Shown: one piece after another, positions 1 to 45,236 of the stretch | How the letters are laid out: every line of letters starts with the position of its first letter | Numbering within the stretch: the first letter of the stretch is position 1 | NCBI GenBank assembly: GCA_023256615.1 | Contig: JAGDXO010000004.1 | Coordinates: 2,488 to 47,723, forward strand | Source: Thermoplasmata archaeon | GTDB lineage: Archaea > Thermoplasmatota > Thermoplasmata > Thermoplasmatales > GCA-001856825 | Reading direction: 5' to 3' | Length of the DNA stretch: 45,236 nt | Position numbers and translations under genes: made by a program | The notes under the pieces: model-generated | Seen by the model: the letters and a program-made list of their open reading frames with translations, nothing else | What the model was told of the DNA's origin: nothing | Database searches by the model: none

Positions 1-2108
1 GTGAATTCTTCTGCTTCCGGTAAAGTATATGTAGAGATGTTGGCAGAAGTTGCGTTTACTTCAGAGAATATGGCTGAATTTTGAACCTGGTTCTGTGAGA
101 ATACAATTGTTTCACCTACAGCCGAGCCGTTGACTGTCAAAGAGCCTGATGAGGGGGAGGCACTATATCCTGTAATTGGTCCAACAGAAAATGAATAAGT
201 TCCATTTGGTTCTTGGAATGAAATACTTGATGTAGAAGAGGATTTGCTTGCTCCATTTAATGAAACTGACCAGCTGGTTCCAGTCAGAAGACCTGATTCT
301 GTGAACGTAACGCTGTAATTACTATTACTAATAATTGCTCCAGACTGAGCATTCACAAAGTTGTATGCGTTAATAGTTCCCCAACCTACTACAAGGTTGT
401 AGCCATTTGCAGAGGAAAATTCCCCATTACTACCGTTGTATATGAAATAGAAAGGTGGTGCTGATGTATAACTTCCATTTACCTGCGCTTGCCCTAGTTT
501 ATATATTAGGGGATCGATAAACCCTTCCTCTGATCCCATATAATTATCAATTGTGGCTATCATCCCGGCCATCAGAGGAGAAGCAACTGACGTACCCCAT
601 AATGTTTGGAATCCTGATCCGCTGGATGTTGTTATGTATATTGACATATTCGCTCCGTCTGCTGCAACATCTGGCACTCCCCTTCCCGATGAGACTCCTG
701 TTACACTGGAATTAGAGGTTATTGCACTGTTGGCCATTGAACTTGACAATTGCCATGAAGGTTCAGGAAATACTGAGCTAACTCCTCCCTGAGAACCATC
801 ACCAGATTGTGGAGAATTATACCACACCGCCTGTGATAATACGCCAGTTGTTCCAGTGCCGTTTTCAGTTGGGTTCCCTGAAAGAGTCATTTCAGCCCCT
901 CCCACTGCCAGAGTCCCGAAATTATTGTACGCCATTGTGGCAGGGAAACTTGGAGCGGCTGAATTTGTGTTTCCATCATCACCGGATGATGCAAGTACTG
1001 TGATCCCTCTAGCCGCAGCTTGTTCCTCGTACTGCATCCACGTACTATCATTAGAATCCTGTCCCCCCCATGAATTGCTGATTGCAACCACATTCTTCAA
1101 TGGAGAGAATGAAGATCCATTATTAAGTGCAGCCGCAAAAGCCTCGTCAAGATAATTCTCCGTAGCAGATGGACCATATACCTCAACAATATTGGCCCCC
1201 GGGGCTGTACTACCTGCCATCTCTAAATCAAGTGTGCTCTCAAAATTTGCCTGAGAAGGGTCATTTGCTGCAGATGGCCCGGGATTTGGGGCACCACCTA
1301 CAGGGTATCCATAAATATTAGGTTTGGGCTCCCCCGCAGGAAGTGTATTATTGAAATAATTGGATACATCAGATGGCACAAATGGGGCATATAAGTTACC
1401 AGAAGAGTCATTACCTGCCCATAGTATGGTGACAATCGTAGAATTTATTGGATATCCCTTTGAATAAAGCTGCTTCAGCTGATAGGCAACTTGTAGATCA
1501 GAGCCGTAGAGTAACTGTGAACCATTTGAGTTTATGAACATTGGAGCTATTTTTGCCCTGAACTCATTGTTCAGACCAACAACATTAGAGATAATATTCA
1601 TATAAGGGCCGAAATAATGCACCTGTGAAACAGGAGCAATGTAACTATTTTGAGCATTTATCAACCCGAATTTAGTATTGAATATTTCTGAAAATTGATA
1701 ATAGGAGCCCGTGATACTTATTGAAACTCTATCATTGTATGTCAGGACGTTGAATCCATTTTGTATGAAATAATTTACAATAGAATAATATTCTGTTGGA
1801 CTTGCTGAGAACAAGTTAATAAATTCACTCTGTGACATATATTTGTGATATAATGGAGAAGATGGGTTCTGCAAATCATCAAGATATTTATTGAGTAACT
1901 CCTGATTTCTGTATTTTAATGTTATCATTATTGTCACTTTTTCTTTTTCATTTATATTTGAATAATGCAGCATACCTGATATTTGCCCACTTACATTTGC
2001 CGGCAGGACATTATTTTGATCTATATTCATTGCACTGGTCGATGACATGGCTGTAAAAAGAAAGACCATTGTCACAATTAAACTCATTAGAATAACCACA
2101 TTTTTCAT
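1..2108 (-). CDS. secreted sedolisin-type (S53) acid endopeptidase, C-terminal part beyond left edge
   Basis: About 702 codons read open from an ATG at 2108 to the window edge with no stop, so the gene is partial at its 3' end. A signal peptide occupies residues 1-26 (MKNVV...SSTSA). It is followed by a pro-kumamolisin-like prodomain (NPSSPLYHKYMS, then an NGFNV-type element). The catalytic domain shows the sedolisin triad: Glu290 and Asp294 in NFESTLDLEMAG, oxyanion Asp377 in SSGDDGN, and nucleophile Ser507 in GTSVASPLMAG; GGVSSVFPEPSWQ is also typical. After the peptidase core (about residue 560 on) comes an Ig-like repeat with YSVTFTESGL and GTSWSVSLNG, a type common in secreted proteins of Thermoplasmatales. 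Known of the family: serine-carboxyl endopeptidases active at acid pH, autoprocessed after export. Inferred role: extracellular protein digestion. An AT-rich TATA-like stretch on the minus strand near 2138-2144 lies about 33 nt before the ATG. Confidence 0.93.
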   Translation of the reverse strand, partial: MKNVVILMSLIVTMVFLFTAMSSTSAMNIDQNNVLPANVSGQISGMLHYSNINEKEKVTIMITLKYRNQELLNKYLDDLQNPSSPLYHKYMSQSEFINLFSASPTEYYSIVNYFIQNGFNVLTYNDRVSISITGSYYQFSEIFNTKFGLINAQNSYIAPVSQVHYFGPYMNIISNVVGLNNEFRAKIAPMFINSNGSQLLYGSDLQVAYQLKQLYSKGYPINSTIVTILWAGNDSSGNLYAPFVPSDVSNYFNNTLPAGEPKPNIYGYPVGGAPNPGPSAANDPSQANFESTLDLEMAGSTAPGANIVEVYGPSATENYLDEAFAAALNNGSSFSPLKNVVAISNSWGGQDSNDSTWMQYEEQAAARGITVLASSGDDGNTNSAAPSFPATMAYNNFGTLAVGGAEMTLSGNPTENGTGTTGVLSQAVWYNSPQSGDGSQGGVSSVFPEPSWQLSSSMANSAITSNSSVTGVSSGRGVPDVAADGANMSIYITTSSGSGFQTLWGTSVASPLMAGMIATIDNYMGSEEGFIDPLIYKLGQAQVNGSYTSAPPFYFIYNGSNGEFSSANGYNLVVGWGTINAYNFVNAQSGAIISNSNYSVTFTESGLLTGTSWSVSLNGASKSSSTSSISFQEPNGTYSFSVGPITGYSASPSSGSLTVNGSAVGETIVFSQNQVQNSAIFSEVNATSANISTYTLPEAEEF

Positions 2109-2322
2109 ATTACCGCTATATGTATATTTTAGCCATTATTTATATTTTGTCCTTTAAAATTGATTTTTTTTCGTTTATCTTATCATTTGTTTGGATTTAT
2201 TCCTTTTCACATTGGAATAAATTTAATGACATTTCCATTGATCCTATTATTGTTGAATATTCTTGCAATCTGCATTTTTGCATTCCTGCAAATATTTAAT
2301 AAAAAATTTTACATGATGAATT

Positions 2323-2649
2323 ATGTTAAGCATAAAAGTGACAGTAACCAACATAGCATCAATTTATGATCAGGAATCTAGAACCAGGGGAAGAGAAATA
2401 ATTCTGGATGAGTATAAAGAAGAAAAAATGAATAATACAATTCCAATGGGCATATCCCCAGATTTTATTAATGATCTGATGAAGAATATTTCTCAAACTT
2501 TTGGATTTTCTGCTAAACCATCACAGAAAATAATCCTAAAGCTTTCAGATGAAGAATATGAATCTCTAGGTATAAAATTTGAAGTTAATGATGTTTATAT
2601 TGTCACATTCAACGAGGGGAAGATTGAATTCAGCAGAGAACATTTTTAG
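2323..2649 (+). CDS. small hypothetical protein, 108 aa
   Basis: Not recognised. The ATG at 2323 is supported by a TATA-like TATTTAAT at 2293-2300, centred 26 nt upstream, which fits a leaderless start. An in-frame ATG at 2428 (residue 36) is the alternative and would give a 73-residue protein. The sequence is charged, soluble and without membrane segments. The C-terminal half (QKIILKLSDEEY, then EVNDVYIVTFNEGKIEF) looks like alternating beta-strands and a helix, somewhat like a small antitoxin-type or SpoVT-like beta fold, but no motif decides it. It ends 17 nt before the glycerol kinase gene on the same strand, so the two are probably cotranscribed. No function can be assigned. Confidence 0.6.
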   Translation: MLSIKVTVTNIASIYDQESRTRGREIILDEYKEEKMNNTIPMGISPDFINDLMKNISQTFGFSAKPSQKIILKLSDEEYESLGIKFEVNDVYIVTFNEGKIEFSREHF

Positions 2650-2666
2650 TTAGCTGGTAAATTCAT

Positions 2667-4151
2667 ATGGAATCCAAGTTACTTGCTGTAATTGATGCGG
2701 GTACAACTGGAACCAGATGTACTATTTACGATAATAATCTAAATACAATAGGATACCATTACGTAAGAAATAGAAATTTTTATCCTTTTCCGGGATGGGT
2801 TGAGCAGGATCCCGAATCAATATACAAAAATGCCATTATTGTTTTTAATAAAGCCGTAAAAAATGCTAAAATTGATAAGGACAATATAAGAGAGATAGGA
2901 ATAACGAATCAGAGGGAGACCATAATTGGATGGGATAGAAATACAGGAATCCCTATATACAATGCTATAGTCTGGCAGGATAATAGGACTGCTGATTTAT
3001 CAAAAACGATGATGGCAAGTGGGATGGGAGATTCCATAAGAGATAAAACCGGATTACTTATTAATCCATATTTTTCTGCCTTGAAGATAAAATGGATCAT
3101 TGAAAATAAAGGATTGAGAAAGCGTGAATTGAACAATATTATATTTGGTACTGTAGATAGTTGGCTTATATGGAAATTTTCAAATGGGAAAAGCTTTATT
3201 TCAGATTATTCAAATTCATCGAGAACTATGTTAATGAATCTTAAAACTCTAGATTGGGATGATGAACTTCTTTCATATTTTCAGCTTGAAGAAAATAATC
3301 TTCCATTGATTTCCCCATCTTTCGGTCATCTTAACACATTCGCAGAAAGATTGGGGAACATTCAGATCACGTCTGTACTGGGGGATCAACAATCAGCCAT
3401 GATTGGTGAAGGATGTCTGGATTATGGCAATACTAAAATGACTTTGGGGACTGGTTCTTTCATTTTGCAAAACATAGGAAGTAATAATAATATAAGAAAA
3501 GATGGCATTCTGACTACTGTTGCATATGGGACTTCACGTAGTAAAGTAAATTTTGCACTCGAGGGTTCAACTCAGATTTCAGGTGGAATAATAGATTGGT
3601 TGATAAAAAATAGAATTGTGAGGAGTATTGAAGAGGCAAATAGAATATTAAAAGAAGAGAAGGATAAAAAGTGGAATGAGGACATTTACTTTGTACCGTC
3701 ATTCAGCGGATTATACTCTCCATATTGGGATTCCACATCCAGGGGTTTAATAGTTGGAATTTCAAATAATACAAATAAAAGATCTATTGTTATGGCAGCA
3801 TATGAAGCTGTAATTTTTCAGATTATGGACATCTTGGATTCAATGAATAACACAGATCGATTTTTGAGAATAAATGGCGGATTATCACAAAATCGTGCTC
3901 TCATGCAATTATTATCAAATTATTTAGAAAGGGAAATTTCTGTAAGCATTAACCCAGAGATAACAAGTTATGGTACCGCAATTGCGATGATCTCAGGAAT
4001 GAGTCCCCCAAATACTGACCTCTATAATAACTATAGCTTAAAGAGGAATATTTTTAGGCCTGAAGAATCGGATGTTGAACTCAGATACAAAAGATGGAAA
4101 GAGGCTGTACAAAGATCCATGGGTTGGATTAATAGGAATCAAAAATTATGA
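2667..4151 (+). CDS. glpK: glycerol kinase
   Basis: ATP-dependent phosphorylation of glycerol to sn-glycerol 3-phosphate in the cytoplasm, feeding glycolysis. In archaea the product needs inversion or oxidation before use in ether lipids. The 494-residue protein has the usual length for FGGY kinases. Visible landmarks: phosphate-binding DAGTTGTR at residues 10-17, NQRE at 81-84 and Tyr135 (both at the numbering of the E. coli glycerol-binding residues), catalytic Asp240 in LGDQQSA, the adenine-site LGTGSF and the C-terminal NGGLSQN. It follows a small unknown gene by 17 nt and is followed by a TPR protein with its own TATA-like element. Family assignment is firm. Substrate is glycerol by the conserved R83/E84/Y135/D240 set; other FGGY sugars are less likely. 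Confidence 0.95.
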   Translation: MESKLLAVIDAGTTGTRCTIYDNNLNTIGYHYVRNRNFYPFPGWVEQDPESIYKNAIIVFNKAVKNAKIDKDNIREIGITNQRETIIGWDRNTGIPIYNAIVWQDNRTADLSKTMMASGMGDSIRDKTGLLINPYFSALKIKWIIENKGLRKRELNNIIFGTVDSWLIWKFSNGKSFISDYSNSSRTMLMNLKTLDWDDELLSYFQLEENNLPLISPSFGHLNTFAERLGNIQITSVLGDQQSAMIGEGCLDYGNTKMTLGTGSFILQNIGSNNNIRKDGILTTVAYGTSRSKVNFALEGSTQISGGIIDWLIKNRIVRSIEEANRILKEEKDKKWNEDIYFVPSFSGLYSPYWDSTSRGLIVGISNNTNKRSIVMAAYEAVIFQIMDILDSMNNTDRFLRINGGLSQNRALMQLLSNYLEREISVSINPEITSYGTAIAMISGMSPPNTDLYNNYSLKRNIFRPEESDVELRYKRWKEAVQRSMGWINRNQKL

Positions 4152-4213
4152 GATTGCTAATTGTCTGAAATCGTAAGCAAAACTATTAATACTTGACTTC
4201 TCCTTCAATTTTA

Positions 4214-4750
4214 ATGAATGATGACAACAATTCCTCGGACCTTTATGATTATCTGAGCATTTCTGAGGTATCGAAAATAATAGAAAGAGATAGAATGGAA
4301 ATAGAACTCGAAAGAAAGTTGGATGAGATTGAGAGAGAGAAGAAGAATAGAACAAAGGAAATACGGCAAGAAATAGCATCAATCTCAAGGAAATATTATC
4401 AGATTGCAAACGAATTAGTTGAAAATGGAAATTATTACGAAGCTGTAGATTTATATTCAAAATCCATTCAAATCTCAAAAAGGTATCTTAGAAGAAAAGC
4501 CCAGGATTCAATTTTCAACAGGGCCATCACAATTGCACTTATGGGATTCCCGGTTCTTGCTCTCCAAGACCTGAGATCAATAGCCAAATGTAAACCCGTA
4601 AAGGCCGATGTATTTTACGTGATGGGACAAATATATGAAAGTCTTGACAAGAAATGGCTTGCCAGGAAAATGTATGAAAAATCGCTGAGGATTGATCCTA
4701 CTTACTGGCGTGCAAAGAACAGTCTTGAAAGGCGAGATTCAAAAATATAA
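4214..4750 (+). CDS. coiled-coil/TPR protein, 178 aa
   Basis: A soluble protein with a strongly charged helical N-terminal half (about residues 20-62, rich in E, K and R, predicted coiled coil) followed by TPR-like helical pairs: YQIANELVENGNYYEAVDLY, then VFYVMGQIYESLDKKWLARK and MYEKSLRIDP. TPR repeats mediate protein-protein contacts; no partner is indicated. I chose the ATG at 4214 rather than the in-frame TTG at 4193, because TATTAATA at about 4183-4190 lies 25-30 nt upstream of 4214, the usual place for a TATA box of a leaderless archaeal mRNA. It is followed by a 7-bp inverted repeat at 4762-4778, before the next gene. Confidence 0.72.
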   Translation: MNDDNNSSDLYDYLSISEVSKIIERDRMEIELERKLDEIEREKKNRTKEIRQEIASISRKYYQIANELVENGNYYEAVDLYSKSIQISKRYLRRKAQDSIFNRAITIALMGFPVLALQDLRSIAKCKPVKADVFYVMGQIYESLDKKWLARKMYEKSLRIDPTYWRAKNSLERRDSKI

Positions 4751-4761
4751 GCTTCCCACAC

Positions 4762-4778
4762 TAGATAATTTTTATCTA
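4762..4778. promoter_or_regulatory. perfect 7-bp inverted repeat in the promoter of the GltA-like gene
   Basis: TAGATAA-TTT-TTATCTA is a perfect inverted repeat with a 3-nt spacer. It lies 33-49 nt upstream of the TTG start at 4811, where the TATA box/BRE of a short-leader archaeal gene would be, and 12 nt after the stop of the TPR gene. It could be an operator that occludes TBP/TFB, or a weak hairpin ending the upstream transcript. The arms are AT-rich, so chance is possible. Confidence 0.4.
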
Positions 4779-4810
4779 ATAAAAAGAAATAATGTAAAAG
4801 GTCGATCTAT

Positions 4811-6286
4811 TTGAAAATAGTAAATTACTCCCGGGTTCCGATTAAAAGATATGATCCTAATGAAAGATTGAAGGGCCTGGATTTTCCAACTTTAGTTCCA
4901 TATACATTAGAAGAGGTGGTAGCTGAGAGTTCAAGATGCCTTGGCTGTGGTTTATGCGTCCAGGGATGCCCTGCAAGAATAGATATTCCTGGTTATCAGA
5001 TAGCAATGGCGAACGGTAAAATAGATGAAGCCCTTAAAATTAATTTTGAAAAACTTCCATTCGTGGCTGTTTGTGGTAATGTATGCCCTCACCCGTGTGA
5101 AGATGTTTGTGTTCTTGATGATAATAAAGGATCTCTTGCTACCAGACACATAAAAAAATACGTAGCAGAGAATGTCGGAAATTACAAGGATGTCCTGAAA
5201 GTTAAGAAGAACGACCTTGGCGGACACCCAAATGTTGCAGTTATAGGAGCGGGCCCGGCAGGACTCACTGCTGCATTTTATCTCTCTATAAATGGGATAA
5301 ATGTTGACGTTTATGAAGGCACAGATAAAGCAGGAGGAATGATGGTTCACGGTATCCCTGCATTCAGACTTTCGAGAGAGCTTATCCAGAAAGAGGTTGA
5401 TCATATTCTTTCATATGGTGGTAGAATATTCTATAACAAAAGTGTAGGGAAAGATATAAAATTTGAGGATTTAATGGCAAAATATGATTCCATCTTTATT
5501 GCAATAGGAAACTGGAATCCCACCCTTACAAGAGTTAAGGGTGAAGATCTCAAAAATGTTTACCATGCAATAGAATTCTTGGGCAGAGTAAATAATGGAG
5601 AGAGAATTGATGTTGGAAAAACTGTGGCTATTATTGGAGGGGGTTTCACTGCATTCGATGCTGCGAGAATGTCTTTAAGGCTTGGAGCCGAGAAAGTCCT
5701 AGTTCTATACAGGAGATCAAAGGAGGACAGACCTGGTTATCCATCAAGCAATGCAGAGGAAGAACTTGAAGAGGCAGAGGAAGAAAGAGTTGAATTCGTA
5801 TGGGAAATTAGTCCAATAGAGTATGTAGGGGAAAATGGAAAAGTCAAGGGAATTAGATACTGGAAGAATCAGATGGTTGATAATGGGAAGGGAAGGAGGG
5901 AGCCCGTGCCAATAAAGGATAAGGAATATTTTATGGAAGTTGATACTATAATAGAAGCAACTGGCCAGAAGGGTAATTTCTCATTTATTCCACAACAAAT
6001 AATGGAAAAGATGAAGATGACAAGTGGAGGAGACTTGATAGTAAACCAGTACAATATGACAAGCTATCCTGGTATATTCGCAGGTGGAGATATTACCAAT
6101 AAGAGAAAGGATATTATTAGTGGGGTAGCGGATGCAGGCAGAGCAGCTATGGGTATACTGTTATATCTGAAGAGCATAGGAAAAATAGAAAGGGTTCCTC
6201 AGAGATTGACTAATTTTGAAAAGGGCCCTTACTCCACTACTTATTATGAAATAAAGGATGAGAGGGCCTATACCCTCATTCAGTAA
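4811..6286 (+). CDS. gltA: GltA-like NAD(P)H-dependent Fe-S flavoprotein (glutamate synthase small-subunit family)
   Basis: 491 residues. The N-terminal domain carries ferredoxin-like cysteines, CLGCGLCVQGCP (C43, C46, C49, C53) and CGNVCPHPCEDVC near residues 94-106. A first Rossmann motif follows (VIGAGPAGLTAA, FAD), then a second (IIGGGFTAFDAA, NAD(P)H), and a C-terminal FAGGDIT FAD motif. This is the layout of glutamate synthase beta subunits and of archaeal stand-alone GltA proteins. In the family it passes electrons from NAD(P)H to a partner via FAD and Fe-S clusters. No large glutamate synthase subunit lies in the window, so the actual acceptor is unknown; NfnB/SudB-like electron transfer is an alternative. 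The start is a TTG: no in-frame ATG occurs before the Cys motif, an in-frame stop lies upstream, and AAAGGTCGAT precedes it. Confidence 0.85.
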   Translation: MKIVNYSRVPIKRYDPNERLKGLDFPTLVPYTLEEVVAESSRCLGCGLCVQGCPARIDIPGYQIAMANGKIDEALKINFEKLPFVAVCGNVCPHPCEDVCVLDDNKGSLATRHIKKYVAENVGNYKDVLKVKKNDLGGHPNVAVIGAGPAGLTAAFYLSINGINVDVYEGTDKAGGMMVHGIPAFRLSRELIQKEVDHILSYGGRIFYNKSVGKDIKFEDLMAKYDSIFIAIGNWNPTLTRVKGEDLKNVYHAIEFLGRVNNGERIDVGKTVAIIGGGFTAFDAARMSLRLGAEKVLVLYRRSKEDRPGYPSSNAEEELEEAEEERVEFVWEISPIEYVGENGKVKGIRYWKNQMVDNGKGRREPVPIKDKEYFMEVDTIIEATGQKGNFSFIPQQIMEKMKMTSGGDLIVNQYNMTSYPGIFAGGDITNKRKDIISGVADAGRAAMGILLYLKSIGKIERVPQRLTNFEKGPYSTTYYEIKDERAYTLIQ

Positions 6287-6288
6287 TT

Positions 6289-8166
6289 TTATTTTTTAGA
6301 TTTTTCATCAAAAATATTGTTTTCAAACCAGTTGATTATTTCCTCGAGTCTCTTGACCCTGTTTTTAGGTTTGCCTCCTCTCGATAATTCATGATTTTCT
6401 CCTTTGAAAATTATCATTTTTACATTATTTCCATTGGTTTTCAGAGCGGTGTAAAATTCCATTGCCTGAGATAAGGGGCACCTGTAATCCTCATCGGAGT
6501 GCACAATAAGCAGTGGGGTCTTGACATTCCTGTAATATTTTATTGGAGATTTATTCAGGTAATGCTCAAAATTATCAAGAGGATTTCCTCCAATCTGATC
6601 CCCGTTGAACCTTGGGCCAATGTCACTTGTAAAATAGAATGAGATCTGGTCACTTATTGATCTGTCAGTTATTGCAGCCCTGAACCTGTCGGTGTGCCCT
6701 ATTATCCAGTTCACCATAAAACCTCCATAAGATCCACCATCCACCCCTATCTTTTTAGGGTCAATTCTGAATTTAGAGATGGCGTAATCCACTACCTCAT
6801 TAATATCTTTATAATCTCTTTCTCCATATTTTTCTTTAATCTCAAGTGCAAAGTCATCTCCATAACTGTCACTACCCCTTGGATTGGAGTAGAGAATGTT
6901 GAAACCTCTCTGATTCAGCAGATGGAATTCAAAAATAAATCCCTCTCCGTATGATGTCCTTGGACCACCGTGTATTTCGAGAATAGTGGATTTCGACTTA
7001 CCCTTTATAAACCAGCAATCCAGTTCTTTCCCATCGCTTGCCCTGACTTTAAAATTCTCAGCCTTGTTAAGTTTAAAAGATGAGATTTTCCTGTTAAGGT
7101 CTGTAATTTTTTTAATTTTTTTATCTTTGCTTACCCAGATTTCCTGGGGTTCATTTGATGATTGAGATATATAGTATATCTCATTCCCAAGAATATCATA
7201 TCCATCAATAGAGAAATTTCCATTTATTTCCCTGTATAATTTACCATTAAAATCTAGAGAATAAAGTCCAGCTCTTCCTTCAGATGTTGAAACAAAATAT
7301 ATCTTTTCACCACGGACTTTTATCAATCTATTTTTTCCCATTCTTGAATCTGAATTAACTGAATTAGATATTGAAATATCATATTTTTGTGATAATGGTA
7401 TAATTTCCTTTTTGGAATAGATGAAAAATTTCGGGCTTTCGAAAATGCTTCTTTCATGCCTGTTCATCAAGAAAATTATTCGACCATCCTTAAGGGAATG
7501 TATGTTGCTTATTCCAACCCTCTCAGAAGTCAGGAACTCAAATTTTTTTCTTGCTATACTGAAGAGGGATAATCTTGAGTCGTATACGTCCCATCCTTTG
7601 GGCCTCACAATGGCTGCAATATTTTTGCCATCCTGCATTGGTTCAATTTCAATTATTTCATCTTCACCTTTCCATAATTCTTCCTTTTTTCCATTGGTGT
7701 ATATTTTTATTAAGCTGTATTCTGAATTATGTACAAATCCCTCACCATTGAAATAAATTGGATAATCATCTATAATCCTATAATCTTCATCTTTCTGTTT
7801 TCTTTCAAGTATTGCGTAGATACTTTTTGAATCACTGCTCCATTTATACGATTTCAAATTTATATCAGTTCTAAATATTACCCTTTCATTCCCTTTATTT
7901 ATATCCCTAAAAATTATTGATAATTTTTTGTCTTCCTTAGATGTATATATCATCATTTCTTCATTTGGAGATATAAGTGCATCCTTGTCCTTTTCACCTC
8001 TGCTGTATTTTAAAACTTTTTTATCTCTGAGCTCATAAATAGAAGAGGTATAATCATTACTATCCTCATTGGGACTGAATACCTCAAAGAAAATTTTATC
8101 TTTTGCGATGTTTATATTTGCTATAAATTTTAAGTCATAAAAATTTTTAAGATTTAATCCAGCCAT
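6289..8166 (-). CDS. S9 family acylaminoacyl/dipeptidyl peptidase
   Basis: Prolyl-oligopeptidase-family serine peptidase of 625 residues. The N-terminal two thirds (about 1-380) is a beta-propeller region with repeated strands. The C-terminal alpha/beta hydrolase shows HGGPRTSYG (oxyanion region), nucleophile Ser479 in DGGSYGGFM, Asp560 in HSDEDYRCP and His592 in GENHELS. There is no signal peptide, so it acts in the cytoplasm, cleaving oligopeptides or N-acylated residues; this would fit downstream of the proteasome or tricorn. It converges with the GltA-like gene (stop codons 2 nt apart). AATATT/ATAAAT-rich DNA about 30 nt before the ATG is a likely promoter. Whether it prefers acyl-amino acids or X-Pro dipeptides cannot be read from the sequence. 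Confidence 0.9.
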   Translation of the reverse strand: MAGLNLKNFYDLKFIANINIAKDKIFFEVFSPNEDSNDYTSSIYELRDKKVLKYSRGEKDKDALISPNEEMMIYTSKEDKKLSIIFRDINKGNERVIFRTDINLKSYKWSSDSKSIYAILERKQKDEDYRIIDDYPIYFNGEGFVHNSEYSLIKIYTNGKKEELWKGEDEIIEIEPMQDGKNIAAIVRPKGWDVYDSRLSLFSIARKKFEFLTSERVGISNIHSLKDGRIIFLMNRHERSIFESPKFFIYSKKEIIPLSQKYDISISNSVNSDSRMGKNRLIKVRGEKIYFVSTSEGRAGLYSLDFNGKLYREINGNFSIDGYDILGNEIYYISQSSNEPQEIWVSKDKKIKKITDLNRKISSFKLNKAENFKVRASDGKELDCWFIKGKSKSTILEIHGGPRTSYGEGFIFEFHLLNQRGFNILYSNPRGSDSYGDDFALEIKEKYGERDYKDINEVVDYAISKFRIDPKKIGVDGGSYGGFMVNWIIGHTDRFRAAITDRSISDQISFYFTSDIGPRFNGDQIGGNPLDNFEHYLNKSPIKYYRNVKTPLLIVHSDEDYRCPLSQAMEFYTALKTNGNNVKMIIFKGENHELSRGGKPKNRVKRLEEIINWFENNIFDEKSKK

Positions 8167-8333
8167 TGATTAATATGCATAGACAATATTTATGATTTAC
8201 TATTTCCTCTGAAATATCGGGTTTTCGTTCGATAAAATTAAAAATAACTTTTTACTTTTTTTCAATTTCAATGGACCTTGAAAGATGATTGCATTTTTGA
8301 ATTAAAATTTTAAGAATAATTTGAATTTTTTTC

Positions 8334-9908
8334 TTATTTTTCCTTTGTTAAGAAACTTCTTTTAGTTTCCTTTCTAACCTCTGCGGTAAGTCGCCCTAAT
8401 TCCTCCTTATTTCTGTTCACGAATTTGAAGAATGACTCTACTGATGGATTCACTTTTATTATCTTGTCGGAAATTTCCCAACTCATTCTCCTCAGATCAA
8501 AGTGAGCCTGAGGAGTTGATCTCAGCTCGACCAAGTAAATAATCTCTCTTAAATTTGCCGTGATTATTACCGGATATCTGTAACCGAATGGCACAACATA
8601 TTGGGCTTTAAATGGATTAATTGACACCAAATTTCTGAATAATTTTCTGGCCCTTTCCATTCCTGATCTGTAGATTCTGTTTAAATTTTCATCCATAGCT
8701 ATTGTTGGAGGTACATCGTATCCATACTCCGTTGTTAGCAATTTTCTTTGAATTGATAACAGTCTGTGTCTTTGAAGCTCTCTGAAAGCGCCGAAATTAA
8801 GCATTATTTCAAATGTATAATTTACATGCTCTAGGCTCCTATCTGGTTTTTGTCTCCTGTTGGTTCTCAATTCAGAAATTGAGCTTAAAATATCCCTTCT
8901 CTCTTCACTTGATAACTCGTCCATTTTCCTTTTAATTGATGGGAAATGTCCATCTACCCTTTCAAAATAATAAGACGCGAGTATTGAGGAAGATACTTTA
9001 TCATCGTCGAGATAATTAAGAAGACGGACATTTTCGCCCTCTTCTTTTTCAAATTCAAATTTGCGAGGAATAAATTTTTTAATTTTTTCAAGATAACGGA
9101 TATTTGAAATCCCGTGCGTCGATTCTACGGAGTCAATTAGTTTTGGAAAAACCTGTCTCAATTCATTATAAAGTTCATTGTACAACCACAAGGCTTCCTC
9201 TGAATCTGTCGACTTTAGCCTCTCCAGTAAATGTGCGAACGCCCTCGCATTTCCGCTAATACCTACGTTCGTTAGAGTTGAGGAGGGAAGGAGAAATCTT
9301 GCTTCATCAAGTGCTCGGCTCCTTATTGAATTTTCATAAGATTTTAAAAGAATCTTATCTGTTTCGTTGTCTTTTCCAAGTTCAATTTTCTTCCCATCGG
9401 GATTTTTAAATTCTGCATTTTCTATAGGATATAATTCTTTTAATTTGATAATAAGTTCATCCTTCATCCTGACATAGTCATCAAATGTTTCATCACAGTA
9501 TTGAATGTAATCAGAAGTTAAATTCAAGGGCATTCCTATTCTTTCCGGATCTGCATACAGGTATTTTCCATTTATTTTTTCATTATAAGATACGTATCTG
9601 GAACTCTTTTCTAGGTATGATAATCCAATCCTTCCTTCCTCAATTATTTTTGATATAATGTTGCTCACGTTCTGAATTCCTACCTGTGCTGTTACTAATT
9701 CTGAAATAGATTCGTCTCCATACTCCAGAAAAATTAACTCATAAAACCTTTCACCTTTATTCTCATCCTTTGAGAACTCCTTCTCCCAGAGCTTTCTTAA
9801 ATCCAGCTCTCCCGCCCTGCTGTATCTGGACATTAGGGCCCCTCTGTCTATCATTTTTGGGAGATTTATGACAAACACATCCCTGTCTTTATTGGAGAAA
9901 TAATCCAT
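8334..9908 (-). CDS. tandem ThyX-like protein (two flavin-dependent thymidylate synthase domains)
   Basis: 524 residues, about twice the usual ThyX length. Domain 1 (about 10-290) has an ELVTAQVGIQNVSN element, then GRIGLSYLEKSSRY ending at Tyr105: the S-x-x-E-x-S-x-R-Y half of the ThyX signature with the RHR half lost. ARFLLPSS and SGNARAFAHLLERL follow. Domain 2 (about 360-510) has RELQRHRLLSI around residues 380-382, the RHR half, but its later positions read QRKLLTTEYGY instead of E-x-S-x-R-Y; QYVVPF and ANLREIIYLVELR match the dUMP-site region. ThyX makes dTMP from dUMP with methylenetetrahydrofolate, FAD and NADPH as a homotetramer whose active sites span subunits. This protein may be a pseudo-dimeric version or a divergent paralogue with another role. 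A single family hit would miss the split signature. Confidence 0.85.
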   Translation of the reverse strand: MDYFSNKDRDVFVINLPKMIDRGALMSRYSRAGELDLRKLWEKEFSKDENKGERFYELIFLEYGDESISELVTAQVGIQNVSNIISKIIEEGRIGLSYLEKSSRYVSYNEKINGKYLYADPERIGMPLNLTSDYIQYCDETFDDYVRMKDELIIKLKELYPIENAEFKNPDGKKIELGKDNETDKILLKSYENSIRSRALDEARFLLPSSTLTNVGISGNARAFAHLLERLKSTDSEEALWLYNELYNELRQVFPKLIDSVESTHGISNIRYLEKIKKFIPRKFEFEKEEGENVRLLNYLDDDKVSSSILASYYFERVDGHFPSIKRKMDELSSEERRDILSSISELRTNRRQKPDRSLEHVNYTFEIMLNFGAFRELQRHRLLSIQRKLLTTEYGYDVPPTIAMDENLNRIYRSGMERARKLFRNLVSINPFKAQYVVPFGYRYPVIITANLREIIYLVELRSTPQAHFDLRRMSWEISDKIIKVNPSVESFFKFVNRNKEELGRLTAEVRKETKRSFLTKEK

Positions 9909-10007
9909 AGCATCATAATTTCAGTTGGAATTTATTCTTTTCCATAAACTATCTTTTTACATCCAATTTTTTCATAAAATCTTTTATCATTTACTTGCTT
10001 TACTATT

Positions 10008-11972
10008 ATGCGTTTTAATATTCCACAGGATCAGATAGAACTCCTTAAAGAAAGGGTTCTTACTTCGAGGAAAATAGGGTCAGACGAAAATCTCGTTTTA
10101 CACGGTGGCGGAAATACAAGTGTAAAAATCAGCATCTTTGATCATACTGGGAAGGAGGTATACGCACTTTTTGTTAAAGGATCTGGATCTGACTTATCAT
10201 CTATAAATGAGGATGGTTTTACTGCACTGAGAATGAGTGAGCTTCTGGAAGCAAAGAAAATAAAGGATATGAGTGATATTGATATGGTTTCATATCTCAG
10301 GAAATGCATGCTTGACCCTGATCAGGCTTCTCCTTCTGTAGAAACATTCTTGCATGCCTTTATACCTTTCAGATACGTTGACCATAGCCATGCGGATTTC
10401 ATCCTCTCAATTACAAATACTGACCTAGATGATAGAAAGATTTCAGACATTTTTAATGGAAGAGTTTTAATTCTTCCATATACCCCTCCTGGATTCGACC
10501 TCGCAAAAGCTTTTGGAAAACTTATAGAGGAATATAATCTGGAAGATTATGATGGAGCTATACTGAGAAACCATGGTCTCATTACCTGGGGGAATACAGC
10601 AGAGGAAAGTTATAGAAAACATATTGGATTGACTTCAATCGCAGAAAAATACGTTAGGCAAAAATGGAATGGCATACCAGAAGGAAAAGAATTATCTAAT
10701 TCAAAGGAAATTATGATTTCATTACTTCCAAAAATAAGAGGTATTTTAAGCAAGAATAAAAAGAAAATATTGAATTGGGATAAAAGCCCCGAGATAATCG
10801 GATATTCTATGCTGGATATGGCAAAGGAGATGTCAACGCTTGGCCCTGCTACACCCGATATGTTAATAAGGACTAAAATGGATTATTTATTCGTAGAGGA
10901 TATAAATGATTTGGAGGGACAAATAAATGAATATGTATCAAGATACGAGGAGGAATTTAAAAGCTATATTGGTTCATCATATCCTATGCACGATCCATAT
11001 CCCTCTGTGATATTGATAAGTGGGATAGGCTTGATCACAGCTGCTTCCTCCAAGAAGGAGGCGCTCATCATAAGGGATTTGGCGCTTCATACTTTCAGGG
11101 TAACGCATTCTGCGAGTTTTATAGCAAAGAATAAATTCATTGGAAGAAAAGATGCATTCCTTATGGAATATTGGTCATTAGAGGAGGCTAAGCTGAAAAA
11201 GAAGAAGGAACTGCCTCTCCAGGGATATATAGGTTTGGTAACGGGGGCTGCGAGCGGAATAGGTAAGGCAACATTCTTAAGATTCCTGGAAGAAGGTATA
11301 ACGGCAATAGGCGGTGACATAAACGAGAAGATTCTGGAATTCAATGAAAAATTTAAATACACGGGGTTAGGCATTAAAATGAATATTTCAGATGAGAGTT
11401 CCGTTAAGGAAGCAGTTGAATCAATTATACTTAATTATGGTGGAATAGATGTTGTTTTTAATAATGCGGGATATCTTCATCCTTCTAACCTGGAAGAGGT
11501 AGAACTATCTGATATGCTGAAGCATATTAATGTAAATGCGATAGGGACCTTCTTAGTTACCAGAGAAACGTTCAAGGTTATGAAGAAACAGAAGATGGGT
11601 GGAAATTACATTTTTAACATAACAAAAAATCTTACGAATCCTGGAGCTGGAATGGCATCATATGGTTCAACAAAGGCCTTTGCGGCACAATTATCAAGAT
11701 ATGTGACTATTGAAGGCGGAAAATACGGTATAAGAAGCAATATTGTTAATCCAGATAAGATATTCAGAGATTCGGCAATATGGGAAAATGGAGTCCTTGA
11801 GAACAGGGCGAGATCAAAAGGGATTTCGGTGGAAGAATACAAGAAGGGAAATCTGCTGCATATCGAAGTTCTGCCTGAACATGTTGCAAATGTTGTTGTT
11901 GAACTAATAAAGGATAATATATTTGGAGCGACAACAGGGGCAATGATACCTATTGATGGAGGAATTCAATGA
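10008..11972 (+). CDS. bifunctional class II aldolase / short-chain dehydrogenase (RhaD-like fusion)
   Basis: 654 residues with two domains. Residues 1 to about 380 form a class II aldolase/adducin domain with GGGNTS, metal-binding DHSHAD and NHGLITWG. Residues about 400-654 form a short-chain dehydrogenase with nucleotide motif TGAASGIG, NNAG and the catalytic Y-x-x-x-K in SYGSTK. The usual catalytic Ser 13 residues before the Tyr is a Thr here (NITKN). In the family the aldolase half splits a sugar 1-phosphate such as rhamnulose 1-phosphate into dihydroxyacetone phosphate and lactaldehyde, and the SDR half oxidises or reduces the aldehyde product. No rhamnose isomerase or kinase is nearby, so the sugar is uncertain. 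Its TGA abuts the stop of the convergent next gene in the palindrome TGATCA. Confidence 0.88.
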   Translation: MRFNIPQDQIELLKERVLTSRKIGSDENLVLHGGGNTSVKISIFDHTGKEVYALFVKGSGSDLSSINEDGFTALRMSELLEAKKIKDMSDIDMVSYLRKCMLDPDQASPSVETFLHAFIPFRYVDHSHADFILSITNTDLDDRKISDIFNGRVLILPYTPPGFDLAKAFGKLIEEYNLEDYDGAILRNHGLITWGNTAEESYRKHIGLTSIAEKYVRQKWNGIPEGKELSNSKEIMISLLPKIRGILSKNKKKILNWDKSPEIIGYSMLDMAKEMSTLGPATPDMLIRTKMDYLFVEDINDLEGQINEYVSRYEEEFKSYIGSSYPMHDPYPSVILISGIGLITAASSKKEALIIRDLALHTFRVTHSASFIAKNKFIGRKDAFLMEYWSLEEAKLKKKKELPLQGYIGLVTGAASGIGKATFLRFLEEGITAIGGDINEKILEFNEKFKYTGLGIKMNISDESSVKEAVESIILNYGGIDVVFNNAGYLHPSNLEEVELSDMLKHINVNAIGTFLVTRETFKVMKKQKMGGNYIFNITKNLTNPGAGMASYGSTKAFAAQLSRYVTIEGGKYGIRSNIVNPDKIFRDSAIWENGVLENRARSKGISVEEYKKGNLLHIEVLPEHVANVVVELIKDNIFGATTGAMIPIDGGIQ

Positions 11973-12923
11973 TCAGAGGATATAATCAATTTTATTCAAG
12001 ATTAAATCAACTTTATTCCTATTAATTTCATTGAAATTCTTTATTCTTTTGAGTAGGAAATTCAAATCATCTTCATCTATCCACCAGTTTAGCAGTACTT
12101 CTTTTCCATCATAATTTTGATAAAATTGAATCGGAAATGCAGCAAATGGTTCCCTGGATAATGATGATACAGAGAATGAACTAATATTTCTTATATCTTC
12201 GTATATCTTTATATCCCCGTCTCTTAACAATTTAGATTCCCTTATTATACCCCCATGACCTGTGAGACCTTCTGAAAATCTTATCACCCTTTCTGATTCT
12301 GTGTTGTTTTCTCCTAGGATAAAGAACATGATGTGGGGAAATGAATAATGCGGGAATAAATGGATACTGTCAGATGAATCCATTTCCTTTACTATAACAT
12401 GCAGCACACGTCTTGGATAATCATATCCCATAAGATAGGAAATATCATCCATATGGTTTCCAAGATACTCTATTCTCCAATAATTCTCTCCTTCCGCCTT
12501 GAGTCTATTAAGACCCTTAATTAGCATGTCTGAAACCGTACCTATTGCTTCATCTATAAATCTGTATCTTACATATTCCCTTCCATTCTTCCATAAAGTG
12601 AATGGATCCTTCATCACTCCTGGAATCAAGGATATATCTCTTCCCCTTACCTCTCCTTCTGTCGGTTTTTCTAAAGTATTTTTAAGATTTATAAATGAAA
12701 CGTCTCCAATCTCATTAATATCGATTCCATTTCTTTTCGCCTCTGTCTTTATTTCATTATAATTTTCATCGTGTTTGGATATTTTTGCATATTTTATTCC
12801 CTTTTCATAATCGGAATACAGCCTAAATGTGCCCTTCCTTGAAAAATCTATGGGATACAGACCAGAAGGGTCCCTAGATATAACAAGATCCCGTTCCCAT
12901 ATGGAAATTGGATTCAGTTTCAT
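11973..12923 (-). CDS. conserved-looking hypothetical protein, 316 aa
   Basis: Not recognised. Soluble, no signal peptide or membrane segment, evenly charged, with codon use like its neighbours. A His- and aromatic-rich stretch around residues 155-205 (LGNHMDDISYLMGYDYP, LFPHYSFPHIMFF) and a glycine-rich GLTGHGGI near residue 221 are the most distinctive elements and could form a metal or ligand site. The C-terminal part (LLNWWIDEDDLNFLLKRIKN) is helical. It is flanked by a convergent aldolase-SDR fusion and a divergent peroxiredoxin, so it is probably monocistronic. The ATG at 12923 is the first Met and no upstream extension is required. No function is proposed. Confidence 0.75.
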   Translation of the reverse strand: MKLNPISIWERDLVISRDPSGLYPIDFSRKGTFRLYSDYEKGIKYAKISKHDENYNEIKTEAKRNGIDINEIGDVSFINLKNTLEKPTEGEVRGRDISLIPGVMKDPFTLWKNGREYVRYRFIDEAIGTVSDMLIKGLNRLKAEGENYWRIEYLGNHMDDISYLMGYDYPRRVLHVIVKEMDSSDSIHLFPHYSFPHIMFFILGENNTESERVIRFSEGLTGHGGIIRESKLLRDGDIKIYEDIRNISSFSVSSLSREPFAAFPIQFYQNYDGKEVLLNWWIDEDDLNFLLKRIKNFNEINRNKVDLILNKIDYIL

Positions 12924-13014
12924 ACCTTCTTTAATAAATAACCATAACTATTATAACAATTTTTTCCTCTATCTAGGTGAGAAAAGATTTTTTAATTGAT
13001 ATAAATTAACGATT

Positions 13015-13470
13015 ATGGAAAATTCATTAAGGATTGGAGATTTAGCCCCTGACTTTGAGGCAATAGACCAAAATGGGAGAGAATTGAAGATTTCAGAGAG
13101 GAAAGGAAAGGTTGTGGTCCTTTATTTTTACCCTAAAGATTTCACACCTGGATGTACCGCTGAAGCCTGCAATTTCAGGGACAATTTTGACGAATTTACT
13201 AAAAGGGGAATAGATGTCATAGGTATAAGCGTAGACTCGGAAGGAACTCATAAAAAGTTTGCCGACAAACTTGGCATCCCTTTCATACTGCTATCCGATA
13301 AGGGTAAAGAGATTTCAAAAAAGTACAATGTTTTGGGGCTTACAAGTGCAAAAAGGGTGACTTTCATTATTGATAAAGAGGGAAGGATAGCGTATATATT
13401 TGAAAAAGTTTCACCCAAGGAACATGCCAAGGAAGTTATAAATAAAATAGATGAATTGAAAATTAATTAA
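13015..13470 (+). CDS. bcp: thiol peroxidase of the Bcp/PrxQ type
   Basis: 151-residue AhpC/TSA-family peroxiredoxin reducing hydrogen peroxide and organic hydroperoxides in the cytoplasm. The motif FTPGCTAEACNFRD carries peroxidatic Cys47 and resolving Cys52 five residues later, the arrangement of atypical 2-Cys PrxQ enzymes with an intramolecular disulfide. The C-terminal RVTFIIDKEGRI strand is typical. The length is right for the family. TTGATATAAATT about 20-25 nt before the ATG is a likely TATA box. The last 4 nt overlap the 3' end of the convergent membrane-protein gene. The electron donor (thioredoxin or glutaredoxin-like) is not in the window. Confidence 0.95.
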   Translation: MENSLRIGDLAPDFEAIDQNGRELKISERKGKVVVLYFYPKDFTPGCTAEACNFRDNFDEFTKRGIDVIGISVDSEGTHKKFADKLGIPFILLSDKGKEISKKYNVLGLTSAKRVTFIIDKEGRIAYIFEKVSPKEHAKEVINKIDELKIN

Positions 13471-14264
13471 TTCCCTTTATTTTCATTCTCTTTTGTTTCC
13501 GTTTCCAATTTTGTCTCATCCTTTATCTCATTATTTTTAGGGGCTCTTTTCCTCGCATTGCTTATCATCCTTGCAAAGTATGCAAATATGAGGAAGAATA
13601 TGTATGTGATGATGAGGTAAGTTATCAAAAGAGTTTTTCCAAATTCCAAGATAATTACATAGAGCGGAACAAGTACTGGGCCCAAGAATTCAACAGAATG
13701 TTTTATGGAGATATTGCTTGATATGTTTGTTGTATAAAATGTAAAATTCAAAACATATGCATTATTCGATAAATGACCCAGATTCTCAGATGCGTAATAG
13801 TATGAGCCATTCTTAATCATTGTCACAGTATAATTTGAAAAAATACCACCTGTGAATAAACTGATCAGCGAAATGTTTGCATTGCTTGATATATTATTTG
13901 CTGGAATTGAAAAATATACGAGATAATCATTATTAATATTGGCATAATTAAAATGGATATCATAGGATAAGCCATTAATCTGATAAATAACATCAGAATG
14001 CGATGGGGCATTTATAAGTGTATAAGAAATACCGCTGACAGCAATAAAAAATGCAATTACAATGGCAAGAAATCCGTAAAAAGACCTATCTGTATATCTC
14101 CACGTCTTCGTATAATGAAAAATTATAACAAGAATTACGGGTATTAGGAGGTATAGGAAATATATGTAGAATGAACCGAATAAAAGAATAGATGATATGA
14201 TAACTCCTATTAACAGCCCTTTAGTCCCATTTTTTAGTCTCTTTCCAGTTAATCCTTCCCACAT
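13467..14264 (-). CDS. membrane protein with an extracytoplasmic domain and charged tail, 265 aa
   Basis: Function unknown. Hydrophobic segments: about residues 17-50 (two close helices), 63-88, and 193-228 (one long or two helices). Between about 90 and 190 lies a polar domain rich in Asn, Ser and Tyr (NYANINNDYLVYF, NNISSNANISL), with many N-x-S/T sequons, so it probably faces outward and may be N-glycosylated. The C-terminal 30 residues are extremely charged (KNNEIKDETKLETETKENEN) and should be cytoplasmic. It is divergent from truD with a 52-nt intergenic region and overlaps the end of bcp by 4 nt. Similar Asn-rich membrane proteins are frequent in Thermoplasmatales. No enzymatic motif is seen. 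Confidence 0.75.
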   Translation of the reverse strand: MWEGLTGKRLKNGTKGLLIGVIISSILLFGSFYIYFLYLLIPVILVIIFHYTKTWRYTDRSFYGFLAIVIAFFIAVSGISYTLINAPSHSDVIYQINGLSYDIHFNYANINNDYLVYFSIPANNISSNANISLISLFTGGIFSNYTVTMIKNGSYYYASENLGHLSNNAYVLNFTFYTTNISSNISIKHSVEFLGPVLVPLYVIILEFGKTLLITYLIITYIFFLIFAYFARMISNARKRAPKNNEIKDETKLETETKENENKGN

Positions 14265-14316
14265 TCGAGATGATAATCAAAAAAGGTTAATTAATATACC
14301 GCATATCCGAAATAGC

Positions 14317-15522
14317 ATGGCAAAATTTTCAGAGATAGGGATAAATAGCTATTATTATAATCTCGATTATTGCGGTGGAAAATTGAGATATACACCTGAA
14401 GATTTTTATGTTGAGGAAATTTTTGAGAATATAGTTGAGAAAGACGATGGTAATGTTCTTGTCCTAAAATTGAAAGTAAAAAATTGGGAGCATAACAGAT
14501 TGATTAGGTACATTGCGAGAAGTCTTGGGGTTTCACCTAAGCAAGTTTTTTTTGCAGGAACTAAAGATAAGAGGGCCCTTAAGGTACAATATCTCAGTAT
14601 TCCTGGTGCAAAATACAGAGATTTTCAGTTAGAAGATGTAGCCGTTCTGAAATATTTCTATCTTGACAAACCCCTTACAATGGGATCACATAGCGGGAAT
14701 TTCTTTAGAGTTATTGTAAAAAACACCCTTTCAGAAACATTTGCCAGAAATTGTAATGCTGTTTCAGCTGGCAGTGTTTTTCCAAATTTCTATGGACCTC
14801 AAAGATTTGGTTCTATGAGACCCGTAACTCATCTGGTTGGAAGAGCTATGGTAAGGAACGACTTCGAGGAGGCTGCGAGGATTTTCATAGGTTATCCGGG
14901 GGATGATAGATTCAAGGATGAGAGGGAGAAATATTATAATAATCCTGATCCCAGTTCCAACTACGAAAGTTTTCCTGACGCACTCGATCTTGAAAAGAAA
15001 GTTATGAAACATTTAATTGAGAATGAGGGAGATTTTGTAGGGGCAATTAAGGAGCTTCCTCAGAATCTAGTAGAGATGTTCATACACGCATATCAGGGCT
15101 ACCTTTTCAATCTTATTTTAAGCAAGAGGCTAGAATACAGCAAGAATATTGAGATAGGTGATGTTCTATTTTACAATGGTAGACTGATAAAGGCAACTGA
15201 AATTAATATCGAGAAAATGAGAAGAAATTTTATTTCAGAGAAAATCTCCCCCACAGGTCTGGTAATAGGTTATGAATCAGAATTTGCTGGTGGAATAATG
15301 GGGGAAATAGAGAGGGAAGTCATTTCAAATGAAGGCATCCATGAATTTGAGTTCAAACTTCCATTCGGCATGAAATCAAGGGGGGAAAGAAGGCCTATAT
15401 TCAGTTTTCCCTCAAATATGAAATGCTTAGAGAATTCAGTAGAATTTACTCTTAAACCCGGAGCCTATGGCACTTCACTACTCAGGGAAATAATGAGGTC
15501 GGAGGAGATGGGTGATTACTAA
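14317..15522 (+). CDS. truD: tRNA pseudouridine synthase D
   Basis: 401 residues. TruD converts U13 of tRNA to pseudouridine; archaeal and eukaryotic (Pus7) members may act on more sites. Motif I, FFAGTKDKRALKVQ, contains the catalytic Asp84. NFYGPQRFGS and HAYQGYLFN are further TruD family motifs, and the insertion domain typical of archaeal TruD accounts for the length. The open frame extends 40 codons further upstream, into the divergent membrane-protein gene, but I place the start at the ATG at 14317: the protein then begins just before the family core (GKLRYTPEDFYVEE), and TTAATATA near 14291-14298 sits about 25 nt upstream. It faces the CPBP protease gene tail to tail, 1 nt apart. Confidence 0.93.
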   Translation: MAKFSEIGINSYYYNLDYCGGKLRYTPEDFYVEEIFENIVEKDDGNVLVLKLKVKNWEHNRLIRYIARSLGVSPKQVFFAGTKDKRALKVQYLSIPGAKYRDFQLEDVAVLKYFYLDKPLTMGSHSGNFFRVIVKNTLSETFARNCNAVSAGSVFPNFYGPQRFGSMRPVTHLVGRAMVRNDFEEAARIFIGYPGDDRFKDEREKYYNNPDPSSNYESFPDALDLEKKVMKHLIENEGDFVGAIKELPQNLVEMFIHAYQGYLFNLILSKRLEYSKNIEIGDVLFYNGRLIKATEINIEKMRRNFISEKISPTGLVIGYESEFAGGIMGEIEREVISNEGIHEFEFKLPFGMKSRGERRPIFSFPSNMKCLENSVEFTLKPGAYGTSLLREIMRSEEMGDY

Positions 15523-15523
15523 A

Positions 15524-16552
15524 TCATCTTATCCTCTTGAAAATATTGCCGCATCTATTGCATCTGTAGATATCATCGTATATCAATGAGACGTCCAATG
15601 AACCACATCTGGGGCATACTGCTGTATTTACAGTCTTTGGAGCAGTACTTTCCCCTTTTTTGCCTCTTTTAACAAGTGATACTATATAGTATATCAGTAT
15701 CACTGCACCCGCCAGAATGAATATCAGGTCGACAAATATTGCTATTCCATTAGATATTCCATTGGCATAAGGATTACCCAATCCTTCAGGTAAAAATGCC
15801 GAGGTGGCATCTATAGAGAAATGCCACAGAACGTCTGCATATAACCCATATCTGAGATAAAGGAAGCCGAGAAACAAGCCACCCATGAATGCCTGTGGCA
15901 TTTTTGACCAGTCCCATGATGAAGTATGCGCAATTCCGAAAATCAGAGATGAAATTATTAGCACAGTTATCTCTGGTTTTCCAAGTTTATATCCTCCGCC
16001 CCATAACATCCTGTACCATTTCACTTCCTTGCCATTTTCTCTCCAATCAGGCTTCTTCATTTTGTAATATATGTAAAGAGGTATTCCTATATAGAGCACC
16101 CTCGTGATCAATTCCTCATAAAGACCTGCGTTGGTCAGTGATAGCATATTTAGGTAAAATGGAGTATTATTTGATATAGGAACTTTAACTGGCTTGCCTA
16201 TTGCATCTACGAATAAGAAATAAACCACCGATAGGAATAAATTTAGGGCATAAAATTCTGATATCCTGAACAGTGCTGAGTTCTCGAATTTTATAATTCC
16301 CGTGGAAATTGCAATAAGGAAAAATACAGAGAACACTATTATCAGGAATCCAAACCACATTGCAGTAAAATAACCTGGTAGATAGAATAATGGAACGGGA
16401 AGAGGTATTATTATAAAGACAGGAAATGGAACATGTAATAAATCACCAAAATATGGCCTGTATAGTAATATCATATAGACTATATCCAATGCAACGGTAA
16501 TAGTCCATAATATTGATAAAAATAGTACAAAATCCTTGTAACCCCTGTTCAT
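15524..16552 (-). CDS. CPBP-family intramembrane protease with C-terminal zinc ribbon
   Basis: 342 residues with about seven or eight membrane helices. The CPBP/Abi (Rce1-like) motifs are clear: YEELITRVLYIG (EExxxR), then FGIAHTSSW and WHFSIDA with the putative metal-binding histidines. After the last helix (about 280-302) a short linker leads to a cytosolic zinc ribbon, CPRCGSLDVS...YRCNRCGNIF (two CxxC pairs). Family members are glutamate-dependent or metal-dependent intramembrane endopeptidases, some processing prenylated proteins or immunity peptides; the substrate here is unknown. The ATG overlaps the stop of homoserine dehydrogenase (ATGA), so the two are cotranscribed and probably translationally coupled. 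The zinc ribbon suggests a regulatory or substrate-binding role. Confidence 0.86.
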   Translation of the reverse strand: MNRGYKDFVLFLSILWTITVALDIVYMILLYRPYFGDLLHVPFPVFIIIPLPVPLFYLPGYFTAMWFGFLIIVFSVFFLIAISTGIIKFENSALFRISEFYALNLFLSVVYFLFVDAIGKPVKVPISNNTPFYLNMLSLTNAGLYEELITRVLYIGIPLYIYYKMKKPDWRENGKEVKWYRMLWGGGYKLGKPEITVLIISSLIFGIAHTSSWDWSKMPQAFMGGLFLGFLYLRYGLYADVLWHFSIDATSAFLPEGLGNPYANGISNGIAIFVDLIFILAGAVILIYYIVSLVKRGKKGESTAPKTVNTAVCPRCGSLDVSLIYDDIYRCNRCGNIFKRIR

Positions 16553-17523
16553 TGCTTCATCATCTTTTCCTTTGCAATAAGCATGATGTCATTTAGAACT
16601 GCAGCGGCAGATTCTACAGGCCCATCATGATCTACATTAAGAGAGAGACTATCAAAAATATCTGTCTTAAAGTTTATTGACATAGGAGCCTCTATCCCAT
16701 TTTTCTTGCCATTAATTCCATCCACATGGATATAACCTATCCGTATTCCTGACTCATTTATCTCACTAAATAACCTGTTTCCGGGTACAAGACCTTCCTT
16801 GATATTTTTGAACTGGACATCCTTCATGGAAATTGAAGAGCCAAAGACCCTCCTGTGTAAAATTATAGATTTTCTTGCTGAATCAATACCCTCAATATCA
16901 TCCCTGTAATTTTTTTCAGCTAAACCAATCTTAATGGCCTGATCAATTGCTGCTTCCCTGCTCATTCCTTCTCCCATTTTTGACGCGATGAAAGAGCTTG
17001 TTGCATTGAAAAATCCACTAATTGATATGATGCTCGCAGGTTGAATCGAATAGTCCATAAGACTGAAAACAGGTATTGACCCGCATACCGTGGCTTCGTA
17101 CCTCATTTTTCTCCCATATTCCTTTATCTTCTCAAACATGTTGATTCCAGTTGTAAGGACGCCTTTATTTGCTGTTACGACATCTTTCTCATTTTCCATC
17201 GCTGCAGTAACATGATCTAAACCCGGAGAGCCATCGAGGGTGCTCTGAGTCAGTTCTACAACTAAATCGGAGTCTATATCTTTTATTGCCTTGAGAGCAC
17301 TCATCTTTTCAAATGATTCGATCTCTTTCAGTCCACCTGATTCTTTTGCTTGAATTATTCTAAGTAAAGGCATACCATCGGTAATAACCGTTCCACTCGT
17401 GTCACTAACTGATACAATTTCAATCTTTTCTCCTAATTTTGATTTAATGAGACCATTTTTTTGATTGATAGTCTTTAGGAGATTCTTTCCTATCCCTCCC
17501 AACCCTATAACCTGTACTTTCAT
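16549..17523 (-). CDS. hom: homoserine dehydrogenase
   Basis: 324 residues, the short form without a C-terminal ACT domain. It reduces aspartate semialdehyde to homoserine with NAD(P)H on the path to threonine and methionine. Evidence: N-terminal VIGLGGIGKNLLKTI Rossmann motif, VVTANKGVLTT with the conserved NADP-site Lys, SISGFFNATSSFIASKM, and the C-terminal part of the catalytic signature, GLAEKNYRDDIEGIDSARK. It is first in a two-gene unit with the CPBP protease (4-nt overlap). TTAAATATAG about 20-25 nt before the ATG is a good TATA box for a leaderless message. Lack of an ACT domain suggests no threonine feedback through this protein itself. Confidence 0.93.
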   Translation of the reverse strand: MKVQVIGLGGIGKNLLKTINQKNGLIKSKLGEKIEIVSVSDTSGTVITDGMPLLRIIQAKESGGLKEIESFEKMSALKAIKDIDSDLVVELTQSTLDGSPGLDHVTAAMENEKDVVTANKGVLTTGINMFEKIKEYGRKMRYEATVCGSIPVFSLMDYSIQPASIISISGFFNATSSFIASKMGEGMSREAAIDQAIKIGLAEKNYRDDIEGIDSARKSIILHRRVFGSSISMKDVQFKNIKEGLVPGNRLFSEINESGIRIGYIHVDGINGKKNGIEAPMSINFKTDIFDSLSLNVDHDGPVESAAAVLNDIMLIAKEKMMKQ

Positions 17524-17595
17524 CTTTACTATATTTAATCAAGGTAAATTAGTTTTTCATAAAATTTTCATAATATAATAAGAATTAAATAATTA

Positions 17596-17632
17596 AATTT
17601 TAGATTATAATTATATTTTAAAATCTAAAATT
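17596..17632. promoter_or_regulatory. 11-bp perfect inverted repeat upstream of a TPR gene
   Basis: AATTTTAGATT (17596-17606) and AATCTAAAATT (17622-17632) are perfect inverted arms separated by 15 nt that include the TATA-like TTATATTTTAA. The element ends 20 nt before the ATG at 17653 in the intergenic region shared with hom. It could be an operator covering the TATA box or a 5' hairpin. The DNA is very AT-rich, which lowers the significance. Confidence 0.45.
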
Positions 17633-17652
17633 GTCATAAAAACAGCAATAAT

Positions 17653-18354
17653 ATGCAAATGTTTAAATTCTTGAATAATAATGTGAAGATTGTGACTGAT
17701 GAAAGAGTGCTTCCATCGTTGGCTAGAAGTAATGATGAATATATGGCAGCATCAGAATTACTAGATGAAGGATTGCTTGAGGAAGCAGAGAAACATGCAA
17801 GGAAATCACTAGAGATTAAAGAAAGTATTGAAGCTCTCATTTTACTTATTGAAATACTAGAGAAGCAGGGAAAGGATTCTTCTGAATTCCAGAAGAAACT
17901 TATAGAATCATACCCTGCAAATCCTGAAACTTACAGAAGATTATTCCTTTCAAATTTTGATAAGAACAAGGATGATGCTCTCTCATATATCAATAGGGCA
18001 ATTACAATAATGAGGAAGGGTATTTATTATTACGAAAAGAGCAGGTTGCTGATCTCAATGGAAAGAGACATTGAAGCGCTGGCATCAATAGACCAGGCAA
18101 TCAAACTTGAAAACAGGAATGCTATGTTTTGGAATATGAGGGGTACCATTCTGATGAAGCTGGGAAGATTTGGAGATGCAAAGGAATCAGAGGATGTAGC
18201 TTTAAAACTTGATCCGAGGGATAGAGACGCCCTTCTGAACCTTGCTAAAATATACATTTCTGTGGGGGATAAAGATAAGGCCAGAGAAACATTAATGAAA
18301 ATTGAAGTGAGAGATCAGGAAGTTAATGATCTCCTTAACAGAACGCTATCTTAG
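17653..18354 (+). CDS. TPR-repeat protein, 233 aa
   Basis: A soluble protein made almost entirely of tetratricopeptide repeats from about residue 25 on. Clear units include ALASIDQAIKLENRNAMFWN, MRGTILMKLGRFGDAKE, SEDVALKLDPRDRDALL and LAKIYISVGDKDKARETL. The first 25 residues (FLNNNVKIVTDERVLPSLAR) are not TPR. Such proteins act as assembly scaffolds; nothing identifies a partner. It is monocistronic, with an inverted repeat on its promoter, and overlaps the 3' end of apgM tail to tail by 4 nt. It resembles the TPR protein at 4214-4750 only in general repeat type. Confidence 0.82.
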   Translation: MQMFKFLNNNVKIVTDERVLPSLARSNDEYMAASELLDEGLLEEAEKHARKSLEIKESIEALILLIEILEKQGKDSSEFQKKLIESYPANPETYRRLFLSNFDKNKDDALSYINRAITIMRKGIYYYEKSRLLISMERDIEALASIDQAIKLENRNAMFWNMRGTILMKLGRFGDAKESEDVALKLDPRDRDALLNLAKIYISVGDKDKARETLMKIEVRDQEVNDLLNRTLS

Positions 18355-19568
18355 GCACCGAATTTTTCTGCCATATTTGCAGAGCTGAGAAGTAAGTTCA
18401 TAAGATCGTTCCCTCTGAGTCTTAATGTTCCTCCACGCACGCTCATTTCATTAAAATTCTCAATACCATCTCTTCTTGAACCTTTATAGTGAATAAATAT
18501 TGGGACAGGATCTGATGAGTGTTCTTTGAGACTGGCTGGAGTTGAATGGTCTCCAGTAAATGCTATAACTAAGCTGTCCTTTTCATTCATCAATACTTCT
18601 CCAATTGCCCTGTCTATTTTTTCAATGAATTCCTTTTTTTTCATTCCGTTGCCATCATGACCTGCTATGTCCGTGCCCTTTATGTTAACTAAAATAAAAT
18701 CAACTTCCTTTAATCCCTCCACTGCCGCCTTGAGTTTAGCTACAACATTTGTGTCCGTAGATCCTGTCACCCCCGATGGTGTAAAATTTTTCATTCCTGC
18801 CAGTCTGCATATCCCGGCTACGAGTGATACGGCAGCTATATAACCCCCTTTTATCCCGTGTTTAATTTCAAAATTTGGTAGCTCTGGAACAACTCCTCCA
18901 CCCCTGAATAAAATGGCATTTGCTTCAGGCATAGATTTTTCTCTTTTTTCTCTGTTGACTTCATGCTCATTTAATATTTTTCTTGACCTATCATAGAATT
19001 CATTTAATATTCTTGCCGTCTTTTCACCTTTTTTGCTCAATGGTACAACTTTCGGCACGGCCACATTTTCTTCATGTGGATCGTTATCAGAAACTTCGGG
19101 GGACAGGCCCTCCCCTCTTAGAACTAAAGCGGCCCTGTGTTCTATTCCCTCCTTAAAGAAAATATCTGTGTCCTCTATCTTCATATTCAGGGATTTTGCA
19201 AGCAAGTCTGTACCGCTCCTGATCCTACCGGCCCTTCTGTCCCTTACAATATTATTACCGTCAACTGTTGCAAAATTTGCTCTGAATGCAATATCTCCGG
19301 GTTCCAGTTTTAATCCGCTTCCTAGAGCTTCAAATGGACCTCTTCCTGTATAATATTTATATGCATCATAACCAAGATAAGTAAGATGCGAAGTATCAGA
19401 CCCGGGAATTATACCCGGAGCTATTGGATCTATGAGTCCTGTAATGCCGTTCTTTGCAAGATAATCAATGTTAGGCTTTATTGCTGCTTCTAGAGGGGTC
19501 TTACCTCCTAAAACTGGAGAGGGTCTATCGCCCAATCCATCGGCAATAATTAATAAAACTTTCATCAT
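18351..19568 (-). CDS. apgM: archaeal-type 2,3-bisphosphoglycerate-independent phosphoglycerate mutase
   Basis: Interconverts 3- and 2-phosphoglycerate in glycolysis/gluconeogenesis; alkaline-phosphatase superfamily with two metal ions. About 405 residues, normal for ApgM. Evidence: IADGLGDRPSPVLGGKTPLEAA at the N-terminus (first metal Asp), PGSDTSHLTYLGYD with the nucleophilic Ser, VNIKGTDIAGHDG, and AFTGDHSTPASLKEHSSDPVP with metal-binding Asp/His residues. An in-frame ATG at 19580 is open, but a TATA box (CTTATATA, minus strand, 19588-19595) would then be too close. A start at 19568 or 19565 (double ATG before AAAGTTTTA) lies 23-26 nt from it and fits the family N-terminus. Confidence 0.94.
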   Translation of the reverse strand: MMKVLLIIADGLGDRPSPVLGGKTPLEAAIKPNIDYLAKNGITGLIDPIAPGIIPGSDTSHLTYLGYDAYKYYTGRGPFEALGSGLKLEPGDIAFRANFATVDGNNIVRDRRAGRIRSGTDLLAKSLNMKIEDTDIFFKEGIEHRAALVLRGEGLSPEVSDNDPHEENVAVPKVVPLSKKGEKTARILNEFYDRSRKILNEHEVNREKREKSMPEANAILFRGGGVVPELPNFEIKHGIKGGYIAAVSLVAGICRLAGMKNFTPSGVTGSTDTNVVAKLKAAVEGLKEVDFILVNIKGTDIAGHDGNGMKKKEFIEKIDRAIGEVLMNEKDSLVIAFTGDHSTPASLKEHSSDPVPIFIHYKGSRRDGIENFNEMSVRGGTLRLRGNDLMNLLLSSANMAEKFGA

Positions 19569-19587
19569 TTGTAATATCATTTACAAT

Positions 19588-19595
19588 ATATAAGT
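19588..19595 (-). promoter_or_regulatory. TATA box of apgM
   Basis: CTTATATA on the minus strand, 23-26 nt upstream of the double ATG at 19568/19565. It lies only a few bases beyond the 3' end of the DUF92 gene, so apgM can be transcribed on its own although it follows that gene on the same strand. It is also the reason for rejecting the ATG at 19580. Confidence 0.6.
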
Positions 19596-19597
19596 TG

Positions 19598-20326
19598 TTA
19601 TAAGAATATTATCATTCCAATGACAGTGGAGAAAAGTGATGCATAGAAATTTACAGAATATTTATCCAAAATTCCTCTATTCTCAAGTGTTTCTCCGAGA
19701 ACTGAGTCAAAAAGGGATCCTGCAAATCCAAGAAAACCAGTAATTACTATATAATATATTAGCTGGTTAAGTTGTAACGACAAAATTATTCCAAGTAGGA
19801 GAAAAGAAAGTAATGAAAAAATCAGTGAGAAGAGTAGCGAGGTTATGGTCCCTAGAACTGATATCCCTCCATTTATTCCAGTTTCGGCTGGCTTCAGTGT
19901 AAGAATCATATAGGTATTTTCATCAAGTGCGCCTATTTCTGAGGCTGCCGTATCTGCTAGTATTGTAGCCAGAGCTATAACATATAGAGCAAAAACATAG
20001 ATAGGGTTTACAGAAGAAATATTCAGTACGGAAACACCTGCAGCTACAAGGCCAGCAGCAAGGACATTCTTTGCCTTTCTCTCTCCCTTCAACCCTTCCT
20101 GAAGACTCTTTTTTTTCTTCTTTTCAAAACCTGCCAGCGTTGAAATATATGAAAACCCTAAAAAAAGAAATAATATCACAAAATAAAGAGCACCACCAAA
20201 TATTATTACTATACTGCCTATTATTGATGCTGCAATTGCTCCTCTGTTGCTGAAAGCTTTGATTTTTGTTCCCAGAAAATAAAGTCCGGGAATAACTATC
20301 AATAATAGTAGATTATATAGATCCAT
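19598..20326 (-). CDS. DUF92 (TIGR00297-type) integral membrane protein
   Basis: 242 residues with about six or seven membrane segments. The DUF92 signature is readable: FSNRGAIAASIIG, GERKAKNVLAAGLVAAG, ADTAASEIGAL, a GINGGISVLGT element and GFAGSLFDSVLGETLENRG. Plant and cyanobacterial relatives (VTE6) are phytyl-phosphate kinases, and related CTP-dependent polyprenol kinases share the fold, so a role in isoprenoid phosphate salvage for ether lipids or quinones is plausible but not shown. The ATG at 20326 has a strong TATA box, TTATATATAAA, centred 27 nt upstream. It precedes apgM on the same strand, which has its own TATA box. Confidence 0.85.
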   Translation of the reverse strand: MDLYNLLLLIVIPGLYFLGTKIKAFSNRGAIAASIIGSIVIIFGGALYFVILFLFLGFSYISTLAGFEKKKKKSLQEGLKGERKAKNVLAAGLVAAGVSVLNISSVNPIYVFALYVIALATILADTAASEIGALDENTYMILTLKPAETGINGGISVLGTITSLLFSLIFSLLSFLLLGIILSLQLNQLIYYIVITGFLGFAGSLFDSVLGETLENRGILDKYSVNFYASLFSTVIGMIIFL

Positions 20327-20347
20327 TTAACTGTGTCATACTACCAA

Positions 20348-20358
20348 TTTATATATAA
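20348..20358 (-). promoter_or_regulatory. strong TATA box of the DUF92 gene
   Basis: TTATATATAAA on the minus strand, centred 27 nt before the ATG at 20326, next to A-rich BRE-like bases. It is one of the clearest archaeal promoters in the window and predicts a leaderless mRNA. Confidence 0.6.
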
Positions 20359-20453
20359 TTTCCTGATAAAACTTTATTATTTATTATAAATAAAATATAA
20401 TATTTTTTATGATCATATGCAAAGAGTTATTATGGATTTATTAATCAACGTTT

Positions 20454-21194
20454 ATGCCTGGTGAAGAAATAAGAAAGTGTTATACTCATGGATATTTTAG
20501 AGGTAATGCCTGCCCTATATGTGGAGAACCAGGCAAATTCGTACTTTCTGATGAAGAGGTTGATATCCTTGGACGTATTATAACAGGTATTCTCAGACAT
20601 AAACCAGACAGATACCATATTGAAATCAATGAAAAAGGATATGTGAATATAGACGAACTTGTTCAGGAGATTAGATACAATTATAGAAGATTTCATTTCG
20701 TAGGTCCATCTCACATTTATGCAATAGTGCTAACTGACTCCAAGGGGAGATATCAGCTAACCGATAATAGAAGATACCTGAGGGCCACTTATGGGCATAC
20801 TATAGAGGTAGATCTTTCTGATCTTCCAACGGACGATATTCCTGAAACTCTTTACTATCCAACTAATAATGAAGAGTTTGAAATCTTCAAGGAAAATGGG
20901 ATTCTTCCATCTGATAGGAGATGGATACACCTTTCAAGTGCAAAGGAAAAGGCGTATATTGCAGGTTTGCACCATTATGATGCTCCCCTCATCGTTCCAA
21001 TAAGTACATCTATACTGAGGGAGAAGGGTGAGAATCTTTATAGGGCTGGCCAAGGAGTTTATATATGCAAATTTGTTCCACCAGAGAGTATAGGGGCTCC
21101 AGAGGAATTCAAGGCGGAGCTCGATGAGGAAACTTTAAAGGAAATAAAGGTATCAAGGGAGAGAAAGGCATCTATGTTGGAAAAGGGCTGGTAG
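20454..21194 (+). CDS. kptA: RNA 2'-phosphotransferase Tpt1/KptA with N-terminal zinc finger
   Basis: 246 residues. KptA removes a 2'-phosphate from RNA, transferring it to NAD+ to give ADP-ribose 1'',2''-cyclic phosphate. It has the archaeal N-terminal zinc-binding module (C9, H12, C20, C23 in KCYTHG and ACPICG). The catalytic region shows LRHKPDRYHIEINEKG (Arg-His pair), RRYLRATYGHTIEVD and DRRWIHLS. The family motif LYHGT reads LYYPT here, losing the motif histidine. Archaea do not ligate tRNA by the 2'-phosphate route, so the physiological substrate is unclear; capped or ADP-ribosylated RNA ends are one idea for the family. The stop codon lies inside the start of the tRNA-Ala gene, so the message runs into the tRNA. 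Confidence 0.92.
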   Translation: MPGEEIRKCYTHGYFRGNACPICGEPGKFVLSDEEVDILGRIITGILRHKPDRYHIEINEKGYVNIDELVQEIRYNYRRFHFVGPSHIYAIVLTDSKGRYQLTDNRRYLRATYGHTIEVDLSDLPTDDIPETLYYPTNNEEFEIFKENGILPSDRRWIHLSSAKEKAYIAGLHHYDAPLIVPISTSILREKGENLYRAGQGVYICKFVPPESIGAPEEFKAELDEETLKEIKVSRERKASMLEKGW

Positions 21195-21256
21195 ATCAGC
21201 GGAAGATCGCCTGCTTTGCAAGCAGGAGGCCCGGGGTTCGAATCCCCGCCAGTCCA
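21185..21256 (+). tRNA. tRNA-Ala (UGC)
   Basis: 72 nt without an encoded CCA. Acceptor GGGCTGG pairs with CCAGTCC and contains G3:U70, the alanine identity pair. The D-stem is GATC/GATC, the anticodon stem CCTGC/GCAGG with loop TTTGCAA (anticodon TGC), and the T-arm CGGGG-TTCGAAT-CCCCG; discriminator A. The first 10 nt (21185-21194) overlap the last codons and stop of kptA. Confidence 0.97.
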
Positions 21257-21345
21257 TATTCTGTTATCTATTTGCTCCATTCATTATTTTAATTATTTGA
21301 AAAATTTCATATCTTTCTTAATGATCAGAGATATCAGTTGAAAAG

Positions 21346-21429
21346 CCGGGGTAGCCTAGTCCGGCCAAGGCGATAGATTCGAGATCTATTGCTCGAGAGA
21401 GCTCGGGAGTTCAAATCTCCCCCCCGGCG
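21346..21429 (+). tRNA. tRNA-Ser (CGA)
   Basis: 84 nt with the long class II variable arm expected for serine. Acceptor GCCGGGG pairs with CCCCGGC, discriminator G (serine-typical). The anticodon stem ATAGA/TCTAT encloses loop TTCGAGA, anticodon CGA. The variable arm is GCTCGAGAGAGC-like, and the T-arm is GGGAG-TTCAAAT-CTCCC. No intron; no encoded CCA. Confidence 0.97.
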
Positions 21430-21637
21430 CTATTAAGCCAAATTCTCGTTCAATGTAGCTTTAAAAATTTTAAATATTCCTGCACTATTACCTCCTACAA
21501 GCAAGATATCAACTAAAGTCCAGTAAGATAAATAAATGATACTCATGAATTCAGAACAAAAGGATCCCTTTGGCATCAGTGGTTCAGGTAAAAGGAAAAT
21601 GTACTTTTACTAGGAGGGTATCGGGAAATACTCTGAT

Positions 21638-21710
21638 GCCACCGTAGCTCAGTCGGTAGAGCGGCTGACTTGTAATCAGCAGGTCGGGAGTTCAATTCTC
21701 CCCGGTGGCT
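21638..21710 (+). tRNA. tRNA-Thr (UGU)
   Basis: 73 nt. Acceptor GCCACCG pairs with CGGTGGC, discriminator T. The D-arm is AGCTCAGTCGGTAGAGC, the anticodon stem GCTGA/TCAGC has loop CTTGTAA (anticodon TGT), and the T-arm is GGGAG-TTCAATT-CTCCC. No intron. Its first bases take part in a 9-bp inverted repeat with 21571-21579 upstream. It is followed by a T-rich stretch (TTTAATCTTTTT) suitable for termination. Confidence 0.97.
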
Positions 21711-21895
21711 TTAATCTTTTTCAAGTTCTTATTTTCAGATTCTAAAGCAGACAAAATCATTGTGTTTAAAATAAAATTAGTAAGATTACACCTGCATCTA
21801 ATTTCAAAATAGTCTATACCGATAACAATAATATTCTTGGATGTTTAAATACTATATAGAAAAGGGTATAAAGCAATTAAAATTATTAAGATTCG

Positions 21896-23305
21896 TCACT
21901 TTGTAATGGTCTCTGCCCCCATTTCTATATTTCTTTCAATTTTTATTTCTTTCAGTTTACCCTTTTTCTTATATATAATCCCAAGACTGACTAAAGTCCA
22001 GATTATAAAGGCTAAACTGCCTATAATTACCGGCTGGCTAATAGATATGAAGGTTGATCCTAGAATGAATATGAAAATAATTACTGAAATTAAGCTCAGC
22101 AATATACTCTTAAAATCGTAATTTCCATTAAATCTTTTATTTATTGATGGGTATGATGAGTTTATTATTATGTGAACAAAGAGAGTTCCTAAAGTGGCCC
22201 CAATCGCAGTCATTATAAAGGCAGTAAATCCTCCAAGTAGAAAATTACCTGCTATTGCAATTAATGCGGATGTTAGTGTCACTGCAGCGGCAGATAAAAA
22301 GGGAGTTTTGAATTTATTATGAACCTCTGATAGCTTACTTGGGAGCACAGCATCCCTTCCCATTGTCATTAAAACTCTTGATGTTCCATTGACCATTACC
22401 ACTAAACCTGTCAATAAGCTGTTTATAAAAAGGATTGTAATAACCACTGCTGCACCAATACCCATATAACCTCCTATTATAGTAATGCCAGGTACCAGGC
22501 TTTGAGCATATCCATACATTCTGTCAGGGCCATATGCGACCGTGAACACGTAGGCAGAAAAAACAAAGAATACTCCTAGAATTAAAATCGAAGCAATTAT
22601 TGATTTACTGATAATTTGTTTAGGCTGCTTTGATTCTTCTCCTAATGGAGTAGAAGCCCCAAAACCAGCAAACGCAGTATACATTAACAGAACACCCATA
22701 ACTACCCCAGTTATTCCGCTTGATGAGTATTTCAGTGTGAAAACATCTACATTATTAAGGGATGGATGAGATAAAATAATGTACAGTCCCATGATTGTTA
22801 CTGTAAGGATTTCCACTAATGCCATTACCATGGTGTAACGTGTTGAGATTTTAATTCCTGCTGTTGATATTATGAACCCGTATGCAAGAGCCACTATTAT
22901 TAGTGGGGTTGTAAATATTATTGGAATATCGATATTGAAAACATAGGATAATATTGCTGGTATGAAAACACCTATACTCAGAGCCATAAAGGCGATGGCC
23001 ATTATCTGGTAGAAAATATAAATCAATCCAGTCAGTAAACCTATAGATGGCCCATGACCATTCTTAACATATTCGTAATAACCTCCTGCACCTGATACTT
23101 TTAAGGAAATCCTGCTGATTATGTAACCATTTAGCATAACCACAAAAAAAGCGATCAGTGCAGTCAAAGGCAGAGCGCCCAATGCAAATGAAGCTGCTCC
23201 TGTAAGTGTCGCTACAGCAGCACCTGCAGGGGCTGCTCCTGCAACCCCCTGCATAAGACCTTCTTTTAAACCTATGGCATTTTTAATAAGTTTTGACTCG
23301 CTCAT
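21896..23305 (-). CDS. APC-superfamily amino acid/amine permease
   Basis: 469 residues, about 12 hydrophobic segments, and no recognisable soluble domain. The N-terminus (IGLKEGLMQGVAGAAPAGAAV) carries the helix-1 GxG-like break of APC transporters, followed by SGAGGYYEYVKNGHGP, a typical helix 2-3 motif. Family: proton- or sodium-coupled uptake of amino acids or polyamines; the substrate is not readable. The ATG at 23305 follows a Shine-Dalgarno-like GGGGTGA by about 7 nt, so unlike many first genes here it appears to have a leadered mRNA. Upstream lies a 319-nt region shared with the divergent flavin reductase, containing TTACA repeats. No amino acid metabolism gene adjoins it. Confidence 0.9.
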   Translation of the reverse strand: MSESKLIKNAIGLKEGLMQGVAGAAPAGAAVATLTGAASFALGALPLTALIAFFVVMLNGYIISRISLKVSGAGGYYEYVKNGHGPSIGLLTGLIYIFYQIMAIAFMALSIGVFIPAILSYVFNIDIPIIFTTPLIIVALAYGFIISTAGIKISTRYTMVMALVEILTVTIMGLYIILSHPSLNNVDVFTLKYSSSGITGVVMGVLLMYTAFAGFGASTPLGEESKQPKQIISKSIIASILILGVFFVFSAYVFTVAYGPDRMYGYAQSLVPGITIIGGYMGIGAAVVITILFINSLLTGLVVMVNGTSRVLMTMGRDAVLPSKLSEVHNKFKTPFLSAAAVTLTSALIAIAGNFLLGGFTAFIMTAIGATLGTLFVHIIINSSYPSINKRFNGNYDFKSILLSLISVIIFIFILGSTFISISQPVIIGSLAFIIWTLVSLGIIYKKKGKLKEIKIERNIEMGAETITK

Positions 23306-23624
23306 TTTAGTTCACCCCACGTTTGAAATTCCATTCTTGACTGCCTCTCTTCTAATAATTTTATGTTTATATAATATCCATAATGCTATTTTTATCACAT
23401 CAGTGTAATTACATTTAATATAAATATTTTCTTAAATCACTTGTCACAAAGTTATTATTTATGTAGCAGCAATAAAATGGAGAATAACAAATCTCTACTT
23501 GAGGGGTATTTTCATAAGTGGCAAATACTTTAAATTAAAAAAAGTAAACTATTTTTCTGAAATCAGATTACAGTGATTTATCTTAAATGGCAAGCATTAA
23601 GTATATTAAAATAATCAGGTTACA
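23306..23624. promoter_or_regulatory. divergent intergenic region with TTACA repeats
   Basis: 319 nt without a credible gene (only an 18-codon ATG frame near 23478). It holds a Shine-Dalgarno site for the permease and a TATA-like GTATATTA (23601-23608) about 20 nt before the flavin reductase ATG. It also has a perfect 10-bp palindrome TGTAATTACA (23404-23413) and a direct repeat: AATCAGATTACA (23561-23572) and AATCAGGTTACA (23613-23624), 52 nt apart, the second abutting the ATG. AAATCA/TGATTT arms flank the first copy (23560-23579). The repeats look like regulator sites. Confidence 0.45.
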
Positions 23625-24173
23625 ATGAAAGAAATTAAATTAATAGGAGTGAACGGGAGTATCAGAAAGGATTCATATAACAGGCTTTTACTTCAGAATA
23701 TTGGTTTTCTTCTGCCCGATAACGTTAAGATGGAAATTATTGAAATAAAGGATGTACCGATCTACAATCCTGATGATGAAAACAAACTTCCCACTATAGT
23801 CAGGGATTATAAGGAGAAAATAAGAAAGAGTGATGCAGTTATAATTGCAACGCCAGAATATAACTTTTCTTTTCCTGGAATCTTGAAAAATGCCCTTGAC
23901 TGGTTCACGAGACCTCCGAATGATAATGTACTCCAGCATAAAATAGCCGGTATAGTCAGCGCATCGAGTGGAATGTTGGGAGGGTCGAGAGCACAGTATC
24001 AGTTAAGACAAGTCCTTCTTTACTCTGAAATGGATGTTTTATCAAAACCGGAAATATTTATCAGTTTTGCGGATAAAAAATTTAGTCCTGAAGGGAGAAT
24101 TATAGATGAAACATCACTAGGACTGATAAATGCTTTCATTTCTAATCTTGTTAATAAAATAAATAAGATTTAA
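23625..24173 (+). CDS. NAD(P)H-dependent FMN reductase family protein
   Basis: 182 residues with the flavodoxin-like FMN_red fold. Evidence: phosphate-binding GVNGSIRKDSYNRLLL at the N-terminus, ATPEYNFSFPGILKNALDWF (the family's YNxSxPGxLKNAIDW signature) and SASSGMLGGSRAQYQLRQVL. Members reduce flavins, quinones, chromate or azo compounds using NAD(P)H and usually form dimers or tetramers in the cytoplasm. An oxidative or quinone stress role is likely, but the substrate is not indicated. The ATG at 23625 lies about 20 nt from a TATA-like element and immediately follows one of the TTACA repeats, suggesting regulation. It overlaps the convergent epimerase gene by 4 nt. Confidence 0.93.
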   Translation: MKEIKLIGVNGSIRKDSYNRLLLQNIGFLLPDNVKMEIIEIKDVPIYNPDDENKLPTIVRDYKEKIRKSDAVIIATPEYNFSFPGILKNALDWFTRPPNDNVLQHKIAGIVSASSGMLGGSRAQYQLRQVLLYSEMDVLSKPEIFISFADKKFSPEGRIIDETSLGLINAFISNLVNKINKI

Positions 24174-25063
24174 TTTATCCTTTTTATTGCCTTTTCTATT
24201 GACACTCCGAGTTCTGGATATTTGAATTTATAACCTTCATCCTGCAATCTCTTTGGAATGGCACGTTGACCATTAATTATTAATGCTTCCCCCATCTCGC
24301 CTAGTACCGCTTTTATCAAAAAGGCAGGAACAGATAAATACTGTTTCTTCTGCATCGCACTGGCTATTACATTCAAAAAATCCTCATTTCTCTCTGGGTT
24401 TGGGGATGTTATATTATATATCCCTTTCTTCTTATTGGTCATTATAAAATCTATTGAACCCACAACATCTTCAACATCTACCCATGAGATCCATTGTTTT
24501 CCGGAACCTATCTTCTTCGAGAGACCGTATTTTATAGGTGTCAGGAATCTTTCTAGTATACCACCGTTTTCTCCTATAACGACACCGAATCTAACTATTG
24601 AAATATTTTCAACATTAGCCTGTAGAGCAGCTTCTTCCCATTTTACTGCAAGCTGGGAAAGAAAATCCTCACCTGGCGCTCCTCTTTCATCAATTATTTC
24701 ATCATCTCTGAATCCATAATAGCCTACCGCCGATGCACTAATAAATGTGGAAGCATTCCACTCTGGCAAGTATTTTATTAGAGTTTTCGTGCTATTTATT
24801 CTGCTCTCTTCTAGCTCCCTTTTCACTTTAGAAGACCATCTTTTTGCCGCTATTGAATAACCTGCGAGATTGATAACTATATCAGCTTTATCTATCCTAT
24901 CTATGGAACCTCCCTTGTTTGGATCCCAATGAGCATATTTAGGGTTTCCCTGAGTTATACTTTCTCCTCTTGTGAGTACAGTGACTTCATCCCCTCTTGT
25001 TATAAAATATTTTGAAAGATTTTTACCGATGAATCCGGTTCCACCAGAAATTATTATTTTCAT
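24170..25063 (-). CDS. TIGR01777-type NAD-dependent epimerase (YfcH-like)
   Basis: 297-residue extended SDR. Evidence: N-terminal ISGGTGFIGKNLSKYF (NAD(P) GxxGxxG), SASAVGYYGFRDDEIIDERG, the WEEAALQA element, VRFGVVIGENGGIL, and a C-terminal DUF1731-type segment (AVLGEMGEALIINGQRAIPK). The family is widespread, with epimerase or reductase activity assumed but the substrate unknown. It is the last gene of the five-gene minus-strand unit starting at 29753 (30 nt after the DUF2070 gene), which includes a glycosyltransferase, so a nucleotide-sugar or glycolipid substrate is a reasonable inference. Confidence 0.92.
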   Translation of the reverse strand: MKIIISGGTGFIGKNLSKYFITRGDEVTVLTRGESITQGNPKYAHWDPNKGGSIDRIDKADIVINLAGYSIAAKRWSSKVKRELEESRINSTKTLIKYLPEWNASTFISASAVGYYGFRDDEIIDERGAPGEDFLSQLAVKWEEAALQANVENISIVRFGVVIGENGGILERFLTPIKYGLSKKIGSGKQWISWVDVEDVVGSIDFIMTNKKKGIYNITSPNPERNEDFLNVIASAMQKKQYLSVPAFLIKAVLGEMGEALIINGQRAIPKRLQDEGYKFKYPELGVSIEKAIKRIN

Positions 25064-25093
25064 AACTGATATATATCGATTAAATATATTATT

Positions 25094-26773
25094 CTATGTA
25101 AGTATCTTAAATATAAAAAGAGATAGGCCCAAGGAAAAGAGTATTGCCAGAATCCCCGAAATTTTAGCTGTATTGAGTGACTTCCTAATAATTTCATTCA
25201 GCTTATCGTAATGATGTTCGCCTGCTATCTTTAGTCTTAATTCCTTCTTTATCCTCTCAAAGGATAATTCTTTCATTTCTCCCAATTGAGCTTCTATTCT
25301 TTTAATCTCATCTATGATTATGTTGTGTTCGCTTGATCTTCCAACTGGATTTACATTAAGCCCGTCTATATTGACAATGTGATTATCAGTAGTGCACACT
25401 ATTACCTTATCGTATCCTTCTATAGAGCTCTCTATTTTCATTCTAAGATCAAAATCCATATTGTTTCCATCAATGAGAATTACAGCCAGCTTTTTTTTGT
25501 TAATCTCAAGTGCTAGAAATTTTATTCCCCCTGGGCCTATATCCTTTGCTGTTAAATATGATTCTGCGAGCGACCCGTAAACAGGATATTGCCTCTTTCT
25601 GCCTTTAACTGCCAGTTCGACCTCTTCCATTAGATATGATACATCCTTGTTCTCGACCGGTCTATCCATATTATTATTATGCTGATCAACAATTACAGCC
25701 CATTTCATTCCAAGGGATTTAGCCTTCTTCACAATTTTCATGCCTTCAGTTATCTTAATATCATCGAATCTTGGATCATCAGGGCTTATGAAAAATATTC
25801 CTCCCTCATTGAGGGGTATTAATGTTAAATATTTCCCAAAGAAAGGTTCATATGAGTTAGTGAAATTTTTCCCCTTTTCGTCCAGGACTTTCGATATTTT
25901 TCTAATTTCATCATCACTTGAACAATTATCATCATGAGTGGTTGAAGTGTGAAAAACCATTATACTTTTACCCGGATGTAAGCGTTGCAATTTTCCAGTA
26001 ATATTTGAGCTCCCTAATTCACCCAGGGGACCAGGGTGAACATAAGGAAAGACCATCATAAATTCCTGGCTACCAGATGAAACTTTCAAAACTGTAACCT
26101 CTCTTGGGGCAAACGTTGTATAAACCTGATCGAAGAAATTCATTATTACCTGATTGTAGGATAAATCCGAATGAACTGAATTTACCATTTGAGTTATGAT
26201 CTTTATTGGATCAGTACTAAATTCCTTTATGAATTTTGAGAATGATACCTTTACGAACAGGTGTGATGATAATGAATATACCAATGAAGACAAGATAATA
26301 GGCAAAATGAATAGGGAATAATTTTTAGAAAATACAAGAATATAAACAGAAAAATATATTGAAAATGAAATACCTAGAAAATGAGATAGAATATTTTTTC
26401 TTTCTGTAAAAGTTAGGAAAACCATGGTTCTTATGAATGGTATGAAAGTTATAGATAACATTAAGGCGTGCACAGGGCTGAGAAAGTGAATAGTTACTAT
26501 TATTAAATAATATACTAGAGATGCATAAATAACGACTGAGTCTAGCAAAAATGACCTATTAGGTCCAAATTTGAATTTCCATATTTTTGGTGAGAGATAA
26601 TCTGTTACTATAAGTGAAAGAACAGAAAATGAATATATTCCTAAAAAAGTGATATTCCTTGATGATACATAAAACAACAATGGAGGTACAAACATTAATG
26701 GAATTGTGTAATACAATGATGGTGACTTGAATGTATATTTCCTCAGCCTTTGAGCTTCGTTCAAATATATCAT
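25094..26773 (-). CDS. DUF2070 family membrane protein
   Basis: 559 residues. The N-terminal third (about 20-185) holds six or seven membrane helices. A large soluble domain follows, with FPYVHPGPLGELGSSN, FHTSTTHDDNCSSDDE, VIVDQHNNNMDRP and a VCTTDNHIVN element. The clustered His and Asp residues (HPGP, HDDN, DQHN, TDNH) look like a metal site. One C-terminal helix (about 538-557) closes the protein. DUF2070 is an archaea-wide family of unknown function; the conserved His/Asp set suggests hydrolase or metal-dependent activity on the inner face of the membrane. It starts 22 nt after the UPF0104 gene within an operon with glycosyltransferase and radical SAM genes, which points to envelope or lipid metabolism. 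Confidence 0.87.
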   Translation of the reverse strand: MIYLNEAQRLRKYTFKSPSLYYTIPLMFVPPLLFYVSSRNITFLGIYSFSVLSLIVTDYLSPKIWKFKFGPNRSFLLDSVVIYASLVYYLIIVTIHFLSPVHALMLSITFIPFIRTMVFLTFTERKNILSHFLGISFSIYFSVYILVFSKNYSLFILPIILSSLVYSLSSHLFVKVSFSKFIKEFSTDPIKIITQMVNSVHSDLSYNQVIMNFFDQVYTTFAPREVTVLKVSSGSQEFMMVFPYVHPGPLGELGSSNITGKLQRLHPGKSIMVFHTSTTHDDNCSSDDEIRKISKVLDEKGKNFTNSYEPFFGKYLTLIPLNEGGIFFISPDDPRFDDIKITEGMKIVKKAKSLGMKWAVIVDQHNNNMDRPVENKDVSYLMEEVELAVKGRKRQYPVYGSLAESYLTAKDIGPGGIKFLALEINKKKLAVILIDGNNMDFDLRMKIESSIEGYDKVIVCTTDNHIVNIDGLNVNPVGRSSEHNIIIDEIKRIEAQLGEMKELSFERIKKELRLKIAGEHHYDKLNEIIRKSLNTAKISGILAILFSLGLSLFIFKILT

Positions 26774-26795
26774 TGCATAATCACGATTAAATATA

Positions 26796-27797
26796 TTATT
26801 TTGTCACAATTTTATGGATTGAAAACGAACCCAATAAAATATTGAAATAAAATGTGATAAATCTCCAAATAATAATGAATATGACAAGAAAATTATGCGG
26901 TAAAAATGCTGCAAAAGTTGCTAGCATCAGAATCTCCATTATACCTGCTGCTCCTGGAGTGATAGGTATTAATGATATCAGTACTAATATAACCTGAATG
27001 AATAGTATATAAATTATATCTGGCCGTATCCCAAATCCCATTATCAGGATCACAGGGACAGAAAAATCTGATAACCATAGTAATGACGTTATTAGAACAC
27101 CTGCTACAAGCATTGCAGGTTTTTTTATGAACATTGTTTTTGTTGAGTCTGCAAATAGTTCTATCCCTTCTGCAACTTTGGAAAAGTTTTCTTTATTTCT
27201 TTTTCCCTTTTTATCGATCTTAATCAGGAAATTCTCTATTTTCCCAATCATAACTTTAAAGAAATTTTTAGCTCCTATTGACAGTACCAGAAAAGCTAAA
27301 AATGCAATTAGAACCACTATTCCAATGATTGCATAAATATGGAATTCGTATGTCAGAGTAACAAAGCCAGACAATATTATGAATGTGAAAATTAATATGA
27401 AAAAAATCGAGTCAAAACCTCTTTCGCCTAGCACTATAGCTGTAGAGCTACCAGCAGGTATTCCATAATCATTCAGCTTCTTGATTCTTACAGGTTCACC
27501 CCCTATATAACCCGGTGTTAGAGTAGCTATAAACAAGGACGAAATAACAGTAATGAAAGCCTGATAGAATGTTATTTTGTACCCATTCACAAAAGATAAA
27601 AACTTTATTCGAAATGACCAGAATATGAATGATAGTAGGTGAAATGCAAGAGCTGCAATGAAAAATAAAATAAAAATTGAAGGTAGAGATGACATTGTTC
27701 TGAGTAAATTGAAAGGGCCATATATGTATATAAAAACTGATAGTGTAAGTATGGATATTCCTATACCTATATATTTAGCCCCTTTTTCTATCTTCAA
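26796..27797 (-). CDS. UPF0104 / lysylphosphatidylglycerol-synthase-type membrane protein (AglD-like)
   Basis: 333 residues, about eight membrane helices, with the family motif TPGYIGGEPVRIKKLNDYG and the ERGFDS element at about residues 95-135. Related proteins include the membrane part of MprF (lipid flipping) and the C-terminal half of archaeal AglD. Inferred role: translocation of a lipid or lipid-linked sugar. The start is a TTG at 27797 inside the glycosyltransferase gene (23-nt overlap), preceded by GGTGA as a ribosome site; no suitable ATG exists before the first helix. The overlap implies translational coupling to the glycosyltransferase, which supports a joint role. Confidence 0.87.
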   Translation of the reverse strand: MKIEKGAKYIGIGISILTLSVFIYIYGPFNLLRTMSSLPSIFILFFIAALAFHLLSFIFWSFRIKFLSFVNGYKITFYQAFITVISSLFIATLTPGYIGGEPVRIKKLNDYGIPAGSSTAIVLGERGFDSIFFILIFTFIILSGFVTLTYEFHIYAIIGIVVLIAFLAFLVLSIGAKNFFKVMIGKIENFLIKIDKKGKRNKENFSKVAEGIELFADSTKTMFIKKPAMLVAGVLITSLLWLSDFSVPVILIMGFGIRPDIIYILFIQVILVLISLIPITPGAAGIMEILMLATFAAFLPHNFLVIFIIIWRFITFYFNILLGSFSIHKIVTK

Positions 27798-28851
27798 TCA
27801 ATTCACCATACCTTTTCATCAGTATATCCGCAGTGGATTCAACTGAATAATCCCTGCTCGAATTATAAGCATTTTCACCAAATTTCTTTAGGTCCTGTCT
27901 TTCTGCGAAATTTAACTTTTCTACTATTGATTCTGGGTCATCAAATTTAACAAACCATCCATTATAGTTTTCTTTCAAAATTCCTATTTCCCTTGACTCT
28001 GTGGAGGCTATCACTGGAGTTCCTGATGCCATACTCTCAACGTATACCACACCAAAAGTTTCAGCCCTAGATGGAAGAACAAGAATTTTGGCTCTGCTGA
28101 GAAGATCTATTTTCTCTTCCTCTGAGACATATCCGAGATATTTTATATTGTCATACTTGGCTGCATATTCCTCAACATCGTTCTTCATCGGTCCTATCCC
28201 AGCAATTATGAAGTGTTTATCTGGCATTCGTCTGGCAGCTTCAAGAACAGATAATATACCTTTATCATATGTAAGCCTTCCAAGGAATAAGTAGAATTCA
28301 TCCTTTACTTGTCTGTATTTGAAAGGTTTTAAATCTATACCTACGTGGATTACCTCTGATTCGACTCCGTAATTTTCTAGCTGCCTGTACATAGGCTCAG
28401 ACGGAGATATGACTGCATCAATCTTCCTGTATAGATGCATATTGTATTGAAATCCTAGATTAAGAAGGCTTTTGACAAATGGAAAATCAATGGTATTGTC
28501 CATATTTACAAAATCAGTATGGTATGTCCCTATGACTGGGATATTTCGTTTCCTTGAAAATCTGTAACCCATAGTTCCAAGGACAAATGGAGTATGAATG
28601 TGACATACATCTGGCTTAAATTTTTCTAGATCCCTGTAGAGATCGTATACGGGTAAAGCCATCCTGTATTCCTTATAAAGGGGGAATTTAACTGATGGGA
28701 GCCCATAAACATTACTTTGCTCGTCTTTAAATACCGTATAGACCCTTACAATGTGCCCTCTTCTTTCCAGTTCTTTTTTGTAATCAACCAGATGTTTAGA
28801 AACTCCATCTGGTATAGGATAGTAAGTGTCGCTGAATAGGGCAATTTTCAT
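27775..28851 (-). CDS. GT4-family glycosyltransferase
   Basis: 358 residues with the GT-B fold. N-terminal IALFSDTYYPIPDGVSKH is the glycine-rich acceptor-side motif. FYLFLGRLTYDKGI is typical of the interdomain region, and SRAETFGVVYVESMASGTP contains the E-x7-E motif that binds the nucleotide-sugar donor. The closest type by eye is the group making glycosyl-diacylglycerol or phosphatidylinositol mannosides. Inferred: transfers a sugar to a membrane lipid or polyprenol at the cytoplasmic face. Its ATG overlaps the stop of the radical SAM gene by 4 nt, and its 3' end overlaps the UPF0104 gene by 23 nt. Confidence 0.92.
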   Translation of the reverse strand: MKIALFSDTYYPIPDGVSKHLVDYKKELERRGHIVRVYTVFKDEQSNVYGLPSVKFPLYKEYRMALPVYDLYRDLEKFKPDVCHIHTPFVLGTMGYRFSRKRNIPVIGTYHTDFVNMDNTIDFPFVKSLLNLGFQYNMHLYRKIDAVISPSEPMYRQLENYGVESEVIHVGIDLKPFKYRQVKDEFYLFLGRLTYDKGILSVLEAARRMPDKHFIIAGIGPMKNDVEEYAAKYDNIKYLGYVSEEEKIDLLSRAKILVLPSRAETFGVVYVESMASGTPVIASTESREIGILKENYNGWFVKFDDPESIVEKLNFAERQDLKKFGENAYNSSRDYSVESTADILMKRYGELIEDRKRG

Positions 28852-29753
28852 TCACTTTGACCATGATGCCTCTTATTATATAGATATATCCCTGCAATTA
28901 GCTTTCCCTGTTCAATAGGTTTCTTTATACTTGGCTCTCTGAAACACTGGATGAAGCATGAATTGCATTTGTTGTCGTATATATCCCACTTCCTATTTTT
29001 ATTAAGTTTGACATCAGTTTTATAGAAGCAAGGATAAACATTCCCCTTATAATCTGCATAAAATACAACTTGACCAGCTCTGCACTGTGACGTCTCTTTC
29101 TTATCTAGCCAGTCAATAGCCTCCCTGTAGTAAGTGCGGGTATTTCCAAATTTGAACTCCTTGTAATTCTTAAAGGCAAATTCAAAGGCTTCGTGAATAT
29201 GCTCCTTCTGAACCGGAACTTTTTCATAGTAATAGGCAGTATTATCTGGAAAACACATGGAAACCGGAATACCAATTTTATCATTGACAAAATTTGCATA
29301 ATCCTCTATTTTGTCATAATTGAAATCTGTTACAAGCATATTGGATGTGAGCACCTTCACTTTTGGCTTTAAAAATTTCATCGATTCCAGAACTATATCA
29401 AAAATCTTTCTGCCTCTATACTCATTATGCAATTCAGGGATGTGACTGTCAAGACTTATTGTCGCGGCATCGAGATAGGGGGATATTTTTCCAAGCATGT
29501 ATTTATTTGTTCCATTTGTAGCTATATGGGTGTAGAACCCCTTTTCCTTCAAAGTTTTCATTATTCTTGGGAGATCTGGATGCAGAGTAGGCTCTCCACC
29601 TGTGACTGAAACAATTTTCACTTTGTTGAATTTCATCTCATCTATGAAATCGTCGATCTTATCTGATGGAAATAGTTCATTCCCTTCAAATGCATTGCAT
29701 CCTTTGCACAAAAGGTTGCATTTAAAATCAATATTCCATATGACAGTCCTCAT
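28848..29753 (-). CDS. radical SAM protein with short C-terminal Cys-rich domain, 301 aa
   Basis: N-terminal KCNLLCKGC gives the CxxxCxxC [4Fe-4S] site (C12, C16, C19), followed by VTGGEPTLHPDLP and THIATNGT, the usual SAM-binding strands. The C-terminus has further cysteines (QCRAGQ, VYPCF, KCNSCFIQC), a SPASM/twitch-like auxiliary cluster. The substrate is unknown. It is the first gene of an operon with GT4, UPF0104, DUF2070 and an epimerase. A TATA-like TTATATC (minus strand, about 29781-29788) lies about 31 nt before the ATG, giving the operon its own leaderless promoter although hemB ends only 52 nt upstream. Modification of a lipid or glycan precursor is my inference from context only. 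Confidence 0.88.
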   Translation of the reverse strand: MRTVIWNIDFKCNLLCKGCNAFEGNELFPSDKIDDFIDEMKFNKVKIVSVTGGEPTLHPDLPRIMKTLKEKGFYTHIATNGTNKYMLGKISPYLDAATISLDSHIPELHNEYRGRKIFDIVLESMKFLKPKVKVLTSNMLVTDFNYDKIEDYANFVNDKIGIPVSMCFPDNTAYYYEKVPVQKEHIHEAFEFAFKNYKEFKFGNTRTYYREAIDWLDKKETSQCRAGQVVFYADYKGNVYPCFYKTDVKLNKNRKWDIYDNKCNSCFIQCFREPSIKKPIEQGKLIAGIYLYNKRHHGQSE

Positions 29754-29805
29754 CTAATTGAAAAATAAAATTGGTATTTAGATATAACTGAGTTTTAAAA
29801 GCAAA

Positions 29806-30780
29806 TTAGAATATCCTATTCCTGTAAATGTATTCTGTGAAGTAACTTATAATTAAATCTGCTCCAGCCCTTGATATCGAGGTTGTACTCTCCTTTATTA
29901 CTGAATCAAGATCAATGATTTTATTTTGTGCTGCATTCATAATCATGCTATATTCTGCACTTACACTGTATGCCGCCAGCGGATATTTAAATCTGTTTCT
30001 TGCCTCCCTTATTATGTCAAGATAGAACAGAGCAGGCTTCACCATAATAATATCTGCCCCTTCCTCTATATCTTCTTCTATTTCCCTTATAGCTTCCCTG
30101 AAATTCCCGTAATTCATTTGGTAACTTCTTCTATCACCGAATGAAGGCGCTGAATAAGCAGCTTCCCGGAATGGTGAATAAAGGGGGCTTGCAAATTTGG
30201 CGCTGTATGCCATTATAATTGTATCTTTGAATCCATTAGTATCGAGTTCCTTCCTGATCCTCGCAACCTGCCCGTCCATCATCCCAGACGGTGCAACAGC
30301 ATCCACGCCTTTAATTGCGTATGATCTTGCTATTTTGGCATATAGTTCAAGTGTACTGTCATTTTCCACTGTCTGACCATTAATGATTCCACAGTGCCCA
30401 TGGCTTGTGTATTCACACAGGCATAAATCTGCAAAGATTATAAGATTCGTTTCTTCCTTGATCCTCTTTATTGCCCTCTGTACAATCCCACTTTCATCGT
30501 AGGCCTGTGAACCTAATTCATCCTTGACCTTCGGTATCCCAAACAGCAGGACTGACTTGATCCCGAGATCCTCATATTCCTTTGCCTTGCTCACTGCTTC
30601 ATCTTCAGAATACCGGAATATCCCAGGCATGCTGCTTATTTCTTCCTTTCCCTTAATCCTCTCATCTACAAACATGGGCATTATCATTTTTTCTTTTCTA
30701 ACATTGGTTTCCTGCAATATTTCCCTAATCTCTGGCGATATCCTCAGCCTTCTTAGTCTTAAGTCTGGAAACATTTTCAT
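29806..30780 (-). CDS. hemB: porphobilinogen synthase (delta-aminolevulinate dehydratase)
   Basis: Condenses two 5-aminolevulinate molecules into porphobilinogen. 324 residues, normal. The zinc site is present (C120, C122, C130 in LCLCEYTSHGHC), marking the zinc-dependent class. The Schiff-base lysines are K195 (MAYSAKFAS) and K248 (IMVKPA). The start at 30780 overlaps hemA by 56 nt and is fixed by a perfect Shine-Dalgarno sequence, GGAGGTGAT, 5 nt upstream. It is the last gene of the heme operon; a new promoter follows for the next unit. Confidence 0.97.
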   Translation of the reverse strand: MKMFPDLRLRRLRISPEIREILQETNVRKEKMIMPMFVDERIKGKEEISSMPGIFRYSEDEAVSKAKEYEDLGIKSVLLFGIPKVKDELGSQAYDESGIVQRAIKRIKEETNLIIFADLCLCEYTSHGHCGIINGQTVENDSTLELYAKIARSYAIKGVDAVAPSGMMDGQVARIRKELDTNGFKDTIIMAYSAKFASPLYSPFREAAYSAPSFGDRRSYQMNYGNFREAIREIEEDIEEGADIIMVKPALFYLDIIREARNRFKYPLAAYSVSAEYSMIMNAAQNKIIDLDSVIKESTTSISRAGADLIISYFTEYIYRNRIF

Positions 30781-31957
30781 CCATTATCACCTCCATATTG
30801 CTAACTATACTTGAAGATTTTATGTCTTCTGTCCTTTTGATTGCATTTATGACAAATCCTAGTAGCCTGTTCCGGGTTGCCACTAATCCTTTTTCCAAGA
30901 TAATTCTTTCTTCGGCAGATAGATCTATTCTTCTTTCCATCTCTTCTATTTCTTTTTTTATTACAATATCTGAATAATTCTGGATTTTTTTCAGCAAATT
31001 AATCTTTTCTTCGCTCTTCATTTTCTGAGAGAATTTTTTGAATTCATCTTCCACCGTTAAAAGAGCCCTGTTAGCCAGTTCCTTCCTCCTTTCCTTTTCA
31101 TTTTCTATCTTCTTCGATACTGTATCCATGTCTATAACTTCAACCAGGTCCTTAATCTCCTTTGAAACTACTGGTGGAACGCTCAAATCTATTATTCTCG
31201 TATTCTTCCTCCCTGCAAAATTATCTTTATCAATTATTGGTTTATGTGATTTAACTGCTGTTATTATTAAATCGTATTTCCACCATTTTTCGCTCTTATA
31301 TTCCTCTGTTCGGGAATTAAATTGTTTTGATAGTAACTCTGCTTTCTCATGAGTTCTGTTTGAAATCGTGAATGGTATTCCCCTATCGTGAAGCATTTTA
31401 GATGCAAGAGTCCCTGTTTTTCCTGCCCCTATAATCAATATTTTTTCATTCCCTTTCAATTTCGCAAGCTCTAGCGCCTCACTTACCACACTCCTCTTTA
31501 GCCTATTAAATCCATTTTCCCTTCTGACTTTCTTTCCTATTTCTATAGCCTTCTGGAATATTGGATTTATTATTTCACCTGAAAGGTTGTGTTGTCTCGA
31601 TTTTTCCCAGGCGTCCTTTACCTGCCCAAGTATTTCATTCTCTCCTATTACCATTGAATCAAGACCGGCAGCAACCAGAAATAAATTTTTAACCGCATCC
31701 CAACCATGAATTATAGAATACCTGTTTACCTTATCCTTCACGAAATATTCCACATATTCCACAGTTTCCCTATCTCCTGGATAGAAGTAGACTTCGAATC
31801 TATTGCAAGTCCAAAGCACTACGGCCTCCTGAATCCGCTCATTTTTCTTGATATAATCATAAACCTGATCTATCTGAAGGTCAGTGAGTACATTAAAGTA
31901 TATTGAACCCAGATCAGAATAGGATACCTTTAGCAGGAATAAACCGCCTTTATCCAA
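30725..31957 (-). CDS. hemA: glutamyl-tRNA reductase
   Basis: Reduces glutamyl-tRNA(Glu) with NADPH to glutamate-1-semialdehyde, the first step of C5 tetrapyrrole synthesis. 410 residues. Evidence: LWTCNRFEVY with catalytic Cys51, GLDSMVIGENEILGQVK (the family's most conserved block), ILIIGAGKTGTLASKML for NADPH, and a C-terminal helical dimerisation region (about 300-380). The start is probably a TTG at 31957: no ATG occurs before the core, and AAGGTG lies about 8 nt upstream as a ribosome site. It begins 35 nt after hemD and overlaps hemB by 56 nt, so it is part of the operon. Confidence 0.96.
   Translation of the reverse strand: MDKGGLFLLKVSYSDLGSIYFNVLTDLQIDQVYDYIKKNERIQEAVVLWTCNRFEVYFYPGDRETVEYVEYFVKDKVNRYSIIHGWDAVKNLFLVAAGLDSMVIGENEILGQVKDAWEKSRQHNLSGEIINPIFQKAIEIGKKVRRENGFNRLKRSVVSEALELAKLKGNEKILIIGAGKTGTLASKMLHDRGIPFTISNRTHEKAELLSKQFNSRTEEYKSEKWWKYDLIITAVKSHKPIIDKDNFAGRKNTRIIDLSVPPVVSKEIKDLVEVIDMDTVSKKIENEKERRKELANRALLTVEDEFKKFSQKMKSEEKINLLKKIQNYSDIVIKKEIEEMERRIDLSAEERIILEKGLVATRNRLLGFVINAIKRTEDIKSSSIVSNMEVIMDENVSRLKTKKAEDIARD
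30786..30794 (-). promoter_or_regulatory. perfect Shine-Dalgarno site of hemB
   Basis: GGAGGTGAT on the minus strand, fully complementary to the usual archaeal 16S 3' end, 5 nt before the hemB ATG at 30780. It lies inside the hemA coding region, so ribosomes can enter independently, or terminate and restart, to make HemB. Confidence 0.75.
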
Positions 31958-31992
31958 TTCTTAAACACCTTCCGTCTGTATGATTAATTAAC

Positions 31993-32643
31993 TTAAATCC
32001 TTTCCGTCAATATTTGATTAACTATTTTCCTTATGTCAGGGCTTTCAAAAAATTTAACAGGTTTATAACCGGACTCCATAATTCTCTCATAAGTGGGTTT
32101 TCCGATTGCATAAATTTTTTTGGAAAGGAGTAAGTCACCTGCATTTTTAAGAAGAATTTCAAAGGATTTGGATGATCCTATCAGCAATGTTTTATTGAAA
32201 TTTATTACACTATAGTCCGCATCAACATTTTCTTCTATTCTATAGGCGATGATAAGTTCATATTTAATATTATTATTTTCAAGTTTTTTCAGCATTTTAT
32301 TTGAAACTGAATCACTGGTTATCAATGAATAATCTCCATTGTATGATATAAGAAGGTCCGCCAGACCATCTGAATTTTCTTCCGACGGGAATATGGAATC
32401 CATTCCATAAATTTTTTTCAGGTATTCCGAGGTAATGTGACCTATTGAAAAAGCTCTTTTGCTTTTCAATTTAGTGCCATTCATTTTAAGAGATATTATA
32501 CCTCTTTTGGAGGTAAAAACAACATCCTTCTTTATTTCCTTGAGAGATGGAAAATAATTGTATGTTATTCTTAAAACGTCAAGCGACTTGACATTTTCAA
32601 TTGGATTTTCAAGAGGAGCTCCTACATATACGATTTCATCCAT
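31993..32643 (-). CDS. hemD: uroporphyrinogen-III synthase
   Basis: Closes hydroxymethylbilane to uroporphyrinogen III with inversion of ring D. 216 residues. HemD sequences diverge greatly, so the call rests on the fold-like pattern of two alternating alpha/beta halves (VVFTSKRGIISL, SIGHITSEYL, then LLISYNGDYSLITSD and KIYAIGKPTYERIMESGY) and on its position between hemC and hemA. KIYAIGKPTYERI resembles the family's AIGxxTAxxL element. It overlaps hemC by 8 nt, and a GAGGGAT ribosome site precedes the ATG. Confidence 0.88.
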   Translation of the reverse strand: MDEIVYVGAPLENPIENVKSLDVLRITYNYFPSLKEIKKDVVFTSKRGIISLKMNGTKLKSKRAFSIGHITSEYLKKIYGMDSIFPSEENSDGLADLLISYNGDYSLITSDSVSNKMLKKLENNNIKYELIIAYRIEENVDADYSVINFNKTLLIGSSKSFEILLKNAGDLLLSKKIYAIGKPTYERIMESGYKPVKFFESPDIRKIVNQILTERI

Positions 32644-33481
32644 ATATTATATCCCTCATCTCTTTGATCTCTTTACTGTCTGGAAAATTCTTAAACGAAA
32701 GGTCATATCTTTTACCGTCCCTTGCAAATGAGAATTTTATGGTTCTACTTTCTTGATATGCTCTTATGCTGACGGCCATATCACATCCTAAGGATAATTC
32801 TCCCATTAATTTTCTCTCACTATCACCCTCCCAGAAAGATGCTCCGTTTACTATACTCTTGAAAAATTTGCTCTCTTCTGAATTTTTTCTTGTTACCACA
32901 GCTATCAATCCCTGATTTGGAGCTGGAGGAAGAACTGATTCGCTGATTATTTCGCCTGGTAATGAAAACCCCAATCTATCAATGGCTACCTTCGCGATGA
33001 CAAGCCCATCTACTTCCTTGTTTTTCCATTTTGTTATTCTTGTATCTATATTGCCTCTCAAATTCTTAAAACTCATTTTGTCATATCTTAAAGAAAGGAA
33101 ATTTTGCCTCCTGATAGAGCTTCCACCAACGATTCCTGAAAACCCTTCCAGAGAAATATTTGAAACGAAATAATCTCTCGTATCTCCTCTCTCAGAGTAA
33201 TAGCTTATCTCCAATTCTTCTCCAATATCGAATGGCAGATCCTTTGCTGAATGAACAGATATATCCGCATTGCCTTCAAGGATTTCCTCGTTGACAGCCT
33301 TGACAAATATACCCCTTTCATTGTACTCATACAATGGTTTCGTAAGATCCTTGTCTCCTTCTGATCTTACAGGGATCATTTTATATTTGATGCCATTGCT
33401 ACTCAATATCTCCCCTATGATATAAGATTGAATAAGTGCGAGCCTTGAACCACGCGTCGCAATTCTCAGGGTTCTTTCCAT
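32636..33481 (-). CDS. hemC: hydroxymethylbilane synthase (porphobilinogen deaminase)
   Basis: Polymerises four porphobilinogens into hydroxymethylbilane on a covalently bound dipyrromethane cofactor. 281 residues, slightly shorter than bacterial enzymes. Evidence: RIATRGSRLALIQS, SVHSAKDLPF with catalytic Asp81, GGSSIRRQNFL and LRGNIDTRI for carboxylate-binding arginines, and LSLGCDMAVSI with the cofactor Cys233. It overlaps hemL by 16 nt and hemD by 8 nt, with GGAGATT just before the ATG as a ribosome site. Cytoplasmic. Confidence 0.97.
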   Translation of the reverse strand: MERTLRIATRGSRLALIQSYIIGEILSSNGIKYKMIPVRSEGDKDLTKPLYEYNERGIFVKAVNEEILEGNADISVHSAKDLPFDIGEELEISYYSERGDTRDYFVSNISLEGFSGIVGGSSIRRQNFLSLRYDKMSFKNLRGNIDTRITKWKNKEVDGLVIAKVAIDRLGFSLPGEIISESVLPPAPNQGLIAVVTRKNSEESKFFKSIVNGASFWEGDSERKLMGELSLGCDMAVSIRAYQESRTIKFSFARDGKRYDLSFKNFPDSKEIKEMRDIIYG

Positions 33482-34650
33482 AATCTCCTAGCCTCTTCGC
33501 TTATACTGGAAAAAGCGTATTCTACGTCCTTCTCACTGTGTGAGAAACTAAGGAATATTGTCTCATCATAAGAAGGGGGCAAATATATTCCGGCATCCAG
33601 CATTTTAAAGAATAAATTCATGAATTTTTCCTTTTTTGAATTTACAACGTCGGAAAATTTCCTTACATTTCCTTCCCGCAGGAATAAAGATAGCATACCT
33701 GTTTCAATGTTAACAGATAAGCCAGATTCCTTTAGTATTTCATACCCTTTCTTTGTTATTTTTTCAAGTTTTCCATAATCCTTTTTTTCAAGTATTTTCA
33801 TTGTTTCTAGTCCAGCAACAACTGATAATGGATTTCCAGAGTATGTCCCTGCCTGAGGGAGAGCTCCAGATGGTTTTATATTTTTCATTATATCCTCCTT
33901 CCCACCATAAATAGCAAGGGGAAGACCTCCGCCGACTATTTTACCAAGTGTTACCAGATCAGGTTCTATTTTTTTTCTCATATAAAATGGAAAGAAACCT
34001 GTTCTATAACCAGTAATAACCTCATCAATAATCAGTAAAGTACCATACCTGCTGGTTATATCTCTAACACTTTCAAGATATCCATCTTCCGGATTTATAA
34101 CACCTGCGTTCCCCAAAACAGGCTCAACGATAAATGCTGAATACTCTCTTGATCTTAGCTTATTTTCTAATTCATCAATTGAATTGAAGTCCACCTCATC
34201 AACTGTTTCAGAGGGATAATTGAAAATATGAGTACCATGGTACCCTCCTTTAACTTTCAGTATCTTTTTTCTCCTGTTAAAAAAGATAGAAAGTCTCAGG
34301 GAATGGAGCGTGGCTTCAGAACCTGAATTTACGAATCTCATCATTTCTATTGTTGAACTCTTCTTAATAATTTCTGCGAGCTTTATTTCCTCCTCAGTGG
34401 GCGCTCCAAACAGCGTACCATTTTCTGTTCTTTCACATATAGATTTTACAACTGATGGATTTGCGTGACCAAGGATCATTGGCCCGAAGGCCAGTAATAA
34501 ATCAATATATTCATTTCCATCCACATCATATATTTTAGCTCCTTTCCCTCTCTTTATAAATCTTGGGTAAGGTGCGTAATATCTCACGGGACTGTTAACA
34601 CCCCCAGGAAATAGTTTGGAAGCCCTTTTAAATAATCTTTCGCTATCCAT
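33466..34650 (-). CDS. hemL: glutamate-1-semialdehyde 2,1-aminomutase
   Basis: PLP-dependent conversion of glutamate-1-semialdehyde to 5-aminolevulinate, the second C5-pathway step. 394 residues, a little short of the usual 425. Evidence: LFPGGVNSPVRYYAP (substrate-binding N-terminus typical of GSA-AM), FVNSGSEATLHSLRL, IIDEVITGYRTGF, and the PLP lysine K237 in TLGKIVGGGLP. Its ATG overlaps the stop of the upstream membrane-protein gene (TAATG), so expression is coupled. Class III aminotransferases of other specificity are excluded by the NSPVR motif and the heme context. Confidence 0.97.
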   Translation of the reverse strand: MDSERLFKRASKLFPGGVNSPVRYYAPYPRFIKRGKGAKIYDVDGNEYIDLLLAFGPMILGHANPSVVKSICERTENGTLFGAPTEEEIKLAEIIKKSSTIEMMRFVNSGSEATLHSLRLSIFFNRRKKILKVKGGYHGTHIFNYPSETVDEVDFNSIDELENKLRSREYSAFIVEPVLGNAGVINPEDGYLESVRDITSRYGTLLIIDEVITGYRTGFFPFYMRKKIEPDLVTLGKIVGGGLPLAIYGGKEDIMKNIKPSGALPQAGTYSGNPLSVVAGLETMKILEKKDYGKLEKITKKGYEILKESGLSVNIETGMLSLFLREGNVRKFSDVVNSKKEKFMNLFFKMLDAGIYLPPSYDETIFLSFSHSEKDVEYAFSSISEEARRLWKEP

Positions 34651-35153
34651 TACCAGAACACTCCTGCCAGTATCATGGCAACTAACACTATCACAACCAT
34701 TAGAAATACTGTTATAAAAGATAGAACATGAGTGATCCTTCTTATCCTTTTCAATTCTTCGAATTTTCCACTCTCTGCCAGTTTAGGTATTAATTTTCCG
34801 TGCCATATATTATTGCCGTACATTATACCATACATGAGAGCAACCAGAACTATCTTTACAGTTAGTATGTACCCCCATGTCGTTCTGACTGTAGAAGAAA
34901 AATTGGTAAAATACGATGGGTATACGAGGTAAACTATCAGCAATCCCGTAACTGTCAGTACAATAACGGATATATTGGTGTAGAGAGCATATTTTTTCCC
35001 CATCACACTCATGAACCTGGTCCTTAGTTTTTCTTCAGTTAGAACCACGCTGCTGGAGGGCCATATGATTATCCATACAAATATGGATGACCCCACTAGG
35101 AATACCGCTGACATTATATGTAAAAATAGCAATATGATTAGCAGAATTGTCAT
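34650..35153 (-). CDS. four-helix membrane protein, CopD/HemJ-like, first gene of the heme operon
   Basis: 167 residues with four helices (about 3-31, 56-79, 92-113, 143-166). His12 is in the first helix (LFLHIMSAVFLVG) and Lys100 in the third (TWGYILTVKIVLVALMYG); His118 and His142 lie in the second half. The T-x-G-x-x-L-x-x-K pattern resembles the CopD domain. The size, helix number, N-terminal His and mid-protein Lys also resemble HemJ, the membrane protoporphyrinogen oxidase. Position at the head of a heme operon and 1-nt overlap with hemL favour a role in tetrapyrrole oxidation or heme/metal transport. TTATAAT (about 35179-35185) lies 25-32 nt before the ATG and serves as the operon promoter. 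The specific function is not established. Confidence 0.78.
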   Translation of the reverse strand: MTILLIILLFLHIMSAVFLVGSSIFVWIIIWPSSSVVLTEEKLRTRFMSVMGKKYALYTNISVIVLTVTGLLIVYLVYPSYFTNFSSTVRTTWGYILTVKIVLVALMYGIMYGNNIWHGKLIPKLAESGKFEELKRIRRITHVLSFITVFLMVVIVLVAMILAGVFW

Positions 35154-35344
35154 TTAGATCGTTCCATGATGATCTCTATTATAATCAATCTTTTTATTAA
35201 ATTTTTAAACTCTTTATAATAAATTAAACCACTCGACGGTAAGATAAAAATTATTTACTTAACAATAAAACTTAAATTTTTTAATTTTGTCAAAACTGAG
35301 ATTTTTTTTAAAAAAGTTTTTTAACGATATTGAAATGAAATTTT
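35154..35344. promoter_or_regulatory. divergent promoter region between the heme operon and tricorn
   Basis: 191 nt of very AT-rich DNA without a gene. Toward the heme operon, TTATAAT at about 35179-35185 (minus strand) is spaced for a leaderless start at 35153. Toward tricorn, TTTAAAAAAG near 35307-35316 is centred about 33 nt before the ATG at 35345. Runs of A and T around 35260-35320 may bend the DNA. I see no strong palindrome. Confidence 0.5.
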
Positions 35345-38300
35345 ATGCATAATTTGGTTATGAACCCAGACATATCTGGAGACAATATTGCTTTTGTAAG
35401 CGGGGATTCATTGTGGGAATATGATATCAGAAATGGAAAATCCAAAAGAATTGTTTCAGAAACAGGTATCATAAATAATTGCAGATATTATGATAACGGA
35501 AAAAAAATTGCATTCCGTGTTATGTATGGAGAAAGCGCTAGTTCATCTGATATTTTCTCCTACGACAGGGAAAACGGAAAAATTGAACGAGTGACATATC
35601 TATCTGGATTAAGTGTAGCTAGGAGAATGTTCACGGATATTGCAGGTTTCAGTCCAGACGGTAATATCATTATTTCTACGCCTGCATTCCAACCATTCAA
35701 TTCTCTTACTTTTCTCTATGAAATTAAAGAAAATGGCAAGATTCTAGAACCACTGAATCTTGGGCCTGCAATTCATATAATATACTACAAGGATAAAATA
35801 TATCTTGGCAGGAACACGTCTGAAATGCCACACTGGAAAGGATATAGAGGTGGAACCAGAGGAAAAATATGGTCAGGCAATAAGGAGGAAGGATTCAAAA
35901 AAATAGTTGACCTGGAATATCATGTTTCATCTCCAGTTTTATTAAATGATAGGATTTTTTTCATTTATCATGTGAAAAATAATGGTCAGATTTGTTCAGT
36001 TAATCTAAATGGCGATGATTTTACCATACATACTGATTTCAGAGATTATTACCCAAGGCATCTCAATACGGATGGAAAAAGGATAGTTTTCTCTAAAGGT
36101 GGAGACATATTCATTTTCAATCCTGAAAATAATTCAACAGAAAAGGTGAATATTGGAGAGATATATGAAAGCATAGATGAAAAGACTAAAAATATTGTGA
36201 AATCAATTGAAGAATTCCATATCAATAATGAAGGTTTTGTTGGTATGGTTTCAAGGGGACAAGCCTTCCTGATTGATGAAAATGCTAACCTTCGAGTTAA
36301 AATTCCCGATAGTTTAAGAATAAGGAAAATACATTTCATTGATACGGAAAGAGTGATCTATATTCTTGGTGGCCCTGAAGGAGATAGTATAAAGATATAC
36401 AATATGATGGATGATTCCATAACTTCAATTAAACAGGACTTTGGAAATATTTTTTACTTGAAAACTTCAAAAGATGGAAAAATAACGGTATTTTCCAATG
36501 ATAAATTTGAGCTTTATCTTCTTAATCTCAGGACATCAGAAATAAAGCTTATAGATAAAAGCAGTGAAGATATGATTTCAGATTTCGATATTTCCTCAGA
36601 TTCAAATTTCATTTCCTACAGCTTCCCAATAAAGAAAACATTCTTTGGTGGCTATGTCCAGAGATTCATAAGAATATATGACATAAATGAGAATAGAATA
36701 TACAATCTGACAACAGATATTTCTAATGACTATAGCCCGGCATTCAGCCCTGATGGCAATTATCTGTATTTCCTATCTTCAAGGGACCTCAATCCTGTAT
36801 CTGACAAGCTATTTTTTAACTTCAGTTACCCCATGATATCACGTCCATATGTAATACCTCTAAGAGAGAATGGAATTAATCCTGTTGAGAAAACCCTCAG
36901 AACCATAGTCCCCAAGGAGGGCAGCTTTGATCTTGAAAATGCTAAGTACAGGACAGTTTCAATGGATATACAGTCCTCGGATTATAGATCTATAAACCCA
37001 ACTGATAATGGCCTTATCCTTTACGATGTTCCAGTACACGGTGAGTTTGAATCTTACTACAATGGAGCAAGTGAGAAGGGGATACTGAAATACTATGACT
37101 TCAGGGAAAGAAAGATAAAGGAATTAAAAGGTGGAGTAATTTCATTTGATATTTCGCCTGATAGTAAGAAGATAATATATAGGAAGGAAGATTTAAAAAT
37201 CGCCATTTTCGATACTGAAAAGCCAGATAATGAGAAGATGCTAAATATTGAAAATATGTCCGTAGTATCCAGATTGAGAGACGAATACATACAAATGTTC
37301 ATGGAAACATGGAAAATGATGAAAGATTACTACTGGAACGCTAAAAGGGGTAATGAAATCGCAAATAATATTTTTGAAAAATATCATAGGCTTTTGGAGA
37401 GAGTGAATACGAGATTTGACCTCAGTTTCATCATAAATGAAATGATTGGAGAATTCGGAACATCTCACTGCTATGAAATGGGAGGAGAATTCACAAATAC
37501 AGATTTCCCCAAACCGTCTGCTCTGGCAGCTGACTTCAGTTACGATGGTAAGTATTTCATCGTTGAAAAAATGTATTCAGGTGATATAACCAACGAAAGG
37601 GAAAAATCACCCCTTCTTACAGCCGGTTTAAAAATAGGTGATAGGATAGTTGAAATAGATGGCAAAAAAGTCGGTCCTCACTACATAAATCATGAACTCC
37701 TTTCATTGCCTAAAAGTTTTGTATCATTTAAAATAATGAGGGAGAATGGTGAAATTAAGAGGTTTTTTGTCAAACCTTTGGATGATGATAAATATGTGAG
37801 ATACAGAGCTTGGGTTGAATCAAACAGAGATTACGTTCATAGAAGAAGTGGAAACAGGATAGGATATGTCCACATTCCTGATATGGGCATGATGGGTCTG
37901 AACGAGTTCTTCAGGTTGTTCGTAAATGAGAGTTCATATGATTCGCTAATAATTGATGTCAGATTCAATGGAGGAGGTTTTGTTTCGCAATTGATAATAG
38001 AAAAGATAAAATCAGAAAGACTCGGGTATGACAAACCAAGGAGAGGCACATTGCATCCGTATCCAATAAATTCAATAAATGGGGGAGTAATCGCTATCGC
38101 AAATGAATATGCTGGTTCAGATGGTGACATATTCAGCCACTCATTTAAGCAATTGAAACTGGGCAAGCTGATTGGCACCAGGACATGGGGCGGAGTAGTT
38201 GGAATCAACCCGCTGAGGAAATTGATAGACGGTACAGTTGTGACACAGCCGGAATATGCTTTCTGGTTCAGTAATGTCGGCTTTAATGTAGAAAATTATG

Positions 38301-38446
38301 GTGTTGATCCTGATATTGTTGTGGAATATAAACCAGAAGACTATCTCTCAGGGAGGGACCCGCAACTTGACATTGCGATAGACATACTTCTTAAGGAAGA
38401 AAATGTAAACAAGAGGAAATTGCCAAATGAACTGCTGGAAGAGTAA
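35345..38446 (+). CDS. tri: tricorn protease
   Basis: 1033 residues, slightly shorter than the 1071 of T. acidophilum tricorn. This giant cytoplasmic complex cuts proteasome products into di- to tetrapeptides, which tricorn-interacting aminopeptidases finish. Order: six-bladed then seven-bladed beta-propeller (about 1-310 and 311-640), helical C1, PDZ (about 725-820), C2. The catalytic residues are readable: Ser707-His708 in GTSHCYEMGG, Ser925-Asp926 in EYAGSDGD and Glu983 in NVENYG, matching S745/H746, S965/D966 and E1023 of the Thermoplasma enzyme. HWKGYRGGTRGKIW holds the arginines thought to anchor substrate C-termini. The N-terminus MHNLVMNPDISGDNI fits the family. It is divergent from the heme operon and followed 1 nt later by the convergent AhbD-like gene. 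Confidence 0.98.
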   Translation: MHNLVMNPDISGDNIAFVSGDSLWEYDIRNGKSKRIVSETGIINNCRYYDNGKKIAFRVMYGESASSSDIFSYDRENGKIERVTYLSGLSVARRMFTDIAGFSPDGNIIISTPAFQPFNSLTFLYEIKENGKILEPLNLGPAIHIIYYKDKIYLGRNTSEMPHWKGYRGGTRGKIWSGNKEEGFKKIVDLEYHVSSPVLLNDRIFFIYHVKNNGQICSVNLNGDDFTIHTDFRDYYPRHLNTDGKRIVFSKGGDIFIFNPENNSTEKVNIGEIYESIDEKTKNIVKSIEEFHINNEGFVGMVSRGQAFLIDENANLRVKIPDSLRIRKIHFIDTERVIYILGGPEGDSIKIYNMMDDSITSIKQDFGNIFYLKTSKDGKITVFSNDKFELYLLNLRTSEIKLIDKSSEDMISDFDISSDSNFISYSFPIKKTFFGGYVQRFIRIYDINENRIYNLTTDISNDYSPAFSPDGNYLYFLSSRDLNPVSDKLFFNFSYPMISRPYVIPLRENGINPVEKTLRTIVPKEGSFDLENAKYRTVSMDIQSSDYRSINPTDNGLILYDVPVHGEFESYYNGASEKGILKYYDFRERKIKELKGGVISFDISPDSKKIIYRKEDLKIAIFDTEKPDNEKMLNIENMSVVSRLRDEYIQMFMETWKMMKDYYWNAKRGNEIANNIFEKYHRLLERVNTRFDLSFIINEMIGEFGTSHCYEMGGEFTNTDFPKPSALAADFSYDGKYFIVEKMYSGDITNEREKSPLLTAGLKIGDRIVEIDGKKVGPHYINHELLSLPKSFVSFKIMRENGEIKRFFVKPLDDDKYVRYRAWVESNRDYVHRRSGNRIGYVHIPDMGMMGLNEFFRLFVNESSYDSLIIDVRFNGGGFVSQLIIEKIKSERLGYDKPRRGTLHPYPINSINGGVIAIANEYAGSDGDIFSHSFKQLKLGKLIGTRTWGGVVGINPLRKLIDGTVVTQPEYAFWFSNVGFNVENYGVDPDIVVEYKPEDYLSGRDPQLDIAIDILLKEENVNKRKLPNELLEE

Positions 38447-38447
38447 A

Positions 38448-39581
38448 TTATACTTTCAACTTTAATTCCTTTCTCATTGAAGAGGGGATATAAGAACATC
38501 TTGGATCTTCCTGGAAGATGTCACCATAATAGGAATATGCCCTTGATCTTGATCCTCCGCAGATATCACCGTACTCACAAGCCCCGCATCTGCCTTTGAA
38601 ATTAGAGGGATCTCTTAGTTTCCGTAATATTTCATTATTTTGATATATTTCAACTATGCTTTTTTCTTTAACATTCCCAAGCTTCAGCGGAAGGAATCCT
38701 GAAGGGTTTACATCCCCGTTGTGAGATACAAATATTATACCCTTCCCATCCCTGGTATTTGATGTATGCCCCATAACTTTTCCTGAGGGGCCCCCAAGAA
38801 TTTCTTTGGTTTTTTCAACAAGAGATTTATAGATCTGTCCTCCATTGTATTCTGAACTCTGCCTTTCAAACATTATTCTTCTGAATATTGGAGACTCCAC
38901 AGTTCTTATAACTATCCCATACCTTGAAGCAAATTCAAGAAAATTATTGACATCTTCATATTCGTCTGCATTGAGATCCTCTCTGTCAATCCCTCTACCC
39001 GTCTTTATTAGGAAAAAAACTTCCCATGTTTTTATCCTATTATCAATGAGTATCTTCAGGATATAAGGAAGCTCATATACATTTCTCCTGAATACAGCAG
39101 TATTTATCTGAAGCGTGAACCCCCTCGATATAATCTCCTTCGATAGTCTTATGGTCCTTTCATATGTCCCATCTATACCCCGTAACCAGTCATGAGTTTC
39201 TGCCTTGGCACCGTCTAAACTCAATGAAAGACTCTTAACACCGTACCTTTTCATCATCTCAAAAGCATTTTCATTCAGCAAAGGAGTCGCACTGGGAGAC
39301 ATTGATACTGGAATTCCAAGTTCTTTAGTCTTTTGCAGGATAATTTCCAGTCCATTCTTCTTCATAATATCCCCACCTGTAAGTATCAATACAGGATAGG
39401 GTGGGCCAAAATCTTTAATTTGATTTATAAAATTTATTGATTGGTCAACATTCATTTCGTCAGGTAATGCATTTGTTATTGCAGATGCTCTGCAGTGTTT
39501 GCACGCAAGATCACATGCCTTTGTAGTTTCCCAGAATATCAGGATTGGTTTCATGTTGAAGTCTATGTGTCTTCCCATCAT
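38448..39581 (-). CDS. radical SAM/SPASM protein of the AhbD/NirJ type, candidate coproheme decarboxylase
   Basis: 377 residues. The radical SAM cluster site is KACDLACKHC (C23, C27, C30), followed by LILTGGDIM. The C-terminal SPASM region has CGACEYGDICGGSRSRAYSY and a further Cys in EDPRCSYIP, as in AhbD, NirJ and the related TIGR04053 group; VSHNGDVNPSGFLPLKLGNV is also typical. AhbD decarboxylates the two propionates of iron-coproporphyrin III to the vinyls of heme b. Context (hem operon on one side, hemE-hemH on the other) makes a heme step likely, and coproheme decarboxylation is my preferred reading. A peptide- or cofactor-modifying SPASM enzyme is the alternative. It is divergent from hemE with 57 nt between. 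Confidence 0.85.
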   Translation of the reverse strand: MMGRHIDFNMKPILIFWETTKACDLACKHCRASAITNALPDEMNVDQSINFINQIKDFGPPYPVLILTGGDIMKKNGLEIILQKTKELGIPVSMSPSATPLLNENAFEMMKRYGVKSLSLSLDGAKAETHDWLRGIDGTYERTIRLSKEIISRGFTLQINTAVFRRNVYELPYILKILIDNRIKTWEVFFLIKTGRGIDREDLNADEYEDVNNFLEFASRYGIVIRTVESPIFRRIMFERQSSEYNGGQIYKSLVEKTKEILGGPSGKVMGHTSNTRDGKGIIFVSHNGDVNPSGFLPLKLGNVKEKSIVEIYQNNEILRKLRDPSNFKGRCGACEYGDICGGSRSRAYSYYGDIFQEDPRCSYIPSSMRKELKLKV

Positions 39582-39638
39582 TGTGACACAATTAAAGAAG
39601 CATATTTAAGTGAAATGTTTTCATTACCATGAATATAC

Positions 39639-40616
39639 ATGCACATCGACCAAGACAAACAAGATAAGATTGTGTTGAAAATAGCAAGCGGAAATGAAAA
39701 GGGAAACGCTGTATGGTTCATGAGACAGGCTGGAAGGTATCTTCCCGAATATTCAAGGATCAGAGGGGATAGAAAATTCCTGGACATGATGAAAGATTAT
39801 AGAACCATAGTTGAAGTAACAAAACTGCCACTGAATTATTTCGATACAGATGCACTCGTAATTTTTTCAGACATACTTATACCTGCAACAAGAATTGGAT
39901 ATTCATTAAGCTATGAAGGTGGCATTGTAGTTAACAAAAAGGATGATTATTTTGATTATTATGACCCTTTAACCCAAGCAATTAAAGAAATTGCATTTCT
40001 CTATTCAAAGAAGACTATAATAGGCATAACTCCTGGCCCATTTACATTTCTTTCCTATCTTTATGATAATGGTGAAAAGGGTTATCCGAGTACCAAAAAG
40101 GCCATAGTTGAGAAAAAACAGAATATTGATAATGTAATAGAAGAACTTGTAAATTTCTCAAAGGTTCAGGCTCAGAGCGGGGTCGATTTAATCCAGATAT
40201 TTGAGAGCTGGATAGGCAATGTATCTAATAATTTCTATGAGAAATACCTCAAAGAAATAGAATTTGAATATATGACGAGACTCAAGGAGCTTAAAAAGCC
40301 CCTGATATTTTTTTCTGAGGGATCATCCCACCTTTTCAAAGAAATATGTTCACTTGAAGCTGATGTATATTCAATAGATTGGAGAACTGATTTTTATTAT
40401 CTTAGGGAATTTTGTGATGAGTGTATAGTTCAGGGAAATCTTGATCCTAACCTTCTTTCTCTCGATGAAAAATATATTGGTGCAGAAATAAATAGAATAA
40501 TGATGGACGGATCTAAAATGAAAGGGCACATTTTCAATCTAGGGCATGGTGTACCAGTTTGGGCTAAACCTGAGAAACTTGATTTTATAGTGAAAAAGGT
40601 GAAGGAATTTGAATGA
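39639..40616 (+). CDS. hemE: uroporphyrinogen decarboxylase
   Basis: Removes four acetate carboxyls from uroporphyrinogen III to give coproporphyrinogen III, without a cofactor. 325 residues. Evidence: VWFMRQAGRYLPEY (R29 and R33 bind substrate carboxylates), IFSDILIPA with catalytic Asp78, GFTPGPFTFLSYL-like TPGPFTF, and the C-terminal NLGHGVPVWAKPEKL. HemE is absent from archaea that make heme through siroheme, so its presence commits this organism to a coproporphyrinogen route. A TATA-like CATATTTAAG lies about 33 nt before the ATG. It is followed by hemH with an 8-nt overlap. Confidence 0.97.
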   Translation: MHIDQDKQDKIVLKIASGNEKGNAVWFMRQAGRYLPEYSRIRGDRKFLDMMKDYRTIVEVTKLPLNYFDTDALVIFSDILIPATRIGYSLSYEGGIVVNKKDDYFDYYDPLTQAIKEIAFLYSKKTIIGITPGPFTFLSYLYDNGEKGYPSTKKAIVEKKQNIDNVIEELVNFSKVQAQSGVDLIQIFESWIGNVSNNFYEKYLKEIEFEYMTRLKELKKPLIFFSEGSSHLFKEICSLEADVYSIDWRTDFYYLREFCDECIVQGNLDPNLLSLDEKYIGAEINRIMMDGSKMKGHIFNLGHGVPVWAKPEKLDFIVKKVKEFE

Positions 40617-41439
40617 TAAGGCAGTTGTTTTGATGTATTATGGCTTCCCATCATCTATGGATGAGATGTACGATTATCTCAAGGACATACTGCATGGGAA
40701 GGAACCAAGCCAGTCCCTGATAAATGAGAATATAAACAAACTGAAAATAATAGGAGGAGAAACTCCTTCCATTAAAATTGTAAACAATATAAGAAATAAG
40801 ATTGAGGATAGACTCAATGAAGAAGGTTTCAATGTTTATCTTTTAACAAAGCATTACAGACCATCCTTAAGGGATGCTAAATCAATAGTCAGAGAGAGAA
40901 CGGTTTACGAAGTCCCCTTATTCCCCATATATTCAAAGCAGATATTCGATGATTATTTTGTACCTCTTGAATTAACTTTAGGAACAAGAAATTACCATAG
41001 AATTGTGAATATAGGTCTTCATGAAGGGCTGATTGATTTTTTCAGGGGAAATATGCCTGAAGATGGATTCATAGCATTCTCTGCCCATAGTATTCCTATA
41101 AGAGGCTACGATCCATATCCTATTTTCTTATCATCTCTCGTCAGAGAAATATCCGAAGGAAGGGATCATATTTTATTCTATCACAGCCAGGGCCCTTACT
41201 CTCCTAAATGGCTTGGACCGGACATGGATTACGTAGTAAATTATCTTGTCAGGAAAAAAATATCCAGTATTTCCGTTCTTCCTATAGGATTCATATATGA
41301 ACATCTGGAGATTCTTTTTGATCTCGATCACCTTTTTAAGGATAAACTGGAAAATGCAGGCATTGAATATTGGAGGGCAAAACCTCCGAATGACAATGAT
41401 TTGGTAATAGATGCCATTATAGACATCATGAAATATTGA
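40609..41439 (+). CDS. hemH: ferrochelatase (protoporphyrin or coproporphyrin type)
   Basis: Inserts Fe2+ into a porphyrin. 276 residues, shorter than the usual 310 or more. Evidence: LMYYGFPSSMDEMYDYL (family N-terminus), LKIIGGETPS, FSAHSIPIRG with catalytic His160, and LPIGFIYEHLEILFDLD with metal-site Glu234 (equivalent to H183 and E264 of Bacillus). The product may be heme or coproheme; by context with an AhbD-like enzyme I favour coproporphyrin III as substrate (CpfC). The start is a TTG at 40609, inside the end of hemE and preceded by AAGGTGA as a strong ribosome site; no ATG fits. HemE-HemH are translationally coupled. Confidence 0.94.
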   Translation: MNDKAVVLMYYGFPSSMDEMYDYLKDILHGKEPSQSLINENINKLKIIGGETPSIKIVNNIRNKIEDRLNEEGFNVYLLTKHYRPSLRDAKSIVRERTVYEVPLFPIYSKQIFDDYFVPLELTLGTRNYHRIVNIGLHEGLIDFFRGNMPEDGFIAFSAHSIPIRGYDPYPIFLSSLVREISEGRDHILFYHSQGPYSPKWLGPDMDYVVNYLVRKKISSISVLPIGFIYEHLEILFDLDHLFKDKLENAGIEYWRAKPPNDNDLVIDAIIDIMKY

Positions 41440-41479
41440 TACTCAATAAAGATAATATCTTGGATATTCATACTTTTAT

Positions 41480-43900
41480 ATGATAGACCAGGAAATCAAG
41501 CCTTTTATTTTAAGCGGTTATGAGCTTAAATTGGAGAGAGAGAAGCAATTTGAGACAAAGAAAACTGTAATAGATATTAAACTGAATTTTGAGGAAAAAG
41601 CGGTGGAAGGCAAGGTGGAGCTAGATATCAGGATCAATAGCAGGGCTATTGAGACAATAGAGCTGGACGCAACTGATATGCAGATTTATAACGTTTCTGT
41701 AAGCGGAGTTCCAATAAAATTTGATACTTATCAGGAAAAACTATTCGTTCACGGGGATTTCAGGGCCTTTGGGAATTATATATTGAATATCACTTATAGG
41801 GCAAAACCAAGGAGAGGGGGATATTTTGTCAACACCGATGAAGGCACCCAGTTTTGGACACAGGGAGAGGATACGGACAGTCACGCTTGGTTCCCATGTT
41901 TCGATTATCCAAATATGAGAAGTGCCTATGAAATAAGGGTTACCGTACCAAAAGAGTATACTGTCATTAGCAACGGGCAACTTCTGCAGATTGTTGAAGG
42001 CGATTTTAAGACCTTCATATATTCCGAGAAGTTCAGATTTCCTGCATATCTAGTCAGTGTTATAGCTGGTAAATTTAGTTCATTAAAGCAGGAGTGGCAG
42101 GGAATTCCCATAGAATCATACTACAGAGATAAATTTTCAAAATATGCTGAACTTGCATTTAAAAACACACCAGATATGATGGAATTCCTATCCACTAGAA
42201 TAGGCGTAAAGTACCCCTATGAAAAATATAGCCAGACCTGTGTTGCAGATTTTGTTTATGGTGGAATGGAAAATCTGAGTGCAACTACACTCACTGAAAG
42301 AACATTGCACGACGAGACGGCGCATCTTGATTATCAATCGGAGAGCTTGGTCTGCCACGAACTCACTCATCAGTGGTTTGGGGATTATGTTACGTGTAAA
42401 GATTGGTCACAAGCCTGGTTAAATGAAGGATTTGCAACATACCTTGCACTTCTATACATGGAACGTTACAAGGGGAAGGATGAATTTCTGGTAGATGTCC
42501 AGAAACATAAGGAAGTCTATCTCAAGGAATATTTTAACGACTATGGAAGACCGGTAGTAGAACATTATTACAAGGATCCAGCTGAACTATTTGATAGGCA
42601 TCTGTATCAGAAGGCAGCTCTCATACTGAGATATTTCAATTTTTATCTGGGAGATGATATTTTCTGGAAGGGAGTAAAGAATTATATTGAAACAAATAAG
42701 GAGAATGGAGTAGAGACTGAGGACCTGAGAAAGGCACTTTATTCCGTATCAGGATTTCCATTGGAGCAACTTTTCCATCAGTTCATTTTTGAAAAGGGGC
42801 ACCCACAACTATCAGTAAAGGAAATTTCCTCTAAAAGGAAAATTTTGATAAGAATACAACAGAAGGGGTTTGTATATGACCTTCGCATTCCCTTAAGGAT
42901 TTATTATGATGATAGAGTTGAAGATTCCGAGATTCTATTGAACTCTGAATCCAAGGAGATTGAATTAGACAGGGCGGGCTTCAAGGCTTTGTCAATAGAT
43001 CCCGAGAGCTTTGTGCTGAAGACTGTTGATATAGATAGACCAAAAGAAGAGGCAAGATATATCCTAATTCATGGCAGAAGTGTACTGGAGAGAGCCGACG
43101 CTGCAGTGGAACTTTCAAAATTTGGATTAACAGAGATTGATTTCCTGGAATCCGCTTTTGAAGAGGAAAAGTTCTGGTATGTCAAGGGGAAAATTGCTGA
43201 GTCTGTATCCAGGATAGGATCTGAAAGGGCCGAAAAGGCAATTTTAAACTTCCTTAATACAGAGGATTACAAGGCAAGAAAGGAAGTGATAAAGGCTTCT
43301 GGGAATTTCCACAGTGAAGATATTTATGGAAAATTAAAGGATCAGTTTGAAAGTGAAAAAGGTTATCAAATTAGGGCTGAAATAATAACCTCTGCCCAGA
43401 AAAATGTAAATGAAAAAGCCCTTGATCTTATAAAGAAGGGACTAGAAATTGAATCATATGACGATGTTATTAGAATAAGTGCCCTTAATGCCATGGGTGA
43501 GCTGAGAGAGCCATCTCTTATTAAAGAAATCAAGAAGTTCTACTCAAAGAGTTATGGCTGGCAAACAAGGGCCGCCGCAGTATCAGCAATAGGGAAACTC
43601 TACTGGAAAGATAGGGATATTGGAAAATGGTTGATAGATGCAATGAATGATAATTACTTCGCAGTAAGGCAAAGCGTGGCAGATTCAATCAAGGAGATAG
43701 GAGATACAGACCTCATATCGAAATTATCCTCATTTCTACCTCAAGAAACTGATGGGAGGGTTAAAAGAGCAATCAGAGAGGCCATTGAACTAAGGAATAA
43801 ACCGCAGCTAGAAACATTAAACAAACTCAGAGACGATATAGAAAAAATGAGAGATAAGATCAATTCTCTTGAAGCTAAAATGAATAAAAAGAGACTTTGA
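41480..43900 (+). CDS. M1-family aminopeptidase with C-terminal HEAT-like repeats and coiled coil
   Basis: 806 residues. The zinc site is H293-E-L-T-H297 with Glu316 in WLNEGFATY, and the exopeptidase motif is GGMEN (261-265) instead of GAMEN. The N-terminal beta domain (about 15-200) and catalytic domain (about 205-450) are standard. From about 530 to 760 the sequence is helical repeats (RADAAVELSKFG, RKEVIKASGNF, RISALNAMGEL, RAAAVSAIGKL, RQSVADSIKEIG), i.e. HEAT-like. The last 30 residues form a coiled coil. Tricorn-interacting factors F2 and F3 are M1 enzymes of about 780 residues, but the SATTLTERTLHDE block and HEAT tail mark a different subfamily. Inferred: final trimming of peptides made by tricorn. 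It follows hemH by 40 nt. Confidence 0.93.
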   Translation: MIDQEIKPFILSGYELKLEREKQFETKKTVIDIKLNFEEKAVEGKVELDIRINSRAIETIELDATDMQIYNVSVSGVPIKFDTYQEKLFVHGDFRAFGNYILNITYRAKPRRGGYFVNTDEGTQFWTQGEDTDSHAWFPCFDYPNMRSAYEIRVTVPKEYTVISNGQLLQIVEGDFKTFIYSEKFRFPAYLVSVIAGKFSSLKQEWQGIPIESYYRDKFSKYAELAFKNTPDMMEFLSTRIGVKYPYEKYSQTCVADFVYGGMENLSATTLTERTLHDETAHLDYQSESLVCHELTHQWFGDYVTCKDWSQAWLNEGFATYLALLYMERYKGKDEFLVDVQKHKEVYLKEYFNDYGRPVVEHYYKDPAELFDRHLYQKAALILRYFNFYLGDDIFWKGVKNYIETNKENGVETEDLRKALYSVSGFPLEQLFHQFIFEKGHPQLSVKEISSKRKILIRIQQKGFVYDLRIPLRIYYDDRVEDSEILLNSESKEIELDRAGFKALSIDPESFVLKTVDIDRPKEEARYILIHGRSVLERADAAVELSKFGLTEIDFLESAFEEEKFWYVKGKIAESVSRIGSERAEKAILNFLNTEDYKARKEVIKASGNFHSEDIYGKLKDQFESEKGYQIRAEIITSAQKNVNEKALDLIKKGLEIESYDDVIRISALNAMGELREPSLIKEIKKFYSKSYGWQTRAAAVSAIGKLYWKDRDIGKWLIDAMNDNYFAVRQSVADSIKEIGDTDLISKLSSFLPQETDGRVKRAIREAIELRNKPQLETLNKLRDDIEKMRDKINSLEAKMNKKRL

Positions 43901-43930
43901 TTATTTTTATTTTAATTTTCTTATTTATGT
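43901..43930 (+). terminator. T-rich terminator after the M1 peptidase gene
   Basis: TTATTTTTATTTTAATTTTC directly after the stop at 43900 is the oligo-T type of archaeal terminator. The very similar TTTATTTTTATTTTGAT follows the small gene at 43977-44117, so that gene is bracketed by terminators and is its own transcription unit. Confidence 0.55.
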
Positions 43931-43940
43931 GAGAAAAGTA

Positions 43941-43947
43941 TTTATAT
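43941..43947 (+). promoter_or_regulatory. TATA box of the 46-residue protein gene
   Basis: TTTATAT preceded by AAAAGTA (BRE-like), centred about 33 nt before the ATG at 43977. It predicts a transcript with a leader of only a few bases. Confidence 0.55.
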
Positions 43948-43976
43948 TCGTCTGACAATTATCATACAGATGTCAT

Positions 43977-44117
43977 ATGCCTAAGAAAAATGTAGTTGAA
44001 TGGATGCAGCACCACACATTAGAGGACGTCGAGCTGCTTAGCGAGGCCGAAGACGAGGTCGGGAAAATAGCAAAGAATATTTTAAAGGAAATTGAGGAAA
44101 TTTCTCAGGAAGCTTAA
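43977..44117 (+). CDS. small acidic helical protein, 46 aa
   Basis: Not recognised. The frame reads MPKKNVVEWMQHHTLEDV at its start and ends EIEEISQEA: about 46 residues, acidic, and predicted as two amphipathic helices (VEWMQHH, then EDEVGKIAKNILKEIEEIS). Support for a real gene: a TATA box 33 nt upstream, T-rich terminators on both sides, and a codon pattern unlike the AT-rich surroundings (GAC GTC GAG CTG, GAG GCC GAA GAC GAG GTC GGG), giving a clear GC peak at about 44017-44070. Such codon bias suggests high expression or strong conservation. It could be a small structural, chaperone-like or regulatory protein. It stands directly before tRNA-Ile. Confidence 0.7.
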   Translation: MPKKNVVEWMQHHTLEDVELLSEAEDEVGKIAKNILKEIEEISQEA

Positions 44118-44146
44118 TTTTGTTTATTTTTATTTTGATTAATTTT
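44118..44146 (+). terminator. T-rich terminator after the small gene
   Basis: TTTGTTTATTTTTATTTTGA and following T-rich DNA begin right after the stop of the 46-residue gene. They resemble the T-run at 43901-43930 and probably end the small transcript before tRNA-Ile. Confidence 0.5.
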
Positions 44147-44190
44147 CAATCGATAAAGATTAATATTTTACATAATTATGGAAAGGTACG

Positions 44191-44265
44191 GGGGTCGTAG
44201 CTTAGATTGGTCAGAGCACCCGGCTGATAACCGGGAGGTCGTCGGTCCAAATCCGATCGACCCCA
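44191..44265 (+). tRNA. tRNA-Ile (GAU)
   Basis: 75 nt. Acceptor GGGGTCG pairs with CGACCCC, discriminator A. The D-stem is GCTT/GAGC, and the anticodon stem CCCGG/CCGGG has loop CTGATAA (anticodon GAT). The T-arm GTCGG-TCCAAAT-CCGAT has C where position 55 is normally U, unlike the other three tRNAs here. TTAATATTTTAC about 30 nt upstream is the likely promoter. No intron. Confidence 0.96.
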
Positions 44266-44406
44266 TCTAATGAATGTTATTTTAGCGAGCATTGAGGGCT
44301 AGTAAATTTAATTATGTATTTTATTATGCCAGAACATTAAAATTCATTTTAATTCAAAAATTCTTAGCCTGCATTAAACGATGAAATTAAAAATTTAACT
44401 TGATAA

Positions 44407-45236
44407 TTAGACTGGATTTATATCTGGTACTTCATCGATCATGCCTCTATTCTTCGCAATTTCGTGAACTTTCCTTATAGCCTCTATTCCTCTATCCCCC
44501 ATGTCATATATTGATCTGCAACCTTCAAGGAAGTAATTCAGATCTTTTGGATCTGCGCCCTTAGCAAATTCCATAGCATAACTGAATGCACTTTCTTTAT
44601 TATTTCGAGCGTGATGTATTGATTCTTGGAATGTTTTTCTTACCGCGATAGCTTCTTCCATTGAGTATTTCTTACTTAAAACATAAGAACCCATTGGCAT
44701 CGGTAAATCCCCAGCTACATTTTTCCATTCTTCCATTACATCGGCTATCTTTATCAGATTATATTTTTCGTAGACACTTGTAAGTGTAGGACCAGGGATG
44801 ACCAAGCCAATATCTGCTTTATCATCCAATACTGCTTGCATTATTTCATCGAACCTGAAAGTGACCTCATCTTTTGCATTAAAGAATAATTTGTAATAAA
44901 AGTACCCGCTAAAGGATTTTCCCGGAATAGCTATTCGGAGGTCTTGTATCTCGTCTTTTCGATAAGGTTTTTTTGAAATAATAATTGAACCTACATCGGA
45001 TCTTTGTGTACTTCCGGATCTAAGAAGATAATAATCTTTAGCTACTTTCCAGTAATTTACAGAAGAAATCGCACTTAAATCTAGATCTTTGTTCCTAATA
45101 AGTCTTTCATTCAGTTTATCAAATTCTTCATATTTTGGATTAATCTTTACCCCTGAACCCAATTGACCAGAAATAAATCCGTGAACAAGGAAAAAAGCAT
45201 GTACGGGATCATAATAATGGTAAGAATCTATTTCTA
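44407..45236 (-). CDS. mqnD: MqnD-like 1,4-dihydroxy-6-naphthoate synthase, start beyond right edge
   Basis: The frame stays open to the window edge (about 276 codons seen), so the N-terminus is missing; an internal TTG at 45162 is not the start, because the upstream codons (DPVHAFFLVHGFIS) match the family. Periplasmic-binding-protein fold of the MqnA/MqnD family: SAISSVNYWKVAKDYYLLRSG, then DLRIAIPGKSFSGYFYYKLF and DKADIGLVIPGPTLTSVYEK. MqnD converts cyclic dehypoxanthine futalosine to 1,4-dihydroxy-6-naphthoate in the futalosine menaquinone pathway, suiting the menaquinone/thermoplasmaquinone of this order. MqnD is favoured over MqnA by YYLLRSG and the overall layout. Other mqn genes would be expected to the right. 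Confidence 0.85.
   Translation of the reverse strand, partial: EIDSYHYYDPVHAFFLVHGFISGQLGSGVKINPKYEEFDKLNERLIRNKDLDLSAISSVNYWKVAKDYYLLRSGSTQRSDVGSIIISKKPYRKDEIQDLRIAIPGKSFSGYFYYKLFFNAKDEVTFRFDEIMQAVLDDKADIGLVIPGPTLTSVYEKYNLIKIADVMEEWKNVAGDLPMPMGSYVLSKKYSMEEAIAVRKTFQESIHHARNNKESAFSYAMEFAKGADPKDLNYFLEGCRSIYDMGDRGIEAIRKVHEIAKNRGMIDEVPDINPV

Follow-up and report, generated by a model that had tools for sequence, protein, structure and literature searches.

Tandem ThyX-like proteins of archaea and large phages divide the ThyX active-site residues between two halves and probably form composite sites

Described relatives of the tandem protein

Thymidylate synthesis is essential for DNA. The reference for the protein described here is canonical ThyX, the flavin-dependent thymidylate synthase (FDTS; PF02511), as exemplified by T. 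maritima TM0449 and by the ThyX proteins of M. tuberculosis and H. pylori. According to the contact list published for the M. tuberculosis enzyme (PMC6514825), three subunits contribute to its site: subunit A with Arg95-His96-Arg97 (FAD) and Arg199 (dUMP), subunit B with Ser71 and Arg190 (both FAD), and subunit C with Arg87, Ser105 and Arg107 (dUMP) together with Tyr108, which acts as a lid.

A “domain-duplicated ThyX” of Chloroflexi was noted in 2009 as uncharacterised (Valas and Bourne 2009, PMC3224940). It probably belongs to the same subfamily as the tandem protein; this likeness is one of description, and the passage devoted to it in that paper comes without residue analysis, mechanism or archaeal and phage distribution. 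The duplication itself is already known; text searches of the open-licence literature found no account of a split ThyX site. Furthermore, a thaumarchaeal ThyX-MsrB fusion (A0A075GM99) was judged unable to make dTMP, with Ser88 reported as missing, and was proposed to serve as a flavin electron relay, in the statements on this fusion in PMC6211008. Finally, the same division as in the tandem protein is seen in “thymidylate synthases” of phages (Ma-LMM01 gp020, Tunturi_5 gp50 and those of the Vibrio Yong phages; 461-518 aa), with ERSTRY or EASTRY placed in their N half and RHR in their C half. Where they match a viral relative, the identity is about 24-27%, and their annotation goes no further than thymidylate synthase or hypothetical protein.

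The gene, its two domains and the predicted fold

The window, i.e., the whole stretch of 45,236 nucleotides of Thermoplasmata DNA that was analysed, contains the tandem gene and its two halves at these positions:

8334..9908, minus strand: tandem thyX gene, 524 aa (open reading frame; Pfam Thy1 E=7.6e-42 in two stretches; AlphaFold model; Foldseek)
9060..9908, minus strand: N half, residues 1-283, a ThyX domain with residues of the subunit-B and subunit-C types and without RHR (hhalign against canonical ThyX, 97.7% probability, E=1.8e-12)
8337..9059, minus strand: C half, residues 284-524, a ThyX domain with residues of the subunit-A type and without ExSxRY (hhalign against canonical ThyX, 99.3% probability, E=8e-21)

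An earlier note, made from the letters of the DNA, had described a tandem ThyX-like protein of 524 residues at 8334-9908. Length and position hold, there are two Pfam Thy1 matches, and the strand, which the note did not give, is the minus strand. Across the two stretches the Pfam Thy1 profile (PF02511) reached 143.7 bits against a gathering score of 24.8, and each half alone also exceeded the Pfam cut-off; the protein is a member of the Thy1 superfamily. With the NCBIfam thyX equivalog TIGR02170 it scored 82.7 bits, just below the cut-off of 87.9. Because it lacks both a contiguous signature and a score above this equivalog cut-off, two features of canonical ThyX, it is a variant and not a canonical ThyX. 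Canonical ThyX has one domain, whereas the tandem protein has two fused ones, within which the signature RHRxxSxxExSxRY is never contiguous.

AlphaFold modelled the 524-aa single chain, from an input alignment of 74 sequences, with a pLDDT of 90.4 and a pTM of 0.88. This pTM covers the whole chain, and a fixed relation of the two halves is therefore predicted with confidence. Foldseek matched the model to the ThyX structures of T. maritima, M. tuberculosis, T. thermophilus and C. glutamicum, with a probability (prob) of 1.00 against ThyX chains and a target-normalised TM of at most 0.72. The predicted model confirms the ThyX fold, which the tandem protein has in common with canonical ThyX, as it has the Thy1 profile in both halves. 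In the fold search, the Ma-LMM01 protein aligned over nearly the whole model. Sequence searches against solved structures matched single-domain ThyX proteins only, of 216-270 aa.

Partition of the active-site residues and the predicted assembly

Residue equivalences were set by profile alignment of each half to canonical ThyX, and an alignment with 3gwc (M. tuberculosis ThyX) agrees with them. Conservation was counted over 108 aligned tandem proteins, 74 archaeal and 34 distant, the latter comprising 3 from other Thermoplasmata families and 31 viral ones. The residues of interest, all encoded on the minus strand, are:

9708..9710, minus strand: S67, equivalent of M. tuberculosis Ser71 (FAD contact, subunit B) in the 3gwc profile alignment; Ser in 107/108
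9594..9611, minus strand: E100-K-S102-S-R104-Y105, counterpart of the M. tuberculosis loop in which Ser105 and Arg107 contact dUMP and Tyr108 forms the lid (subunit C); E, S and R in 108/108, Y in 105/108
9297..9299, minus strand: R204 of the R-x-x-L-P motif in the N half; Arg in 108/108, with Q436 as the C-half equivalent
9243..9251, minus strand: N220-A-R222, equivalent of the M. tuberculosis N-x-Arg190 motif (FAD contact, subunit B); R222 in 105/108
8763..8771, minus strand: R380-H381-R382, the RHR motif (FAD, subunit-A type); 108/108
8601..8603, minus strand: Q436 in the C half, in place of the canonical R-x-x-L-P Arg; Gln in 105/108
8502..8522, minus strand: R463-S-T-P-Q-A-H469, with R463 as equivalent of M. 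tuberculosis Arg199 and T. maritima Arg174 (dUMP activation, subunit-A type) in the alignment with M. tuberculosis ThyX; R463 in 107/108, H469 in 103/108

Neither in the window protein nor in its relatives is the signature found contiguous in one domain. The earlier note had placed EKSSRY at 100-105 in a first copy without RHR, and RHRLLS at about 380-385 in a second copy without E-x-S-x-R-Y. Both positions are exact, and residues 1-283 indeed contain no RHR, nor residues 284-524 any E-x-S-x-R-Y. The note had also assigned Leu-Pro and N-x-R regions to both copies. The latter are indeed present as N220-A-R222 and N452-L-R454, but the Leu-Pro claim fails for the C half, which reads Val-Val-Pro (AQYVVPF). 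Moreover, N-x-R is well conserved in the N half only, Arg occurring at R454 in 71 of the 108 proteins (61 of the 74 archaeal ones) compared with 105 at R222. Since E100, S102 and R104 as well as R380, H381 and R382 occur in all 108 proteins, and Y105 in 105, the split of the motifs, as judged from the alignment, is not a matter of chance.

At the complementary positions the residues have been replaced. In the N half, the first two letters at the RHR position are variable and the Arg199 position is mostly occupied by Leu or Met, whereas the C half has lost the ExSxRY loop and carries, at the Ser71 position, R357 in all 74 archaeal proteins and various residues elsewhere. Arg87 of M. tuberculosis ThyX, a dUMP contact, corresponds to N83 in the N half and, in the C half, to F372, a position that is F or Y in most relatives; it is the sole contact on the published list that neither half keeps. 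Once the halves are pooled, the tandem protein shares nearly all FAD- and dUMP-contact residues with canonical ThyX: in the sequence alignment, the set drawn from three subunits is complete except for Arg87.

From the published subunit map follows a strict prediction, namely that the A residues lie in one half and the B and C residues in the other. The A-type residues (RHR and Arg199) are conserved in the C half only, and the intact B-type pair (Ser71 and Arg190) as well as the C-type Ser105, Arg107 and Tyr108 are conserved in the N half only. The exception to a clean partition is the part of B-type Arg190 that is left in the C half, as R454. This partition, independent of the structure model, is the strongest evidence from which we infer a composite site. 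On evolutionary grounds alone, the tandem protein settles which subunit supplies which active-site residue of ThyX.

One could also read the split as degeneration rather than division of labour, one half being catalytic or structural as usual and the other a decayed copy, and canonical motifs have been lost from each half, as this reading would have it. However, a complete site is found in neither half, near-invariant residues occur in both over the 108 proteins, and archaea and phages share the same split, which makes simple decay very improbable. The conserved partition by subunit type rather supports what the earlier note had proposed, a fused pseudo-dimer with a composite active site built from both halves. 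One correction is required: by the subunit map, each site would need halves of two chains, and two tandem chains together should form the functional unit.

The geometry can be followed through D2 symmetry. If subunit A is the C half of chain 1, B the N half of chain 1, C the N half of chain 2 and D the C half of chain 2 (or with B and C exchanged), complete sites would arise only where a C half takes the place of subunit A. The fourth subunit, the C half of chain 2, is again partnered by both N halves, and two complete sites would therefore result. Wherever an N half takes the place of subunit A, C halves would have to fill the B and C roles, leaving sites without RHR, Ser71, Ser105, Arg107 and Tyr108. 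The distribution of the conserved residues matches this scheme, with the remnant R454 as the exception.

By far the best explanation, and one we hold with high confidence on the sequence evidence, is that the tandem protein is a flavin-dependent thymidylate synthase made of two specialised, fused ThyX domains, with two composite sites per two chains. By pairing, two chains would give a pseudo-tetramer with the shape of the ThyX homotetramer. In a working site, the C half of one chain would hold FAD through RHR (380-382) and activate dUMP through R463, the N half of one chain would give the FAD contacts S67 and R222, and the N half of the other chain would give S102 and R104 for dUMP and Y105 as the lid. 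The reaction would convert dUMP to dTMP with a one-carbon donor. The two positions with an N half as the FAD-holding subunit have lost their residues and are predicted to be dead, leaving two sites per two chains instead of four. Thus, whereas canonical ThyX is a homotetramer with four FAD, two chains of the tandem protein are predicted to form a dimer that binds two FAD, i.e., two sites in four domains. As such it would offer a clean natural test of the loss of redundant sites in a fused oligomer. Quaternary structure, ligand binding and activity are what we infer here, from homology and fold, from the conservation and partition of residues, and from the observation of no other recognisable thymidylate synthase. 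Against this explanation stand the score just below the equivalog cut-off, the replacement of Arg87, the remnant R454 and the 84% completeness of the genome, at which a thyA or thyX may have been missed in this one organism.

Thymidylate supply in the genomes with tandem thyX

The presence of thyA or a canonical thyX in the same genome was part of what, in the earlier note, would count against thymidylate synthase activity. Neither thyA nor a second thyX was found in the genome of the window (84% complete), and this check did not refute the proposal. In addition, thyA was found in 0 of 117 genomes of the order and in 0 of 9 genomes behind the loci of relatives, most of them Nitrososphaeria; in the same nine genomes the tandem protein is the only Thy1 protein, both Thy1 matches being the two halves of one open reading frame. 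A search of the window's genome for the PF00265 thymidine kinase found none, and SHMT, a usual source of one-carbon units, is present. The tandem protein is probably the only thymidylate synthase of the cell, as far as these gene inventories indicate. A defined inorganic medium suffices for the growth of ammonia-oxidising archaea such as Nitrosopumilus maritimus, which must therefore make thymidylate. In the jumbo phage Tunturi_5 (L182, 1-1939), the tandem gene lies directly after a dCMP deaminase gene, the product of which catalyses the step that makes dUMP.

In the window itself, the gene neighbours show by eye no link to nucleotide metabolism, and several of these neighbours are found again chiefly beside the tandem gene in its closest relatives. 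A 654-aa open reading frame at 10008-11972, by eye a class II aldolase domain fused to a short-chain dehydrogenase, has homologues near tandem thyX in 14 of 80 loci.

In five Nitrosopumilaceae loci (L124, L135, L137, L140 and L142), tandem thyX is followed on its own strand by msrB, the start of which lies no more than about 50 bases further downstream; the msrB of L142 matches SelR with E=1.8e-51. Given this adjacency, A0A075GM99 is probably a tandem ThyX joined to MsrB. The tandem protein differs from the published description of that fusion in that the serine in question sits in the N half, and the “missing” Ser88 of A0A075GM99 may, by analogy, lie in its own N half. This would undercut the argument, as put in PMC6211008, that one missing serine bars this thaumarchaeal ThyX-like protein from making thymidylate.

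The same literature bears on the alternative, raised in the earlier note, of a new flavin enzyme that uses the ThyX scaffold for another nucleotide or substrate and is not a thymidylate synthase. The long divergence from canonical ThyX and the score below the equivalog cut-off fit such an enzyme, a ThyX-like homologue with another substrate has been described (PolB, an unusual UMP C-5 methylase), and the ThyX-MsrB fusion was put forward as a flavin electron relay in PMC6211008. Yet that proposal rests on the missing Ser88, which is what one would expect from viewing the C half alone. Moreover, the published dUMP- and FAD-contact residues are all kept across the halves except Arg87, the genomes lack any other recognisable thymidylate synthase, and the phage tandem gene adjoins a dCMP deaminase. 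We therefore consider a new activity unlikely, and on the sequence evidence it does not appear to be needed.

Distribution and descent of the split

The thymidylate synthase proposed here is not confined to the window: the split is present in 111 relatives (74 archaeal, 34 distant and 3 phage isolates). The composite site that the earlier note proposed for this protein is supported, but the protein is not unique and belongs to a widespread subfamily. The order of the window lies within the archaeal class Thermoplasmata, its named relatives including Thermoplasma, Acidiplasma, Ferroplasmaceae and Cuniculiplasma records. When this order was searched with P0001, 106 genomes gave some match; long tandem relatives occurred in 84 of these, in families f1 and f3, and the matches in families f2, f4, f32 and f33 were typical of a single ThyX domain. 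An alignment scan yielded 282 related stretches, the best 80 of which belong to Thermoplasmata and Nitrososphaeria, and a scan of genome contigs with a single protein as query gave no match. Three genomes from other families of Thermoplasmata (L143-L145) and 31 viral contigs also encode tandem proteins, and the isolated phages Tunturi_5, Vibrio Yong MS32 and Microcystis Ma-LMM01 show the same division of motifs.

That the tandem reading frame might be an artefact of sequencing, assembly or gene merging, or a pseudogene, was considered and rejected as next to impossible: the same architecture recurs with open frames in 84 genomes of the order, at 80 named loci (the best 80 of 282) and in isolated phages.

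In a tree of the halves, N halves and C halves are each set off by a branch (support 100/96 and 100/99). The tree is unrooted, its canonical set is archaeal only and some viral branches are long; its topology fits one old fusion. It seems likely, from the sequences compared, that the tandem proteins form an ancient ThyX subfamily of single origin in Thermoplasmata, ammonia-oxidising archaea and large phages. In this subfamily a fusion would have been followed by a symmetry-dictated division into an FAD-holding and a dUMP-holding half, with half of the sites abandoned, and those archaea would have no other thymidylate synthase than its members. What whole groups of archaea, and large phages, use as this enzyme appears to be a fused ThyX with its site divided between two non-equivalent domains.

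Several of the large phages and viral contigs with the same split (L146-L176; L182, L183 and L184) carry the protein annotated only as hypothetical. Families of the one order differ in whether they have a single-domain canonical ThyX or, in its place, a tandem ThyX, and family f15 is itself mixed: genome G011 encodes the canonical form and genome G033 the tandem form. In one relative (L050, in genome G075; open reading frame of 515 aa), a TAA lies inside the match near the C-terminal end, and its protein may therefore be slightly shorter.
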